A stretch of 64,000 nucleotides of DNA from a bacterium (GTDB taxonomy: Bacteria > Planctomycetota > Planctomycetia > Planctomycetales > Planctomycetaceae). The notes beneath the pieces are model-generated. The model was not told the origin of the DNA and ran no database searches. It was given only the letters and a program-made list of their open reading frames with translations. Of the stretch, positions 1 through 64,000 are shown one piece after another. The stretch is taken from assembly GCA_016125225.1 (NCBI GenBank), contig WGME01000018.1, positions 62,001-126,000 on the forward strand. The letters are read 5' to 3'. Position 1 is the first letter of the stretch, and each line of letters starts with the position of its first letter. The position numbers and the translations under genes were made by a program.

Positions 1-117
1 GCAGGTGGGTGTCGAACGAAACTGCCGCCGCTCCGGCACACCGAGCGGACGCTCCGTGGTCCCGCCGCCACGTCGATCAACGAAGGTCTCGGGGTTCTGT
101 TGCAGCACGGTTTCCAT
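1..117 (-). CDS. 5' end of an unidentified small planctomycete-type gene, cut by the window edge
   Basis: Reading leftwards from an ATG at 117, 39 codons stay open to the window edge and begin METVLQQNPETFVDRRGG. An AGGAG ribosome-binding site sits about 7 bases before this ATG. A second in-frame ATG six bases further upstream abuts the AGGAG, so it cannot be the start. The polar, Arg/Gly-rich N-terminus with no signal peptide suggests a small cytoplasmic protein. It is divergent from gpsA and the roughly 100 bp between them must hold both promoters. I do not recognise a domain and the rest of the gene is outside the window. Confidence 0.6.
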   Translation of the reverse strand, partial: METVLQQNPETFVDRRGGGTTERPLGVPERRQFRSTPTC

Positions 118-221
118 TAGCATACTCCTGTGGTGGTTTCCCCGGTGAAGCATAGTTCAGAAATTGGAAACCGGCCGACCGCGCTCATTCCCTCGCATTC
201 CTCTGCAACCTTGTGGCTGCC

Positions 222-1217
222 ATGAGTACGAAAATAACGATTCTCGGGGGTGGCGCGATGGCAACGGCCTGCGCGATCCTGCTCGCGGAACACCCCGAAC
301 ACCAGGTCTTCATGTGGGTTCGGCAATTCGAACTCGCCGAAAAGATGCAGGCCACTCGGGAAAACCGGCGGCTATTGCCCGGCATCCGCATCCCCGATTC
401 CGTCACCGTGACGGCCGACCTCGATTATGCCCTGCCTCATGCCACGGCGTTGGTCGCGGCCATTCCCACGCAGTTTCTGCGTGCCTCTTTGACTCATGTT
501 CACCGGCACCTCAGCCATATTCCGCCGGTGATCAGTGTCGCCAAGGGCATCGAAAACGACACATTGCTTCGTCCAACAGAAATCATTCAGCAGGTGCTCG
601 CCCCGCCAAATGTCGCGGCATTGAGCGGCCCGAGCCATGCTGAAGAAGTTGGTCACCGACTACCCGCGACGGTGGTAGCCGCCAGCCGTGACCTGAATTT
701 TTCGCGACAGGTGCAACACTGGTTCAACACCGACCGCTTTCGGGTCTACACCAATATCGATCTCATTGGTGTGGAGTTAGCGGGAGCATTGAAGAACGTG
801 ATCGCCATCGCTGCGGGCATCTCCGATGGTTTGGGTTATGGAGACAACGCCAAGTCGGCCCTGCTCACCCGCAGCCTCGTGGAGATGACCCGGTTCGGTG
901 TGCGCTTTGGTGCCGAACCGAGCACCTTTACCGGGCTCGCAGGCATCGGCGATCTGATCACCACATGCTTCAGCCCCTTCGGACGCAATCGCCAGGTGGG
1001 CCGCCGACTCGGTGAAGGCGAACCGCTGGACCACATTCTGCAATCGATGGTCGCCGTTGCGGAAGGGGTCACTACCGCCAAAAGCATCTATCAGATCGCC
1101 ACCGAAGAAGGCATCGACATGCCCATCGTCAGTGAAGTCTATCAGGTGCTGTTCCACGGCAAGTCCCCCGCGGAAGCCACCAACGATTTGATGCTGCGGC
1201 CCCTCAAGCCCGAGTAA
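222..1217 (+). CDS. gpsA: glycerol-3-phosphate dehydrogenase [NAD(P)+]
   Basis: GpsA reduces dihydroxyacetone phosphate to sn-glycerol 3-phosphate in the cytoplasm, supplying the backbone for phospholipids. The roughly 331-aa length is normal for the family. The N-terminal Rossmann motif GGGAMATACA is visible, although the Trp usual in GxGxWG is Met here. The ALSGPSHAEEV segment, the GALKNVIAIAAGISDGL segment with the catalytic Lys, and the C-terminal GLAGIGDLITTC and GRNRQVGRRLGEG blocks are classic GpsA. I prefer the ATG at 222; a GTG at 213 is in frame and there is no strong Shine-Dalgarno for either. The gene ends three bases before the stop of the convergent sulfatase, with no visible terminator between them. 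Confidence 0.95.
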   Translation: MSTKITILGGGAMATACAILLAEHPEHQVFMWVRQFELAEKMQATRENRRLLPGIRIPDSVTVTADLDYALPHATALVAAIPTQFLRASLTHVHRHLSHIPPVISVAKGIENDTLLRPTEIIQQVLAPPNVAALSGPSHAEEVGHRLPATVVAASRDLNFSRQVQHWFNTDRFRVYTNIDLIGVELAGALKNVIAIAAGISDGLGYGDNAKSALLTRSLVEMTRFGVRFGAEPSTFTGLAGIGDLITTCFSPFGRNRQVGRRLGEGEPLDHILQSMVAVAEGVTTAKSIYQIATEEGIDMPIVSEVYQVLFHGKSPAEATNDLMLRPLKPE

Positions 1218-1220
1218 CCG

Positions 1221-2720
1221 TTAGCGGATCTTCAGGTCGGGCAGTTCCGACTTGATGCCTTCATCCAAAGGCATGCGATCGGGAAATGCTCCGGTCTCCG
1301 CCATGCAACGGAAAAGCTCGGCCTGCAATTCACGAACCTTGTAGGCGAACTGTGGCACCGCGATCAGATTGCGATTCTCTTCCGGATCGGTCTTCAGATC
1401 GTAGAGTTCCGCCATGTGGTGATCGGCCGTGCCATCTCCCGGCGGAGAATGAATGTACTTCCAGCGGTTGGTCCGCACGCCGCGCACATTCGGTGTATAG
1501 GGGAACTGCTTCTCATAGTTGTATTCGTAGAACCAGCTTTTCCGCCAAGCCGGATCGCCCGTCGTCGCGAGCTTCACCCACGATTTGCCATGAATGTACG
1601 GCAGCGGTTCCGCTTCACACAGTTCCAGAATCGAGGGGGCGATGTCGGTATGCAGCACCATCTGCTCGACCACCTTGGGTTGATCGACTGGCGTCAGCTT
1701 CGGATAGCGCACCAGCAACGGCACACGAATGCTCGGTTCGTGCATGGTCCGCTTGTCAACCATGCCATGTTCGCCGTTCAGAATGCCATTGTCGGTAGTG
1801 AAGAGGAAGACCGTGTTATCCAACTGCCCGGTTGATTGCAGGTGGTCATAGATCTTCCCGACGCTCTCATCGACGGAAATCAGCGTGCCCCAATAGGCCC
1901 GGGTCATCGCCGCAAAATCTTTCACAGCGGCGGGACTGCTGTCGGGGAACTTCTTGCGAAAATCGAAGAGTGGCCCATAGATTCCGTGCCAGGTGGTGAG
2001 CCGGGTTTTGAACCAGGCGGGCTTGTCACCCATCCGGAAGGCCGACGCGGGATAACGGATATCGACACTGTCGAACACATGTTCGTACTTCGGCTCGGGA
2101 ACATAAAAACTATGCGGGGCTTTATGCCCGAGAATCAGCGAGAACGGTTGCTCGCCGGGTTGCTGCTTCAACCAGTCGAGTGCCATCTCGGTGACGACAT
2201 GGGTGTAATACCCCGGCACCACACGGCGGTCGTTGCCGTTGAAATTGAATTCGGTATCGAAGTACTTGCCCTGACCTTTGTGCGTGACGAAGTAATCGAA
2301 GCCGGGGCGTTTGCTGTCATCATCTTCGCCCATGTGCCACTTGCCGATGTAGGCGGTTTTGTAACCGGCGGTCTGCAAATGACGCGGGAAGCTGGCCAGT
2401 TTCACCGGGTAGTCGGTGAAGTTATTCACCACGCCATGACCGTGGGCATACAGCCCGCTTAAGATCGTGGCCCGGCAGGGGGAACAGAGCGAGGTCGTGC
2501 AGAACGCGTTCTTGAACCGGATGCCTTCCGCGGCGATCTGGTCCATCCGTGGGGTTTTGAGATACGGATGACCCGCACAACTCATCGCATCGGCCCGCTG
2601 ATCATCGGTAATGATCAGCACGACATTGGGCCGCGCCATCGCGACCTGGGAACTCAATGACCCGAGGACGACGCTGACCGCCGCCATAACAAACAATGAA
2701 CGCAGAGCGCGAGCGGTCAT
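1221..2720 (-). CDS. exported Cys-type sulfatase
   Basis: A sulfatase of about 499 aa that hydrolyses sulfate esters, probably on sulfated polysaccharides outside the cytoplasm. A hydrophobic signal peptide precedes the mature start [14 protein letters not shown], which carries the metal-binding Asp pair. The [11 protein letters not shown] segment holds the C-x-P-x-R core whose Cys is converted to formylglycine. The GKWHMG, HKAPH and TTDNG segments are further family landmarks. The ATG at 2720 has a GGAG six bases upstream; the longer in-frame start at 2759 adds a tail ahead of the signal peptide and is less likely. The exact substrate cannot be read from the sequence. No maturase gene is nearby. 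Confidence 0.93.
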
Positions 2721-2782
2721 GATCGTCTCCGTGGTGAGAAATCGAGTTGTCGAAGCCAAATTGAATCAGGCGATGAGCCAGC

Positions 2783-3268
2783 TCAGTCGATCACCAGCAC
2801 ACTGCGGCCATGGGCTTCACGCAGCACTTTTTCGGCAACGCCGCCAATGAGGGACAGCGACAGGTCGGAAGCACCGCGGCGACCGATGACGACGAGATCG
2901 TAGCTGCCGGCCTGCATTTCGCCGATGATCGCAAGGGCCGCCGCGACCTTCTTCGATTCCGGCCGACAGTCGATGAGTTGCAGCTTGGTCTGCACGGCCT
3001 CGGCTGCTAACCCGGCACCGACGACAGAATCTTTGGCGCTCGCCAGCAGGGCTTCACCATCCGACTTGGCACGAGCCGCCCAGCGCTCCGCGAGGGAATG
3101 CGATGTCATGCCACCTTCCGGCCGGTCCGACAGCAGGAACTCGGGGAGAAATTCGGCGACATGGAACAGGACGATTTCGTCTCCGGATTGGCTTCGGAGC
3201 AAAGATCCCGCCTTCTGAACGACCGTCTTCGAGGCTTCCGAATGATCGACGCAGACCAACACTTTCAC
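2783..3268 (-). CDS. universal stress protein (UspA family)
   Basis: A single-domain Usp of about 161 aa. The N-terminal strand KVLVCVDHSEAS carries the Asp that contacts ATP, and the C-terminal IGRRGASDLSLSLIGGVAEK matches the G-2x-G-9x-G nucleotide-binding signature of ATP-binding Usp proteins, ending in the usual strand SVLVID. Role by family: a cytoplasmic stress or signalling protein. I favour the GTG at 3268, which has AAGGA about nine bases upstream, over the TTG at 3286. It lies upstream of the sulfatase on the same strand, with a 62-bp gap, so co-transcription is possible but a functional link is not evident. Confidence 0.88.
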   Translation of the reverse strand: MKVLVCVDHSEASKTVVQKAGSLLRSQSGDEIVLFHVAEFLPEFLLSDRPEGGMTSHSLAERWAARAKSDGEALLASAKDSVVGAGLAAEAVQTKLQLIDCRPESKKVAAALAIIGEMQAGSYDLVVIGRRGASDLSLSLIGGVAEKVLREAHGRSVLVID

Positions 3269-3399
3269 GGCAGCAATTCCTTGCAAGTCGAGCCACGGGT
3301 GCGATGCAGTGCCTACACGTTCACGATTGGTATTCTATGGGATTCGGCCTGCGGCAACAAACGTGCGGCATCCATCCACGGCTGTACGTCGGCTCTGGA

Positions 3400-4314
3400 C
3401 TAAGCAAGCGACTCTGCTAAAAATCGCAGCTTCGGCGGGAAGAGGGGTAACGCGACTTCTGGACCGAGCAGCTCCGGATGCCACATCTTTTCCCATTCCA
3501 GCGAATACCAGCCATCGTAGCCGTTGTCGAGCAGCACCTTCAGGCAGTCCCTGGCGGGGAACTCGCCACCGAGAAAGAGGACGTAATCGGCATGCCGATG
3601 ACCGGCCATCAATGCCGCCGCATGTTGCGAGGCTGTCGCCTGCTCGCTGGTCGGGGGCTTGTACCCTTCCGGCAGCAGGACCGAATCTTTCCAGTGGGTA
3701 TGGCGTACCCACGGCTTCAGCCGTTCCCATGATTCGGCCAGCGGTTCATTGAAGAACCGCCACGGATGATGCGTGTCCCATACCAGCCCCACCTGGGGAT
3801 GATCGACCAGCTGCATGATCTCTTGCGCGGGAGGCGAAGCAGAGAAGTCGCCATGCGTTTCCAGCAGGATCTGAATGCCCGTCGGTTGAGCCAGTTCGCC
3901 GAGCGCTCGCAGACCATCGGCGATGCGCTGCATGGTGACTTTGCGGGCCACTGCTTCCGTCGGAGGCGGCAAGATGTCGCCGAAGACGCGGATGAATTCC
4001 GCCCCGAGCGCGACTCCCATATCGAGATAGCGCTGGCCGATCTCTAACTGCTGCTGACGGACCACGGCTGAGGGATCATCAAACCGGATCGACGAAGCCA
4101 AGCCCGCGACCCGGAAACCGGCGTCATCGAGTTCCTGCCTGCGGCGAGGCCAATGTGCTTCCGCGAGATCGGTCACCTTCAGCAGGTCGGTTTCACGATG
4201 CAGCAGCCGGATTTCCACCCCTTGATAACCGAATTCCGGACCATACTTCACAACATCGTGCCAGGTCCAATCGGGGCTGGCGAGCGTCGAGAAGCAGATC
4301 TTGAGTTCAGCCAT
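3400..4314 (-). CDS. sugar phosphate isomerase/epimerase, xylose isomerase-like TIM barrel
   Basis: A 304-aa protein of the AP endonuclease 2/xylose isomerase-like TIM-barrel superfamily. The putative divalent-metal ligands appear in order: Glu in ILLETHG, Asp and His in VWDTHHPW, His in VRHTHWKD, and Glu in WYSLEWEKMWHPE. There is no signal peptide, so it should act in the cytoplasm. Family members isomerise or epimerise sugars or inositol derivatives. The substrate is not determinable here, and no inositol or sugar-acid genes are adjacent. The next gene upstream on the same strand is DAHP synthase, about 65 bp away with a hairpin in between, so it may be separately transcribed. Confidence 0.88.
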   Translation of the reverse strand: MAELKICFSTLASPDWTWHDVVKYGPEFGYQGVEIRLLHRETDLLKVTDLAEAHWPRRRQELDDAGFRVAGLASSIRFDDPSAVVRQQQLEIGQRYLDMGVALGAEFIRVFGDILPPPTEAVARKVTMQRIADGLRALGELAQPTGIQILLETHGDFSASPPAQEIMQLVDHPQVGLVWDTHHPWRFFNEPLAESWERLKPWVRHTHWKDSVLLPEGYKPPTSEQATASQHAAALMAGHRHADYVLFLGGEFPARDCLKVLLDNGYDGWYSLEWEKMWHPELLGPEVALPLFPPKLRFLAESLA

Positions 4315-4356
4315 CGGGCCACATTCTCTTCAGAAAATTGCAAGTTTAGTGCAGGA

Positions 4357-4376
4357 CCGCTGCTCGGCGGCAGCGG
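4357..4376 (-). terminator. hairpin just after the DAHP synthase stop codon
   Basis: Perfect 7-bp inverted repeat CCGCTGC/GCAGCGG around a six-base loop, three bases downstream of the DAHP synthase stop codon on the minus strand. The minus strand lacks a T-run after it; a TTTT follows on the plus strand. It could be a weak terminator or a mRNA 3'-end stabiliser between two same-strand genes. Confidence 0.4.
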
Positions 4377-4379
4377 CTT

Positions 4380-5438
4380 TTATTCGGGGAGGGTGCCCCC
4401 CAGTTGGACATAGGCATCGCGGAGCAGTTGTTCCGTTTCTTCCCAGCCGATGCAGCCATCGGTGATCGAGACGCCATACTTCAATTGCGAGGGATCAGCC
4501 GGCAATGGCTGATTTCCGGGTTCGACATTGCTCTCCAGCATCAGACCGATGATATTCTTGTTCCCTTCCACGCGCTGGCGGATGCAGTCGTTCCAGCAGA
4601 TGCTTTGCTTGGTGTAGTCTTTATTCGAATTGGCGTGACTGCAGTCGACCACCAGCCGTGGCGACAGCTTGGCCTTCTTCAGCATCTCGGCGGCTTCGGC
4701 AAGACTTGCGGCATCATAATTCGGCCCAGTCCGGCCGCCGCGTACCACCAGAAAGCCCCACGGATTGCCGTTAGTGTTCACGATGCAGGTTTTGCCATCG
4801 GCGTCGATGCCCAGGAAACTGTGCGGATGCCGGGCCGCATGCATGGCATCAATCGCGACCTGCAGGTTGCCATCCGTTCCGTTCTTGAAACCGACAGGCA
4901 TCGACAGACCGCTCGACATCTGCCGGTGCGTGGGCGATTCCGTGGTGCGAGCCCCAATCGCGGCGATCCCTACCAGATCATCGATATACTGCGGCGTAAT
5001 CGGTTCCAGCAGTTCGGTCGCGGTCGGCAATTCCATCGACACGATTTCGAGCAGTATCCTCCGGGCGATCCGCAGTCCGGTACCGATATCAAACGTGTCA
5101 TTGAGATGGGGATCGTTGATCAGGCCCTTCCAGCCGACGGTGGTGCGTGGTTTCTCAAAATAGACCCGCATCACCACGAAAATTTTGTCGGCGACCACAT
5201 CGGCCAGTTGCTTCAACTTGCGGGCGTATTCCAAGGCGGCGGTGTGGTCGTGAATCGAACAGGGACCGACGATGACCATCAACCGTTCATCATCACCGGT
5301 CAGAATCCGTTTGACGGTTTCCCGGGCGGAGACCACGGTTTTGAGCGCGACATCTCCGACTTCTTCTTCGAGTTTGAGCAGCCGGGGTGCGACCAGGGGC
5401 ACGGTACTGCGGACATGAACGTCGTGAACGGGGATCAT
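4380..5438 (-). CDS. aroG: 3-deoxy-7-phosphoheptulonate synthase (DAHP synthase, AroF/G/H type)
   Basis: Catalyses condensation of phosphoenolpyruvate and erythrose 4-phosphate to DAHP, the first step of the shikimate pathway. The 352-aa length and the motifs VGPCSIHD, YFEKPRTTVGWKGL, ARTTESPTHRQMSSG, VGFKNGTDG, RGGRTGPNYD and DCSHANSNKD are those of class I-alpha enzymes like E. coli AroF/G/H, which are feedback-regulated by an aromatic amino acid; which one cannot be told. The start at 5438 gives the usual N-terminus. About 230 bp upstream of the start lies a very strong hairpin terminator on the same strand, preceded by a tiny Cys-rich reading frame, which may belong to its leader or to a separate small gene. 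Confidence 0.95.
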   Translation of the reverse strand: MIPVHDVHVRSTVPLVAPRLLKLEEEVGDVALKTVVSARETVKRILTGDDERLMVIVGPCSIHDHTAALEYARKLKQLADVVADKIFVVMRVYFEKPRTTVGWKGLINDPHLNDTFDIGTGLRIARRILLEIVSMELPTATELLEPITPQYIDDLVGIAAIGARTTESPTHRQMSSGLSMPVGFKNGTDGNLQVAIDAMHAARHPHSFLGIDADGKTCIVNTNGNPWGFLVVRGGRTGPNYDAASLAEAAEMLKKAKLSPRLVVDCSHANSNKDYTKQSICWNDCIRQRVEGNKNIIGLMLESNVEPGNQPLPADPSQLKYGVSITDGCIGWEETEQLLRDAYVQLGGTLPE

Positions 5439-5655
5439 GGGGCTGAATCTTTAGCTATACGGGCGTTGCAATGAACTACCCGAATTAGCGGGGAAGTTCA
5501 GCGAGACTAATCACGACACAGGCGAACCAGCAGGGTTCACAGCCACGGTCGAGACTCTTGCAGTATAAGAAGATGCAACCGCATCCGCCAATGGTCGCCC
5601 GAGCGGCAATGACCACTCCAAAGTTCACCTGATTGGCAGTTGCTGGTGCCGTCTG

Positions 5656-5717
5656 CAAAAACGAAAAAAGCGCGGCAAGGTCCCCTCGAAGCTCCCAGCT
5701 TCTCCTTGCCGCGCTTT
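5656..5717 (-). terminator. strong Rho-independent terminator or attenuator, minus strand
   Basis: A perfect 14-bp inverted repeat (arms 5667-5680 and 5704-5717, core GCGCGGCAAGG/CCTTGCCGCGC) with a second small stem GAAGCT/AGCTTC in its loop. On the minus strand it runs into TTTTTTCGTTTTT. No annotated minus-strand gene ends here: the next feature downstream is the start of DAHP synthase at 5438, and upstream lies only a 26-33 codon reading frame. The plus strand has just TTT after the stem. Confidence 0.75.
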
Positions 5718-5737
5718 GCACTTGCTCAGTAACTGAG

Positions 5738-5818
5738 TCAAGCACAGGAAGCAGTCTGCTTTTCGCTGCGGCTTTCGCAGCAACACCCGAAACATAGTTC
5801 GAGTTCCGCGACAGTCAA
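5738..5818 (-). CDS. possible Cys-rich micropeptide or leader peptide
   Basis: A short reading frame ending 21 bases before the strong minus-strand terminator. From a TTG at 5818 it gives 26 residues, including the cluster CFGCCC and a near-C-terminal Cys, for five Cys in all; an in-frame TTG at 5839 would add seven basic and hydrophobic residues. No convincing Shine-Dalgarno is visible and no ATG is available, so the start is uncertain. It is reported because a terminator this strong implies a minus-strand transcript with no other gene in it. It could instead be a small non-coding RNA. Confidence 0.25.
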   Translation of the reverse strand: MTVAELELCFGCCCESRSEKQTASCA

Positions 5819-5885
5819 ACGGCGAGAGCGTAAGATCAAGCAGGAAATTTTGGCTTGCGGGTTCTCTCGGCGGAAGGCCGCCCCT

Positions 5886-6893
5886 TTGACCGAACTGCAA
5901 ACGACACTCTCGGAACAAGTTACGACCGAAAATGCGGGCGAAACCGTACTCGCCTGGTTGCGACGCGGCCTGGCCGGACAGTCATGGACGACCTGCCGCA
6001 AAATTCTGGAATCACGCCGGGTGACGGTCAACGGAATCGTCACGGTTCATGAAGGCCGACGAACCAAACCGGGCGATGTTGTCGAACTGCGGGCCACGGC
6101 GGTGCGACCGATTTCTGCCGATCAGATTGTCGTCCGTCATGACGACGCCGACCTGCTCGTCGTCGAAAAGCCCGCCGGGATTGAAACGACGCGCCGTCCG
6201 GAAGAAGCCCATTGGCCGGTCTCCAAGCGTCTCCTGCAACCGACACTGGAAGACCTTGCGGCCCTCGCCAGCCTGCAGCGATATCAACGCACGATACCGC
6301 AGCGGTTACCGACCTTGTTCCGGGTCCAGCGGCTCGATCGTGAAACCTCGGGGCTCGTGGTCTTTGCCCGCACGCAAACCGCCGCACAGAAACTGATTCC
6401 GCAGTTCGCTGAACATACCGCCCTGCGGTTGTACCAGGCGGTGGTGATTGGATCGCCCACGGCCCAAGTCATCTCACGGCCGATCGTTCGCGATCGGGGC
6501 GACGGATTACGCGGTTCCCCGGCCGACCAACGGGGAGGCCAACCGGCCGTGACCCATATGCGGCCTTTGGAAAGTCTTGGCGATTACTCGCGGGTCGAAT
6601 GCCGCCTGGAAACCGGCCGCACTCATCAGATTCGTATCCATCTGGCGGAACTCGGTCATCCCGTCTGCGGAGACCGAGTCTATAGCCAGAACCGGGATGG
6701 CAGCACCGTCGTCGATGCTTCGCAGGCTCCACGGATGGCCTTACATGCCTGTCAGTTGGGGTTCATGCATCCCCGCACCGGTAAATCGTGGGATTTCCAC
6801 TCGAAATGGCCTCAGGATCTCACGGCGTGGCTGGATCAACTCCGACGGCAAACCGCGACGGCATCAGTGACTCCGAGGCAGCGAGGGGAGTAA
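5886..6893 (+). CDS. RluA/RluD-family pseudouridine synthase with S4 domain
   Basis: Isomerises uridine to pseudouridine in rRNA (or tRNA) in the cytoplasm. An N-terminal S4 RNA-binding domain (CRKILESRRVTVNGIV to TKPGDVVEL, about residues 25-75) is followed by the synthase domain: RVQRLDRETSGLVVFAR carries the catalytic Asp, and ECRLETGRTHQIRIHLAELG with GHPVCGDRVY is the family C-terminal block. I prefer the TTG at 5886, which has GGAAGG eight bases upstream, over the TTG at 5850; both lack an ATG. The stop codon overlaps the next ATG (TAATG), so the downstream DUF4392 gene is translationally coupled. The target uridine cannot be assigned from sequence. Confidence 0.9.
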   Translation: MTELQTTLSEQVTTENAGETVLAWLRRGLAGQSWTTCRKILESRRVTVNGIVTVHEGRRTKPGDVVELRATAVRPISADQIVVRHDDADLLVVEKPAGIETTRRPEEAHWPVSKRLLQPTLEDLAALASLQRYQRTIPQRLPTLFRVQRLDRETSGLVVFARTQTAAQKLIPQFAEHTALRLYQAVVIGSPTAQVISRPIVRDRGDGLRGSPADQRGGQPAVTHMRPLESLGDYSRVECRLETGRTHQIRIHLAELGHPVCGDRVYSQNRDGSTVVDASQAPRMALHACQLGFMHPRTGKSWDFHSKWPQDLTAWLDQLRRQTATASVTPRQRGE

Positions 6894-7939
6894 TGGCCGC
6901 CAGTTCCGATCCGCAGCCGTTGTTGACGCAATTCGAACAGGCGATCCGACGCGATCCCGCACAGCGCGGCTTGATTGGCACCGAAGACACGCTGGGCCCC
7001 CTCTGCCCGGGGCATCTGGCGGCAGCCGTCGATCATCTCGCCCGATTTGCTCAACAGGTGTGGATCATCACCGGTTTTTATGTGCCGAAAGGGAACCCAC
7101 CCGCTGCCGAAACCGATGGCCCACCCGGGGCGGCCCTTCTCGCCGCGGCCTTGCAGGGGTGCGGCATCGAAGTCCGGCTGTTGACCGACCGCTGGTGCAT
7201 CGATGCCGTGCGGGTGGCGGCCATGGGATATGGAATCAAGGCCGAGCACATCCTGGCCAGTCCCGATACGGATGCTGAAGTGACGCAGTGGACTTGTGAA
7301 CTGCTAACCCATCCGGAGACGGCGGTGGTCACGCATGTCGTCGCCATTGAACGGGTCGGTCCGGCCTGCCGTCCCGAGGAATGGGGCGTTTCTTCACTGA
7401 GCGAATCCTTTGCCGCTGTCGTCCCCGAAGCTGACTGGAATTGCTGCCACAACATGCGAGGCGAAGTCATCGACGCTTACACCCCGCCGTTGCATCGGGT
7501 GATCGAGGAAGCAGCCGCCAGACGGCCGGGCGTGCGGACGATCGGCATCGGCGACGGGGGCAACGAACTCGGCATGGGGGCCATCCCCTGGCCGGAACTG
7601 CGTCGCCGGCTCGCGGAACCGCAGGCCTCGCGTATTCCATGCCGTGTGGGCACTGATTGGACCATCATCGCCGGAGTCAGTAACTGGGGAGCCGCAGCCG
7701 TGGCGGCAGGGGTCTGCTGGCAGAAACAGCGGCTCGATGTGCTGCAACCGTGGAATCGGAGCTTCGAGGAATCGCAACTACAGGCCCTTGTCACCCACGG
7801 TCCGGCGGTTGATGGCGTGACCCGGCTGCAGGAAGCCACCGTCGATGGCTTGCCGTTTCTGACCTACCTTCAACCGTGGGAAACCATGCGACTCTGGCTG
7901 GGATTGGATGCAGCGCCAGGCTCTCAAAAATCGGTCTAG
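6893..7939 (+). CDS. DUF4392 protein, D-glutamate cyclase-like
   Basis: A cytoplasmic protein of about 348 aa resembling DUF4392, the C-terminal catalytic part of mitochondrial D-glutamate cyclase, which converts D-glutamate to 5-oxo-D-proline. Landmarks are VWIITGFYVPKG near residue 50, TDRWCIDAV, VVAIERVGPA, NMRGEVIDAYTPPLH, and the diagnostic IGIGDGGNELGMG followed by a conserved CxVGTDW-type segment. The ATG at 6893 shares its A with the TAA stop of the upstream pseudouridine synthase, and GAGGGGAG in the end of that gene serves as ribosome-binding site. The link to rRNA modification is positional only. The substrate in bacteria is unproven; D-glutamate is the family-based guess. Confidence 0.85.
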   Translation: MAASSDPQPLLTQFEQAIRRDPAQRGLIGTEDTLGPLCPGHLAAAVDHLARFAQQVWIITGFYVPKGNPPAAETDGPPGAALLAAALQGCGIEVRLLTDRWCIDAVRVAAMGYGIKAEHILASPDTDAEVTQWTCELLTHPETAVVTHVVAIERVGPACRPEEWGVSSLSESFAAVVPEADWNCCHNMRGEVIDAYTPPLHRVIEEAAARRPGVRTIGIGDGGNELGMGAIPWPELRRRLAEPQASRIPCRVGTDWTIIAGVSNWGAAAVAAGVCWQKQRLDVLQPWNRSFEESQLQALVTHGPAVDGVTRLQEATVDGLPFLTYLQPWETMRLWLGLDAAPGSQKSV

Positions 7940-8027
7940 GCTGAGTTGCCGTCTGTCGCTACACTCCGCCGCCTTTCCCTCGCGAATTGGCCGGGATTAC
8001 CCTTTGCCGCTCAGGAAGATCGGCTCT

Positions 8028-9023
8028 ATGAAACCATGGAATTGCGGGCCTGCACGGCTCTTAAGTGTTTTTGCGGTTTGCGGATGCAGCGTGGCTGCGG
8101 TCCTCGCACAACAACCGCCGGGGCCAGCACAACGGCCGCAGCGTCCTGCTGCTGCTGACCTGCGGGTTGCCGAACTTGATCCCAAACTCGAATCGATTCT
8201 CGAGCGTTGGGAAGTAGAATCCGCAAAGATTCAATTCCTGCAAGGGACTCACTACCGCCAGGAGCTGAACAAAGTCTTCGCGCAGGAAAAACGCTCGCAA
8301 GGTGCATTCTTCTTTCAGGCTCCGGACCGTGGCCGATTCGATATGACAGGGACCAAACCTGAGCCGGGGCAGGATTCCAGCGTCAAGAACCCCGAGACGG
8401 GCGAACCCTATGAACTGGTCGCCGGTAACAGCGAATGCTGGATTTGCAATGGTCAGACGATTCTGCAGATCAATCATGCGGAAAAGCAGTACGAGCAGAT
8501 TCCCATTCCCCCAGAGATGCAGGGGAAGAACATCGTCCAAAGTCCGCTACCCTTCCTGTTTGGCATGAAGGCTGATGAAGCCAAGCGGCGTTTTGAACTG
8601 CGGCTCAAGTCCGAAACGGCTGACGCATACATCATTGATGCCAAGCCGTTACAGGAAATTGATGCCCGCAATTACCAGTATGCCCGCATCTACCTCGACA
8701 AGCAGAACATGATTCCCACGAGAGTGATGCTGATCGATCCCGCGGGCACGATTAACACCAACTATGCGTTCCGCGATGTCGAAGTCAATCCGAACCGGAA
8801 CGCCTTCGTTGGCTGGGTCGGTAACCTCTTCGGCAAGGGGAACCCCTTCCAGCCGAACCTCACGGGTTACAAACAAATTCAGGCCCCGGGTGGTGTCATT
8901 CAGCCGGCTGGCAACCAAGTTCCCGCAGACCGGGGACTTCAACGCAACACTTCACAACTGCCGACGAATGCTGGCCCGTCCGCGGGCAGTGCCCGCCTTA
9001 GCAACGATCGCACCGTCAAGTGA
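8028..9023 (+). CDS. TIGR03009-type planctomycete exported protein
   Basis: About 331 aa with an N-terminal signal peptide (hydrophobic stretch LLSVFAVCGCSVAAVLAQ) and a Pro/Gln-rich spacer, followed by a LolA/outer-membrane lipoprotein sorting-like beta-rich domain. The segments QAPDRGRFDMTG, WICNGQTILQINHAEKQ, PLPFLFGMKADEAKRRF and YARIYLDKQNMIPTRVML fit the planctomycete-specific TIGR03009 family. The C-terminal 80 residues are low-complexity Pro/Asn/Gly. The ATG at 8028 has AGGA upstream; a longer in-frame extension runs into the previous gene and is rejected. By fold it may bind a lipid or lipoprotein in the periplasm, but no function is established. Confidence 0.85.
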   Translation: MKPWNCGPARLLSVFAVCGCSVAAVLAQQPPGPAQRPQRPAAADLRVAELDPKLESILERWEVESAKIQFLQGTHYRQELNKVFAQEKRSQGAFFFQAPDRGRFDMTGTKPEPGQDSSVKNPETGEPYELVAGNSECWICNGQTILQINHAEKQYEQIPIPPEMQGKNIVQSPLPFLFGMKADEAKRRFELRLKSETADAYIIDAKPLQEIDARNYQYARIYLDKQNMIPTRVMLIDPAGTINTNYAFRDVEVNPNRNAFVGWVGNLFGKGNPFQPNLTGYKQIQAPGGVIQPAGNQVPADRGLQRNTSQLPTNAGPSAGSARLSNDRTVK

Positions 9024-9137
9024 TTCGTCGGGAGTGTCGTTGAAGGAAATTCGAGCGAAAAATTTCTGGCAGTTCCCCTGCGGAACGTTACGATAACAGG
9101 ACTGTCGTCCATCGTCGTTTAGCGGAACTCCCTGACT

Positions 9138-9713
9138 GTGTCCGACCCCGTTACCACTCCCGTGGCTGATGGTGATCGCGACAGCGTATCGACAGCCGAG
9201 TCTGCTCCGGTGTCGGCACGCGCTCCCGTACGAACACGCCAATCGACGGCAGCAGTCACACCGTCTGAAGTTTGGGGACTCACCAGCAGCGACCGACGTT
9301 TTCTGCTGATTTCCCTGCTGATCACCGCAGGCTTACTCGGGGCACATGCCTGGCAACAATCGGTGCGATCGGCCTATCGCGTGGAAGTTCTTCGCGCGCC
9401 GCAAGCGGCGGCAGCGATTCCACAACCCGAACGGAAACCAGACGTTTCCGAGGAACGTCTAAGACAAGAGCCACCCACTTCAGTCCCGCCGCTGGCCGAG
9501 AGTTACGTCTATCAGATCGACATCAATCAGGCGACCTGGTCCGAATGGGCTCAACTACCCGGCATCGGAGAAACATTGGCCCGCCGGATTGTCGCGGAAC
9601 GAGAATCCGACGGACCATTTAAATCCATCGACGATTTACGGCGGGTGAAAGGCATCGGGGCGAAAACGCTGGAAAAGATGCGTCCCCACCTGCGGGTGCC
9701 TTCCAGACTATGA
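9138..9713 (+). CDS. ComEA-like helix-hairpin-helix protein with one membrane segment
   Basis: A 191-aa protein: polar N-terminus, one transmembrane helix at about residues 53-72 (FLLISLLITAGLLGAHAW), a linker, then a tandem helix-hairpin-helix domain at about 130-190 with LPGIGETLARRIVAER and VKGIGAKTLEKMRPHL. This is the layout of ComEA, the membrane-anchored DNA receptor of natural transformation, though short HhH proteins also occur without competence. No other competence genes are in the window. The start is a GTG at 9138 preceded by GCGGAA. The stop overlaps the stop of the convergent STAS gene by six bases. Confidence 0.85.
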   Translation: MSDPVTTPVADGDRDSVSTAESAPVSARAPVRTRQSTAAVTPSEVWGLTSSDRRFLLISLLITAGLLGAHAWQQSVRSAYRVEVLRAPQAAAAIPQPERKPDVSEERLRQEPPTSVPPLAESYVYQIDINQATWSEWAQLPGIGETLARRIVAERESDGPFKSIDDLRRVKGIGAKTLEKMRPHLRVPSRL

Positions 9714-10286
9714 GGCCGCATGGGAAGGATATTCGAGATCCTCTTCCACGGTCATCGCTTCCGGCACATAACCCGCGGGAGTATTCAACACGTCGCGACC
9801 TTCGGGGTCGAGCTCGAACCAGCCGGTGTTGGCTCGGCGGAAGAACTGCTGAAACCACAGCATCCGCTGCACGTTCGGCTGCGGCGTGGTCAAAGCGAAC
9901 CACACGTTCCGCTTCTCATGCCAGTCAAACAACATCCCGAAGAAGCCGCTGGGAATGTATTTGACATGCTGCATATCGACCACGATCGATCGGCAGCGAT
10001 CGCGTTCGATGAACTGGGTGAGAGCTTCTCGCAAAAGCGCGAGGTCCGCACCATCCCAGATGTCCATCTCGCCCATGTGGAGGAGATAGGTCTCGTCTTC
10101 CAGGACGTCCACGACCATCCGTTTGAAATGTCGCTGTTGCGTCATGCGAGGCGGTCCCTGTTTCAAGGCAGGCGGCGCTGCGGTAATGCAGCGTTTTGCT
10201 TCGGAACGGAACGCAAACCCCTTGCCAGAAGCGTTATTTGGCGCACAGTTTGATGTAACTAGCTGGTGTGATGAAAGTTGCGTCAT
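9708..10286 (-). CDS. STAS-domain protein (anti-sigma antagonist-like)
   Basis: The C-terminal 145 residues look like a STAS domain: an initial strand pair around YLLHMGEMDIWDGADL, an SIVVDMQHVKYIPSGFFGML segment at the place where SpoIIAA-like proteins carry their phosphorylatable Ser or Thr, and a final FRRANTGWFELDPEG. Such proteins switch partners such as anti-sigma kinases. Two starts compete. The ATG at 10286 has a strong GGAG seven bases upstream; the ATG at 10145 starts right before the domain (MTQQRHF). Both starts sit in the identical 13-mer GTTGCGTCATGCG on the plus strand. No kinase or sigma gene is adjacent. Two near-perfect palindromes lie upstream of 10286. Confidence 0.75.
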   Translation of the reverse strand: MTQLSSHQLVTSNCAPNNASGKGFAFRSEAKRCITAAPPALKQGPPRMTQQRHFKRMVVDVLEDETYLLHMGEMDIWDGADLALLREALTQFIERDRCRSIVVDMQHVKYIPSGFFGMLFDWHEKRNVWFALTTPQPNVQRMLWFQQFFRRANTGWFELDPEGRDVLNTPAGYVPEAMTVEEDLEYPSHAAS

Positions 10287-10323
10287 GCGTTTCTCCGTGG
10301 GTTGCAGCATCGTTTCCGCATTC

Positions 10324-10372
10324 GTGTGGTGAATTCGCCACACCACAACAGACCCTGTTGACAATTGGCAAC
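10324..10372 (-). promoter_or_regulatory. tandem palindromes upstream of the STAS gene
   Basis: Two adjacent inverted repeats 38 to 86 bases before the STAS start at 10286. The first, 10324-10343, is GTGTGG-T-GAATTC-G-CCACAC, symmetric but for one pair. The second, 10357-10372, is GTTG-A-CAATTG-G-CAAC, again with one asymmetric pair. They look like operator sites for a dimeric regulator. A third GTTGCGTCA (10390) lies just beyond. The remaining 10402-10627 before the next gene shows no further clear structure apart from a 15-base match to 23628-23642. Confidence 0.4.
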
Positions 10373-10627
10373 ATCTTTTGTGGCTTAATGTTGCGTCAGC
10401 GATTCAGGGCCGTTACGCGGAAGACTAGCCCGTAATTTCCCCGGGAAGTTGCGCGGCCAGGGTGGTTTTCTTGAGATTATTTTGTGGCTCGTGCGTCTCT
10501 AGCGGTAAGGTGATTCTCAGCGCCCGATTAACCGGCACAATTCGTACATTTCCCGATCTCCGCTCTCGACAATCTCGGCGCAGTTTGCTGAACTTACCGC
10601 AGCTACCGTTCCACGCCAGGGATGCGC

Positions 10628-13600
10628 ATGATGCAACCGACTCTGATTTCACGATTTGCAGCTCTGACCCTTGTCTTCGCGACTCTGTGCCTGTGCCTCA
10701 CCGCCCGCGCTCAGGATTCAGGAAGTTCACCGCCGGCCTCGGCCGTCGACGCCAGCGGCAAGGGAGAGTCGCCGCCCGAACCGGTGATCTACCTTCCCTA
10801 CTCCGAGCTGAAGGCGGTCTTCCAGCAGCATGGGGCCTCGGTTTTTCTCTCCTTCCAAGACTATTTGAGTATGTGGGAGAAGGCGTTTCCGCAGGTCAAT
10901 CGCCCGCCGGAACAGCCCCCCGTGGGTGGCGTCATTACTTCCGCCAATTACGTCGCCACCGTGCAGCAAGATCTGGCGCAAATTGAAGCCCAGTTTGATA
11001 TTCAGATTTTAAAAGAAGGCTGGGTCGAGATCCCGGTGACGTTCGGCGAAGCCGCTGTGGGAAGTGTCACGGGCGAACCCGGGCCGGTCTTTCTCCGAGG
11101 CACCGGCAATGGCACGTATGCGCTGCTCTTCTCAAAACCGGGTCAGCACAAAATCACCTTGCAGCTCACCGCCCGGGTCCGAACCGCCCCGGAAGGCCGC
11201 AGCTTTGAACTCCAGATTCCCAACGTCGCCATTACCACGTTTCAACTGACGGTTCCTGATGCCGATCAAACCATCGATCTGCAGCCGAAACTGCTCCAGG
11301 AACCCGTTCCGGGCAACGACAAGGCGACTCAACTGAAAGCGAGTCTGGGTTCCACCGATAAGGTGACCGTCCGTTGGCACCCGCGCGTGGGGACCAAGCC
11401 CGACATGGAACTCCTCGCGAGTGCCACCAATGCCACGCTGATCACGGTCGCTGACGGCCTGATTCACGCGGACAGTTTCTTCCTGGTCGATGTCTTGCGT
11501 GGTCAGTTGCAGCAACTCCGGGTCGCGGTTCCCAAAGGCCAACGCATTCTCGATGTCACTTCCGAAGCCCGTGTGAAGGAATGGTCGGTCGCTGAAGAGG
11601 CGGAACGGCAGATCATTACTGTCGAACTCCTCAGCCGCCAATCGGGAAAGATTCCTCTCGAAGTCCATACGGAATGGCCCCTGTCAACCGAGCCTTTCGA
11701 CGCCGCTGGTCTGCAGGATGGTGTCGCTCATGGGATCCATCTGCTGGATGTGCTGCGTGAAAGTGGCCAAGTCGCCTTGCGGGCCAGTTCCGACCTGGTG
11801 CTGAACGTCACCACGCAACAGGGTCTGGCGAGAATAGATGAAGCCGAAGTTGATGCCCGCATCAAGAAGCCCGGTGCCTCCTACTTCAAATTCTACAGCC
11901 CGGACTGCCTGCTGTCGGCAACCGCGAAACCGATCGAACCGCGACTGCTGGTGGATCATGTGGCTGATCTCTATATCCAACGCAGCCAACTGAAGCTGGT
12001 CACCAGTTTGAACTACACCATCGAGCGAGCCGGGCTGTTTGAACTGAAGATCGATGTCCCCGAAGGTTTGACCATCGATAGTGTGAACTGCGAGGGCTTG
12101 AAGCAGTACGACCTGTCGACCGACAAACGGTTGCTGACGGTTGTGCTGCGCGAAAGCCGGATGGGTCCGCTGGCGGTGCAGATCACGGCCACCATGCCGC
12201 GTGACTCGCAAGCGGAAGCCAGTGATCTGACAGTGCCGCTGCTGACGCCGGAGAATGTCGCCGTCGAAACGGGTCGCTTCCGCATCCTCGCCCCGGAGGC
12301 CATCGAAGTGATTACCGATCCCACGACGATCGTGGGATTTCAACCCGATGCCGCCCCCAATACCAGCGTGGAGGGAACAGAACGCCTGGTTTCCGCCTGG
12401 ACATTCAATCGTCGGCCGATCTCAATGACAGCCCGCACGCTGCTGAAACCCACGCGGCTCACGGCTCAGGTGGGCACCACGGCTGATATTCAGCAGGGGC
12501 AAGTGCAGGTTACCGCCACCGTCCAATTCCTGGTGGAATATGCGGGCCTGGACACCTTCCGCATCGCCGTGCCGGAAGCCCTGTCCGAAATGGTGCAGAT
12601 CAGTCTGGCCGATGGCAATGCCCCGCCGATCCGACAGAAAAGTCCTGGAGCCGCCGTCGATGGCTGGGTCCCTTGGACGATTGTGCTGCAACGTGATGTC
12701 AGCGGATCGGTCGCGTTTCGAGTGACCTATGATCTACAACCGACGGCTGTCGAAAACAGTACCACCGAAACCACCACTCTGCCGATTGTGCGTGTGCTTG
12801 ATCCCTTTGTGAGCACTGCGGAAGCTCCTGCCGCTCGCGAGATTCCTGTCAGCCGTATCACGGGCGAAGTGACAGCCAAGAAAGATCGAGCCCTCTCGGT
12901 CACAGCCACCGCAACCGGGGGTGATGTCGAATCGATCGATGTCCGCGAATTATCACAATTGCCTGCTGATGGTTTCGTCGCCTTCCGCTACTATCAGCAG
13001 CCCGTCGAACTCCAACTCTCCGCCGCCAAATACGACATTCAGAATGTGATTGAAGCCGTGGTCTCGCGCGGTCTGGTGGAAGCCGTGCTCGACAAGAGCG
13101 GCACCGCTGTGATTCGGGGTCGCTTCCTGACCAAATCGAGTGAACGGCAACGCTTGCGGATTGATCTACCCAAAGGGGTCGAGCCGCTCGGCGCTGAGAT
13201 TGATGGCAAATCGATCGCATTGGAAAAGCTGCCGAACGCGAAACCGAAAGATGGCTGGGAAGCCTTCCTGATCAACGTGGCTCGGACGAAATCATCGGAT
13301 GAGACGTTCCTCGTTAGCGTGCAGTACCGAGTCACACTCACGCCCGGTCCGTTCCAAACGCGGGGTGGCGATGTGCTGTTGCGACTGCCCACGATTGGCG
13401 GAACCGAAACCGCAGCGGTCCCCGTGCAACAACTGCGCGTCGTCCTATGGGCTCCCGATGAATTTGCGTTTGTCGGATCACCAGAGCACTTTGAACGTCT
13501 TTACCGCCCGCGTTGGAAGGAACTGCTCTACACGGGTTACAGTCAAGCGGGACAGGACGACTGCCAGTCGTGGATTGGTGGCAGTTCCGGGGGGGTGTTC

Positions 13601-14017
13601 GACTTTCCCACCGAAGGCCACGCCTATGTGTATACGAACCTCGGCGGCCGCGATCGCATTCAGGTCCATTGGTGGCATCTGCCCTTCTACACCTGGATCG
13701 TCAGTGGCTCGCTGGTTTTGATCGCGGTGATCCTGCGGAATACCTCGTGGGAGAATAAGCTGACGATTCTGATCGTGGCGGCCTTTCTCGCCAGTGCCTA
13801 TGCACTGAAAGATATGGATCTGGTGTTACACGGTCTGGCGGTTTCGTTCTACGGACTGCTCGCCTTGATCGCCCTGTGGGTGCTGCATGGCGTGATGACC
13901 GGCTGTTGCCAGATCCGGAAACGATCGACCGATCCCCCCAGCCCGCCTAGTGCCGTCGTCATTCCTCCTCCGGGTGTGTTTGACAGCGTGACGTTGGGTC
14001 AGCAAAAGCCCTCGTGA
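10628..14017 (+). CDS. giant exported beta-rich protein with C-terminal membrane helices
   Basis: About 1129 aa. A signal peptide (hydrophobic FAALTLVFATLCLCL, cut after TARA) is followed by a segment with the motif VIYLPYSELKAVFQ, about 950 residues predicted to be beta-rich by their alternating hydrophobic pattern, and three to four transmembrane helices at about 1035-1105 (FYTWIVSGSLVLIAVIL, LTILIVAAFLASAYAL, SFYGLLALIALWVLHG), ending in a short Pro-rich tail. I recognise no catalytic motif. The ATG at 10628 is six bases from AGGG; the ATG at 10622 abuts it and is unlikely. The next gene on the same strand has the same architecture, so the pair probably forms one envelope system. Function unknown. 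Confidence 0.88.
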   Translation: MMQPTLISRFAALTLVFATLCLCLTARAQDSGSSPPASAVDASGKGESPPEPVIYLPYSELKAVFQQHGASVFLSFQDYLSMWEKAFPQVNRPPEQPPVGGVITSANYVATVQQDLAQIEAQFDIQILKEGWVEIPVTFGEAAVGSVTGEPGPVFLRGTGNGTYALLFSKPGQHKITLQLTARVRTAPEGRSFELQIPNVAITTFQLTVPDADQTIDLQPKLLQEPVPGNDKATQLKASLGSTDKVTVRWHPRVGTKPDMELLASATNATLITVADGLIHADSFFLVDVLRGQLQQLRVAVPKGQRILDVTSEARVKEWSVAEEAERQIITVELLSRQSGKIPLEVHTEWPLSTEPFDAAGLQDGVAHGIHLLDVLRESGQVALRASSDLVLNVTTQQGLARIDEAEVDARIKKPGASYFKFYSPDCLLSATAKPIEPRLLVDHVADLYIQRSQLKLVTSLNYTIERAGLFELKIDVPEGLTIDSVNCEGLKQYDLSTDKRLLTVVLRESRMGPLAVQITATMPRDSQAEASDLTVPLLTPENVAVETGRFRILAPEAIEVITDPTTIVGFQPDAAPNTSVEGTERLVSAWTFNRRPISMTARTLLKPTRLTAQVGTTADIQQGQVQVTATVQFLVEYAGLDTFRIAVPEALSEMVQISLADGNAPPIRQKSPGAAVDGWVPWTIVLQRDVSGSVAFRVTYDLQPTAVENSTTETTTLPIVRVLDPFVSTAEAPAAREIPVSRITGEVTAKKDRALSVTATATGGDVESIDVRELSQLPADGFVAFRYYQQPVELQLSAAKYDIQNVIEAVVSRGLVEAVLDKSGTAVIRGRFLTKSSERQRLRIDLPKGVEPLGAEIDGKSIALEKLPNAKPKDGWEAFLINVARTKSSDETFLVSVQYRVTLTPGPFQTRGGDVLLRLPTIGGTETAAVPVQQLRVVLWAPDEFAFVGSPEHFERLYRPRWKELLYTGYSQAGQDDCQSWIGGSSGGVFDFPTEGHAYVYTNLGGRDRIQVHWWHLPFYTWIVSGSLVLIAVILRNTSWENKLTILIVAAFLASAYALKDMDLVLHGLAVSFYGLLALIALWVLHGVMTGCCQIRKRSTDPPSPPSAVVIPPPGVFDSVTLGQQKPS

Positions 14018-14034
14018 GAGGTGCACGAGACCGT

Positions 14035-14068
14035 GCCGTAGCGATCGAGCCTGATCAATCGCTACGGC
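14035..14068 (+). terminator. perfect hairpin between the two giant genes
   Basis: An 11-bp perfect inverted repeat, GCCGTAGCGAT/ATCGCTACGGC with a 12-base loop, fills the gap between two same-strand giant genes. There is no T-run after it, so it may be a partial terminator, an RNA-processing site or a stabilising stem that sets the relative expression of the two genes. Confidence 0.45.
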
Positions 14069-14110
14069 GATCCCCCTGGCGAGGTGTTCGTGCTCAAGGA
14101 ATTCGGTGAC

Positions 14111-17100
14111 ATGTGCACCACCTTCAAAACCATCGGCTGGAAGTTATGGCTGCTGACGGCAACCCTGCTCGTTCCGTACGCCAGCCCCTGCCATGCCGAC
14201 GACAATCCTGCGACCGATCTGGTACCGGCCCGGCGATCTTTCGTGCCCTTGAAAGACCTGCAGACGCTCGTGGATCGAGATCGCCGCGGCGTGCTCCTGC
14301 CTCGCGAGCAGTTTGAAGAACTGCTGGAACAGGCCCGGAAAAATGGTTCTCTGGCCACCGCTCCACCTGCGGCACAGGCCTTGACTCACGCCCGCTATGC
14401 GACACGCGTCGTCGGTGATCAACTTCTCATGACGATCACGGCCGATCTTGAGCAGTTTGTTGGCGGCTGGAAAATCTGGAAGTTTCCGTTACAACGTGTC
14501 GCCGTCGAGAAAGCCACAGTCGATGGCCAACCGGCGATCATCGGCCGCACGAACGATCAAGCCCTTACCGTGGTCACGTCCACCATCGGCAAGCATCAAC
14601 TGGAACTGCAACTGTCGACCGAAATTGTGACCGTGGGCAGCGACCGCGTCGCGGGATTCTCGCTGTTGTCGAGCGCCACCGGCGAACTGAGTTTGACCGT
14701 AGAGGCGGGTAAACGGCTGGTGGTGGATGGAGCGGAACTCGAACGTCCGCAACCCATCGAACAACCCGCAGCCTACACCGTCTCCATCGGTGGGAAAGCT
14801 CAGATTCAACTGCGGATCACCGACCGGGCGTCAGATCGCAGCAGCGATGCATTAACCTTCGCGACTTCGGGATACGGCTTGCTGGTCGCGCCGGGAGAAG
14901 TCACCTGGCAAGTGCTGACGAATCTGCAGGTCTTTGGTCGACCGATCGACCAACTCACACTGACGGTGCCCGGTTACCTGGAAATTGCTGAAGTCGAATC
15001 AACCGGACTCGATGGCTGGGAGATTCAGGATGACCCCACCAATGCCGAACGCACTCGCCTGACGTTGACCTACGGGCAACCCTTCGAAGGCAGTCGCAAA
15101 GTTTCGTTACGGGGCGTGCTCGCGGTTCCGGCTGGCACACCGTGGTCAGTGCCTCCATTGACGATTGAGAACATCAGTTCGCATGTGGGGCAGGTGCTGG
15201 TGCAGTACCCGTTTGGGATTCGCCTGCAAGCCATCGAAATGGATGGCATCCGCCGTGCGACGGAAGCGGAAAAACCCGTTTCCGACATGCCCGAAGACAT
15301 GACTCTGGCCGCGGGTTATCAGCGACTGCGTTTCGATGCCTGGCGGGAAGAGTTTCAGTTACGACTGGTCACGGAACCCAAACAGCGTGAAGTCCATGCC
15401 GCCATCGCCGCAGTGCTCGATGTCTCCGCTGCCGAGGTCTCTCTGCAAGCGGCCCTGACATTAACGCCCCGCTATGCGGCCTTGTTCGATGTCGATATCG
15501 ACCTGCCAGCCGAATGGTCCGTGATCTCCGCGACCACCGGAGACAATCAGTCGCTCACTTGGCAGCTTGTGCCGCAGAATCCCGGAACTAATCGCGTGCG
15601 TGTCACACTGGCGACACCCTTGGCACCCGATGCGAGCACCGTGGTGCGGTTGTCGTTACGCCGCGATGTGGAAGGCTGGCCCGTGGAAACCGAGCCGGTG
15701 GAATTCGCCTTGCCGGAACTCGTCGCCCCACAGGCCAATGTGGTGGAAACCGCCCTCGTGGTGCGTGGCGACCCCGACCTGGAACTCGTCGTGACGGACA
15801 CTACGGGACTCGATCCGGCAGCTTTGAAGGCCGATTGGGAACGGCTTCGATTCCAGTCGCAAGACACCCGTTATGCCGGAACCTTACAAGTCAGCCGCAA
15901 ACCGGCACGCGTCGCGGTCGAGACCTATGGCTTTTACCGCTTAGATCCGCAGACACTGGCCTGTTCGCTCTTCTCTTCGATCTCTGTGGAAGGCGGGGGA
16001 ACGCGGCAGCTATTGGTCACCTTGCCGGAAGCCACGCCAGAGACGGTCCGGTTTCAGTCGATTGGAGCGACACTTGTCGAACAACAAGCCTTGACATCCG
16101 ATAACGGTCGCCGCGTGTGGCGACTGCAGTTTGCCGAACGGATTCTTGGTCGCGTTGCCATCCTTGTGCAGTTCACTTTGCCACGCGATCCGGCGGCAGC
16201 ATTATCGGCCCCGCTCTTGGAAGTTCCCCAAGCGGAGCGGTCGCATGGAGCCGTGGTGGTTGAGGGTGGTCCCGAACAACGCCTGACGATTGTCGCGAAC
16301 GATGGCCAAGGCCAGGCATTGCAATCGATGGACCCTTTGGAATTGCCGCCCGTTCCGTACCACTATCAGGAGCGGATCGTGGGGGTGTACCGCACCATCG
16401 GCAGCGGCAATACCTTGTCTCTGACGGAAGAACGGTTCGACAAAGCCGCGATCCCGACCGCCATCTGTTCCAATCTGACACTCATGAGCATTCTCTCGCG
16501 GACGGGGGAATGGCAGCAGCAGGCCACGTTCGATTTGCAACTGGCGGGTGTCCAGCAATTGCAGATCACGCTGCCGCCCGATGCCGAGTTATGGGCGGCG
16601 ACCCTGAATGGTGATCCTGTGGAGATTCGCAAAGCGGGGGATCAACTTTTGATTCCCCTGCCCCGCGATTTGACCGGGGTAGCGGAGGTGAGTCTGGACG
16701 TTTACTATCGTTCCACCAGTGCGGCTTTGAAGTCGAGCGGGCTGTTGTCGGAAGTCCCACCGGTGCTGCAGGCCATGACCGGACAGGGATCATCGCAGGA
16801 GGTCGATGTGCTCGAGCAAAACTGGAACCTGATTCATCCCGCAGAGACTCTGATCATCGATCATCAGACGGCTCTGGAACCAACCACGGCGTTGGACTCC
16901 CCAGGCTGGCTGGCACAACTCGGCCATTCGATCCAACTCCCGAGTCTGAAGGCGACCCTCTGGACGTCGCTGGCGATGGCGGTGTTTTTGGGCGTTCTGG
17001 CGATGGTCGTGCTGGCTTATCGACGCGGAGGAAAATGGGGTGCGCTGGCAGGCATTCTCACACCAATTGTGGTGGGAATGGTTCTGCTATGTCTGAGCAT

Positions 17101-20100
17101 GACATTTGGTCGACAACAAAGAACAGCCAACACATCGAGGGCAACTACGGTCACCGTACAGCAACCCGCGTTCTATGCCGACGAGTACATGAGCGATTTT
17201 GCTCCGCCCGCAGCGACCCCGGCAGCACCGATGGCCGAGGGCTTCCAGAGTAAAAGTGTCTTTGAGAGCGGCGGCCCCGAAGATGCTCAATTACGCAGGT
17301 TGAGCGAGTTCGACAAGTCCCAGAGTGATGCCGCAAAACAGGAAGCCGCAGAGAAGAAGGCCAGCGGAGAAAAAGACGCGATACAGGATCGATTTGGACG
17401 GGTGAAAGAGGAACTCCGTAAAAATGATGGCGGCGCGGCGATGGCAGGAGCCCCGGTTCAACCGGCCGAGCAACCACCGGCACCGCCGCAGGCCGAGCAA
17501 CCCATCCCTCAGCTTCCGCAATTGGAGCCCAAGCCCGAGAACCAGGGAATCAACGCGAATGCCCGGGCCGCGACCCGCGTGCTGAATCCGCAACGGATCA
17601 AAGGAAGGTTATCGCTCGCCCTGGTGATGGATCGCCCGGCCGATAGTGTCAAGAAGTCTTTCCGGTATGTCGGCAGTGCGGCAGCCGGTACGGGCATCCC
17701 CTTGAAGGTGGAGTATTGGGATCGCCGCGGCGGCGTGGTCTTCCGGGGCTTTCTCCTGATGCTGGGTCTCTTCGCTGGCTGGCTCCTGCGAAACCAACCA
17801 GCGGCTAAAAAACTCGGACTGGCTTTTCTCCTGCTGAGCATCGGCCTGATCTTGCTGCCCGTGGCCCCTGCGGGCTGGCAGGTCACCGTCGATGGTCTGT
17901 GGCTGGCATTGCTGGGAATGCTCCTGGCCTGGACGTTGTTTGGGCTGGGGCATGCCATCCGGTCGATCTGCCAGTGCTGTCAGCGTGTGTGCTCCTTGTT
18001 GGCCTGGCTGCTCATGCTCTTGGCGGTGAGCACGTCACAACTGCAGGCTGCGGAACCCGAGACCAAACCGGCCCCACCCGCGCCGTTACCACCGACTCAA
18101 GTGCTGATCTACGAAGACCCCGCAGCCCCCCTGGCTGCCAGTCGCGTCTTCCTGCCCTACGATCAGTTCCGCAAGCTGTATCAACTCGCCCATCCGTCGG
18201 AACTGCGTCTGCCAACGGCGCCGATCACAGCGAAAATTGTGGATTCGCTCTACTCCGCAACGGTCACCACGGCCGCGGAATCCGCCAGCTTTGTGCGAGT
18301 GCGAGCCCGGTACACCATCTTGAGCTATGTCGACGGCCAGGAACCCGTGGCTCTTCCCGTGCAGGGCGTGATCGTGAAGTCCGCCAGCCTGAACGGTCAA
18401 CCGGCGGCACTCATTACCTCCGCGACTCCGTGGACGATTCTGATTCCCGCACCGGGAATGCATGTCCTGGACCTCGATTTCGATGTGCCATTCACTCCCC
18501 AGGGGACAGCGGGGACGTTTGGCTTGAAGATCGATCCGACACCCGCCGCGCGGTTTGATTTTCAGTTGCCCGCCCCAGCCTTGTCGGTCCGCGTCAATGG
18601 TTCGACCAGTGCCTACCGTCGCGTGACGCAAGACGATACCACGCACATTGAATTCCCGGTGGACGCTGGTGGCGAACTGCAGGTGTCGTGGCAGCCGGAA
18701 CAGACGCGGGCCGGTGCCGCCGTGGTTCATGTGGAATCGGCCGCAGCGGTGAGCATTGCCGATGCCGGGGTCTCGGCCAGCCTGGGGTATCTGTACCGCA
18801 TCCGGCAGGGAGTCGTCCGCGATGTCTCGTTCCGCCTGCCCGACGACGTGCGTCTGCAGTCCGTGCTCGGCCCCGATGTGGGTGGTTGGGAGTTGATCGG
18901 CGAAGGCGTAAACCGACAGCTGCGTGTCTTTCTGAGACGCAACGTCAACGATCAGACTCAACTCACGTTGGAATGTTATCTCGGTCAGCGCGTCGATCCC
19001 GAAGTGACCTTCGATGTCCCCAACGTGACACCATTGGAAATCACCACGGAAGCCGGGACGGCAGCGATCTTCGCAGGCGATGCTTTTTCTCTGCGGACCA
19101 ATCGCGTCGAAGGACTCAGCCAGATCGAGGCCAGCACCTATCAAACACGAATCCCGGTTTCCCGCCCGAACATGGCCCCGCAAATGGCCTACCGCTTCAG
19201 CCGTCGACCATGGAACTTGAACCTGACGGCGACTCGACTCGCCACCCAGATGCAGGTGCAGATCGAACAGGGATTGCTCGTGGGAACGCGGAAAGTCCGC
19301 ATCACCACACGGGCCGTCTGTCGTCTGGCGCGCATGCCCCGTTCGTCTCTGACCGTGGAAGTTCCCGCCAGTTGGCTGGTGCTCGATGTCCAATCGGCGG
19401 GGCTTTCCGATTGGTATCGGTTGCCCGGTGAAGATGGCCAGGCCACCTTGCAACTCGATTTCCAGAGTCCTCAGCAGGGCGAAGTCGTGATCGCCGTGAC
19501 GGCAACGGAAAACCGCACGCCCGATAGCACGCTGCTCGATGTGCAACCGCTCCGTTTCCGCAAGGCCGATCGTGCGCAAACGCAACTGGCCTTGTGGTTC
19601 GAGGAAGGTTTGACCGGTCAGGTCTCGGACCTGGGAAATTGGCAGCCGATCGATGCCACTACGGTTTCGGCGAACCTGCGCGGCCTGCAATCCACCGGGG
19701 CTCAACTCGCTTTCGTGAGCCCGGAAACTCAACCGGGGCAACTCGAACTCACCTTGCACCAACAAAAGTCACGTCTCTCGGCCAGCAGTCTGACGGTGAT
19801 CAATGTCACCGACGTGGCCATTGTTTATGGGCTGGTACTGCAATGGCATATCGACCGGGCCAGCACCGAAACCCTTGTGGTCGATTTGCCGAACTGGCTC
19901 TCGTCCCGGCTGCAGTTTCATGGTCAGGACATTCGAGATGCCCGCCCGGCCCCGCTTGATGAACTCTTTACCCGTTGGACCATCACTCTGCGTGGCCCTG
20001 CTGCGGGACCGTTCCGTCTCTCGGCGTCGGCGTCCTTACCTGCCGCGACGGTGCAGATTCCTGCTCCCGAAGTGCGGTTCGTTCAGCGCGATAACGGCGT

Positions 20101-22174
20101 TTCCACGCCCTTGGAACATCAGAAGCACTATGCCCTGCTGATTAACACCTCGTTGAGCCAGCTCACTTCGAGCGATCCCAGTGTGACCGAACCCGTGCAG
20201 CGGGAAGATGTCGATCTGGTCGTGCGCGATTCATTGTTGAATCAGGCCACCGAATTCATCCGGCTGACCACTCCGGGGTCGCCGCCCAGTTGGACCCTGC
20301 AGCGTTATGTACCAGCGGCTGATGTGCCAGCGGCGGTCAATCTCGCCGACCATGTCACCCTGCTGGCCCGCGATGGGAGTTATCGCGCGGTGGCCACCTA
20401 CACCATCAAGAACCGTGATCGGCAGTTCCTTCCCTTGCGGTTGCCAACCCAGTCGCGGTTGCTCTCCGTGCTGGTGGGCCATCAGCCCTCGCGCGCAGTC
20501 ACCACCACCATCGGAAACGATCCGGCCTTGTTGATCGCCCTGCCTAAAACCAGTGCCGTGGATTTGTCGTTCCCCGTTCAGGTCGTCTATGCCGGTCGAT
20601 TGCCAAAGCCCTTGCCTGCGGCGTCTGATCTGTCGGCGGTTGATATCGATCTTCCTTCAGCAGAGGTGATTGGCACGGTGGAAAGCGAAGAGTTCGGCAT
20701 CCCCGTCGCACGCACGCAATGGACCGTTTACTTTCCCGAAGATCTGCAAGCCCGCCCGCTTTCTGACCCCAAGCGCAACAATTTGAACATCGCGGGCACG
20801 ACGGTCTCGACCGATTCTCAGGTCACGCTGTTGATCAGCGATGCGGAAGAAGTGCTGTCGGCGGTTGACATCGTCGGCAACTATCGCCTGAAGTCACGAG
20901 CGCTCTCGAACCTGAAACAACTCGATTCGGCGCTCGAAAACTACTCCAGCGTCACCAGCCACGATGCACAACTTGCCGAGACCACCGAACGGCTGAAAGA
21001 AGCGGTGAGCAAACTCAGCCGCGAAGTTGATGGCCTGTCCGACTCGGATGCGAATCGTGCTGAAATGAGCGGCGTGCTGTTCGGGAATGGACAACCACCG
21101 GCGAAAAGTGGCGACGCCTCCGTCCAACTCGGTCAGGCGATTGCGAACAACGGTGCCATCTTCACAGACAACACCAATCAACCGACCCAGTCCTCCCTCG
21201 ATGCCGCAGATTTCCGCTTTCAACCGCTCCCCACGGTTGTGAGTGGTCCGCGGGCGAGTGATGCCAAATCCCTGGCCGAACAGGCTGCCAGCAAAGGCAA
21301 CTCTCTCGAAGCCCGGCAGATTTATCAGCAATTCAACGAAGACCAGTTGAACAACTTGAACGGCACGATCGTCTCGGGCAAGAGTGTCCGCAGTCGACAG
21401 TCGGGCCGTGGTTATTTTGAATCGGAAAGCCTGGCCCGTCAGCAGCGGGGCACCAACACGTTACAGTTGGATCAGAAAAAGGAATTGATGCTGAATAATG
21501 GCATCGACCCATTCTCAAACAACAGCGACGGCGGCCGCGGATTGACGCCCCTCAATGCGGCTGATCCGTTCGGCGTGACTACGACCTGGAGTGCCGAAGC
21601 CCCTTCCGTTCGCCAAAGCCTGGACGACTTGATGCCAATGCTGTCACAGCAGGGTGGTGCATTCACTCTCGGACTTGAAGGCATGGGCGGCTCTGGTGGA
21701 ATGGGAGGCGGTGTTGGCATGGGTGGGGGAATTGGCGGCGGCGGAATGGCGGATGATGACAATGATTTGATACACGACTTCGACAGTGATGATTCCGGTT
21801 GGTCGCAAACCGGCGGACTCTCTTTGCCCATTCAACTCCCGACGGATGGAGAGCATCTGGTCTTTTCGAAAGCCGGGGGCAATGCCAAGCTCGCCCTGCG
21901 TCTCAAAACCGTCCACAGCGTGCAGCAAGGATTCGGCTGGCTGTGGGCGGGGCTTTGTACGGTTTTGTCAATCGTCGTTCTGGCAGTTCTACGTGACCCG
22001 GCACGCCGCGAGCACCTGCAGAATCATCTGCCGCTGATGCTGGCGATCCTGTCGGCCATCGGCGTGTTCCTGCTGCCCGATCTGTGGCAGCTTGCCGCCT
22101 GGGTGGTCTTCGTGACATGTGCCAGTTGGACCGCCTGGACTTACCGCCGCTCACCGAGCGTCTCAGCGGAATAA
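14111..22174 (+). CDS. 2687-aa exported membrane protein, probable fusion of two giant-protein units
   Basis: Residue numbers are from the ATG at 14111. A signal peptide (LWLLTATLLVPYASPCHA) leads into SFVPLKDLQTLVDRDRRG, resembling the start of the upstream protein. A beta-rich ectodomain ends with two membrane helices at about 945-997. A charged, Ala/Pro/Gln-rich linker follows (to about 1200), then several helices at 1208-1313. The last looks like a second signal peptide (LLAWLLMLLAVSTSQLQA). A second unit begins with SRVFLPYDQFRKLYQLA, runs through another beta-rich ectodomain, a helical segment near 2256-2313, and a Gly/Met-rich patch at 2521-2548, and ends in membrane helices near 2605-2676. 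No enzyme motif is seen. An in-frame GTG at 14084 is an alternative start without a good ribosome-binding site. Confidence 0.88.
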   Translation: MCTTFKTIGWKLWLLTATLLVPYASPCHADDNPATDLVPARRSFVPLKDLQTLVDRDRRGVLLPREQFEELLEQARKNGSLATAPPAAQALTHARYATRVVGDQLLMTITADLEQFVGGWKIWKFPLQRVAVEKATVDGQPAIIGRTNDQALTVVTSTIGKHQLELQLSTEIVTVGSDRVAGFSLLSSATGELSLTVEAGKRLVVDGAELERPQPIEQPAAYTVSIGGKAQIQLRITDRASDRSSDALTFATSGYGLLVAPGEVTWQVLTNLQVFGRPIDQLTLTVPGYLEIAEVESTGLDGWEIQDDPTNAERTRLTLTYGQPFEGSRKVSLRGVLAVPAGTPWSVPPLTIENISSHVGQVLVQYPFGIRLQAIEMDGIRRATEAEKPVSDMPEDMTLAAGYQRLRFDAWREEFQLRLVTEPKQREVHAAIAAVLDVSAAEVSLQAALTLTPRYAALFDVDIDLPAEWSVISATTGDNQSLTWQLVPQNPGTNRVRVTLATPLAPDASTVVRLSLRRDVEGWPVETEPVEFALPELVAPQANVVETALVVRGDPDLELVVTDTTGLDPAALKADWERLRFQSQDTRYAGTLQVSRKPARVAVETYGFYRLDPQTLACSLFSSISVEGGGTRQLLVTLPEATPETVRFQSIGATLVEQQALTSDNGRRVWRLQFAERILGRVAILVQFTLPRDPAAALSAPLLEVPQAERSHGAVVVEGGPEQRLTIVANDGQGQALQSMDPLELPPVPYHYQERIVGVYRTIGSGNTLSLTEERFDKAAIPTAICSNLTLMSILSRTGEWQQQATFDLQLAGVQQLQITLPPDAELWAATLNGDPVEIRKAGDQLLIPLPRDLTGVAEVSLDVYYRSTSAALKSSGLLSEVPPVLQAMTGQGSSQEVDVLEQNWNLIHPAETLIIDHQTALEPTTALDSPGWLAQLGHSIQLPSLKATLWTSLAMAVFLGVLAMVVLAYRRGGKWGALAGILTPIVVGMVLLCLSMTFGRQQRTANTSRATTVTVQQPAFYADEYMSDFAPPAATPAAPMAEGFQSKSVFESGGPEDAQLRRLSEFDKSQSDAAKQEAAEKKASGEKDAIQDRFGRVKEELRKNDGGAAMAGAPVQPAEQPPAPPQAEQPIPQLPQLEPKPENQGINANARAATRVLNPQRIKGRLSLALVMDRPADSVKKSFRYVGSAAAGTGIPLKVEYWDRRGGVVFRGFLLMLGLFAGWLLRNQPAAKKLGLAFLLLSIGLILLPVAPAGWQVTVDGLWLALLGMLLAWTLFGLGHAIRSICQCCQRVCSLLAWLLMLLAVSTSQLQAAEPETKPAPPAPLPPTQVLIYEDPAAPLAASRVFLPYDQFRKLYQLAHPSELRLPTAPITAKIVDSLYSATVTTAAESASFVRVRARYTILSYVDGQEPVALPVQGVIVKSASLNGQPAALITSATPWTILIPAPGMHVLDLDFDVPFTPQGTAGTFGLKIDPTPAARFDFQLPAPALSVRVNGSTSAYRRVTQDDTTHIEFPVDAGGELQVSWQPEQTRAGAAVVHVESAAAVSIADAGVSASLGYLYRIRQGVVRDVSFRLPDDVRLQSVLGPDVGGWELIGEGVNRQLRVFLRRNVNDQTQLTLECYLGQRVDPEVTFDVPNVTPLEITTEAGTAAIFAGDAFSLRTNRVEGLSQIEASTYQTRIPVSRPNMAPQMAYRFSRRPWNLNLTATRLATQMQVQIEQGLLVGTRKVRITTRAVCRLARMPRSSLTVEVPASWLVLDVQSAGLSDWYRLPGEDGQATLQLDFQSPQQGEVVIAVTATENRTPDSTLLDVQPLRFRKADRAQTQLALWFEEGLTGQVSDLGNWQPIDATTVSANLRGLQSTGAQLAFVSPETQPGQLELTLHQQKSRLSASSLTVINVTDVAIVYGLVLQWHIDRASTETLVVDLPNWLSSRLQFHGQDIRDARPAPLDELFTRWTITLRGPAAGPFRLSASASLPAATVQIPAPEVRFVQRDNGVSTPLEHQKHYALLINTSLSQLTSSDPSVTEPVQREDVDLVVRDSLLNQATEFIRLTTPGSPPSWTLQRYVPAADVPAAVNLADHVTLLARDGSYRAVATYTIKNRDRQFLPLRLPTQSRLLSVLVGHQPSRAVTTTIGNDPALLIALPKTSAVDLSFPVQVVYAGRLPKPLPAASDLSAVDIDLPSAEVIGTVESEEFGIPVARTQWTVYFPEDLQARPLSDPKRNNLNIAGTTVSTDSQVTLLISDAEEVLSAVDIVGNYRLKSRALSNLKQLDSALENYSSVTSHDAQLAETTERLKEAVSKLSREVDGLSDSDANRAEMSGVLFGNGQPPAKSGDASVQLGQAIANNGAIFTDNTNQPTQSSLDAADFRFQPLPTVVSGPRASDAKSLAEQAASKGNSLEARQIYQQFNEDQLNNLNGTIVSGKSVRSRQSGRGYFESESLARQQRGTNTLQLDQKKELMLNNGIDPFSNNSDGGRGLTPLNAADPFGVTTTWSAEAPSVRQSLDDLMPMLSQQGGAFTLGLEGMGGSGGMGGGVGMGGGIGGGGMADDDNDLIHDFDSDDSGWSQTGGLSLPIQLPTDGEHLVFSKAGGNAKLALRLKTVHSVQQGFGWLWAGLCTVLSIVVLAVLRDPARREHLQNHLPLMLAILSAIGVFLLPDLWQLAAWVVFVTCASWTAWTYRRSPSVSAE

Positions 22175-22206
22175 CCTCCCTGCCATCGTTGACGATCGCA
22201 GGGAGG
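22175..22206. terminator. hairpin between convergent giant gene and phosphofructokinase gene
   Basis: CCTCCCTGC/GCAGGGAGG arms (22175-22183 and 22198-22206) extended inwards by ATCG/CGAT after one C-C mismatch, with loop TTGA. It starts right after the stop codon of the giant gene and lies about 27 bp from the end of the convergent phosphofructokinase gene, so it can end both transcripts, although neither strand has a long T-run. Confidence 0.65.
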
Positions 22207-22232
22207 CATTCGTTATGGCCGTTCCTGTGTCC

Positions 22233-23609
22233 TTAGCGCAGGACTTCAATCCGCTGGTGGATGTCCAGGTTCACGCTTTGATAACGGGACGACAACTTGC
22301 CGGCGCTGAATGTCGACATGCGAATGTCTTCCACATCTTCAGCGCCCACGGCATTTGTCAGCATGGTCCGCAGGTATTCCTTGCCCAAAGTCGAGGGCTG
22401 GAAGCGCTGGGCATCGTACAAAGAAGGATGCACCCGCCGCGGATGAATGCGCTTGAACGGATCACGGAGCTTGTTGGCAGGCAGAGAATCGAGATAGAAC
22501 CCCTTCTCTGCCGACCATTGCAAAGTGGCGAGATGGTTGTTTTTGTTCTCGACAATCAGGTCGACCGCCTTGCCCCCCAGTTGGGCCGCATAGAATCGGT
22601 CGAACTTGATCGGCCGTCCGCCGCGTTGGGTATGTCCCACTTTACGAGTGAAGATCACGGAATCGGCCGACTCATGTTTACGGCGGCTGCCAAAGAACTC
22701 GTCGCCGAATCGCATCGCTAGCAGCCGCTTCAACTCTTCCGCAGCCCCGCTATACACCACGTTCCCGGCGGGGTCATAACTCTTGGTCTGGGCACCAAGT
22801 TGACGTCCCGACTGATCGCGAACGCCTTCACCAACCACGATCACCACATGCTTCTGCATGTCGTAAAGTTCAGCGACCCGATGTTCCAGATGATCCATAT
22901 CAATCGGTGATTCGGGGATTAGGACGATATCGGGCTGACCGTAGGAAGAACCCAAGGGGATGTAGCCTGAATCACGGCCCATCACTTCAATGATGGCAAT
23001 GCGGCGATGGCTTTCCGCCGTGGTACGAATCCGTTCGACACCCTGCACCACCACATAGACCGCCGTGGCATACCCCGGCGTCGCAAAGTTGATCATGTCT
23101 TCCAGGGCGATCGTTTCACGGGCATGAGCCGTGGTGGAACCGTGCACACCCGGATGGTCGTGTTCGAGCACCCATTCCGAGGGTTCGTCGATGTAATTCA
23201 ATCCAAGGTCGTTATCGATCGTCTTGGGCGCGAGGACGCAGGGAAACATTTCCGAGAGTGGCTGCATCCCGTTGATCGTGCCGTCGCCGCCGATGCAGAT
23301 CAGTCCATCGATTCCCAATTGGGCCAATCGCGGCTTGATTTCGTTGAGCAGTTCCGTCTGGGCGGGATCGACATAGGTACGCGAGGCCCCCAGCAGGGTT
23401 CCCCCGCGACAGGGGTCGAGTTCCGGAATGGTAGACCGCAACGGATTGAGCCTCACATGGGGCAGGCGAGGATCAACCACACCGGCAAAGCCCCGGATGA
23501 TGCCCAGCACTTCGATGCCGCGCTCATTGGCACGCTCGACTGCCCCGTAAATGGTTGCATTCAGGGCTGGCGTATCGCCACCGGCTGTCAGAATTCCAAT
23601 CCGCCTCAT
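22233..23609 (-). CDS. 6-phosphofructokinase (group A PFK superfamily)
   Basis: Phosphorylates fructose 6-phosphate at C1 in glycolysis, in the cytoplasm. The 458-aa length is longer than E. coli PfkA (about 320) and resembles the longer bacterial and protist type. Landmarks: ILTAGGDTPALNA, the donor loop ICIGGDGTINGM, the catalytic PKTIDNDL, EVMGRDSGYIPL and RKVGHTQRGGRP. The GGDG Gly is the residue that favours ATP (PPi enzymes have Asp), whereas the Lys in PKTIDND is the one found in PPi enzymes and in ATP enzymes of the trypanosome type. ATP as donor is therefore the better guess, but not certain. The gene is convergent with the giant gene and divergent from the HtrA-like gene. Confidence 0.9.
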   Translation of the reverse strand: MRRIGILTAGGDTPALNATIYGAVERANERGIEVLGIIRGFAGVVDPRLPHVRLNPLRSTIPELDPCRGGTLLGASRTYVDPAQTELLNEIKPRLAQLGIDGLICIGGDGTINGMQPLSEMFPCVLAPKTIDNDLGLNYIDEPSEWVLEHDHPGVHGSTTAHARETIALEDMINFATPGYATAVYVVVQGVERIRTTAESHRRIAIIEVMGRDSGYIPLGSSYGQPDIVLIPESPIDMDHLEHRVAELYDMQKHVVIVVGEGVRDQSGRQLGAQTKSYDPAGNVVYSGAAEELKRLLAMRFGDEFFGSRRKHESADSVIFTRKVGHTQRGGRPIKFDRFYAAQLGGKAVDLIVENKNNHLATLQWSAEKGFYLDSLPANKLRDPFKRIHPRRVHPSLYDAQRFQPSTLGKEYLRTMLTNAVGAEDVEDIRMSTFSAGKLSSRYQSVNLDIHQRIEVLR

Positions 23610-24006
23610 GTTGCTGCCCTTTAGACACGGAAGACTAGCCCGAACGATCGCAGGCCTGACGAAGTTGTCACGACAAAGGAACTATGGTTGCAGAGAACTC
23701 TGGTCGAGATTGTCACGTGGGCTGACTCTTGGTGCAACCCAGCTTTCCCTATCTTCTTTGCCAGATAAGACTTGCCTGATATATCCCCAGTTTCGATTCC
23801 CGCGGGCACACTTGCCCGGTTTTACAGCACTTCCTGATCAATACCTCACCAGCACTCCCTGCCCGCGAATTCATAAAACTGCAAAATCGGCTTGAGCGAA
23901 TCACTCCGGGAACCTATACCCTGTCGCCGGCAGAGACGTTTTCCATTGGCTCGGATCACACGGCAAAAGTCGCGCCATCTCGCGAAATCGGAAAGTTGAG
24001 TTCCCC
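23610..24006. other. divergent intergenic region, no gene seen
   Basis: About 400 bp between the phosphofructokinase and HtrA-like start codons. It should hold two promoters, but I cannot place them securely. There is a small stem CGGGCA/TGCCCG at 23803-23818 followed by GTTTTA on the plus strand, which could be a weak terminator, and a 15-base match (CGGAAGACTAGCCCG, 23628-23642) to 10418-10432. A T-loop-like TTCGATT at about 23793 lacks a matching stem, so it is not a tRNA. Confidence 0.5.
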
Positions 24007-25176
24007 ATGCGCTGGTGCCTGGCCTGTTTGTTTTCCAGCATCTTGGGAAGTTTGTTCACGCTCTGGCTGGTGTCCTCGCCCTCGCAGAACGCAGCCATTG
24101 CCGAGGATTTTCGGATTCGGCAGACGGCACGTTATGTCAGTCCGGTCGAGCAGGTGAACCCTGCCCTTTCCCGGATCTTTGATCCCACGGGACTCACTCC
24201 GGAAGAAGCGGTCAATGTCGCGGTCTATGAAGCGGCGAATCGCAGCGTCGTGAACATCGAATCCAAATCGGTCCGAAATGGCCTGCTGCTCGAATTGCAG
24301 GCAGAAGGGGCAGGCTCAGGCGCGGTGATTGATCAATCCGGCCATATCCTGACCAACAATCATGTGGTACAAGATGCGACCACGATTCAGGTTACGCTCT
24401 ATAATGGCGAAAACTACGAAGCCAAACTCGTCGGTGCCGACCCGTTGAACGATGTCGCCATAATCAAGGTCGAGGCCCCGACGGAAGAACTTTACCCGAT
24501 CAATATCGGGGATTCGCGACAGCTGAAGGTCGGCATGCGGGTCTTCGCCCTGGGAAATCCGTTCGGTCTGGAACGGACTTTGACCACGGGCATCATCTCC
24601 AGCCTGAACCGATCGCTGCAGATTCGCCAGAACTGGTCGATCAAGTCGATCATCCAGATCGACGCGGCGATCAATCCCGGTAGCTCGGGCGGACCTTTGC
24701 TCGACGCCCATGGCCGTTTGATTGGCATCAACACCGCGATTGCTACTACGAGTGGTCAGAGTGCCGGGGTCGGTTTTGCCATTCCGGTGAGTCTGGTGCA
24801 ACGAGTAGTGCCTCAGCTCCTGCAGCATGGCCGGGTCATTCGCGCGGAAACCGGCATCACGCGGGTCTTCCAGACCGACGAAGGCCTGATCATCGCCGAA
24901 CTCAAAGCCGGGGGACCGGCCGAACGCGCGGGACTACGTGGTCCTAAAGTCGTTCGCACGCGACGGGGCCCGTTCACTGTGGAACGCCTTGATCGTTCCG
25001 CAGCGGATGTGATCGTAGGTGTGAATGGCGAAAAAGCCACAACCGTTGAAGATTTCCTGGGTTACATCGACGAACGACGCCCCGGAGAGAATGTAAACCT
25101 GGAGATTCTGCGAAACGGCAGCAAGATGACCGTGAATCTCAAGCTGATTGCTTCCGAAGCCAGCCCGACTCCGTGA
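24007..25176 (+). CDS. HtrA/DegP-like trypsin-fold serine protease with PDZ domain
   Basis: An envelope quality-control protease of 389 aa. An N-terminal signal peptide or anchor (LACLFSSILGSLFTLWLV) precedes the protease domain, where the triad is visible: His in ILTNNHVV, Asp in PLNDVAIIKV, and Ser in INPGSSGGPLL. One C-terminal PDZ domain (about 285-385) follows, with GPAERAGLRG and VNGEKATTVEDFLGYID. A single PDZ is typical of DegS or HtrA-type proteins rather than DegP. The PDZ contains a small insertion around RTRRGPFTVERLDR. The start is the ATG at 24007 with only a weak ribosome-binding site. It converges on rpmA, with the rpmA terminator in between. Confidence 0.92.
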   Translation: MRWCLACLFSSILGSLFTLWLVSSPSQNAAIAEDFRIRQTARYVSPVEQVNPALSRIFDPTGLTPEEAVNVAVYEAANRSVVNIESKSVRNGLLLELQAEGAGSGAVIDQSGHILTNNHVVQDATTIQVTLYNGENYEAKLVGADPLNDVAIIKVEAPTEELYPINIGDSRQLKVGMRVFALGNPFGLERTLTTGIISSLNRSLQIRQNWSIKSIIQIDAAINPGSSGGPLLDAHGRLIGINTAIATTSGQSAGVGFAIPVSLVQRVVPQLLQHGRVIRAETGITRVFQTDEGLIIAELKAGGPAERAGLRGPKVVRTRRGPFTVERLDRSAADVIVGVNGEKATTVEDFLGYIDERRPGENVNLEILRNGSKMTVNLKLIASEASPTP

Positions 25177-25203
25177 TAGGGCTCTGTCAGTTCCTGCGGT
25201 ACC

Positions 25204-25233
25204 AAAAAAACAGGCCACGATCATCGTGGCCTG
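25204..25233 (-). terminator. Rho-independent terminator of rpmA
   Basis: An 11-base arm CAGGCCACGAT and its exact complement meet at 25211-25233 and run into seven T residues on the minus strand (AAAAAAA at 25204-25210 on the plus strand). It sits about 27 bp after the rpmA stop and also lies between convergent genes. Confidence 0.9.
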
Positions 25234-25259
25234 AAAGTCTCAGCGAGTGAATTCAAGCT

Positions 25260-25529
25260 TCAGTTCTGCTCAGCCGCAGCGGGTTCCACTGGCTGAACAT
25301 TGATGCGACGGCCCGCCTGATCGAAGTAGACTTCGCCTTCTTTCAGGGCGAACAGCGTGTAGTCGCGGCCCATGCCGACGTGCTTTCCGGGATGCCATTT
25401 GGTGCCATTCTGACGAATCAGGATGTTCCCGGCGATCACGTACTGTCCACCGAACTTCTTGACACCCAGGCGTTTAGCGACGGAATCGCGTCCGTTACGG
25501 CTGGAGCCCTGACCTTTCTTATGAGCCAT
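25260..25529 (-). CDS. rpmA: 50S ribosomal protein bL27
   Basis: An 89-aa large-subunit protein whose N-terminus reaches the peptidyl transferase centre. The sequence starts [16 protein letters not shown] and contains [22 protein letters not shown] and YTLFALKEG, all standard for bL27. The ATG at 25529 has GAGG six bases upstream; the extra upstream codons in the same frame are not part of the protein. It has a strong terminator directly downstream. Unusually, the L21 gene (rplU), normally immediately upstream, is not here: an exported hypothetical protein is. Confidence 0.97.
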
Positions 25530-25652
25530 GTCTGACCTCGGAACCTCAGCTAGAGGCAGGCAGTTCGCCTGCAAAACGTACGTCGGGCGCCAACAAGCGA
25601 CCAATTTCGGAATGCGGAAGTATCGTCGATCGCCTGCCAGAATTCAAGTCGA

Positions 25653-26498
25653 CTAGCGATACGTCCAGCGAACGGGTTCATCCGTGTCGGCCTGGTTCAG
25701 ATCGCAACCGTCCAAGGCATCGACATTCACCGTGCTGCGTGGTTTGCGAGCCTTGGCATCTCGGGTATCCAGGCGGATTTCCGGTTCCTGTTGCGAGAAA
25801 CGATCGCCCGGTCGCCAGTAGCGAACTTCAATCATCTTGTGCAGGACGACAGGGGTTCCATCGGGCGACTTGCAGACTTTCATGCCGTTCGAAAAGCCCG
25901 TCATGAAAACCGTGTACAAATCCGCATCGGGATCGACGTCGGTAAACATGGCGACGCCGTAGAGGAACTTTTCATCGGGCGAACCCGATTTCACAGCCGC
26001 AGGAACATCGGCGACTACGCCGACGCTGCTGGCATAGTTCCGTCCCTCACGGCGATTGATCGCCGCCAGCGCCTCGGGAATCACCACATCGTGATACACA
26101 CGCGGTTCATCGCCATCGACCGTTACCAGCGTGAACTCCGGAATGAATCGTGGGGGCAGCACTGGGGGATCGAACTCATTGACCGGCGGATTGTCAGCCT
26201 TCGGAGCAATCAGCGGACGGTTGATGGCACGATACACCGTATACCAGACGAACTTGGATTCCTTGCGTCCCGTCTTGGGGTTGGTCACATCGACCGCGAT
26301 CAGTCGCATCGGCTTGAAATAGACTTCGCAGACCCACAAGTCGGGCTGGGCCGAAATCTCTTCGCCCGACGCCACGGCTTGCACGCGAATTTCTCCGTAG
26401 GTGGCCTGTGCCCAACTCGTACGAGGGCTGACCAGGGCCACTGCCAGCAGACACCAACCCAGCCAGGCAGCACGGGAAACGATCGGGTGGAAAGTCAC
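25653..26498 (-). CDS. exported hypothetical protein
   Basis: About 281 aa. The N-terminal signal peptide (AAWLGWCLLAVALVSPRTSWAQ) suggests export. The mature part is rich in beta-strand-like segments, with EISAQPDLWVCEVYFKPMRL, a Pro-rich VLPPRFIPEF stretch and a Tyr/Arg-rich C-terminus. Three isolated Cys are present and no catalytic motif is recognised. The start is a GTG at 26498 with AGGA eight bases upstream. It reads towards rpmA with a 123-bp gap. I do not recognise the family; it resembles the many secreted planctomycete proteins of unknown role. Confidence 0.75.
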   Translation of the reverse strand: MTFHPIVSRAAWLGWCLLAVALVSPRTSWAQATYGEIRVQAVASGEEISAQPDLWVCEVYFKPMRLIAVDVTNPKTGRKESKFVWYTVYRAINRPLIAPKADNPPVNEFDPPVLPPRFIPEFTLVTVDGDEPRVYHDVVIPEALAAINRREGRNYASSVGVVADVPAAVKSGSPDEKFLYGVAMFTDVDPDADLYTVFMTGFSNGMKVCKSPDGTPVVLHKMIEVRYWRPGDRFSQQEPEIRLDTRDAKARKPRSTVNVDALDGCDLNQADTDEPVRWTYR

Positions 26499-26520
26499 AA
26501 CTCAATTCCTGATGAAGGAT

Positions 26521-26534
26521 GCCGCCATGGCGGC
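26521..26534 (-). promoter_or_regulatory. perfect GC-rich palindrome upstream of the exported hypothetical gene
   Basis: GCCGCCATGGCGGC is a perfect 14-bp palindrome 22 bases before the GTG start at 26498. It could be an operator or an RNA stem in the 5' leader. The rest of 26535-26778, up to the kinase stop codon, shows nothing I can name. Confidence 0.25.
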
Positions 26535-26778
26535 TGTCTGCTGACTGGTAAGGCTCTGTGAGTTAACCATTCACGTGATGCAGGATCTGTAACAAAACGG
26601 CTGACCATCTACAGTAGCGCTCCGCGAACCGTCCCGTCAAGAACCTGCTCCACTCAGGGCGGAAGTTTTACATCCTGCCCCTTCATGACCGGTTTGACAG
26701 GTCTCCAAGACGTCACTGGGGAGTTCCAGGAGTCGACATCTGTGACGAATGTTCTCGATGCAACGGTTACGCCGGTCG

Positions 26779-28215
26779 TTAGTGAATATCACGTCCGGTG
26801 AGTAAACGTTCCACGGAGTCCGCACGGTGAGCCACTTCGAGCACACTCCGCCGGATTTCTTCGGCATCAACGGTTGAGCGGGGATAGGTGTCGATCATCA
26901 CAAAGTACCATTCCCCGAGAATTTCCCGGAGTGCGAGCGCTCCATGCAGTATTTCCGCATTGAGCCGCAAAGCCGTTTCATAATACGCTGGGTCAGCTTT
27001 CGCGCAGACGCTGGTAATCGTCAACAGCCGTTCGACGGTGGCATGATTGCTGGGTTCGACGAAGACAATCTGCCGGCGTCCTGACTGGAACGTGATCTCG
27101 AGTCGATACTGCTCCTGATGACGTCGCCAGGAAATCGACTTGTGCTCGCGAAAAGCCTGGACCAACAGGCTGTCGATGTCTTCGGTTTGGCCGAGGACGG
27201 CTAACAACAACTGACTGGCACCGTAGGCATCTTTCGGACGGTTGGCCGGTGTCTTGGCGAGCAGCAGATGCAAACACTCGGCCATTTCCAGAGGTAAGCC
27301 GGGAGCCAGTTCGCGCAGGCTCGGCAACGGGTCTTGCACGACTTGCCGCATGAGTTCCGTCAGGTTCTCGGAATAGAACGGGTAGCAACCGGTAAGCAAC
27401 GCAAAATAGCAAACCCCTAACGCGTAGACATCGCTGGCCGGGGTTGCATGTTCCCCCTGGAACAATTCCGGAGCCATGTATGGGGGCGTGCCCACGATTT
27501 CGCCGGAACCGGGGAGTCGCAGGTCGATCAAGACGCGCTTTGCCAAGCCGAAATCGGCGATTTTCGGCACGCCGTGATGCGTCAGCAAGACGTTATCGAG
27601 CTTCAAATCCCGATGCAGAATGCCCTGGGAATGGGCAATGGCGAGCCCTTCCGCCATGCGTGCCACTAAGGCCGTCGCTCGTACGGCGGGATGCTTGCCA
27701 TCTTCCGTCAATCGATGCCGCACCGTTTGACCGGCGACGAATTCCATTTCGAGATAATGGAACCCGTTGATCTCTCCAATAGCATGCACCGTGATCACAT
27801 TCGGATGGACCAAAGCGGCTGCCGCCCGGCCTTCATTCGTAAAGCGGGCCACATAGGCCGGATCGCTGGCGGCCATGCGCGGTGGCAGAATTTTCAGGGC
27901 ACACGAGCGGTGCAGATCGAGGTGACGGGCGAGATACACCCGACCCATGGCACCGGCACCGAGCAGCCCTTCCAGATGGTAAACACCAAAATCTTGACCA
28001 ATGAGCGCGTCGACTTCTTCCGCCGCGGAAGCACGCAAATCATCGGGCAGCCCCAGCACGCGGGTCACGGTGGCATCATCGCTGCCGGGTTCTTGTCCAC
28101 AACGGGGACAGGGAGATTTTGCCGGGGGCAACGGGACATAGGTGATCTGGCAGCGTTCGCAGAAGACGGCAGCCAGCAGCCGTGTTTGCCGCTGTGCCAG
28201 TTCCTCTTGCGACAT
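26779..28215 (-). CDS. Ser/Thr protein kinase with N-terminal zinc ribbon and CesT/YbjN-like C-terminal domain
   Basis: A 478-aa Hanks-type kinase. Cys19, Cys22, Cys36 and Cys39 form a CERC...CPRC zinc ribbon. The kinase domain (about 75-345) has the glycine loop GAGAMGRVY, the Lys in ALKILPP, HRDLKLDNVLL, ADFGLAKR and MAPELFQG. The last 115 residues look like the CesT/YbjN chaperone fold, with LNAEILHGALALREI, a hydrophobic WYFVMIDTYPR strand and a final helix VAHRADSVERLL. There is no transmembrane helix, so it should be a soluble signalling kinase. The ATG at 28215 has GGGAG nine bases upstream. Its substrate is unknown. It is divergent from the CPBP protease gene. Confidence 0.9.
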   Translation of the reverse strand: MSQEELAQRQTRLLAAVFCERCQITYVPLPPAKSPCPRCGQEPGSDDATVTRVLGLPDDLRASAAEEVDALIGQDFGVYHLEGLLGAGAMGRVYLARHLDLHRSCALKILPPRMAASDPAYVARFTNEGRAAAALVHPNVITVHAIGEINGFHYLEMEFVAGQTVRHRLTEDGKHPAVRATALVARMAEGLAIAHSQGILHRDLKLDNVLLTHHGVPKIADFGLAKRVLIDLRLPGSGEIVGTPPYMAPELFQGEHATPASDVYALGVCYFALLTGCYPFYSENLTELMRQVVQDPLPSLRELAPGLPLEMAECLHLLLAKTPANRPKDAYGASQLLLAVLGQTEDIDSLLVQAFREHKSISWRRHQEQYRLEITFQSGRRQIVFVEPSNHATVERLLTITSVCAKADPAYYETALRLNAEILHGALALREILGEWYFVMIDTYPRSTVDAEEIRRSVLEVAHRADSVERLLTGRDIH

Positions 28216-28426
28216 TCTGGGGCACTCCCGCGAACAGAAATTGACCTGCCACCCCTGCGTGCCTACAGTGGAATACAGCCAATTTCGAGTGAAGTTGAAA
28301 CGGGCGATCCTTTCGCGTTTGCATTCCAGTGTAACAGCCGGAACACGTGACCACACGCGGTCAGTGGATTTTCCTGCTGAACGCCTGAGATCGTTGCACG
28401 CCGTACGGACTGGGAGCATTGACGTT

Positions 28427-29671
28427 ATGCCAGACGACTTTCCATCCAGCACCGGCCCGGTACAGCCTCTCAACTCGGCGGAACTCTCTGCCGCAACGCA
28501 GTTGCCGGAGACTGTTCAGGCAAGCTGTGAACCGCTCGACATTACCGAATTTCTGGAAACGCCAGACCCGTTGATCACCACTGAGCATGTGATTGAATCC
28601 CGGTTGGTCGAGAATCGGCGTCCACCTGGACCGGGTCTACCGGAAGCTCTGGGTTGGACTTTCGGAGTCTTTGCATCGCATCTGTTTGCAACAGTGGTGC
28701 TTTTAGTCGTTGTGGTGGGGTTCATGCTGGTATCTGGCGAGTTGCAGCAGGGCCATGCCCCCGACCTGGAAGACACATCCTCGCCTTATATGCTGCTGCT
28801 GATCGGTGGCGATCAGATGATTGTCCTGCTGATTTCGCTGCTGGCTGCCAGCTTGCGGTTTGCCCCCGGCCTGATGCGAGTCTTGAATCTCACGCCGCCC
28901 CATCCGCTCCACATCGCCATCGTCACCGGATTGGTTTTGCCCCTGTCGAGTTTGAGTGGCGAAGTTTATCGGCTTACGCATCTGGTCTGGATGCAGATGA
29001 TCGATGTCTTCCCGGCCCTTGCCGCCCTGGACGAGATGAACACGGTGGAGATGCTGCAGGACATATCGAGCATTGCACCACTGCCGTTGATGCTGCTGAT
29101 CATCGCCGTCGGTCCTGCCTTGGCCGAAGAACTGGTCTTCCGGGGGGTGATCGGTCGCGGACTGGTCGCACGATGGGGCGTGCCGATGGGAGTGCTCATC
29201 ACATCGTGCCTGTTTGCCGTGGTGCATATGCATCCGGTGCATGTGGTGGCCGTGATTCCGCTGGGCATCGCGATGCATCTGATCTATCTGGCGACCCGCA
29301 GTTTCTGGGCACCGGTCCTGCTGCACTTCCTGAACAATTCCTGGGCCACGGTCGCTTCGCGGATGAGTTCCGGGGAATCGTTCGACGAACTGGCCATGGA
29401 AGCCTCACTGGGTCCCGGCTTGCTGGTGGCCTCCGCCGTCGCGGTCGTGGTGCTGGGAACCCTGCTGTATCACACCCGCACCCGCTACCGGTTGGCGGAT
29501 GGCTCCGAATGGAACCCCGGCTATGTGACCACGGAGTTGCCTCCCGCGCACCTCGCAGTCACCGTCGACCGGGGCATCTGGTCGGGTCGGGCGATGGCGA
29601 CGGCGGCAACCGCCTGGGCCGCTTTCGCCGTGGCCTTTGTCGCTGAACTTGTAGCCTATGCCCGCGGGTGA
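28427..29671 (+). CDS. CPBP family intramembrane glutamic/metallo protease
   Basis: About 414 aa with an 80-residue cytoplasmic N-terminus followed by around eight hydrophobic helices. The CPBP (Abi) core is clear: EELVFRGVIGRGL (motif 1, the Glu pair and Arg), FAVVHMHP (motif 2), and HFLNNSW (motif 3). Such membrane enzymes cleave substrates in the bilayer or act as immunity or prenyl-processing proteins. The C-terminal 60 residues after the core form one more membrane helix. The ATG at 28427 has GGGAG upstream. The long open extension upstream of it overlaps the divergent kinase gene and is rejected. No bacteriocin genes are nearby. Confidence 0.9.
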   Translation: MPDDFPSSTGPVQPLNSAELSAATQLPETVQASCEPLDITEFLETPDPLITTEHVIESRLVENRRPPGPGLPEALGWTFGVFASHLFATVVLLVVVVGFMLVSGELQQGHAPDLEDTSSPYMLLLIGGDQMIVLLISLLAASLRFAPGLMRVLNLTPPHPLHIAIVTGLVLPLSSLSGEVYRLTHLVWMQMIDVFPALAALDEMNTVEMLQDISSIAPLPLMLLIIAVGPALAEELVFRGVIGRGLVARWGVPMGVLITSCLFAVVHMHPVHVVAVIPLGIAMHLIYLATRSFWAPVLLHFLNNSWATVASRMSSGESFDELAMEASLGPGLLVASAVAVVVLGTLLYHTRTRYRLADGSEWNPGYVTTELPPAHLAVTVDRGIWSGRAMATAATAWAAFAVAFVAELVAYARG

Positions 29672-29775
29672 TTTTTCGGCGGAATCGTCAATACAGGCAT
29701 AATCGTTCGGCCCGGTGGTTGTTCCCCCCAATCGACCAGCACACCTCGCGGTGAACGTGATCTACAGTTGTGATT

Positions 29776-30855
29776 ATGACATCACAACTTCGCATCATCG
29801 CCGTGGCTTTCGCCTGCTGGTCCCTTTCCCCCTCCACGGCCGACGCCGCCGGGAAAATGGTGGAAATTGTCCTCGAAGGTCAGAAGTACACCGGCCGGGT
29901 TCTGAGCCATCAGGGAAACGAAGCCTGGTTCCTGGAACGTGATGGCCGACTGCGGCCGATCACTCTCACTGATGTCAGCGATTACCGCGTGCTCGGTCCG
30001 TTTCGGCCTTATACCGCCGTGGAGCTACGTGACCAGTTGACCCGCGAACTCGGCCGGGGCTTTGTGGTCTCCACCACGGGGCAGTATGTCGTGGCGACTG
30101 CCAAGGGAGTCGAGGGCCAGTATCCCGCACAGTTCGAAGAGTTGTACCGGCAGTTCGTGGTGATGTTCGGTGCCCGGGGCTTCAAGATGACGCGTCCCGA
30201 GTTTCCGCTAGTGGCGATCGTCTTCCCCACGGAGGAAGCGTTTCACGTTTACTGTGCCAGCGAAGGGATTCAGCCCCAGCCCGGATTGCGTGGTTACTAT
30301 CTCCCAGCATCGAACCGGGTCGCACTCTATGACTCAACGACGAACAGCTCTGGCGCAAACACCGCGCTCGATAGCACCATCATTCACGAAGCGGTGCATC
30401 AGGTCGCCTTCAACACCGGCATCCATTCGCGCACGGGCACCAATCCGAAATGGGTAGTCGAAGGTTTGGCCACCGCTTTGGAAGTCGCAGCATTGCGGGC
30501 CAACGAACATCACACCACCGAACGAGCCCGGGCCAATCCATCGCGGCTGAAATGGTTTGAGGAACTACGATCCCGTCGGGCGAAACCCGACTTCGCCGAC
30601 CTCATTGGCGAAGACCGGGCCTTCTCTGCAAGTGCGCTCGATGCCTACAGTGATGCCTGGGCATTGACGTTCTACCTGCTGGAAAAACGGTCGGCCGACT
30701 ACACGGCCTATCTCAAGCGGTTAGCCGAGCGTGATCCGCAACTGGAATACACTTCCGAACAACGGCTGGCCGATTTCCAAAAGTCGTTCGGCCGCGACCT
30801 GTCGTTGCTGGAAAGCCGGGTGGTGCGATTCATCGACGATGTCGCCGCCGAATAG
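29776..30855 (+). CDS. exported DUF1570 protein, zinc peptidase-like
   Basis: About 359 aa with a signal peptide (IIAVAFACWSLSPSTADA). An N-terminal 50-residue beta domain precedes the DUF1570 domain. The key motif is IIHEAVHQVAFNTG (HExxH), followed about 35 residues later by KWVVEGLATALE, the usual third-ligand Glu region of gluzincin-like peptidases. ALDAYSDAWALTFYLLEK is a further family landmark. It probably acts outside the cytoplasmic membrane. The ATG at 29776 is chosen; a GTG six bases upstream is in frame. It follows the CPBP gene by about 100 bp with a possible CATAAT -10 element at 29697. Peptidase activity is inferred from the motif only. Confidence 0.85.
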   Translation: MTSQLRIIAVAFACWSLSPSTADAAGKMVEIVLEGQKYTGRVLSHQGNEAWFLERDGRLRPITLTDVSDYRVLGPFRPYTAVELRDQLTRELGRGFVVSTTGQYVVATAKGVEGQYPAQFEELYRQFVVMFGARGFKMTRPEFPLVAIVFPTEEAFHVYCASEGIQPQPGLRGYYLPASNRVALYDSTTNSSGANTALDSTIIHEAVHQVAFNTGIHSRTGTNPKWVVEGLATALEVAALRANEHHTTERARANPSRLKWFEELRSRRAKPDFADLIGEDRAFSASALDAYSDAWALTFYLLEKRSADYTAYLKRLAERDPQLEYTSEQRLADFQKSFGRDLSLLESRVVRFIDDVAAE

Positions 30856-30974
30856 CGTGGCACGCCCTGACGAAGGACGGGTGTGCGAAATGCCCACCAC
30901 ACGGCGGTGGCGGCTTTGGTTCACACATTCACAACTTGCCCCACGCCCATGCGCTGCCCTCTGGGAGTGCCACG
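30856..30974. repeat. intergenic segment with inverted ends
   Basis: CGTGGCAC at 30856-30863 and GTGCCACG at 30967-30974 are exact inverted copies that bracket about 100 bp between the DUF1570 stop and the Uma2 stop. The interior has further GTGTGCG/CACCACAC-type near-inversions. It may be a decayed small repeat element, or coincidence. Confidence 0.25.
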
Positions 30975-30993
30975 GGTCAAGCAATGGCCGCTG

Positions 30994-31560
30994 TCACTTC
31001 CGGGCCCATTGCGGATCAAGAAACGCATCCCCGACCAGCATCTCCCAGCCGGGCAGTAAGGTGCGCGAGGTGAGCGTCTGAATTTCCTTGAGCATCTGCG
31101 GTCGCTCATTTGGCGAGAAGACATGCACATGCTGCGATTCCGGATCGAAGACCCAGATATGAGGCACACCCCAGGTCTGATAGTTCCTGACGCGTTCTGA
31201 CATCGCATCACGTCGGTCGTTGGAAGAAGCCACTTCCACGACTAACTCTGGCACGGTCGTCGACAGTAGCTGATCGAGTTCGCCGAAGCCGTTTTCTGTC
31301 CGGAAGCAGGCCAGCGCCGGCGAATAGATCATCAACGGCTGATCAGCCAGTTGCAGGCCCAACTCAAAACAGGCATACAGATCGCGTTGCTTCCGCAGAT
31401 GCTGGCCGAATGATTTCGAGAGATTCCGCACGACATTGCCGTGAGCTTCATCGGGCGGGCTCAGCCGGATCAAACGCCCCTGCACCACTTCCAGCCAGCG
31501 TTCCCCATCTTGCAGCCGCCGGACGAAGTCCTCGGAACTCGTGATGGTCGAGGCATTCAT
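30994..31560 (-). CDS. Uma2 family (DUF820) nuclease-like protein, probably degenerate
   Basis: A 188-aa protein with the Uma2/DUF820 layout, a PD-(D/E)xK nuclease fold. The late block LVVEVASSNDRRDAMSERV and YQTWGVPHIWVFDPES matches the family, with Glu and Val of the ExV core. The earlier Pro-Asp motif, usually PDLAVV, reads YSPALACF here, so the metal-binding Asp seems replaced, and the usual Lys before the Tyr is Arg. These changes suggest lost nuclease activity. It converges on the DUF1570 gene and lies 15 bp downstream of the ZIP gene on the same strand. Uma2 proteins are common, multi-copy and of unknown role. Confidence 0.85.
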   Translation of the reverse strand: MNASTITSSEDFVRRLQDGERWLEVVQGRLIRLSPPDEAHGNVVRNLSKSFGQHLRKQRDLYACFELGLQLADQPLMIYSPALACFRTENGFGELDQLLSTTVPELVVEVASSNDRRDAMSERVRNYQTWGVPHIWVFDPESQHVHVFSPNERPQMLKEIQTLTSRTLLPGWEMLVGDAFLDPQWARK

Positions 31561-31575
31561 GTCTGCGAACTCCGC

Positions 31576-32670
31576 TCAGTGGGCATGCCCGTGGCCGTGA
31601 TCATCAGTGATGTGGTCATCCGCAGGGGTATGACCTTCATGGCTATGGGTCTCGACGGGGCCATGCACATGTTCCGGTTCCAGAAACCCGATCCCCCAGG
31701 CCAACGCCAGCCCCAACAATAACGCCGCGGAGAGTTTCAGGCGATCGTGCGAATGGAACTCCACTTCCGGCAGCAGGTCGCTCAAGGAAATGCACAGGAA
31801 CACGCCCGCCGAAAACGCCAAGGCCGCCCCGGCAATCAGACTCTCCTGCCCTGAGAGGGAACTCAGTCCCAGATAAAAGCATAACGCCCCGAGCGGGCAG
31901 AGCGTGGCATAACCGAGATTGACCAGCATCCGCGACCGGTTCGACCAGCCCCCCGCTGACATCAGCGAGGTGATCGACATTGAATCGAGTGGTTTATGCA
32001 GCACGATCCCCAGAAACGTGCCAAATCCCGGCAGCCAGTACCCCGGATTGTGCAACGCATCGGCATAGACATGTGACCCCAATGCCAGCCCATCGATCAG
32101 CGTGTGAATGCTCAGACCGAACGCCACCCCCATCCAGCTCGCGCCGTGAACCTGATGCCGCCCGGCGAGGGGTTCACCACCGTGATCATGCGCGTGATCG
32201 TGGTCATGGGAATGATCATGGCTATGGTCGTGCCCGTGATCATGGTGATGCCCGCAACCGGTGATGCCATCAGGTTCAATCGTATCGTGCTGATGGAAAT
32301 GGAACGTCCGCAACAAGAAGAACATCATGGTCAGGCCGCCCAGCATCCACATCAGGCTGCGGTCCAAAGCATGCGGCACATGCGCTTCCTGCAACACGCC
32401 CACGGCATGCGGCAACTGATGCAGAATCCCGACGCCAAGCATCAACCCGCCAATCAGGCTGATGAGCAATTGCAACCGCGTATGAGTCAAGCGAATGAGT
32501 GACGGCAACATCCCGCCCAGCCACGATGAGGCCACCACCAGCAGACAGTAAACAATCAGCGGGAAGGTGGCTGAGGTTCCCGATCCGTGGACGTGTAGTT
32601 CCTGTGCAGAAGCGGGAGCTGCCAGCAGAGCGAGAACGGCTGTACAAGTGAAAAAGCGAGCCATGAGCAT
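31576..32670 (-). CDS. ZIP family divalent metal transporter
   Basis: About 364 aa with an N-terminal signal-like helix, eight likely transmembrane helices, and a long His/Asp-rich cytoplasmic-type loop (about 140-165, many HDH repeats) plus a His-rich C-terminus ending HGHGHAH. The transport core is seen in GLSIHTLIDGLALGS (helix IV, His and Asp ligands) and IVLHKPLDSMSITS (helix V). These loops bind zinc or related metals. Direction of transport is by family uptake into the cytoplasm. The ATG at 32670 has AGGA five bases upstream. A perfect palindrome at 32705-32716 lies 35 bp before it. The ORF is followed closely by the Uma2 gene. Confidence 0.92.
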   Translation of the reverse strand: MLMARFFTCTAVLALLAAPASAQELHVHGSGTSATFPLIVYCLLVVASSWLGGMLPSLIRLTHTRLQLLISLIGGLMLGVGILHQLPHAVGVLQEAHVPHALDRSLMWMLGGLTMMFFLLRTFHFHQHDTIEPDGITGCGHHHDHGHDHSHDHSHDHDHAHDHGGEPLAGRHQVHGASWMGVAFGLSIHTLIDGLALGSHVYADALHNPGYWLPGFGTFLGIVLHKPLDSMSITSLMSAGGWSNRSRMLVNLGYATLCPLGALCFYLGLSSLSGQESLIAGAALAFSAGVFLCISLSDLLPEVEFHSHDRLKLSAALLLGLALAWGIGFLEPEHVHGPVETHSHEGHTPADDHITDDHGHGHAH

Positions 32671-32704
32671 CGACGTCCTGTCACGTCCGGGAGAAATCGC
32701 AAAC

Positions 32705-32716
32705 GAATTGCAATTC
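32705..32716 (-). promoter_or_regulatory. palindromic operator candidate upstream of the ZIP gene
   Basis: GAATTGCAATTC is a perfect 12-bp palindrome 35 bases before the ZIP start codon, in an AT-richer patch than its surroundings. Metal-transporter genes are often controlled by Fur or Zur dimers that bind such palindromes. That assignment is inference; the site is not a textbook Zur box. Confidence 0.35.
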
Positions 32717-32838
32717 TAGCAGAGATGACAAACGGATGCGAATCAGGCCGGAATGCCGTTTTTCCGGAGAACCTGCGATGATCTGAGACGGGACTGCCCA
32801 CGTTTTCCACAGTGGCCATGCAGAACGGAGTCAGGAAA

Positions 32839-33108
32839 ATGAGCACCAATCCAGCCAATATTACGATATCACAAGCGCCTCCGATCAAAACAACCTGCCC
32901 GGAATGCTCGGGAAATATGAAGCAGGGGTATTCTGTCGTATCCCCCTTTCCGGGCGTCGCCTTCTCTTGGATTGCGGGCGCTCCCACGAAGACATTTTTC
33001 GGGGGACTTGTGGTTCCCTGGCATAAGCGTGTGCCAATAGCCCATTTTCGCTGTGAGTCGTGTGGCTATCTCAAGAGTTATGCCCGCAAAGAATTTGAAC
33101 CGAAATAA
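32839..33108 (+). CDS. small zinc-ribbon protein (DUF6487-like), copy 1
   Basis: 89 aa. A CPECSGNM pair and a CESCGYL pair frame a hydrophobic Gly/Phe/Pro segment with WIAGAPTKTFFGG, and the protein ends ARKEFEPK. Two Cxx C pairs suggest one structural zinc. The fold resembles the DUF6487 zinc ribbon. The ATG at 32839 has GGAG eight bases upstream; the earlier in-frame ATG at 32818 lacks one. A paralogue follows 44 bp downstream, making a tandem duplication. No function is known. Confidence 0.82.
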   Translation: MSTNPANITISQAPPIKTTCPECSGNMKQGYSVVSPFPGVAFSWIAGAPTKTFFGGLVVPWHKRVPIAHFRCESCGYLKSYARKEFEPK

Positions 33109-33152
33109 CGCCGAAACAATTTTCGTATTGTCCCGCTCAGGAACATTTCAAA

Positions 33153-33428
33153 ATGGCAGCGACACAGACTGATTCTCCAACGACACCTATGCCACAGATC
33201 GACACATGCTGTCCGAAGTGTTCGGGAACGATGGCGCGGGGATACTCCATTGATCGCACCAACGGCGCTATTTTGCCGACCTACTGGATTTCGGGATTAC
33301 CAAAAACTGGATTTTTGGGAGGTCTGATTGGCTCGTCGACCAGTAAACATTTTCCGATTGCTGGTTTCCGCTGCGAGAACTGCGGCTATCTCGAACTCTA
33401 CGCCCGCAAAGAGTTCAAACCGAAATGA
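33153..33428 (+). CDS. small zinc-ribbon protein (DUF6487-like), copy 2
   Basis: 91 aa, paralogous to the gene before it: CPKCSGTMARGYS, a middle segment with YWISGLPKTGFLGGL, then FRCENCGYLELYARKEF and the same Pro-Lys end. The two CxxC pairs are conserved while the middle loop has diverged, consistent with an old tandem duplication. AGGAA lies about eight bases before the ATG. It is followed by a pair of REP-like hairpins. Confidence 0.82.
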   Translation: MAATQTDSPTTPMPQIDTCCPKCSGTMARGYSIDRTNGAILPTYWISGLPKTGFLGGLIGSSTSKHFPIAGFRCENCGYLELYARKEFKPK

Positions 33429-33457
33429 TCGCGGCATTCGCGCCATCGAACATCTCA

Positions 33458-33545
33458 TTTAGCCCTCGGTTGCTCGCAACCGGGGGCCGTGTTGTTTGAA
33501 CTCGCCGCAACCGTCCCCCCCATTGGCGAGCAATGGGGGGCTAAA
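33458..33545. repeat. inverted pair of REP-like hairpins
   Basis: Copy A, 33458-33486, reads TTTAGCCC then a CGGTTGC/GCAACCG stem and ends GGGGG. Copy B, 33516-33545, is on the other strand and reads TTTAGCCC, then a CCCATTG/CAATGGG stem, and ends GGGGGG. Both share the loop context TTGCTCGC. This is the arrangement of bipartite REP elements and it fills the gap between the zinc-ribbon pair and the peptidase gene. Copy A could also act as a terminator for the zinc-ribbon genes. Confidence 0.6.
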
Positions 33546-33596
33546 TGGAGTATGATGCCGCCACACAGGATTTCATCCCGCACGGAGGCGTTGGGC

Positions 33597-34964
33597 ATGC
33601 CCCCCGCAGTTGCTGAGTATCTCAAGTCGAACCAGGACCGCTTTCTCGAAGAACTGCAGGCCCTGCTGCGGATTCCGTCGGTCAGTGCCGATCCGGCGTT
33701 TCAACCCGCGATGCAACAAGCCGCGGCGTTTGTTCATCAGCAATTCGAATCGATGGGCATGACCTCGGAAATCGTGGCCACAGCCGGGCATCCGATCGTC
33801 TATGCCGAGTGGCTGAAGAAACCGGGTGCCCCCACGGTCCTGGTTTACGGGCACTATGATGTCCAACCGCCTGACCCGCTCGACTTGTGGACGACCCCCG
33901 CCTTTGAACCGACCATCCGCGACGGCAAGCTGTTCGCCCGCGGTGCCACCGACGACAAAGGCCAGTTCTTCACGCATCTCAAAGGAGCGGAAGCCTGGCT
34001 GAAAACTGTCGGTGAGTTGCCGGTAAACGTGAAGTTCGTGATCGAGGGGGAAGAAGAAGTTGGCGGAGCGAATCTCGACAAATTTCTTGAAGAACGCAAA
34101 TCGCAACTGGCCTGCGATGTCGCCGTCATCAGTGATACCTCGCAATACGCACCGGGTATTCCAGCGATCACCTACGGCTTGCGGGGCATCATTGCCTGTG
34201 AAGTCACTTTGACCGGCCCGAAGAAGGACTTGCATAGCGGAGTCTTCGGAGGTTCGGTGGCCAACCCTGTCAACATGCTCTGCCGGTTGGTGGCCCAACT
34301 CCACGATGACCAGGGCCGCGTACAGATTCCGGGGTTCTACGACGATGTGCTGGAATTGACCCCGGCCGAACGGGAACAGTTCGCTGCTCTGCCCTTTGAT
34401 GAAGCAGCGTATCGCCAGGAACTCGGCGTGAAGGAACTCTCCGGCGAAGCGGGATTCACCACATTGGAACGCCGTTGGGCACGGCCGACGTGTGATGTGA
34501 ACGGCATGTTCGGGGGCTACACCGGTGTCGGGCCTAAAACGATTGTCCCGTCGAAAGCGACCGCGAAAATCACCTGCCGACTGGTGCCGCATCAAGACCC
34601 CGCGAAAATCACGAAATCACTCGAACAGTTCCTGCGAACGCGTGGCCCGGCTGGCGTGTCCCTGACATTCACCGACTTCCACGGCTGCCCGGCCTTTGTG
34701 TTCGACCCGAACAGCCCGTACCTGACGGCGGCCAAAGCGGCGATTCGCGAAGGTTTCAGGGCCGAGCCGGTGTTGATCCGTGAAGGAGGTTCGATCCCGG
34801 TGGTCTCGACTTTGAAGCAAATCCTCGGCGTCGATACACTGCTGCTCGGTTGGGGCCTGAACACCGACAACCTGCACAGTCCCGACGAACATTTCACGAT
34901 CGCTGATTTTCACCGGGGCATCGCCAGCGGCGCGGCGCTGTGGTCACAGATCGCCAAACTTTAG
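33597..34964 (+). CDS. M20 family metallopeptidase (dipeptidase)
   Basis: A cytoplasmic hydrolase of 455 aa, close in layout to CNDP-type dipeptidases. The first metal site is YGHYDVQPP (His, Asp), then GRATDDKGQ-like [10 protein letters not shown] with the bridging Asp. [12 protein letters not shown] has the catalytic Glu and the second-metal Glu, and VISDTSQY the Asp. LHSGVFGG belongs to the lid domain, which runs to about residue 350 before the catalytic domain resumes. The final ligand His falls in LHSPDEHF. The ATG at 33597 has GGAGG ten bases upstream; earlier in-frame codons run through the hairpin repeats and are rejected. Its stop codon TAG lies within a REP-like repeat copy. Confidence 0.92.
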
Positions 34965-34984
34965 CCGCGAGGCCACGCCGAGCG
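34961..34984 (+). repeat. REP-like 24-bp repeat, copy 1
   Basis: TTAGCCGCGAGGC, then CAC at the loop, then GCCGAGCG. It pairs as CGC-GA-GGC with GCC-GA-GCG, leaving GA opposite GA. The repeat's TAG (34962-34964) is the stop codon of the M20 peptidase gene. The other copies are at 37150, 47339 and 48347. Confidence 0.7.
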
Positions 34985-35032
34985 CTGTGCCCGGCCCACC
35001 CGAGACATCCACTCCATCCATCGCGAAAACCC

Positions 35033-36301
35033 ATGCTCGACCTGCAATACATCTATGACAACATCGACGCCGTGGCGAAGAACTGCGAGAACCGCGGTGT
35101 CAAAGTCGATCTGGATCAACTCAAAACGCTGCGGGATCAACGGAACGCCTTGATCACCGAGACCGATGCGGCCCGGCATGCCTCGAAAGAGCTATCCAGC
35201 AAGATTCCGAAGGCCGATGCCGCGACCAAGGCCGCGCTGGTTGACGAGGGTCGCAAGCTGCGGGAAACGATCGCCGCTCTGGAAGAGAAGCAGCGCGAGA
35301 TCGAGGTCGCACTGAAGGAGATTCAGGCGGCGATTCCCAACATGACCCACCCCGATGCCCCCGTGGGTCGGCTGGAGAGTGAAAGCGTTGCGGTCCGCAC
35401 CTGGGGTGAACCGCCGAAGTTTGACTTTGAACCGCTCGATCATGTCGCCCTCTGCGAGAAGCATCAGTTGTACGATCTGGAAGCAGGAGCCCGTGTCGCT
35501 GGACACGGCTTTTACTTCCTGAAGAACGAAGCGGTGCTGCTGGAACTCGCTTTGATTCAGTACGCCGTGCAGATCGTCCGCAAACACGGCTTCACCTTAC
35601 ACAGCACGCCCGATATTGCCCGACAGGATGTGCTGGAAGGGACCGGCTACCAGCCGCGTGGCAATGAAACGCAGATCTATTCGATCAAGGATACCGATCT
35701 CTGTCTGGTCGCGACGGCCGAGATCACGCTCGGCGGAACCTTGAAAGATCAGGTGCTCAATGTCGAGCAACTGCCGTTGAAATACGCGGGCATTTCGCAC
35801 TGTTTCCGCACGGAGGCCGGTGCCCACGGCAAAGCGACCCGGGGCATCTACCGCGTGCATCAGTTCACGAAGGTGGAACTCTTCGCGTTCACCGCCCCCG
35901 ATGTCGCCGAGTCTGACGCCATGCATCAGCAGATCGTCGCCATCGAAGAGGAAATCTTCCAAGGGTTGGGCATTCCGTATCGCGTGCTCGATATCTGTAC
36001 TGGCGATCTCGGCGGCCCCGCTTACCGCAAGTACGATCTGGAAGCTTGGATGCCCGGCCGTAACGAATGGGGCGAGATCACCTCGGCATCGAACTGCACC
36101 GACTTCCAGGCCCGGCGGCTCGGTACCCGCTGCAAATCGGGCGACAAAAAAGGGACGCAGTTCGTGCATACGCTCAATGGCACGGCGGTTGCCATCACAC
36201 GGGCCCTCATCGCCGTGCTGGAAAACTACCAGCAGGCGGATGGCAGCATTGTGATTCCCGAAGTCCTGCGGCCATGGGTCGGTCAGGACAAGATCGGTTG
36301 A
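35033..36301 (+). CDS. serS: seryl-tRNA synthetase
   Basis: A class II synthetase of 422 aa that charges tRNA-Ser (and tRNA-Sec where present). The N-terminal 105 residues form the long antiparallel coiled coil that recognises the tRNA variable arm (LDLQYIYDNIDAV to AIPNMTHPD). The catalytic core follows with VEQLPLKYAGISHCFRTEAG (motif 2, extended by GAHGKATRGIYRVHQF), FTKVELF, and the motif 3 region TLNGTAVAITRALIAVLENYQ. STPDIARQDVLEGTGYQP and ATAEITLGG are typical SerRS. The ATG at 35033 gives the standard MLDLQ start; the ribosome-binding site is weak. A clear terminator follows. Confidence 0.96.
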   Translation: MLDLQYIYDNIDAVAKNCENRGVKVDLDQLKTLRDQRNALITETDAARHASKELSSKIPKADAATKAALVDEGRKLRETIAALEEKQREIEVALKEIQAAIPNMTHPDAPVGRLESESVAVRTWGEPPKFDFEPLDHVALCEKHQLYDLEAGARVAGHGFYFLKNEAVLLELALIQYAVQIVRKHGFTLHSTPDIARQDVLEGTGYQPRGNETQIYSIKDTDLCLVATAEITLGGTLKDQVLNVEQLPLKYAGISHCFRTEAGAHGKATRGIYRVHQFTKVELFAFTAPDVAESDAMHQQIVAIEEEIFQGLGIPYRVLDICTGDLGGPAYRKYDLEAWMPGRNEWGEITSASNCTDFQARRLGTRCKSGDKKGTQFVHTLNGTAVAITRALIAVLENYQQADGSIVIPEVLRPWVGQDKIG

Positions 36302-36326
36302 TCACGGTATACTCTCATGCCAGTTG

Positions 36327-36354
36327 AAGCCCAGGGATGGCGATCCCTGGGCTT
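36327..36354 (+). terminator. terminator after serS
   Basis: A perfect 12-bp stem, AAGCCCAGGGAT/ATCCCTGGGCTT with a GGCG loop, begins 25 bases after the serS stop. It is followed by CTTGATT, a weak U-rich tail. Confidence 0.8.
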
Positions 36355-36385
36355 CTTGATTCCCTGATGCGATATTGATCCCGCT

Positions 36386-37153
36386 ATGCTCGCCCAGTTC
36401 ACATTGCAGTTAATCGCTGGCATCAGCCTGATGTGGGTTCTGATGCCCCGTCGGCAGGTAACCTCGGGCTTTTTCCGCATCCAGATGTTGCTGGTGTTGG
36501 GCTTGAGCGTCCTGACCGCTTTGACGGTTGGCCTGTTCGAAGGCGGGTCAACAGCAGATACCGCAGCCGGTGCCAGCTCACAGGAACCCCGGTGGCTGGC
36601 CGTGGCGTGTGCTGTCATTGCCTACACGGGCTCCATTCTGTGGACCCTAGAACGTCGTAAGCCGGGCGGCGTGTGTGCCTTTCTCATCTGGGGGTTGTCG
36701 AATCTGGCCTTATCACTGTCCGTCCAGGGGACTCTGCAACCGAACTGGCTCGGACAGTTATCGTCCGGTTCGACCGCAGCGACACTCGGTGGCACCGTGA
36801 CGGGCATGCTGCTGGGGCATTGGTACTTGACTGCCCCGACCATGTCGATCGCTCCTTTGACTCGCCTCACACAAATGCTCGGCGTCTCTTTGATCATTCG
36901 CTGCGCAATTTCCGCCCTGGCATGGTCTCTGGGAGCCGAGGCTTTGAACGGGTCGCTCATCTGGACATGGTTTGCCCTGCGGTGGCTGGCGGGGATTCTC
37001 GCCCCGCTGGTCCTTTGCGGAATGACGCTGCGGATTCTACGCTATCGAAATACACAAGCCGCGACGGGGGTGCTCTTCGCCGCGGTGATCTTGGTCTTCA
37101 TTGGCGAAATGTCAGCCGCCTTGCTAACCCAGGAACTCGGGCGCCCTTATTAG
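36386..37153 (+). CDS. multi-pass membrane protein of unknown function
   Basis: A 255-aa protein that is almost entirely hydrophobic, with about seven transmembrane helices: the first at residues 6-20, then MLLVLGLSVLTALTVGLF, WLAVACAVIAYTGSILW, CAFLIWGLSNLALSL, a Gly-rich helix near TVTGMLLGHWY, SLIIRCAISALAW, and the last near LFAAVILVFIGEM. HWYLTAPTMSI and LRWLAGILAPL are the most conserved-looking polar spots. I do not recognise the family. The start at 36386 follows the serS terminator by 30 bp. The TAG stop codon lies in REP-like repeat copy 2. It probably runs with the next zinc-ribbon gene. Confidence 0.75.
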   Translation: MLAQFTLQLIAGISLMWVLMPRRQVTSGFFRIQMLLVLGLSVLTALTVGLFEGGSTADTAAGASSQEPRWLAVACAVIAYTGSILWTLERRKPGGVCAFLIWGLSNLALSLSVQGTLQPNWLGQLSSGSTAATLGGTVTGMLLGHWYLTAPTMSIAPLTRLTQMLGVSLIIRCAISALAWSLGAEALNGSLIWTWFALRWLAGILAPLVLCGMTLRILRYRNTQAATGVLFAAVILVFIGEMSAALLTQELGRPY

Positions 37154-37173
37154 CCGCGAGGCGACGCCGAGCG
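37150..37173 (+). repeat. REP-like 24-bp repeat, copy 2
   Basis: Identical to copy 1 except for the loop trinucleotide (GAC instead of CAC): TTAGCCGCGAGGC-GAC-GCCGAGCG. The TAG at 37151-37153 ends the preceding membrane-protein gene. Confidence 0.7.
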
Positions 37174-37196
37174 TTGTGATCATTGAAGGTTTTGTC

Positions 37197-37688
37197 ATGC
37201 AACTGGTGTTCGATTGTCCGAAATGTCTGAACACGGCGGCGGTGGCCGTCGAAGAGACGACATCGGCGGTCGACTGTCCGAATTGTTCCTGGTCGCGCAC
37301 CATTGGTCCGGCCGATCGCGTGCAGGGATCGCCGCAGCGCTGCCTGGTCTGTGGTTGTGACGACTTATGGCGTCAGAAAGATTTTCCCATTCTGCTGGGT
37401 CTCGTGATGGTCGGCACCGGCGTGATCTCCAGTTCTATCGCCATCTATTATTATCAACCAGTGCTGTCCATGGTCATTCTGATGGGGTTTGCCCTCATCG
37501 ACATGCTGCTGTTTCTGGTCATGCCCGATTGCCTCGTCTGTTATCGCTGCCATGCTCGTTTCCGCGGAACGGGCGTGGTCAATCCCGATCATCATCCGAA
37601 GTTCGATCTCGAACTGAATGAACGGTATCGTCAGGAAGCGGCTCGCCTGCAGGGAGCCCCCCCTTCAGCCTCACACCCCTCGACCTGA
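37197..37688 (+). CDS. zinc-ribbon membrane protein of unknown function
   Basis: 163 aa. The N-terminal CPKC...CPNC pair and a second CLVCGC with a later CYRCHARF pair suggest two zinc-binding ribbons. Between them lie two transmembrane helices (LLGLVMVGTGVISSSIAIYY and VLSMVILMGFALIDMLLFLV). The C-terminus is polar and Pro/Ser-rich. The ATG at 37197 has GAAGG eight bases upstream. The gene sits 44 bp after another membrane-protein gene and 56 bp before the FAD oxidase, so the three may be co-transcribed. No enzyme motif is seen. Confidence 0.8.
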   Translation: MQLVFDCPKCLNTAAVAVEETTSAVDCPNCSWSRTIGPADRVQGSPQRCLVCGCDDLWRQKDFPILLGLVMVGTGVISSSIAIYYYQPVLSMVILMGFALIDMLLFLVMPDCLVCYRCHARFRGTGVVNPDHHPKFDLELNERYRQEAARLQGAPPSASHPST

Positions 37689-37744
37689 AGCCAGACCGGT
37701 TGCCGCGAACCTGTCTCGACTGCTTCGCAGAGAACCGGCGGACT

Positions 37745-40678
37745 GTGGACGTTCGTCTGACACGGATTGTTGAAGATTTGTCCGACAGCTTCCAGGGGGA
37801 GTTGTCGGTCGATCCTACGGTCCGCGCGCTCTATGCCACCGATGGCAGCCTGTATCAGGTTGAACCGCTCGCGGTAGCCTGGCCCCAATCGGCTGTGGAT
37901 GTGGCTACGTTACTGAAGTACGCCGCCGAGCAGCGGTTTCCCGTCATTCCCCGTGGCAGTGGTTCCAGTGTCACCGGCGGCAGTCTCGGCCCAGGCATTG
38001 TCATCGATTGTTCGCGGCACCTTACGGCCATTGAAAACATCAACGAAGAATCGGTTCGCTGTGGTGCGGGCGTGGTCTTGCAGCAACTCAATGCCTTTCT
38101 GCGACCATTGGGCCGCTACTTTCCCCCCGACCCATCCAGTGCGGCGACCACAACCGTGGGCGGCATGCTGGCGGTGGATGCCGCCGGTTCACACGCGATT
38201 TCCGTGGGATCAGTCCGCGATCATGTCCGCGAGATCGAATTTGTCACATCGGGCGGGGAACTCTGGCGAGCCAATCATTCCAGTTTGCCACTCTGTGATG
38301 TGAACTCACCGACCGCGACCATGTCGATGGACCAGGAGGATCTGGTCCATCGACTACGCGAGTTGTGTCAGCGGTATGCGACGGAGATCACGGCGGCAGC
38401 ATCCACCGGACTTTTGCGGCGTAGCGGTGGCTATTTTGTCTATGGCATCGCGCAAAAAGAGACGATCGACTTACCACGGTTGCTTGTTGGTTCCGAAGGG
38501 ACTTTGGGATGCTTTACAGCCGCGACTTTGCACACGTTGCCGTTGCCGGAATTTCGCGGGGCGATGCTGATCCTCTTCGAAACGTTGGAAGCAGCGGCCC
38601 GGGCTGTGACACGGCTGACCGTTGAAGAACCGGCGGCTTGTGACTTGCTCGATCGCCGTTTGCTGAGTCTCGGCCGTGAAGCCTCCACCGAGTTTGCCCG
38701 GTTGATTCCCCAGTCCGCCGAAGCCGCGCTCATTCTGGAATGGTCGGGCTGGTCATCATCGGAAGTGCTCTCACGGCTGGATCGCTATCAGCGGTTGATT
38801 CGCGAATTCGGTCATGGCTGCACGGTGCAGTGTGAAACGACATCGCCAGCCGGTGCCGACTTCTTGTGGTCTCTGCCGCAGCAGGTCGTGCCGTTGCTGC
38901 TGCGTCTGCCGGGTGTCGACCGTGCGTTGCCGTTTGTGGAAGACATCGCCGTTCCGCCGGCGTTTCTGGAAGAGTTCATTTTCCGGGCGCAGAAGACCCT
39001 GCAACGGCATGGCATGGTCGCGAGCCTGTATGCTCACGCCCCCACGGGTCAGGTCCATTTGCGTCCGTTCCTGCCAGCTCCGCGCACTGAAGACGCCCCG
39101 CGTTTGCAGGCCCTGGCCCATGAACTCTACGAAGCCGCCTGGCATCTGGGGGGAACCATCTCCGGAGAACACGGCCTGGGATTAGTTCGTTCGGGATTTC
39201 TGAAGCAACAGGCCGGGCCGCTGTACCCTTTGTTTCAGGAAATCAAAAATCTTTTCGATCCACACAACTTGCTGAATCCCGGCAAGGTGATTACCGACGA
39301 CGCCGACCTGCTCACGCAACATCTGCGAGCAGCAGGGCCGTCAGTTTCGGATGTCCACGAAATCCAATTGAACTGGCCTACTGAAGAAGTTCTGAAGACG
39401 GCCGATGCCTGCAATGGATGTGGTCGCTGCCGGAGTCACGAACCAGAACTGCGGATGTGCCCGTTATTCCGATGCGATGCGACCGAAGCCGCCAGCCCCC
39501 GCGCCAAAGCCAATCTGGTCCGGCAAACCCTGCATGACGATTTGCCGCCGTTCATGCTGGCATCGCCCGAATTCAAGCAGGTTTCTGACCTGTGTTTCAA
39601 CTGTCGTCAATGCCGTATCGAATGTCCGTCGCGTGTCGACATTCCGCATCTGGTGCATGAACTACGAGCCCAGTATGTGGCTCAACATGGGCTGCCACGG
39701 AGTTTATGGTTTCTGACGCGGGCCATGGACTGGGGCGACTGGCTCAATCGCGCATCGCCGGTCCTGAATCACCTGCTGAGTTGGAAAAGCATTCGCTGGT
39801 TGACCGAACGGTTGTTCGGAGTGGCACGACAGCGGCAACTGCCGCGCTTTGCCGCACAATCGTTTCTCAGCCAAATCCCGGCCCGGTACACGCAACCGCC
39901 GCTGCGTCTCACCAGTAAAACCGTGATTTACTTTGTCGATTACTTTGCCAACCACCACGATCCGGAATTGGCGCACGCCACATTGCAGATTCTCGAACGG
40001 AACGGCTACGAAGTCCATGTGCCGCCTCGTCAACAGCGCTGTGGCATGGAACTCATCGCGGCGGGAGATCTCGAATGGGCGCGGGCGATCGCCGAAAACA
40101 ACATCCGCTTCCTCGTGGAATTTGCCCGCGAGGGCTGCCCGATTGTCTGCAGTGAACCCACGGCAGCGGTCTGTCTACGCGAAGATTATCCGCTGGTGAT
40201 CAATTCCGATGATGCCCGCGTGGTCGCCGATCACACTTTTGAAATTGGGGCGTTCCTGGAACAACGGCACACTCTGGGTCAACTGGATGTCAATTTTGTC
40301 CCCGTGCCGGTGCGAGCACATTATCATACACCCTGCCATTTGAAGGCCCTTGGTTTGGGCACGCCGCTGTTCAACCTGTGCTCTTTGATTCCCCATGTCG
40401 AAACACCTAAGATTAACGCAGGTTGCTCGGGCATGGCGGGGATGTTCGGGATGGAGGCCAAGAACTACGCCCGGTCCATTGAAATCGGCAATGGCCTGCA
40501 AACAGCCATGAATTTCACCGGTGCCCGGCTGGGGCTGACGGAATGCAGCAGCTGCCAGATTCAGATGGGCCAGTTGTCCCAGCAACCCATTGTGCATCCC
40601 TTGAAGTTGCTGGCACTGGGCTATGGGCTGTTACCCGAATTACGTCGTCAACTCCTGTTACAGTCGTCGCAGCCATGA
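37745..40678 (+). CDS. FAD-linked oxidase fused to Fe-S and CCG domains (GlcD/Dld-like plus GlcF-like)
   Basis: About 977 aa, joining what E. coli encodes as separate GlcD and GlcF subunits. The FAD-binding PCMH domain (about 40-220) shows IPRGSGSSVTGGSLGPG and TTTVGGMLAVDAAGSHA. A GlcD-type substrate-binding domain follows with SGEHGLG and FDPHNLLNPGKV. Then come two 4Fe-4S clusters: CNGCGRC...CP and CFNCRQCRIECPS. Last is the CCG domain region with HTPCHLKALG, NAGCSGMAG and ECSSCQIQM. Such enzymes oxidise 2-hydroxy acids such as D-lactate or glycolate and pass electrons to the respiratory chain. The GTG at 37745 is preferred over the TTG at 37700, but neither has a strong ribosome-binding site. 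The stop overlaps moaD by four bases. Confidence 0.92.
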   Translation: MDVRLTRIVEDLSDSFQGELSVDPTVRALYATDGSLYQVEPLAVAWPQSAVDVATLLKYAAEQRFPVIPRGSGSSVTGGSLGPGIVIDCSRHLTAIENINEESVRCGAGVVLQQLNAFLRPLGRYFPPDPSSAATTTVGGMLAVDAAGSHAISVGSVRDHVREIEFVTSGGELWRANHSSLPLCDVNSPTATMSMDQEDLVHRLRELCQRYATEITAAASTGLLRRSGGYFVYGIAQKETIDLPRLLVGSEGTLGCFTAATLHTLPLPEFRGAMLILFETLEAAARAVTRLTVEEPAACDLLDRRLLSLGREASTEFARLIPQSAEAALILEWSGWSSSEVLSRLDRYQRLIREFGHGCTVQCETTSPAGADFLWSLPQQVVPLLLRLPGVDRALPFVEDIAVPPAFLEEFIFRAQKTLQRHGMVASLYAHAPTGQVHLRPFLPAPRTEDAPRLQALAHELYEAAWHLGGTISGEHGLGLVRSGFLKQQAGPLYPLFQEIKNLFDPHNLLNPGKVITDDADLLTQHLRAAGPSVSDVHEIQLNWPTEEVLKTADACNGCGRCRSHEPELRMCPLFRCDATEAASPRAKANLVRQTLHDDLPPFMLASPEFKQVSDLCFNCRQCRIECPSRVDIPHLVHELRAQYVAQHGLPRSLWFLTRAMDWGDWLNRASPVLNHLLSWKSIRWLTERLFGVARQRQLPRFAAQSFLSQIPARYTQPPLRLTSKTVIYFVDYFANHHDPELAHATLQILERNGYEVHVPPRQQRCGMELIAAGDLEWARAIAENNIRFLVEFAREGCPIVCSEPTAAVCLREDYPLVINSDDARVVADHTFEIGAFLEQRHTLGQLDVNFVPVPVRAHYHTPCHLKALGLGTPLFNLCSLIPHVETPKINAGCSGMAGMFGMEAKNYARSIEIGNGLQTAMNFTGARLGLTECSSCQIQMGQLSQQPIVHPLKLLALGYGLLPELRRQLLLQSSQP

Positions 40679-40920
40679 CACTCACGATATTGCTGTTTGC
40701 TCAAGCCAAAGATCTTGCTGAAACCGCTCGTTGCGAGTTGGAACTACCTGCTGGTGCTACCGTTGCCGATTTACGTGAGTCGTTACTGGCCCGCTTTCCC
40801 CGCTTGCAACCGTTATCGTCACGCTTGTTGATCGCGGTGAACTCCGAGTACGTGGCCGAGCATGTGGTCCTCTCCCCCGGCAGTGAAGTCGCCTGTTTTC
40901 CTCCCGTGAGTGGTGGTTGA
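40675..40920 (+). CDS. moaD: molybdopterin synthase small subunit (MoaD)
   Basis: 81 aa with the beta-grasp fold of ubiquitin-like sulfur carriers, ending FPPVSGG. The terminal Gly-Gly is thiocarboxylated and inserted into the MoaE active site to make the dithiolene of molybdopterin. The ATG overlaps the TGA of the FAD oxidase (ATGA). The next gene, moaE, is on the same strand. Confidence 0.93.
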   Translation: MTLTILLFAQAKDLAETARCELELPAGATVADLRESLLARFPRLQPLSSRLLIAVNSEYVAEHVVLSPGSEVACFPPVSGG

Positions 40921-40952
40921 TTTCCGAAGCAGTATCGCCCGAGACCGCAACC

Positions 40953-41360
40953 ATGATTCAACTCACGCACGAACCGATTGACTATCAGGCAAGTGTCGAA
41001 CGTGTGCGGTCGCATTCGGCCGGTGCGGTGTTGTTGTTCCTCGGGACTGTCCGCGAAATGACACAGGGCCGACAGACATTAGCCCTCGATTACGACGCCT
41101 ATCCCGAGATGGCGAAGGTTCAGATGCAGAAGCTGGAAGCGATCGCGCGCGAGCGGTGGCCGATTATCGAACTGGAAATCGTGCATCGGCTGGGGCATCT
41201 GGAACTCGGCGACATCAGTATCTCGATTGCCTTCAGTAGCCCACACCGTCGCGAAGCCTTCGAAGCCGGGCAGTTCCTGATTGACGAGTTCAAAAAAGTC
41301 GTCCCCATCTGGAAGCAGGAAAACTGGTCCGATGGCACAAAAGAATGGGTGCATCAGTAA
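40953..41360 (+). CDS. moaE: molybdopterin synthase large subunit (MoaE)
   Basis: 135 aa. It converts precursor Z (cPMP) to molybdopterin together with MoaD. Family landmarks are GAVLLFLGTVRE, LDYDAYPEMA, VHRLGHLELGDISI, SSPHRREAFEA and the catalytic Lys region KKVVPIWKQENW. I choose the ATG at 40953, which gives the usual MIQLT start. A TTG at 40917 overlaps the moaD stop (TTGA) and would add 12 residues. The pair forms an operon with the upstream oxidase gene. MoaC and MoeB-like genes are not in the window. Confidence 0.95.
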   Translation: MIQLTHEPIDYQASVERVRSHSAGAVLLFLGTVREMTQGRQTLALDYDAYPEMAKVQMQKLEAIARERWPIIELEIVHRLGHLELGDISISIAFSSPHRREAFEAGQFLIDEFKKVVPIWKQENWSDGTKEWVHQ

Positions 41361-41506
41361 AGGATGAAGGAGGAATTCTGAGGGAGGAAATGTCTCACAT
41401 CGAACATGGTCGAGATTGAACACGGTCCTTTACACCTTCACCTTTCCGATTTCATCCTTTCCCCACAGGCTGTTTCCTCCATCACAAATTGGCTTACAAT
41501 ACAGCC
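41361..41506. promoter_or_regulatory. intergenic region before moaA with a possible leaderless start
   Basis: The segment is purine-rich after moaE, and the arms AAAGGATGAA (41359-41368) and TTCATCCTTT (41451-41460) pair at long range. TACAAT at 41495-41500 looks like a -10 box and stands only six bases before the moaA ATG. Transcription from it would start at or beside the ATG, giving a leaderless mRNA. The -35 is poor. Confidence 0.35.
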
Positions 41507-42499
41507 ATGGCTTCCCTCATCGACACCTTTGGCCGCCTGCACGATAACCTGCGGATCAGCGTGACCGACCGCTGCAATCTGCGGTGCTTCTATTGCATGC
41601 CCGCTGAAAACGTCGAATTCATGCCGAAGGCCGAACTCCTCACCTTCGAGGAAATCGTACGGGTGGCCCGGGTTGCCACGACTTTGGGGATCACCAAGCT
41701 GCGACTGACCGGCGGGGAACCGTTGGTCCGCAAAGAACTCCACAAACTGATTGCACAACTCGCGGTGCTGCCGGGTATCCAGGATATTGGCCTGACTACC
41801 AATGCCCTGCTGCTGGAAGCTCAGGCCGCGGAACTCTATGCCGCGGGACTGCGTCGGCTCAACATCAGTCTCGATGCTCTCGATCCAACGGCCTTCCAGA
41901 AGTTCACCCGCCGCGACGGTTACGATCAGACCTTGCAAGGGATTCGGGCCGCTCAACAGGCGGGTTTCGATCCCATCAAAATCAATGCCGTTTCGGTCCG
42001 TGGTTTGACGGAAGACCAGATCGTCCCCTTCGGACATTTCGCCCGCGAGACGGGTCTCGAAGTCCGCTTCATTGAATACATGCCGCTCGATGCCGAGAAC
42101 TCGTGGGAACGCGACAAAGTTCTTTTCGCGAGTGAAATTCTCGAACGGCTGACGCAGGAGATCGGGCCCTTGGAACCGGTGCCCGATCAAGATCCCCGTG
42201 CTCCGGCCACCGACTATCAATTCACCGACGGTGTGGGCCGCATCGGGTTCATTGCGTCAATCAGTCAGCCATTCTGCCTGAGTTGCAATCGCATCCGCTT
42301 GACGGCGGAAGGCAAGCTGCGCAACTGCCTGTTCAGCCAGGAAGAAACCGACCTGCGGCAGTTACTCCGTGGAGATGGGACGGACGCCGACATCGCCGCT
42401 GCCATTCAGGCGAGTGTCCAGGCCAAGAAAGAGGGGCACGAGATCAACACCGCTCGTTTCATCCAACCGCTCCGCCCTATGTATGCCATCGGAGGCTAG
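41507..42499 (+). CDS. moaA: GTP 3',8-cyclase (MoaA), radical SAM
   Basis: The first enzyme of molybdenum cofactor synthesis, turning GTP into (8S)-3',8-cyclo-7,8-dihydro-GTP with S-adenosylmethionine. 330 aa. Cys23, Cys27 and Cys30 in CNLRCFYC hold the SAM cluster, and the C-terminal FCLSCNRIRLTAEGKLRNC holds the second cluster. The chain ends in Gly-Gly as required for activation. LRLTGGEPLVR and NISLDALDP are typical. The ATG at 41507 is chosen over a start six codons upstream. No Shine-Dalgarno is visible, but a -10-like TACAAT lies just upstream. The next gene starts five bases after the stop. Confidence 0.96.
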   Translation: MASLIDTFGRLHDNLRISVTDRCNLRCFYCMPAENVEFMPKAELLTFEEIVRVARVATTLGITKLRLTGGEPLVRKELHKLIAQLAVLPGIQDIGLTTNALLLEAQAAELYAAGLRRLNISLDALDPTAFQKFTRRDGYDQTLQGIRAAQQAGFDPIKINAVSVRGLTEDQIVPFGHFARETGLEVRFIEYMPLDAENSWERDKVLFASEILERLTQEIGPLEPVPDQDPRAPATDYQFTDGVGRIGFIASISQPFCLSCNRIRLTAEGKLRNCLFSQEETDLRQLLRGDGTDADIAAAIQASVQAKKEGHEINTARFIQPLRPMYAIGG

Positions 42500-42504
42500 A
42501 GGCG

Positions 42505-42855
42505 ATGTCGCGTCGGCAGAACTGGCTGGGACCGATGGTGGCTCAAGACGAGCTGACTCTGTTCATCCTGGTGAATGCCGCTGACGTCTTCATGACCTAC
42601 CTGTTGCTGCAGCATGGGGGGTTCACCGAATCGAACCCCGTCGCCCTGTTTTTCATCCATCGCTGGGGCATCAAGGGGATGGTCTATTTCAAATTTATTG
42701 TGGTCGCGTTTGTCTGCGTGATCGCCCATATTGTGGGCCAATACCGCCCGTCCCTCGCGGCCCGCTTTCTATCATTCGGCACCATGATTGTAGGCTGCGT
42801 GGTGTTTTACAGCGTGATTCTCTTCGTCCGGCATGGCGGGTTTGCCGGAACATAA
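42505..42855 (+). CDS. small four-helix membrane protein (DUF5658-like)
   Basis: 116 aa with about three to four transmembrane helices: LTLFILVNAADVFMTYLLL, MVYFKFIVVAFVCVIAHIV, and FGTMIVGCVVFYSVILFV. The pattern NAADVFMTYLLLQHGG...ESNPVALFF fits DUF5658, small integral proteins with an Asn-Pro motif in the first loop. The ATG at 42505 uses GAGG in the last bases of moaA, so it is co-translated. The link with cofactor synthesis is positional only. Function unknown. Confidence 0.82.
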   Translation: MSRRQNWLGPMVAQDELTLFILVNAADVFMTYLLLQHGGFTESNPVALFFIHRWGIKGMVYFKFIVVAFVCVIAHIVGQYRPSLAARFLSFGTMIVGCVVFYSVILFVRHGGFAGT

Positions 42856-42943
42856 CCCCGGCTTCGCTGTTGTCGACACCGGCCGTGGCCGGTAACCTGC
42901 ACAGATCAGGATTTTCGCATATCTTCCGCGCGGAGGAGCGCTC

Positions 42944-45943
42944 ATGATCGGTCGCGCGCTGTTCGGTTTACTCGTTTCGCTACTCGTTTTGCCCGCAGTA
43001 TCAGCGGCACCCGTCAACTTTGAACGCGATGTCGCCCCGTTGCTGGCCCAGCGCTGCCTCGGATGCCATGCCGGCGGTGATCCTCAAGGGTCACTCGATC
43101 TCACCACGTTGGCCAATGCCGTTCGTGGCGGCGATTCGGGGCCGGCACTGCAGCCCAAAAATCTGGAAGAAAGTGCCCTGTGGCAACGCGTTGTCGCGGG
43201 AGACATGCCCCCCAAGCAGCCGTTGTCCGCAGCGGAACGCGACACTTTAAAAGACTGGATTCTGGCAGGTGCCGAGTGGACACTCCCCGCGATCGATCCA
43301 CTCCGCTACTCCTCGGAAGAACGGGCCGGTTATGACTGGTGGTCTTGGCAACCAAGCCAGCGACCGACGGTTCCCACGACTGACGATGGTTGGGGCCAAC
43401 AACCGATTGACGGTTTCATCGCTGCTCAATTGACAGCGAACGGTTTGACTCCGAATCCGGAAGCCTCTCGTCGGGTGCTGATTCGCCGCTTGAGCTTTGA
43501 TCTCACCGGCCTGCCTCCCTCACCCGAAGAAGTCGAACAATTCCTGCAAGACACGGAACCGGGGGCCTATGAACGTCTGGTCGATCACCTGCTGTCTTCG
43601 CCGCATTATGGCGAACGTTGGGCTCGCCATTGGCTCGATGTGGTGCGGTTCGGGGAGAGCAATGGTTTTGAACGCGACCTGCCGCGCGAACAGGCCTGGC
43701 ACTATCGCGACTGGGTAGTTGACGCCTTCAACCGCGATCTGCCCTACGATCAATTTGTGCGTTGGCAACTCGCTGCCGATGCGATTGCTCCAGACGATCC
43801 GCAGGCCTTGGCGGCGATGGGCTTTCTCGTTGCCGGTCCGCATGACACGGTCATTCCAGTCAGCAACACCATGCGGCAAACGATGCGGCAGGATGAACTC
43901 GAAGATCTGGTCGGCGTTGTCGGGCAGACATTTCTAGGCCTGACACTCAACTGTGCCCGTTGCCATGATCATAAGTTCGATCCCGTTTCCTCCCGCGAGT
44001 ACTACCAGTTTGCCGCGGCGTTTGGTGGGTTGGATCATTCCGAGCAAACGGTCATCCCCGCCGCCTCACAACAGCAACTGACCGCTTGGGCTCACCGCAT
44101 CGAACAGTTGGAATCGCAACTCAAAACACAGGCGGAACCGATCCTCGCCAGGCTGCATCAAGAACGATCTCAGGGAGATGGCCCGCGTCCAGCCAGCGTC
44201 TTGCCCGCCCCGCTCTCGCAATGGGACTTCACCACCGACCTGCAGGACCAGGTCGGTTCGCTGCATGCCCGCTGGGTCGGGACTCCGCAGCCCTCTCCGG
44301 AAGGGATCGTCTGTGATGGCAGCAACTTCGTCGCCACGGGACCTTTGCCCAAACCCTTGACGGAAAAAACTCTCGAAGTTCGCGTGAAGCTCACCGATCT
44401 GGAACAGCGCGGCGGCGGAGTCATGAGCGTGCAGACGCTGGATGGTTCCACGTTCGATGCTGTCGTCTTCGGCGAACAGCAGCCGCAGCGCTGGATGGCC
44501 GGCAGCAACAATTTCCAGCGGACCAACAGTTTTAATGCCCCGGCGGAAGAAGCCGCAGCCCGCGAGTTTGTCACGATCACGTTGGTCTACCGTGCCAACG
44601 GCCAGATTCAGGGCTACCGCAACGGGCAACCCTACGGGCGTGCTTACTCCAGCGAAGGTCCCGTTGCGTTTCCGCCGGGCCAAAGTCAGATCGTGTTTGG
44701 TCTAAGACATGGTGCCCCGGGCGGCAACCGCATGCTCAAAGGGACTATCTCTCATGCGAAACTTTATGACCGGGCTCTGACCGATCCTGAAGTCGCCGTT
44801 TCAGCATCGACGTCGGGAATCATTATCACTGAAGACGACATTCTCGCCCAACTTTCAGCGGGAGACCGCACAGTTCGGCGACTGGCGAGTGATGAACTCC
44901 GTTCGCTAAAGGACCAGCACGCCGCCTTGAGCAAGTCGGCCCCTTACAAGATCTATACGGCTTCCAAACATCAGCCCCCCGTCATGCATGTGCTGCGTCG
45001 GGGCGATGTCAGTTCCACTGGCGACGTTGTCACCGTGGCGGGGTTGACCGCCATGACCACTTTGCCCGCTGATCTCGGTTTGCGAGCTGATTCCCTGGAA
45101 ATCCATCGCCGCGAGAGACTGGCCGATTGGATCACCGATGCCCGGAATCCGCTGTTTGCCCGGGTGATGGTTAACCGGCTGTGGCATTATCATTTTGGAC
45201 AGGGGTTGGTGGCCACGCCCAATGACCTCGGCTTCAACGGTGGTCATGCCACGCACCCGGAACTGCTCGACTGGCTGGCGAGTGAGTTCATCGCTTCCGG
45301 GTATTCGCTGAAACACATGCAGCGGTTGATGGTCACATCGGCCACCTACCGACAGTCATCCGAATACCATTCGCAAGCGGCCGCCAGCGACGCTGATAAC
45401 CGCTGGTTGTGGCGAATGCCCCCCCGGCGACTCGATGCCGAGTCACTACGTGATGCCATGTTGTCCGTCACCCAACAGTTGAATGAGCAGTTGGGCGGCA
45501 AGAGCTTCCACGATTTCCACAGCTACTTCTTCAAAGGCACGCAGTTCTATGATCCGGTCGAGATGACCACCTACGATCAACATCGGCGCACCATCTATCG
45601 CATGTGGGCCCGCGGCGGCCGCAATCCCTTCCTCGATACCTTCGACTGCCCCGATCCGTCGACCAGCACGCCCAAGCGATCCGCAACCACCACGCCGCTG
45701 CAAGCCCTGTCACTGCTCAACAGTTCGTTCTCACGGCAGATGGCAGACCGTCTTGCAGCACGCATTGAAACCGAAGCTGGCCCGCAACCAGCCGTACAAA
45801 TCCAACGCGCCTATGAACTGCTATTTTCGAGACCACCTACAGCAGCAGAATTGACGCTGAATCAAGAGTTCTTGACTCGACACGGACTAGCAATGGCCTG
45901 CCTCGCCTGGCTGAATTCTTCGGAGTTTCTCTATGTCGACTAA
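42944..45943 (+). CDS. planctomycete cytochrome C / DUF1549 / LamG-like / DUF1553 protein
   Basis: A 999-aa exported protein. The signal peptide (LFGLLVSLLVLPAVSAA) is followed by a planctomycete cytochrome C domain with heme motif CLGCH (Cys38, Cys41, His42). The DUF1549 domain (about 150-350) shows SFDLTGLPPSPEEV, SSPHYGERWARHWLDVVRF and a second CARCH heme site near residue 336. A concanavalin-like LamG insert spans about 420-590 (DAVVFGEQQPQRWM, IVFGLRHGAPGGNRM). The DUF1553 domain follows, with NPLFARVMVNRLWHYHFGQGL and ATYRQSSEYH. The ATG has GGAGGA upstream. Its partner is the DUF1501 gene, overlapping by 11 bp. Such pairs probably act in periplasmic redox or polysaccharide breakdown; the role is unproven. 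Confidence 0.93.
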   Translation: MIGRALFGLLVSLLVLPAVSAAPVNFERDVAPLLAQRCLGCHAGGDPQGSLDLTTLANAVRGGDSGPALQPKNLEESALWQRVVAGDMPPKQPLSAAERDTLKDWILAGAEWTLPAIDPLRYSSEERAGYDWWSWQPSQRPTVPTTDDGWGQQPIDGFIAAQLTANGLTPNPEASRRVLIRRLSFDLTGLPPSPEEVEQFLQDTEPGAYERLVDHLLSSPHYGERWARHWLDVVRFGESNGFERDLPREQAWHYRDWVVDAFNRDLPYDQFVRWQLAADAIAPDDPQALAAMGFLVAGPHDTVIPVSNTMRQTMRQDELEDLVGVVGQTFLGLTLNCARCHDHKFDPVSSREYYQFAAAFGGLDHSEQTVIPAASQQQLTAWAHRIEQLESQLKTQAEPILARLHQERSQGDGPRPASVLPAPLSQWDFTTDLQDQVGSLHARWVGTPQPSPEGIVCDGSNFVATGPLPKPLTEKTLEVRVKLTDLEQRGGGVMSVQTLDGSTFDAVVFGEQQPQRWMAGSNNFQRTNSFNAPAEEAAAREFVTITLVYRANGQIQGYRNGQPYGRAYSSEGPVAFPPGQSQIVFGLRHGAPGGNRMLKGTISHAKLYDRALTDPEVAVSASTSGIIITEDDILAQLSAGDRTVRRLASDELRSLKDQHAALSKSAPYKIYTASKHQPPVMHVLRRGDVSSTGDVVTVAGLTAMTTLPADLGLRADSLEIHRRERLADWITDARNPLFARVMVNRLWHYHFGQGLVATPNDLGFNGGHATHPELLDWLASEFIASGYSLKHMQRLMVTSATYRQSSEYHSQAAASDADNRWLWRMPPRRLDAESLRDAMLSVTQQLNEQLGGKSFHDFHSYFFKGTQFYDPVEMTTYDQHRRTIYRMWARGGRNPFLDTFDCPDPSTSTPKRSATTTPLQALSLLNSSFSRQMADRLAARIETEAGPQPAVQIQRAYELLFSRPPTAAELTLNQEFLTRHGLAMACLAWLNSSEFLYVD

Positions 45944-47333
45944 TCGTCGTGATTTTTTGAATTGGTCGACATCGGGATTGATGACCGCCGCCACATGGTC
46001 GTTGCTCTCGCAGGAAGCCGCCGCGTCGCCGCAGGCTATCACGCATCCGGCGAAATGCCAGCGGGTGATTCACCTGTTCATGTGCGGCGGGTTGAGCCAT
46101 CTCGATTCATTCGACTACAAACCGGCCCTCGAAAAAAATCATGGCAAGCCACTCCCATCGACCGAGCAGCCGGAAACATTCTTCGGGCAGGTCGGCTTAC
46201 TGCGGAAGAACGACTGGGCCTTCCGTCAGCAGGGGAAATCAGGCCTCTGGATTTCCGATCTCTTCCCGCACATCGCCACCTGTGCCGATGAATTGACCGT
46301 CATCCGTTCGATGGTTGCCGACTCCGCGAATCATACCCCGGCGACTTTTCAAGCCAACACAGGCTTTCGTTTCAATGGGTTTCCGGTGTTGGGTTCGTGG
46401 TTGTCCTACGGCATGGGTTCCGAAGCCGATGACTTGCCCGCCTATGTCGTGCTGCCCGACTCGCGAGGCATGCCCGCCGGCAGCACCATCAACTGGACCA
46501 ACGGCTTTCTACCGGCCAAGCATCAGGGCGTGCCGTTCCGCACGAAAGGGAACCCGATTGACGATCTCTTCCCATCGGGCGACTACCATGCCGAGGCGGA
46601 AGCCGAGACGCGGGCATTCATCGCCGCCCTCAATGCCCAACATCGGCTCACGCGTCCGGAAAGTGAGTTGGAAGCCCGGCTGACCAGCTATGAACTGGCG
46701 GCCAAGATACAGCTTTCCGTGCCGGAGGTGACCGATCTTGCGGGTGAGACAGCGCAGACACAATCGGCCTATGGACTCGATCGCACCGAAACCGCCGACT
46801 TCGGCCGCAGTTGCCTGCTCGCCCGCCGACTGCTGGAACAAGGCGTGCGATTCGTGCAGCTCTTTTCCGGGGGTTCGTTTGGTTCGCCGCGGATCAATTG
46901 GGATGGCCACGAGAATGTCTTCGATAACCATTCGCAGGAAGCTCTGCGGGTCGATCAACCGATCGCCGCGTTACTCAAAGATCTCCGTCAGCGCGGCCTG
47001 CTCGATGACACGCTCGTCTTGTTCACCACGGAGTTCGGCCGCACGCCGTTCACGCAGTCCGCGAAAGATACGGTCGGTTCCGGACGCGACCACAATATGT
47101 ATGGCTTCAGCACGTGGCTGGCTGGCGGTGGGTTGAAGCCCGGCATGAGCTATGGCAACACGGATGATGTCGGCTGGAAATCGGTCGATAAGCCAGTTCA
47201 TTGGCACGATTTCCATGCCACGGTGCTGCAACTCCTTGGCATCGATCACACCCGGTTAACGTACTATCACAACGGCATTGAACGCCGTTTGACCAATGTG
47301 CACGGGGAAGTACTGCACGAGATATTGGCATAG
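45933..47333 (+). CDS. DUF1501 protein with Tat-type N-terminus
   Basis: 466 aa. The N-terminus TNRRDFLNWSTSGLMTAAT has the twin-arginine pattern, so export by Tat is likely. The alkaline-phosphatase-superfamily fold of DUF1501 is seen in VIHLFMCGGLSHLDSFD near residue 45, VIRSMVADSANHTPA, ARRLLEQGVRFVQLFSGG, NWDGHENVFDNH, and LVLFTTEFGRTPF with DHNMYGFSTWLAGGG. It overlaps the upstream DUF1549/1553 gene by 11 bases, the standard planctomycete pairing, and the two probably form one complex or pathway. The whole 25-bp spacer to the convergent speE gene is a REP-like repeat. Confidence 0.93.
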   Translation: MSTNRRDFLNWSTSGLMTAATWSLLSQEAAASPQAITHPAKCQRVIHLFMCGGLSHLDSFDYKPALEKNHGKPLPSTEQPETFFGQVGLLRKNDWAFRQQGKSGLWISDLFPHIATCADELTVIRSMVADSANHTPATFQANTGFRFNGFPVLGSWLSYGMGSEADDLPAYVVLPDSRGMPAGSTINWTNGFLPAKHQGVPFRTKGNPIDDLFPSGDYHAEAEAETRAFIAALNAQHRLTRPESELEARLTSYELAAKIQLSVPEVTDLAGETAQTQSAYGLDRTETADFGRSCLLARRLLEQGVRFVQLFSGGSFGSPRINWDGHENVFDNHSQEALRVDQPIAALLKDLRQRGLLDDTLVLFTTEFGRTPFTQSAKDTVGSGRDHNMYGFSTWLAGGGLKPGMSYGNTDDVGWKSVDKPVHWHDFHATVLQLLGIDHTRLTYYHNGIERRLTNVHGEVLHEILA

Positions 47334-47338
47334 TGCCG

Positions 47339-47362
47339 CGCTCGGCTTTGCCTCGCGGCTAA
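47339..47362 (-). repeat. REP-like 24-bp repeat, copy 3
   Basis: On the minus strand TTAGCCGCGAGGC-AAA-GCCGAGCG, the same as copies 1 and 2 but for the loop triplet. Its TAG (plus strand 47359-47361) is the stop codon of the spermidine synthase gene. It accounts for nearly the whole gap to the DUF1501 gene. Confidence 0.7.
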
Positions 47363-48297
47363 GGGATGTCGCGGCCGAAGAACTTGGGTGGTTCGGCGAT
47401 GGTGTAGATAACCGTCTCGCTGGCCAGCCGGTCTCGAATGTATTTGGGGGTCTGCAGCATGCCCAGCAGCGACTCACCATCGAACATCTGCAGCGGTCCG
47501 CGAACCTGTTCGGCGAGCAGACGATTCGTGACCTCCGGATCGGGCCGTAGATTCAGCGGTTGATCGCAGGCCACGGCCAATCCCCAGGCAGAACCATAAG
47601 TCGGCACATTCGCCGTGATGAGAGACGTCTGCGTGAAGACACTATCGATGGTATGCAGCACGCGGATAAGAATGTCGGCCAGGGGGGGCGACTGTGAACC
47701 GGCCTGATTCACGAAGACCCCGCCGGGTCGCAGGCCATACTGGCAGGCGCGGAAAAACTCCTGCGTGAACAACGGATACGCCGGACCTTCTTCGATTGGG
47801 TCAGTCAAGTCAGCGATGATCACGTCCCAGTAACCTGGCGTCGACCGGATCAGTTCGAAGGCATCTCCCACAGCGATTCGCGCTCGCGGATCTTCATACG
47901 CCCCTTGATGAATCTCCGGCAACAATTCGCGACAGGCAGTGATCACGTCGCCATCAATGTCGGCGACCACGGCTTCCGTCACGCACTGCCACTTGAGGAC
48001 TTCCCGCAACACGCCGCCATCAGCCCCGCCCGCAATCAGCACGCGCTCTGGTTTTCCGTGCAGCACGCACGGAGCATGGGCAATCGGTTCGTGATAGAGG
48101 AATTCATCGCCGGTGCAGGTTTGCCATTTGCCATCGAGAATCAACGCCTTGCCGTAAGGCCCACTCTCGACAACCTGCATCTCCTGAAACGGCGTCTGCC
48201 GCGAGGCGAGCAATTTCGTCACACCGTGCTGCCAGATGTCGCATGGCGAAAGGTATTCACTGATCCACAGGTCAGCGGCAAGTTGGGCACCGGGCAT
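47359..48297 (-). CDS. speE: spermidine/polyamine synthase (SpeE family)
   Basis: A 312-aa aminopropyltransferase that joins decarboxylated S-adenosylmethionine to putrescine or a longer polyamine. Landmarks: VVESGPYGKALILDGKWQ, DEFLYHEPIAHAP, the SAM site VLIAGGADGGVLREVLK and VVADIDGDVI, and the catalytic Asp region IIADLTDP. The second half LYTQEFF-like LFTQEFFRACQ and NQAGSQSPP is typical. The SAM loop has AGGADGG in place of the usual GGGDGG. The start at 48297 lacks a clear Shine-Dalgarno. The stop codon is in REP-like repeat copy 3. Exact polyamine product not determinable. Confidence 0.88.
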   Translation of the reverse strand: MPGAQLAADLWISEYLSPCDIWQHGVTKLLASRQTPFQEMQVVESGPYGKALILDGKWQTCTGDEFLYHEPIAHAPCVLHGKPERVLIAGGADGGVLREVLKWQCVTEAVVADIDGDVITACRELLPEIHQGAYEDPRARIAVGDAFELIRSTPGYWDVIIADLTDPIEEGPAYPLFTQEFFRACQYGLRPGGVFVNQAGSQSPPLADILIRVLHTIDSVFTQTSLITANVPTYGSAWGLAVACDQPLNLRPDPEVTNRLLAEQVRGPLQMFDGESLLGMLQTPKYIRDRLASETVIYTIAEPPKFFGRDIP

Positions 48298-48346
48298 GGG
48301 TAGGTGTAGGTGTCAGGGTTGAGGGGTCAGGTTTCAGAAAAAGTCA

Positions 48347-48370
48347 TTAGCCGCGATGCACCGTCGAGCG
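48347..48370 (+). repeat. REP-like 24-bp repeat, copy 4 (diverged)
   Basis: TTAGCCGCGATGC-ACC-GTCGAGCG, with four changes from the consensus. It lies immediately downstream of the FAH hydrolase stop codon, whose TAG is formed by the adjoining CTA at 48371-48373. Degenerate CAGG/GGGTT direct repeats fill 48300-48340 between this copy and the speE start. Confidence 0.5.
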
Positions 48371-49234
48371 CTAAGCCTTCACGATGGGATTTGTGAGGGT
48401 GCCGATGCCGGAGATGCTGATCGACACGACGTCGCCATTTTCCAGAGTGAAATCATCCGGCGGGACAATGCCCGTGCCGGTCAGCAGGAAAGCCCCGGAC
48501 GGCAGATCGTTCTCTTTGGCAAGCCAGTCGATCAACTCCGGGAACTCACGTTTCATCTGATCCAGTGTAGTCGAACCATGGAAAGCCATATGCCCGGCCC
48601 GTTCGATGCGCAGTTCAATGGTGGTCCCCTGGCGATCCAGCGGCGTTTCGGTCACCAGCACACACGGACCGAGTCCGCAGCACTGATTGTAGACTTTCGC
48701 CTGGGGCAGATAGAGTGGGTTCTCCCCTTCGATGTCGCGGGCCGACATATCGTTGCCGACGGTGAAGCCCACCAACTTGTTTTGCGGATTGATGACCAAC
48801 GCCAGTTCGGGTTCCGGGACCGACCATTGGCTGTCGGCCCGCACGCGCAGGTCTTCCCCCGGCCCTGAGACGCGGTTGGGGGTCGCCTTGAAAAAGATCT
48901 CCGGGCGGGGAGCGGTGTAGACTTTATCGTAATGCGACGCCGCCGATTCCGACTCTTCCATGCGGGCCACCTGGCTGCGTTTGTAGGTTACACCCGCCGC
49001 CCAGACTTCCTGGCGATCGATCGGTGCCAGAAACGTGGCCGTCGAGGCATCAAAAGAGGATCCCGTTTTATCGGTAAGGTATTTCACCAACCCGAACGGG
49101 TCGGGCGCATGCAGAACATCCATCAGACTGCGGACATGATCCACCTGCATCAGATCAATGGGAAATAGCTGATCGCCTTCCCAGAGGACAGCGGCCGTGG
49201 AACCATCGGTCAGACGAATTTTCGCGAGCTTCAT
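48371..49234 (-). CDS. fumarylacetoacetate hydrolase (FAH) family protein
   Basis: 287 aa. A small N-terminal domain (about 1-70) precedes the FAH catalytic fold. VWAAGVTYKRSQ marks its start, VPEPELALVI carries the Glu-x-Glu metal ligands, and VGNDMSARDIEGENPLYLPQ with FLLTGTGIVPPDDF are further landmarks. Members are cytoplasmic Mg-dependent enzymes that hydrolyse C-C bonds, decarboxylate or dehydrate sugar acids and aromatic breakdown products. This one is nearer the 2-keto-3-deoxy-acid or 2-hydroxyhepta-dienedioate isomerase-like members by motif style, but the substrate is unknown. The ATG at 49234 has AGGAAG nine bases upstream; in-frame codons up to 49327 are not needed. Confidence 0.88.
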   Translation of the reverse strand: MKLAKIRLTDGSTAAVLWEGDQLFPIDLMQVDHVRSLMDVLHAPDPFGLVKYLTDKTGSSFDASTATFLAPIDRQEVWAAGVTYKRSQVARMEESESAASHYDKVYTAPRPEIFFKATPNRVSGPGEDLRVRADSQWSVPEPELALVINPQNKLVGFTVGNDMSARDIEGENPLYLPQAKVYNQCCGLGPCVLVTETPLDRQGTTIELRIERAGHMAFHGSTTLDQMKREFPELIDWLAKENDLPSGAFLLTGTGIVPPDDFTLENGDVVSISISGIGTLTNPIVKA

Positions 49235-49331
49235 GAAAAACAACTTCCTGATGACAGCGACCCAAAGGGATGCCTGCATGCCATCATACGACAAGTTGTC
49301 CACGATCTGTAGGCTGCGATGAATCACCGGG

Positions 49332-51140
49332 CTATTTGCGACGCGTCAGGCGGATGCGAACCTGTTGGGGGTTGTCGGTCCGTGTAACCTGCAGATCGAA
49401 ATGCAAGTCGTTCCAACCCACGGACATCGTGAAGGGTTTTTCCAATTTGTTCTCTTCGGCGCCCGTGGACATGTAACTGCTGCCATGATCGTGGATGGTC
49501 ATGACATCGCGGGTAAACGACCAGGCTCCGGACCGCTTTTTCTGAGCCGTAATCTTCATCAGGGTCTGTTCCTGATCACTGCTGTGTACCCATAGGACCA
49601 CCTGTTCTCCGGACGCGCAGGTCAATTCAAATTCTTTCTGGTCTCGGATATCAGGCATGCCGAGAGAGGCAATCACAGCCGGGTCGAGTCGCTCCGGGAG
49701 TTTTTCGAGCCCGGCCTTCTTGGCGAGTTCTTCGAACGTGCTTCGCTTCTCGCCTTTGGTAAGCAAACGGTCAATCGCCTGCCCCTGCAGGATCAACTTC
49801 TGAGCGCCAGTTGTGTCTTTCGCATTCAGCTTCCATTCTGCGAGGAGGCGATACGCCTCAGCGGTCGTTGGCCGATGCTCTTCGAAGTAGGCCACCAATT
49901 TCTCTTTGCCGTAGTACCACCAGTTCACAAACGGCAACAGCATCGATTCATGGAACGGGCGATCAAGCAACGCCAGGAAGGCCTGCTTGGTTTCGTCGGC
50001 GGTCATGGTTTTGGTGTAGATGACGGTATAGATCTCTGGACCTTCGACAGCCGGTGCACTGGAAGACATATGCCCGCTGTTACCGGAAGAATGCACATAG
50101 AGTTCTTCGGCCCCGCGGTTCCAGGCCCCGTAATAGCGGCCTTTGGCATCCGCGCGGGCGAGCACATCATGCCCCTTCCAGCCGTCAGCTAGCAAAGGGA
50201 CGTCGATGAGATCGTGCAATTCCTCATTCGTGAGTTCGGAAGTGAAGGTCCAGGCGGCTGACGTCGATTGCATGAACCGCGGCCCGCTGCACTTGGACTG
50301 CGCGTGCAGCGTCGTCAGGAACCCGAGATCCGGTGGCGGCTGATACTCCGGATAAAACTCCGGAATCATCTCCCGCGCGGGTAGCTGCAGGTCTTCGTCT
50401 TTTTTGAAGATCTCCAGGATCGACTTCTGCAACGATTTGACAATGTCGTTACTGACAGCCGTGTATTGCGCGCCGGACGTTTCCAGACCGGTCTGCTTCG
50501 CCGTGTAATCCGTTCGGATAACAGACTGAAACTGTACGACGGGCGGAGTAGTGTTCGTGATGTTTGTTGAATTTCCGTGGGCGAATTCTCGGCCGACCTT
50601 GGTTACCAGCTTCAGATCGTATCGTTTCGCAACGGGCAGACCCGATTCGGTATATTCCGGCATCGACAGGGTGATGAAAATGTCGGGGATTTCCTGACCC
50701 GGCGGCAGACGTTCTCCCCGCGGCACATAGAAAATCTGTGGAAACTCTTCCGTTTTCTTCAGGCCTTCAAACAAGGCTAAACCGACACGTTGCATCAGCA
50801 GGTGATCGGATTCGCAGAAGATGGCCACGGAATCGCGCGGCCAGGTCCAACCACTGCCGCGACTCGACGTGGTCGCAACGCCGGTGGAATTTCTCCCTTC
50901 GACCACCGTCATCTGTCCGGCCAATGACGGCGATGCTGACACATCTCCCGTGGAAACCTGTTGGCCATCGTCCGTGATTTGTGACGACAGCACACCCAAG
51001 GCAACCGAAGGCGATTGCCCAAACTGAACAAACAATCCGACGGCCAGCAGCAGGCACAGCACGCCGGCAATCAAACGTCGCCTTCGTCGTCTTCGGAGTG
51101 CAAGAGCTTCCACCGGGATACCTTCAGTAGAGGTGTTCAT
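49332..51140 (-). CDS. membrane-anchored hypothetical protein
   Basis: 602 aa. Seven consecutive Arg (LRRRRRRRLIAGV) precede one transmembrane helix at about residues 23-44 (LIAGVLCLLLAVGLFVQFG). This is a type II anchor by charge, with the rest outside the cytoplasm. A Ser/Thr-rich linker follows, then domains with DSVAIFCESDHLLMQRVGL, PDIFITLSMPEY, LLADGWKGHDVLARADAKG and a C-terminal beta part. Single Cys and His residues do not form a motif I know. The ATG at 51140 has GGAG six bases upstream. It is divergent from the TolC-like gene. I do not recognise the family. Confidence 0.78.
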   Translation of the reverse strand: MNTSTEGIPVEALALRRRRRRRLIAGVLCLLLAVGLFVQFGQSPSVALGVLSSQITDDGQQVSTGDVSASPSLAGQMTVVEGRNSTGVATTSSRGSGWTWPRDSVAIFCESDHLLMQRVGLALFEGLKKTEEFPQIFYVPRGERLPPGQEIPDIFITLSMPEYTESGLPVAKRYDLKLVTKVGREFAHGNSTNITNTTPPVVQFQSVIRTDYTAKQTGLETSGAQYTAVSNDIVKSLQKSILEIFKKDEDLQLPAREMIPEFYPEYQPPPDLGFLTTLHAQSKCSGPRFMQSTSAAWTFTSELTNEELHDLIDVPLLADGWKGHDVLARADAKGRYYGAWNRGAEELYVHSSGNSGHMSSSAPAVEGPEIYTVIYTKTMTADETKQAFLALLDRPFHESMLLPFVNWWYYGKEKLVAYFEEHRPTTAEAYRLLAEWKLNAKDTTGAQKLILQGQAIDRLLTKGEKRSTFEELAKKAGLEKLPERLDPAVIASLGMPDIRDQKEFELTCASGEQVVLWVHSSDQEQTLMKITAQKKRSGAWSFTRDVMTIHDHGSSYMSTGAEENKLEKPFTMSVGWNDLHFDLQVTRTDNPQQVRIRLTRRK

Positions 51141-51462
51141 CTTTGGCTCCAGCAGATCACAGACTCACGAGGAAACGGAATCCCACCACAGGGTGCTCGG
51201 ATCGTCACTCCTGTAACGGAATCATCACGCCAGCGGATGACTTCTATTCCAACGCATGAGGTAATTCCCGCGAGATTCTCATGAGCCCAACAGCCTTGGT
51301 TGAAGGATCTGTTCAGTTCGATCTCGGTAAACTGTAACGCTTAGCACGTGGCATGTCACAACTTTTCCCCCGACTGGCGACTCGTCCTGAGTTGTTCGCA
51401 GTGACGGCGATTTTCTTTGCCGATTTCCGATACAGATTTGCTTCTCGGGAAAGGATGCCCAC
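51141..51462. other. divergent intergenic region, no gene seen
   Basis: About 320 bp between the start codons of the anchored hypothetical gene and the TolC-like gene. There is no strong hairpin, no tRNA-like arm and no reading frame with convincing coding character. It presumably holds two promoters that I cannot place. Confidence 0.5.
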
Positions 51463-53043
51463 GTGAATCGTGATGCTAATCATTTGGCAAACTCTGCCGA
51501 TCGGACCGGTTGGTCAAAGTACGCAAAAGCGACTGGGCTGGCCCTCACATGTGCCGCCGGGTTGTCGCAGGTCTGTTCGATTTCCGCCGCGGAACCGAAT
51601 CAGGAATCCCATTGGCCGCGGTGGTTGAAGCTGTCGCGAGTTCCCCAGCGGTCGGAAGTGCCAACAAAGCCGAAGCCGACGGCGAATATCACCGCCACAC
51701 CCAAGGCCACCCCGCAACACCACGAACCGCAGCTTCCGCTGGCCGCATCTGCTCCTGAAGCTCATGAGACTACTCCGATTCAAACGGTCTCCGCCGATAT
51801 TGCGGCTGATGCTCCGGCTGCGATCGCTCCCATTCCGGTTACGGTTCCGCCCACTCCGGAAGAAGCACGTGCCCAGGCCGATATGCTGGGCATGACACTC
51901 GAAATGCTGGTCGCCTTGGCCGACGCCCATCATCCGCGACTGACAGCAGCCTACCAGCAGATTCAAGCCGCTCAAGGTCGTGCCGTGCAGGCCGGACTGT
52001 ATCCCAACCCCGTGGTCGCCACGTCATCGCCACAATGGGATGGCAATGAAAGTCAGTTCAACGGCTTCGTTTCGCAGGAAATTGTCACCGCGAAAAAACT
52101 GAAACTCGATGTCGCCGCCATTCAACGGGAAGTCTCGCAGGCCCAGTTCGCCTGGCAGCAGGAACGCTTTGGAATTCTCACGGCTCTCCGACAGCAATAC
52201 TACTCCACGCTTGCCGCACAAAGCCGAGTGGCTGTGCTGACTTCGCTGGTGCAGATCGCCCACCATTCGCGAGATGTCTCCCGGAAACTTCTGGATGCCG
52301 GTGAGGGAACGCGAGGCGATACCCTGCTGTTCGACATCGAAGTCGATCGGGCTGAAGTCGCGTTGGCGAATGCCGAAACGGTCTATCGCGTGGGACGACG
52401 GCAACTCGCGATTCTGGCTGCCGTGCCCGATATGGAAATCGATCGCCTTGCGGGAGACCTGGACCAAAAGCTGCAGGATTACGATCTGCAGGAACTCCGG
52501 TTTGCGATTGCGGCGGTGAATCCGCAAGCGAACATCGCCCGGTTGGAAATCGATCGGAATTCCTACCGACTGCGTCGTGCCGTGGTGCAACCGATTCCGA
52601 ACATCGACATCATGGGGGGCTACCAACGGCAGGTCGGCGTGCCTCAGGAAGATCAGGGCTTATTCCAGGTAACGATGACGGTGCCGTTGTGGAATAAGAA
52701 TCAGGGTAATATCTTCGCTGCGGAAGCCGAACTGGCCGGTGCCCGGGCCGACTTGAACCGCGTGGAACTCGACCTGGGTAACCAGGCGGCCGATGCCTTG
52801 CAGGTCTATCAGACCGCTGGGCAACTGGTCGACCGTTATGAAGTTCAGATTCTGCCGAAAGCCCGCGAGACATTGAACCTGACGCAGCAGCTGTACGCTC
52901 AGGGCCAGATCGATTTCCTGCGGTTGCTGCAGTCGCAAAAGACTTTGCTGGAAGCCGAACTGGCCCGGTTGGAGGCCCTGGAACAACGCTGGATTTCCGC
53001 GGCCATGATCGCGGGTCTGTTGCAGACTGAACACTTCCCGTAA
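51463..53043 (+). CDS. TolC family outer membrane factor
   Basis: 526 aa. A signal peptide (GLALTCAAGLSQVCSISA) is followed by a 90-residue low-complexity Pro/Thr/Ala linker, then two outer-membrane-efflux repeats. Each has the long helices of the periplasmic barrel, for example LEMLVALADAHHPRLTAAYQ to FGILTALRQQYYSTLAAQ, and AELAGARADLNRVELDLGNQ to TLNLTQQLYAQGQIDFLRLL. The pattern PNPVVATSSPQ is the usual beta-strand start. Such trimers form the exit duct for RND or ABC pumps, with CusC/NodT as the nearest style. No pump or adaptor gene is adjacent. The GTG at 51463 has AAGGA seven bases upstream. Confidence 0.92.
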   Translation: MNRDANHLANSADRTGWSKYAKATGLALTCAAGLSQVCSISAAEPNQESHWPRWLKLSRVPQRSEVPTKPKPTANITATPKATPQHHEPQLPLAASAPEAHETTPIQTVSADIAADAPAAIAPIPVTVPPTPEEARAQADMLGMTLEMLVALADAHHPRLTAAYQQIQAAQGRAVQAGLYPNPVVATSSPQWDGNESQFNGFVSQEIVTAKKLKLDVAAIQREVSQAQFAWQQERFGILTALRQQYYSTLAAQSRVAVLTSLVQIAHHSRDVSRKLLDAGEGTRGDTLLFDIEVDRAEVALANAETVYRVGRRQLAILAAVPDMEIDRLAGDLDQKLQDYDLQELRFAIAAVNPQANIARLEIDRNSYRLRRAVVQPIPNIDIMGGYQRQVGVPQEDQGLFQVTMTVPLWNKNQGNIFAAEAELAGARADLNRVELDLGNQAADALQVYQTAGQLVDRYEVQILPKARETLNLTQQLYAQGQIDFLRLLQSQKTLLEAELARLEALEQRWISAAMIAGLLQTEHFP

Positions 53044-53062
53044 TCGACGGCCGGGCAATCGA

Positions 53063-54751
<1,689 letters not shown>

Positions 54752-54816
54752 CAAGTGCTACCGTGAAAGGCGAATCGAGAATTCGGACAACTATCGCTTC
54801 CAACCAACGGAATTCA

Positions 54817-56835
54817 TCACTCCGGCAGTTTCGCGGCGGCCTGAGCCTTGGCCCGGACCTCTTCGAGTTTGACCGGCTTGCCCCCCTGGCGTTTGCTTTC
54901 GTCGGCGGCCTCCATGAAGGTGTAGAGTTCCAGTGTCTCTTCAGCGGTCACAGGAAGTTCTCCTGACTTAAAGAACTTGACGATCTCCACGGCAAGCGGG
55001 CGATAGCCACCAAAGCCGCCGAGATCGACCACACCCTTTTCACCAAAGGCACGGCCACCGTAACCGCTGCCGCCCTGGCGAATTCCACGGAACGTGCCGA
55101 TGCGGCCGTCCGCCCAGGTGCCGGTCACCAGATCGAACGAGTCGCTATGAGCGCGCGTGACCGATTCGCAACCAGTTCCCATCACCGTGTACAGAATCTC
55201 GACGCCATGAATGCCGTACCAGAAGAGATCGGGATGGGTCGCTTCCAGAGAGCACGGGCTGAAGGCATCGCAACCGGTCACCTTGCCAATTTTTCCATTT
55301 CGCACTTCTTGAGCCATAGCCATGTAACGCAAAGACGACGACGAGAAAATGGGCGTGTTGTACTTCTTCGACGCTTCGAAGATCGCGATCGCATCGGTAA
55401 GGCTGCCAGCGATCGGCTTATCGATGAAGCACTTCTTACCAGCCTTCAGCACGGGGAGCACCTGCTCCAGATGCGGACGGCCGTCATTCGTTTCCAGCAA
55501 TACGCAATCGACCTTTTCCAGCAAGGCGGGGATAGAATCGACAATCTCGATGCCCATCTCTTCGAACTGCTGGGTATAGCCGGGGACGCGGTCGGTGCTT
55601 GACTTGATGTCGGGACTTCCTTTGGGATAAGCCGCGACTACCTTACAGCCAGCGACATCGGCTTCGGCATTCGGATCATTCAGTAATTTGGCAAAGGCCG
55701 GTGCGTGCGAGGTATCAAGTCCGATGACGCCAATGCGAATGACTGCCGGTGTCGCGGGGGCATCGGTCGCGACGGTCTCGGTCACCACTTCCGCAGGAGC
55801 AGTCCCCGTCAGTCCCGCTAGACTCCAGGCCAAAACCGACAGATCCTGACCTCCGGTGAGTGCAGTCTGCCCATCGGGACTGACAGCCAACGCGAGAATT
55901 TTGGCGGTATGCCCTTCCCCAACCGCGAGTTCTGCACCATCTACCGCACGCCAGACACGCAGGCTATGACCGCCTTTGGCTCGACCGCCGCCGATACTGA
56001 CCACGGCTTCTGACGACGGCAAAAATGCGACCGCATTGACCGGACGTTGATGGCCACCGAAGAAACCGAGCAGTTTGTCATTCGGCAGATCGTAGACTAG
56101 GGCCCGCTCATCCAAACCACCCGTGACCAGCCAGTGTCCGTTCGGGGAAAAGGCCGCACACAATGCGGCGCGGGTATGATCGGTCCAAGTTTGCATGGCC
56201 TGACCCGTGGCGTCGCGCAACACGACTTCACCCGCTTTGGTTGGGCGGAGTTCATCACCGGCGACGGTCACGAATTTCGTTCCGTCGGCCGACCAGGCGA
56301 CGCCATTGACCGGGAAACTATGTCCGGCGAGGAGAGTCGAAGTGCGATTCGAGAGATCCCACAGTCGGGCCGTTTCATCATCGGAGACACTCACCAGATG
56401 TTTGCCATCGGGAGAGAAAGCCACTCCCGTGATGCTGCCACGATGTCCGGGGAGTTCCGCGACCAGTGTAGCCTGGTCGGTGTTCCAGAGTTGCAGGCTC
56501 TGATAACCCCCGATCGCGAGCAGGCTGCCATCGGCTGTCCAAGCCAGCGCTTGCACTCGGCCAAACGCCCCTTCCATTCGGCGTTCGAGCTGATGTGTCG
56601 CCGTCGAGTTCAGCAGCACCAGATCTTTTTGACCGATGGCATAGGTGGCCCCCTGCGGATGAAGCGCCAAGGCAGTGACCGCTGCATCGAGTTTGGAGAC
56701 AGCCGTGACGGCCGATAAGGGTTGCGGCGTCTCGGCGGGAGCGATCGGCGGTGCGGCAGTCACCTTCGAGAGGCACAACAGCGTGGACAGAACAACCGCA
56801 ACACATCCACTCGATACAGACAACGGGCGCAGCAT
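54817..56835 (-). CDS. exported fusion of seven WD40 repeats and a Gfo/Idh/MocA oxidoreductase
   Basis: 672 aa. After a signal peptide (VAVVLSTLLCLSKVTA), residues about 50-345 carry seven WD40-type blades such as VAFSPDGKHLVSVSDDETARLWD and AAFSPNGHWLVTGGLDERALVYD, enough for one closed propeller. From about residue 365, RIGVIGLDTSHAPAFAKLL starts a Gfo/Idh/MocA domain: Rossmann part, CFIDKPIAGS at the EKP position, and the C-terminal alpha/beta part ending with WYGIHGVEIL and EIVKFFKSGELPV. Family members are NAD(P)-dependent sugar oxidoreductases. A GLDTSH sequence replaces the usual GxGxxG, which questions cofactor binding. The ATG at 56835 has an AAGGGG. It probably shares a transcript with the NCS2 permease gene. 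Confidence 0.9.
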   Translation of the reverse strand: MLRPLSVSSGCVAVVLSTLLCLSKVTAAPPIAPAETPQPLSAVTAVSKLDAAVTALALHPQGATYAIGQKDLVLLNSTATHQLERRMEGAFGRVQALAWTADGSLLAIGGYQSLQLWNTDQATLVAELPGHRGSITGVAFSPDGKHLVSVSDDETARLWDLSNRTSTLLAGHSFPVNGVAWSADGTKFVTVAGDELRPTKAGEVVLRDATGQAMQTWTDHTRAALCAAFSPNGHWLVTGGLDERALVYDLPNDKLLGFFGGHQRPVNAVAFLPSSEAVVSIGGGRAKGGHSLRVWRAVDGAELAVGEGHTAKILALAVSPDGQTALTGGQDLSVLAWSLAGLTGTAPAEVVTETVATDAPATPAVIRIGVIGLDTSHAPAFAKLLNDPNAEADVAGCKVVAAYPKGSPDIKSSTDRVPGYTQQFEEMGIEIVDSIPALLEKVDCVLLETNDGRPHLEQVLPVLKAGKKCFIDKPIAGSLTDAIAIFEASKKYNTPIFSSSSLRYMAMAQEVRNGKIGKVTGCDAFSPCSLEATHPDLFWYGIHGVEILYTVMGTGCESVTRAHSDSFDLVTGTWADGRIGTFRGIRQGGSGYGGRAFGEKGVVDLGGFGGYRPLAVEIVKFFKSGELPVTAEETLELYTFMEAADESKRQGGKPVKLEEVRAKAQAAAKLPE

Positions 56836-56926
56836 AAGACCCCTTCTCCCTCAGATGACCGGAATCATGAGCAGCAGGGGGAATTATGCAGCGACAGGGC
56901 ACTCGCTGCCAAGCGCGCCGCAAGAA

Positions 56927-57973
56927 TCAGGTGCGCGCGGGCTGATTCATCGGGGAGACCACACTCCCCAATCGCCCAAAGATCATGCGACCAGCACTGT
57001 TCTGTAACACACTTGTCACAATCACATCGATCTCCTTGCCGATCAATGCCGACGACTGTTCGCAGACCACCATAGTGCCGTCATCGAGATAGCCGACCCC
57101 TTGCCCCATGGCTTCCCCTTCGCGGATCACACGAATCCGCAGGTTTTCTCCGGGGAGATAGCGGGGCTTCAGGGCGTTGGCGACATCGTTGAGATTCACG
57201 ACATCGACGCCCTGGACGCTGGCGACTTTGTTCAGATTGAAATCGTTGGTAACAATCCGTCCCCCGAGTCGCTTGCCCAATGCGACCAGGCGCTGGTCGA
57301 CCGATTGTCCTTCCAGATCCTTCTCTTTGACTTCGTACATCCGGATATCGACGTTCGGATTCTGCTGCAGCTTGGTTAACACATCGAGACCGCGGCGACC
57401 ACGCATCCGGCGGACTTTGTCGTTGCTGTCCGCAATGTCCTGCACCTCTTCCAGCACGAAGCTCGGCACCAGGATTTCCGTATCAAAGATATGGGTATCG
57501 GTCACGTCGGCGATGCGTCCATCAATCAAGGCACTGGAATCAAGCAGCAGCGGACGGCCCCCTTTGATTTCCTTCGCGAATTCCACATAAGGAATGACGA
57601 AGCGAAAATCGTCTTTGGTCTGCAACAAAAGAGTAATACAGATGTAGGGCAACACGATCACAATCAGCGTGGTCGCAAAAGCACCGAAACCGCTGTTCGC
57701 CAACACGGGTTGCAGGGCCACATTCAGGAGGTAAGCCAGCAACGTACCGATCAGCAACCCAAAGTAAATGGCAGAAATCAGGTCAAGCCGTTTACGGGGA
57801 AACAAGGTATCGATAAAGGTGACCGACTGCGTCAGCAGCATCAGAACGACAAACGTCGCAAAGGGATGTTCGTCGACAATGGGCGGTAACACCACCGATC
57901 GAGAATTGATGAGCGTCGCTGCGGCGCCCGCACAGATAAACGCATACATCACACGGATAATGATCAACAGCAT
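56927..57973 (-). CDS. PIN/TRAM domain protein (YacL-like)
   Basis: 348 aa. Four N-terminal transmembrane helices (about residues 4-115) are followed by a PIN nuclease-like domain (140-265) with the acidic residues in LLLDSSALIDGRIADV, LEEVQDIADSNDKVRRMRGRRG and RIVTNDFNLNKVA, then a TRAM RNA-binding domain (about 280-335, with GEAMGQGVGYLDDGTMVVCEQ). This is the Bacillus YacL architecture: a membrane-anchored protein predicted to bind or cleave RNA. The PIN acidic residues are mostly present, so activity is possible. It is divergent from the cNMP-kinase gene. Confidence 0.93.
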   Translation of the reverse strand: MLLIIIRVMYAFICAGAAATLINSRSVVLPPIVDEHPFATFVVLMLLTQSVTFIDTLFPRKRLDLISAIYFGLLIGTLLAYLLNVALQPVLANSGFGAFATTLIVIVLPYICITLLLQTKDDFRFVIPYVEFAKEIKGGRPLLLDSSALIDGRIADVTDTHIFDTEILVPSFVLEEVQDIADSNDKVRRMRGRRGLDVLTKLQQNPNVDIRMYEVKEKDLEGQSVDQRLVALGKRLGGRIVTNDFNLNKVASVQGVDVVNLNDVANALKPRYLPGENLRIRVIREGEAMGQGVGYLDDGTMVVCEQSSALIGKEIDVIVTSVLQNSAGRMIFGRLGSVVSPMNQPART

Positions 57974-58342
57974 GACAAGCCTGTCAGGTGGGGACTTTGT
58001 GGAGGGTGGTTGACCGTATGGGAGGGAATGCGCTCGCCGATACGGAAACCTTCAGATACGTAATATACGATCGACTATCGGAAATCTCCAGATTTCTCCC
58101 CGTTTGGAATGAGATTCTCAACTCGGCATTCGTTGATTTGTCCACGTATCCATGGCTCGAATACACAGGAGCATCCTGGCCTCGGAACATGGTCAACACC
58201 CTAACCCGCAGAATCGATAGTTTGAGCACGAAATTGCTCAGTTCCTTGACGTGCTTCTACAGATTGGAGCACCATAACGGACCGGGAGACGTAAGTAGTT
58301 GCCCGAGATATCGTCAGCCTGGGGGCCAAAGGCAGGTTGTTG
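57974..58342. other. divergent intergenic region
   Basis: About 370 bp between the PIN/TRAM and cNMP-kinase start codons. The inverted repeat GAAATCT-CC-AGATTTC (58081-58096) is the only clear structure. The AT-richer patch around 58050-58070 (GATACGTAATATACGATCG) may be a promoter. Reading frames here lack coding character. Confidence 0.45.
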
Positions 58343-59671
58343 ATGGAGACCCGAACTACCGCCGATCCACTCGGTATGACACAGGCACATGACGCTCAGC
58401 TTCCGCAAGATGTCACTCTGCAAATGTCAGCGATCACCGGTTCACCCGTCTCTGCGGACGATTGCCTGAAGCAGTGCCCGGCCTTTCATCGGCTGAGCGA
58501 TGAACTGCAAACGGCTGTGCGTGAACGTCTGCAACCTCACGAGTTCCAGGCACGGGAATTCCTCATTGCCGAAGGTGTCGCGGGGAAAGGGCTATGGCTG
58601 CTGGTTGAAGGCCGCGTTGAGATTCAGCTCCAGCGGGGCAACGATCCGACGTACATCAGCACCGTTGGTCCGGGTGAAGTCCTCGGCGAAATGTCTTTGC
58701 TGACCAATGAACCGGCGACGGCGTCTGCGATTGCAGCAACGCACACCCAGGCCTATCTGCTACCGGCGGCCGATTTTCATACCCTGGTAGTCCAGTTCCC
58801 CGATCTCGCCATGGTTCTGACACGCGTGATTGCCGCCCGGTTGGGTGGAGCCAACCTCGATGTCCTGGCGGGCAAGGTTCTGGACCAGTACCTGATCCGG
58901 CGGCGATTGGCCAAAGGTGGCATGTCGGTCGTTTATGACGCCGAGCGCCAGTCGGACGGTCGTCGGGCCGCCTTGAAAATGATGAGTCATCGGTTGGTAT
59001 ACGATCCCTGGGCCTTGGCGGCGTTTCAACGTGAGGCCGACCTGATCGCCGATTTTCAGCATCCGAACATCGTGCAACTGCTCGGCAGATTCCAGGCGTT
59101 TCACACCCACTTTATCGCCATGGAGTATTGTGATGGCGAGGACTTAAAGAGCCTGCTGGAGCGCTGCGGGAAACTCCATCTGGATGAAGTGCACCACATC
59201 CTTGGTCAGCTGGCTGCCGCCTTGGACTATTCGCACTCGCATGGCGTGGTGCATCGTGACCTCAAACCATCGAACATCATGCAGACGTCAACCGGCCGGG
59301 TGATGCTGATGGACTTCGGCCTCGCCAAGCCGAGCGTGGAGCAGACACTGCAGCGAGAAGAGATCGTGGGCACACCGCGTTACATGGCCCCGGAACAATT
59401 GCGGGGAGAAGCCGCCCACGAGGTCGCCGATTATTTCGCGTTTGGCTGCATCGCCTACGAACTGGTCCTGGGAATCCCGCTGATATCCGCGAGCACGCTG
59501 TTCGAACTCCGCGAGACCCACCATTACTGGTCGGTCAACAACATCGTGGAAGAATGTGCGACGCGTGATCCGGAAGTCGCCGAGATCCTGCAGCACTGCC
59601 TGCAACCGCTCACCGAACGTCGCACGCTCGATCTGAAGTCGCTCGCCACCTGGGCTCCACCGCTCGCCTGA
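58343..59671 (+). CDS. cNMP-binding-domain Ser/Thr protein kinase
   Basis: 442 aa. Residues about 35-160 form a cyclic-nucleotide-binding-type beta barrel, with the phosphate-binding region GEVLGEMSLLTNEPATASA. The usual Arg that contacts the cyclic phosphate is missing. A Hanks kinase domain follows (about 185-435), with ALKMM, VVHRDLKPSN, LMDFGLAKPS and MAPEQLRGEA. The glycine loop reads LAKGGMSVVYDAE, lacking two of the three usual Gly. This gives a soluble kinase whose regulation by a small ligand may have changed. The ATG at 58343 has AGG six bases upstream; a TTG six bases earlier is in frame. Target unknown. Confidence 0.88.
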   Translation: METRTTADPLGMTQAHDAQLPQDVTLQMSAITGSPVSADDCLKQCPAFHRLSDELQTAVRERLQPHEFQAREFLIAEGVAGKGLWLLVEGRVEIQLQRGNDPTYISTVGPGEVLGEMSLLTNEPATASAIAATHTQAYLLPAADFHTLVVQFPDLAMVLTRVIAARLGGANLDVLAGKVLDQYLIRRRLAKGGMSVVYDAERQSDGRRAALKMMSHRLVYDPWALAAFQREADLIADFQHPNIVQLLGRFQAFHTHFIAMEYCDGEDLKSLLERCGKLHLDEVHHILGQLAAALDYSHSHGVVHRDLKPSNIMQTSTGRVMLMDFGLAKPSVEQTLQREEIVGTPRYMAPEQLRGEAAHEVADYFAFGCIAYELVLGIPLISASTLFELRETHHYWSVNNIVEECATRDPEVAEILQHCLQPLTERRTLDLKSLATWAPPLA

Positions 59672-59689
59672 GCAACTCGTGACTCGGAA

Positions 59690-61684
59690 TCACTGTGCCA
59701 GACGGGCGGGTGCTTTTCCGGCGGCGGGATGAATCGGCCCGATATCGACCTGATCACCCACCTGCAGGATTTCCTGTGGTACGTCGTCCGATAGTTCTTC
59801 GTAGACAGCCGTTTGAATTTTCTGTCGCGTGAGTCCTGCGGGTTTGGCAGCCATTTGTGTTTGCCCCGGACGCACAGCCTGACCATTAGCCAACAGGGTT
59901 CGCATGGTCCGTTTCACTTCGATGCGATCGGCGGGTTCCGGACCGGCAATCAGCAGCACCTCATCGACCAGATTCCGATTGTGCTCTTTCCGCAATTTGA
60001 CCGCGGCACCAAACCGATCGTCACCGAGCTGAATCAGCACTTCTGTTTCAGACTGCACGACAGATCGCAACGGAGTCGCCAGGAATGTGTCGGACGACAG
60101 GCCACCGTTGGGAACAAAGTCGGTCTGTTGCCACACCATGCGATTGAAATCGGTGGAACAGGTCTCCTGCAGCATCTGCAGCACCTGAGCCTGTTGTTGC
60201 GGACCCCGTCCCAAGGCCACAGCCGCCGAGAAGTTCTGCACCGGAATCAACAACGCCAGCGTTTCTTTGACGGATGCTGGTCGGCCCGGCGTCTGCCAGA
60301 GCACGTCGTCCACATAGAACCGTCCGGCTTCTTCCCGCAACAGATACGTCACCGGCTGGCCGCCCTGCGTGGCTTCCACGCGAGTGAGCGCCCCCAGGAA
60401 CTGCATCGAATTCACATCCAGTTGCGGTGAGTCGAACATTTCCAGGGGCAACCCCTGAATCGTAGCGGAATTCAATCGCCGCCAGACCGAGTTCGCAAAG
60501 TCCTGGGTGGAACTGTGCTTCAAGTGGTCGAGATCGCGTTCCGCCAAGGCTTCGCAAAAGAGTTGTAGCATGCTTTGCGCCGTGAAGAGCGCGGCCAAAC
60601 GCTTCTCCTGCCGCGATTCGACTTCGTAAATCGTCACATCTTTCACCAGGAAGTGTGGCGGCGAATTCGGTTCCGGAGAATCTTCCCGATGCATTTCAAT
60701 CTGCACGACTTCACGTTCGCCTTTCAGCAGGAAGTCGGCCCGTTGCCCATGCAGTTTCAGGCTCAACTCATGGTCGATCAACTGCGGCCCCGGCAACAGC
60801 ACCTGCTTGAGGTTGGCAATACTGAGGCTACCCGAGAACAGGTCTTCATCGCACAGCGGCGCCAACGCGACCTTGTCATCGCGCTGATACGCATCGAGAA
60901 AATCGACACAGGTATTCACCGCGATGGCATGCTTGTGCATCGATGGCAGTTGGTCTTCTTCCTTCTTGCTGTCGATGGCCACATCGGTGACTCGCCAAGT
61001 GGTCCCATGCAAAGACAATGTCAAAATCGTGTCACCACCCATACGTGGCAGTTTGACCACGGCGGTGGTTTCATCCAGTTGCGCTTGTGGTTTGAAGTTC
61101 GACGCCGGAGACTTTTCTCCCAGAACATTACCGATCAGACGCGCGAGATAAGACGGCGGCAGACGTTCCAAAGCGGCACTGAATTCCAGGTCGGTCACCT
61201 GCAGCATTCGGTTTCGGTCACCCGCATCGCAAGCATCGATAAACTCGCGAACAGTCAGCAACAGGTCCATTTGCTCGGTGACCGATTTGAAAGTCGTCAC
61301 ACCGAGTTTTTTCTGCTTCAGATAGACGTCGTCAACGACCCATTTTCCGTCGTCGCTGCGGACCAGTTCGTAAAAGACTTCCCGCTTGCCTTCGCCCATT
61401 TCCACCGTGACGCGGCGGTGCGATTCATCCACGAACTCCACTTCCATGACATTCACTTTACCGTCCGGCAGTCGCAGGATTTTAATGTCCTGCAAGGCCG
61501 TCGCGGTGCGCAATGCCCGTTCGCTGAAATCGTGGGAAGACGCCTGCTTCAAACCATCCAGATCTTCGCTTTGCAGACGATCGGCGAAGTTTTGAATGGC
61601 GCGTGACTCGACAAAGTTGGCACATCCAGCCCCCAGGCTGAAGGCCAAACTCGCCAACACGGTCCATCGCACAGTCTTCGGCAT
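59690..61684 (-). CDS. repetitive exported lipoprotein with NTF2/SnoaL-like repeats
   Basis: 664 aa with a lipobox-like signal peptide (LASLAFSLGAGC), so a lipid-anchored envelope protein. The body contains three to four related segments of about 130 residues that begin with a helix such as FIDACDAGDRNRMLQVTDLEF, FLDAYQRDDKVALAPL or FCEALAERDLDHLKHSSTQDF and end with a strand giving YVDDV or YEV-type turns (for example WVVDDVYL, FYVDDVLW). This layout resembles NTF2-like or SnoaL-like domains in tandem. No catalytic motif is seen. The ATG at 61684 has GGGA upstream. It is convergent with the cNMP-kinase gene and divergent from the DUF885 gene. Function unknown. Confidence 0.75.
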   Translation of the reverse strand: MPKTVRWTVLASLAFSLGAGCANFVESRAIQNFADRLQSEDLDGLKQASSHDFSERALRTATALQDIKILRLPDGKVNVMEVEFVDESHRRVTVEMGEGKREVFYELVRSDDGKWVVDDVYLKQKKLGVTTFKSVTEQMDLLLTVREFIDACDAGDRNRMLQVTDLEFSAALERLPPSYLARLIGNVLGEKSPASNFKPQAQLDETTAVVKLPRMGGDTILTLSLHGTTWRVTDVAIDSKKEEDQLPSMHKHAIAVNTCVDFLDAYQRDDKVALAPLCDEDLFSGSLSIANLKQVLLPGPQLIDHELSLKLHGQRADFLLKGEREVVQIEMHREDSPEPNSPPHFLVKDVTIYEVESRQEKRLAALFTAQSMLQLFCEALAERDLDHLKHSSTQDFANSVWRRLNSATIQGLPLEMFDSPQLDVNSMQFLGALTRVEATQGGQPVTYLLREEAGRFYVDDVLWQTPGRPASVKETLALLIPVQNFSAAVALGRGPQQQAQVLQMLQETCSTDFNRMVWQQTDFVPNGGLSSDTFLATPLRSVVQSETEVLIQLGDDRFGAAVKLRKEHNRNLVDEVLLIAGPEPADRIEVKRTMRTLLANGQAVRPGQTQMAAKPAGLTRQKIQTAVYEELSDDVPQEILQVGDQVDIGPIHPAAGKAPARLAQ

Positions 61685-61982
61685 ACGCTCAATTCCCGTT
61701 GGGGGCGAACACTTCGCCCACTGGGTCAGCAGACATTTTCTGCCACATCCGTTGACCTCTGGCTTCTCTCAGAATCCGCCGTCAGGGTCAACCGGGGGTG
61801 TCGCCCACAGCCCACCGTTTCACGCCCGATTTCACGAGATTGGCTGCTGACTGGCGAAATCTGCCGCGCCACCTGCCAGCCAGCGGAAATGACTCGTTAT
61901 TTCCTCGCCAAAGGCGTATTGTCCTGACTAAGACGACCGCCACTACAGACTGCCGCACAAGATTGACGCAGGATTTGTCAGT

Positions 61983-63779
61983 ATGACTCAGAGCTTCCTC
62001 GCCAGCCGGTTTGTGATCAGTTGGACTGCCTGCCTGCTTCTCATCCCAATCACCGGTCCTACGGCGGAACAAAAACCCGACACGTCTGCCACCACACGCC
62101 TGCAAACGCTGCTGGATGAAGACTGGGAGTACTGGCAGAAGGAATCGCCGACCTGGGCGTCGCATCTGGGCGACAAGCGCTACAACGACCGCTGGCCGGA
62201 TGTGAGTCTGACGGCCATTGCCGCCCGGCAAAAACATCGCCAGGAGATGCGACGGCGGCTCGAAGACATCTCGGCCGATGAGCTCTCCGAGACGGACCGT
62301 CTGAACCTGAAGTTGTTCCGGCGTCAGTTAGACATCGACATTGAAGGCGACCCATTCCAGGGTTACCTGATGCCGCTCGATATGCGCGGGGGGATTCAGG
62401 ATGAAAGTTCGACGGCCGACAGCCTGTCGTTCGACGACGTGAAAGACTACGAAGACTGGTTGGCCCGGTTGCGTGCCTTTCCGGTCTATCTCCAGCAGAC
62501 TACCGATCTGATGCGGGAAGGCTTGAATCAGAAAATCGTGCAGCCGGAGATTGTGATGCGGCGGGTCCCCGCGCAAATTCGCCGTCAGATTGTGGACGAT
62601 CCCCAGCAGAGCCTGTTCTACAAACCGTTTCAAACCTTTCCGGCAAACATCTCTCCGGAAGACAAGGAACGGCTGCAGACCGCAGCTCAAACCATGATTC
62701 GCGACCAGATTGTTCCTGCCTTCCGAGATTTCGGTGAGTTCTTCGATCAGGAATATCTTCCCGGATGCTATCAAGGCGTGGGTGCCTGGCAGTTGCCGAA
62801 TGGGCAGGACTTTTATGCCTACTGTGCGAAGTCCTACACGACGACATCCCTCACGCCGCGCGAGATTCACGACCTTGGCCTCGCGGAAGTCGCACGGATT
62901 CGGAAGCAGATGGAAGCGATTCGGGAGCAGGTCGGCTTTACGGGTTCGCTGCTGGAGTTCTTCGAGCACCTGCGAACCGATCCGAAGTTCTATTACGACA
63001 ACCCGGATGACCTGCTGATGGCGTATCAGGCGTTCTGCAAGAAGGTTGATCCGCTGCTCACCAAGACGTTCCGGATGCTGCCTCGGATTCCGTATGGTGT
63101 TGAACCGATTCCCGCACATATGGCTCCTGATACGACGGCAGCTTACTACCGTCCGCCCGCGGCGGATGGTTCACGGGCTGGCACGTTCTTCGTGAACCTC
63201 TACAAACCCGAGGCCCGCCCGAAGTACGAAATCGCCGCGTTGTCGCTGCATGAATCGGTGCCCGGCCACCATCTGCAAATTGCCCTCGCGACGGAACTGG
63301 AAGACGTGCCGAACTTCCGGCGGTTTTCCGGCTTCACGGCTTATGTCGAAGGCTGGGCTCTGTACAGCGAAAGTCTGGGCGATGAACTCGGCGTCTATGA
63401 AGACCCGTATTCCAAGTTCGGTCAGTTGACGTACGAGATGTGGCGCGCGATTCGGCTGGTGGTCGATACCGGCATGCACTCGCTGCAATGGTCGCGGGAG
63501 GATGCCATCCAGTTCTTCCGGGAAAACTCAGCCAAGACGGAACTTGATATCGTCAACGAAGTCGATCGATACATCGGTTGGCCCGGCCAGGCATTGGCCT
63601 ACAAGATCGGTGAACTCAAGATCAAAGAACTCCGCCAGCGTTCCAAAGAACAACTCGGTTCCCGCTTCGATCTGCGCGAGTTTCATGACGTGATTCTCCG
63701 CAATGGCAGCGTCCCCTTGGATATGCTCGAAGGACTCGTTGACGAATGGCTGGCTGGCAAGACCTCCCCGAAGCCGTAA
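61983..63779 (+). CDS. exported DUF885 metallopeptidase-like protein
   Basis: 598 aa with a signal peptide (SWTACLLLIPITGP). The DUF885 fold is recognised by LSLHESVPGHHLQIAL (an HExxPGHH zinc-type motif), RFSGFTAYVEGWALYSESL and DTGMHSLQWSREDAIQFF. The long N-terminal half is helical. The motif suggests a zinc-dependent peptidase outside the cytoplasm, with substrate unknown. The ATG at 61983 has AGGA nine bases upstream. It is divergent from the lipoprotein gene across about 300 bp, in which I see no further feature except an AT-richer patch near 61917-61930. Confidence 0.9.
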   Translation: MTQSFLASRFVISWTACLLLIPITGPTAEQKPDTSATTRLQTLLDEDWEYWQKESPTWASHLGDKRYNDRWPDVSLTAIAARQKHRQEMRRRLEDISADELSETDRLNLKLFRRQLDIDIEGDPFQGYLMPLDMRGGIQDESSTADSLSFDDVKDYEDWLARLRAFPVYLQQTTDLMREGLNQKIVQPEIVMRRVPAQIRRQIVDDPQQSLFYKPFQTFPANISPEDKERLQTAAQTMIRDQIVPAFRDFGEFFDQEYLPGCYQGVGAWQLPNGQDFYAYCAKSYTTTSLTPREIHDLGLAEVARIRKQMEAIREQVGFTGSLLEFFEHLRTDPKFYYDNPDDLLMAYQAFCKKVDPLLTKTFRMLPRIPYGVEPIPAHMAPDTTAAYYRPPAADGSRAGTFFVNLYKPEARPKYEIAALSLHESVPGHHLQIALATELEDVPNFRRFSGFTAYVEGWALYSESLGDELGVYEDPYSKFGQLTYEMWRAIRLVVDTGMHSLQWSREDAIQFFRENSAKTELDIVNEVDRYIGWPGQALAYKIGELKIKELRQRSKEQLGSRFDLREFHDVILRNGSVPLDMLEGLVDEWLAGKTSPKP

Positions 63780-63786
63780 GTCGTAA

Positions 63787-64000
63787 TCAGTGTGCGGATG
63801 CTGCTGAGGCGTTGCGATTTGGCCACACATCAACGGCCTTCAATTTGGCCATTTCGTGGGCCATTCGAGTTCGCTCGTTGACAGCACCAACGCGAGACGA
63901 GTAGAACGGTAGAAGCAGGAGGAACGGTCTGTTCCGGCGGCTGAAGGACTTGCCGCATGATGGCTGGCACCAGGGGTGAGGGTGCAATCGCCATCGGATT
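63787..64000 (-). pseudogene. 3' end of an unidentified minus-strand gene, apparently frameshifted
   Basis: On the minus strand, one frame from the window edge gives a natural-looking MAIAPSPLVPAIMRQVLQPP stretch that decays near 63895. The next frame then continues as NERTRMAHEMAKLKAVDVWP and stops at 63787. Removing one T near 63895 would join the two. This could be a real frameshift, a sequence error or coincidence. The protein is not recognised and most of the gene is outside the window. Confidence 0.3.

Follow-up and report, generated by a model that had tools for sequence, protein, structure and literature searches.

Organization of the locus

The window, by which we mean the whole stretch of 64,000 nucleotides analysed, carries an upstream gene (hereafter UP) and, behind it, a stop-free reading frame encoding a giant protein of 2687 aa, for which a GTG at position 14084 is a possible alternative start (Table 1). 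The giant frame contains two units in succession. The signal peptide at the start of unit 1 scores weakly in our weight matrix (4.1 at residue 29), and the unit 1 start motif GVLLPREQFEELL occupies residues 60–72. The original prediction had placed a second signal-peptide-like helix inside the chain near residue 1300, immediately ahead of a segment resembling the start of the first unit and of the upstream gene, with membrane helices before it and at the C-terminus. All of these elements are recovered here: the helix LLAWLLMLLAVSTSQLQA lies at residues 1296–1313, the start-like segment SRVFLPYDQFRKLYQ follows at 1344–1358, five single hydrophobic segments precede the helix (946–968, 977–995, 1208–1226, 1235–1260 and 1262–1283), and a further hydrophobic block closes the protein. 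The predicted signal peptidase I site, LQA↓AE (arrow, predicted cleavage), falls between residues 1313 and 1314.

Table 1. Features of the upstream gene and of the giant gene (window coordinates; residues of the giant protein)
Feature	Position	Strand	Residues	Remarks
Upstream gene (UP)	10622..14017	+		1131 aa; homologous to units 1 and 2; signal peptide, ~950-aa beta-rich ectodomain, three C-terminal TM helices
Giant fused gene	14111..22174	+		two homologous units in a single frame (ORF, profile alignment)
Unit 1 N-terminal signal peptide	14111..14197	+	~1–29	sequence and alignment
Unit 1 ectodomain	14198..16945	+	~30–945	
Unit 1 TM helices	16946..17095	+	946–968, 977–995	cytoplasmic loop with YRRGGK
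Linker	17096..17731	+	996–1207	212 residues, charged and proline-rich, predicted outside (sequence, topology)
Three-TM block at unit 1 end	17732..17959	+	1208–1283	homologue of the C-terminal block in unit 2 and in UP
Internal signal peptide	17951..18049	+	1281–1313	n-region 1281–1295 with two Arg; hydrophobic core and c-region 1296–1313
Unit 2 ectodomain	18050..20980	+	1314–2290	profile alignment, structure model
Unit 2 linker	20981..21934	+	2291–2608	last third glycine-rich (sequence)
Unit 2 C-terminal hydrophobic block and tail	21935..22171	+	block 2609–2670	two to three helices

Homology links the two units and the upstream protein

For the profiles we aligned 24 complete giants and 29 proteins of the upstream type, counting those of the window; the relatives came from the family of the window and a single sister family. 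In profile–profile alignments, all three pairs matched with a probability of 100%: unit 1 with unit 2 over 882 columns (E 1.8e-57), unit 1 with UP over 873 columns (E 1.6e-58) and unit 2 with UP over 887 columns (E 5.3e-61). The likeness of SRVFLPYDQFRKLYQ to the starts of unit 1 and of the upstream gene, which the original prediction had noted, is thus part of a similarity far above chance.

The C-terminal membrane blocks could also be aligned, more weakly than the ectodomains, over 64 (unit 1/unit 2), 100 (unit 1/UP) and 33 columns (unit 2/UP), with probabilities of 88.0, 94.1 and 88.6%, respectively, and E-values from 3e-6 to 1e-7. The extra TM helices of unit 1 (946–995) gave no alignment with the other blocks in the profile comparison (under 3%). 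As the C-terminal block is shared by unit 1, unit 2 and UP, the ending of unit 1 corresponds to the ending of a whole protein. Read from its sequence, unit 1 closes as a complete protein and unit 2 opens as one, such that two complete protein modules lie within one reading frame.

The internal helix has the features of a conserved signal peptide

Among the 24 aligned complete giants, the internal segment is present in all (24/24) and its −1 position is alanine in all (24/24), with A, V, L, S, C or I at −3; the neighbouring linker, in contrast, is unconserved. In an alignment of 20 sequences, A1313 forms a column of at least 90% identity, with few other such columns in its stretch, and in more distant families most of the junctions listed carry AxA followed by Q, E or D. 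Across the larger set of 89 fused chains described below, the called −1 position is alanine in 72, and at least two Lys/Arg residues lie within the 28 residues before the hydrophobic core in 67 of these 72.

Using a weight matrix trained on 58 of 62 upstream-gene signal peptides (four were dropped for want of a clear site, and three contig-cut unit 1 frames caught by the upstream model had been left out beforehand), we scanned 56 chains, including two split unit 2 frames, beyond residue 330. The junction was the top position in 39/56 chains and among the best three in 48/56. With more loci and a larger pseudocount, it ranked top in 58/89, compared with a chance expectation of 4.7 of 89 if all positions were equal, and among the best three in 77/89. 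This expectation is lenient because other TM helices compete, because the last TM helix falls within some junction windows and thereby raises the rank-1 counts, and because the training-site rule asks for alanine at −1; as this rule also prefers Q, E or D at +1, the matrix favours such a pattern. Another segment outscored the junction in 31/89 chains, the best junction position was a residue other than alanine in 8/56 chains (17/89 in the larger set), and five loci (L126, L143, L153, L157 and L158) showed no convincing cleavage site at the junction. The window's own LQA↓AE site is among the weaker ones, with leucine at −3 and rank 3 in the 56-chain scan; in the larger scan, it scored below a TM position within the junction window.

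A motif count provides a cleaner test than the matrix ranking, and it bears directly on an alternative in which the internal helix is an uncut signal anchor and the chain persists as one multi-span protein with two ectodomains. For these counts, four of the 89 chains were omitted as having no junction peak (n = 85), as were hydrophobic segments that start within residues 1–260 of chains with an uncut 5' end. The strict motif [AVST]xA[QED] behind a hydrophobic core was found in 41/85 internal segments but in 30/634 other hydrophobic segments (Fisher p 3e-24), and in 23/58 real N-terminal signal peptides (internal versus real, p 0.39); a looser motif gave 66/85, 148/634 and 42/58, respectively. 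An AxA c-region is needless for a plain TM helix, and unit 2 of the naturally split relatives presented below still opens with a signal-like segment. On the side of the uncut anchor, fusion persists in at least 89 genomes, the site in the window itself is mediocre, and cleavage at A1313↓A1314 is predicted from sequence. We therefore regard an uncut anchor as unlikely; the helix has the appearance of a conserved signal peptide and not of a plain TM helix.

The predicted topology fits this reading. In the window, the short loops predicted inside hold 3, 3 and 2 Lys+Arg and zero acidic residues, the short outside loop at 1254–1261 holds zero Lys+Arg, and the 212-residue outside linker holds 29 Lys+Arg and 26 Asp+Glu. 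The short loops thus obey the positive-inside rule with unit 2 outside. In the resulting model, the internal signal peptide would start in the cytoplasm, and unit 2 and the cutting site would lie outside, a position that fits the requirement of signal peptidase I. The junction therefore combines an internal signal peptide, a conserved −3/−1 site and the right predicted orientation.

An uncut chain might also be accompanied by unit 2 made separately from internal translation starts. In-frame ATG, GTG and TTG codons do occur at window residues 1267–1306; a simple pattern search found no Shine–Dalgarno-like site upstream of any of them, and such starts would leave the conservation of alanine at −1 unexplained, which makes this the least probable of the readings that we weighed.

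Fused genes predominate and split forms are rare

A search with the single sequence at E 0.001 gave a match in 36 of the 59 relative genomes, which were drawn from the window's family and its one sampled sister family. The unit 2 profile found relatives in at least 162/248 sampled genomes of the class (E 0.001) and at least 83/292 sampled genomes of the phylum (E 0.0001), both being lower bounds since just two or three candidates per genome were scored. Among the sampled members of the window's own family, G009, G015, G030, G134 and G221 had no unit 2 profile match.

On contigs that are long enough, the usual locus comprises a UP gene of ~1050–1400 aa and a giant of mostly 2200–2900 aa. At least 89 chains, each from a different genome, carry unit 1 and unit 2 in a single frame, counting the window and including some chains cut by contig ends. 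This number is a lower bound because twelve further long chains fell outside the junction rule (L041, L079, L096, L097, L100, L105, L107–L110, L112 and L140); their junctions, and a long chain at L102 that lacks a profile match, stood outside the larger matrix scan. Some sister-family giants are short (L033, L034, L094, L095 and L104; ~1600–1840 aa) and have a shorter unit 2.

The original prediction had proposed a fusion of two neighbouring genes and had suggested a comparison with relatives for split or adjacent separate genes, which would tell against the idea if all homologues proved to be single-chain. Four split forms were found, as opposed to at least 89 fused ones. In two loci, the modules exist as three separate genes: in tandem at L113 (G301), with UP of 1128 aa, unit 1 of 1237 aa and unit 2 of 1138 aa, and at L114 (G275), with genes of 1202, 1419 and 1470 aa. 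In both, each gene scores best with its own unit profile, and unit 2 has its own N-terminal signal-like segment. The other two, L077 (G259) and L078 (G169), belong to different genera of the window's family; here a few hundred bases of repeat DNA interrupt the gene precisely at the junction, between the unit 1 TM block and the unit 2 signal peptide. Pieces of the inserts recur in their own genomes; counting both strands and the self matches, there are 82 match rows in G259 and 46 in G169. Downstream of the insert, unit 2 has an intact frame and retains its signal-like segment (SAFA↓QE and TQA↓QE); unit 1 is represented on these contigs by its last 533 and 365 residues. Complete-frame members of the two genera are fused (G190; G149, G175 and G265). 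Both are draft assemblies and may be misassembled, yet the order and orientation are right.

Several other candidates were set aside and are left uncounted. Short frames in G256, G206, G242, G171, G248, G031, G019, G027 and G022 mostly reflect contig ends. The frame at L150 (G436) stops near a contig end but has TM helices before unit 2, and L081:2950-6992 (G255) is one unit in three broken frames, possibly through decay or sequencing error. L123–L125 (G347, G469 and G276) have a different arrangement, namely a unit of 1450–1635 aa followed by an upstream-type unit of 1266–1284 aa; the stretch read there contains no fused giant.

Further variation was seen in the composition of the loci. In G281 (L115 and L161), a second upstream unit and an unaccompanied unit 1 gene (1419 aa) lie behind the fused giant, and the remainder of the contig yielded no unit 2 to go with the latter. 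An extra upstream-type unit lies directly behind the giant at L138:13164-16000 (G377); the array can therefore hold more members. At L152 and L167 (G364 and G350), approximately four to five added hydrophobic segments lie between the unit 1 block and unit 2. Records labelled as proteobacterial (L069–L072) encode a shorter, compact version of the unit without the TM block, and in L069, L070 and L072 two adjacent, mutually homologous genes stand side by side.

The fusion is probably old

In a FastTree phylogeny of 141 sequences selected as a subset from the loci (853 columns), UP sequences grouped together in 43/43 cases with one foreign row, unit 1 in 45/49 with one foreign row, and unit 2 in 47/49 with four foreign rows, these being unit 1 of L132, L147, L153 and L155. 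The separate clades indicate that the units had mostly parted before the sampled phylum diversified. Two homologous halves per chain could also arise by internal duplication of one gene within a single protein, with no joining of neighbours, and the four chains in which unit 1 stands beside unit 2 would agree with that origin. Such a duplication, however, predicts pairing of unit 1 and unit 2 of the same species throughout, against which the tree speaks with its otherwise separate clades, and it sits poorly with the existence of separate three-gene forms and with the terminal features of whole genes kept in both halves; we consider it very improbable. L113 and L114, with their separate genes, fall among the fused sequences in the tree, which implies either fission or repeated fusion.

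Taken together, the separate-gene relatives and the signal-peptide-like internal helix support the proposed fusion of two neighbouring genes, and the fusion is old and widespread rather than a recent event in the window's lineage.

A proposed model for the giant as a cut polyprotein

The reading that we favour, to which we assign a probability of roughly three in four, is that two paralogous genes fused early and that the resulting polyprotein is cut by signal peptidase I at A1313↓A1314 into two anchored proteins. Each ancestral gene would have encoded a signal peptide, a beta-rich ectodomain of ~900 aa and a C-terminal membrane anchor, and two neighbouring paralogues would have come into one reading frame early in planctomycete history. 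The whole chain would be translated as a polyprotein, the N-terminal signal peptide exporting unit 1, the unit 1 TM block returning the chain to the cytoplasm and the internal signal peptide exporting unit 2. Signal peptidase I would then probably cut behind Ala1313, yielding two separate anchored envelope proteins in equal amounts, both of which may work with a third protein, the product of the upstream gene. The original prediction had also raised possible internal processing by signal peptidase, and on the present evidence it was probably right. The join, the signal peptide and, in most relatives, the cutting site are conserved across the phylum, which adds depth to the original observation and would be difficult to account for if the site were unused.

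Should this model hold, bacteria can use cut polyproteins stably and phylum-wide, with the site kept through deep divergence, and the device perhaps fixes the dosage of very large envelope proteins. Signal-peptidase-cut polyproteins are familiar in viruses and, to our knowledge, rare in bacteria. In the paper library searched, nothing was listed on the giant/UP family or on bacterial polyproteins of this kind.

Gene neighbourhood and possible function

A cluster of membrane proteins lies upstream of the unit genes at 16 loci in all, at a median distance of 27 bases. Considering loci with an upstream unit and at least 1.5 kb before UP, it was present at 10/35 outside the class and 1/53 inside it. 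These loci include L126, L132, L141, L157, L160, L162, L163 and L172, and L096 in the class. The four members scanned (L141, L157, L132 and L096) all carry vWF_A, VWA and YfbK_C domains, with zf-HC2 above the cut-off in one and below it in another. A sigma-factor-like gene stands upstream of the YfbK_C-cluster membrane protein in 10/16 loci, and the two that were scanned (L126 and L160) are sigma-70 region 2/4 proteins. The YfbK-type von Willebrand protein is directly upstream in some other classes, as a neighbour and not as a homologue of the units. There is none beside the window's gene pair, and the single YfbK_C gene of the window's own genome is on another contig.

Within the window, a LolA-like protein is encoded at 7908-9023, 1.6 kb upstream of the unit genes; it matches PF03548 just above the cut-off and the planctomycete model TIGR03009 below it. 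The window also holds a neighbouring DUF1570 gene, which together with the TIGR03009 match pointed to a planctomycete as its source, and, downstream of the giant, a gene for a trypsin-like/PDZ (HtrA-type) protease at 24007-25176. A cluster of ABC ATPases was found near 10 loci; as it mixes different ABC proteins, we claim no link to Lol.

As a lead, the units may make up a scaffold or sensor of the envelope, anchored in the membrane and built of three subunits. A more specific version is possible, albeit speculative: an envelope complex of three giant, ribophorin-I-like anchored subunits, two of them supplied by a cut polyprotein that would equalise their amounts, which in part of the phylum would be encoded directly downstream of genes for an ECF sigma factor and for an anti-sigma/von Willebrand membrane protein and would serve as the outer arm of an envelope-sensing system.

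Comparison with known folds and systems

Searches of Pfam and NCBIfam returned no family for the units above the cut-offs. A large planctomycete family that had no name in these searches now gains an architecture and a predicted topology. Two of 18 unit 2 members match DUF1559 (best E 3.2e-5), matches that we guess stem from the linker motif SNLKQL...ENY. In a sequence search of the PDB, unit 2 gave a single row (a designed protein, E 0.66) and unit 1 gave none.

Structure models were of low confidence, with a pLDDT of 62 for the compact homologue L072 and 57 for the window's unit 2, and they are not independent, as the alignments behind them share nearly the same seven proteins. Ost1/ribophorin I (6ezn_A) was the first Foldseek row for the L072 model (E 2.1e-9, 430 columns), and ribophorin I (6s7t_E) was the second for the unit 2 model (E 1.6e-8), behind an integrin alpha chain (E 5.7e-10); integrin and complement rows were set aside for their very large rmsd. 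According to a review (PMC7226087), the lumenal part of Ost1 comprises two similar domains built chiefly of beta sheets, and the protein has one TM helix. The planctomycete units, by comparison, are longer and have several TM helices, and the superposition over both domains, in these low-confidence models, has a large rmsd. The ribophorin I family PF04597 had no match in P0001 or P0002 up to E 1, or anywhere in the window's genome when the limit was raised to E 10.

The N-terminal beta domain of M1 aminopeptidases aligned with both models in VIA-align, with Z 12.8 and rmsd 2.9 over 152 residues for L072 and Z 13.8 and rmsd 3.3 over 153 residues for unit 2. The catalytic motifs HExxH and GxMEN are absent from P0001 and P0002, and PF17900 had no match in the window's own genome; by these tests the units are not peptidases.

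In its predicted processing, the giant has a counterpart in the FbcH cytochrome b/c1 precursor of Bradyrhizobium japonicum, in which a membrane protein and an internal signal sequence share one frame and signal peptidase cuts the internal signal sequence to give two proteins. The two FbcH products are not known to be paralogues, and FbcH is not known to be related to the planctomycete giant in sequence or function. In the giant, by contrast, the parts are paralogous and each over 1000 aa, the arrangement is phylum-wide, and the cleavage is a predicted one.
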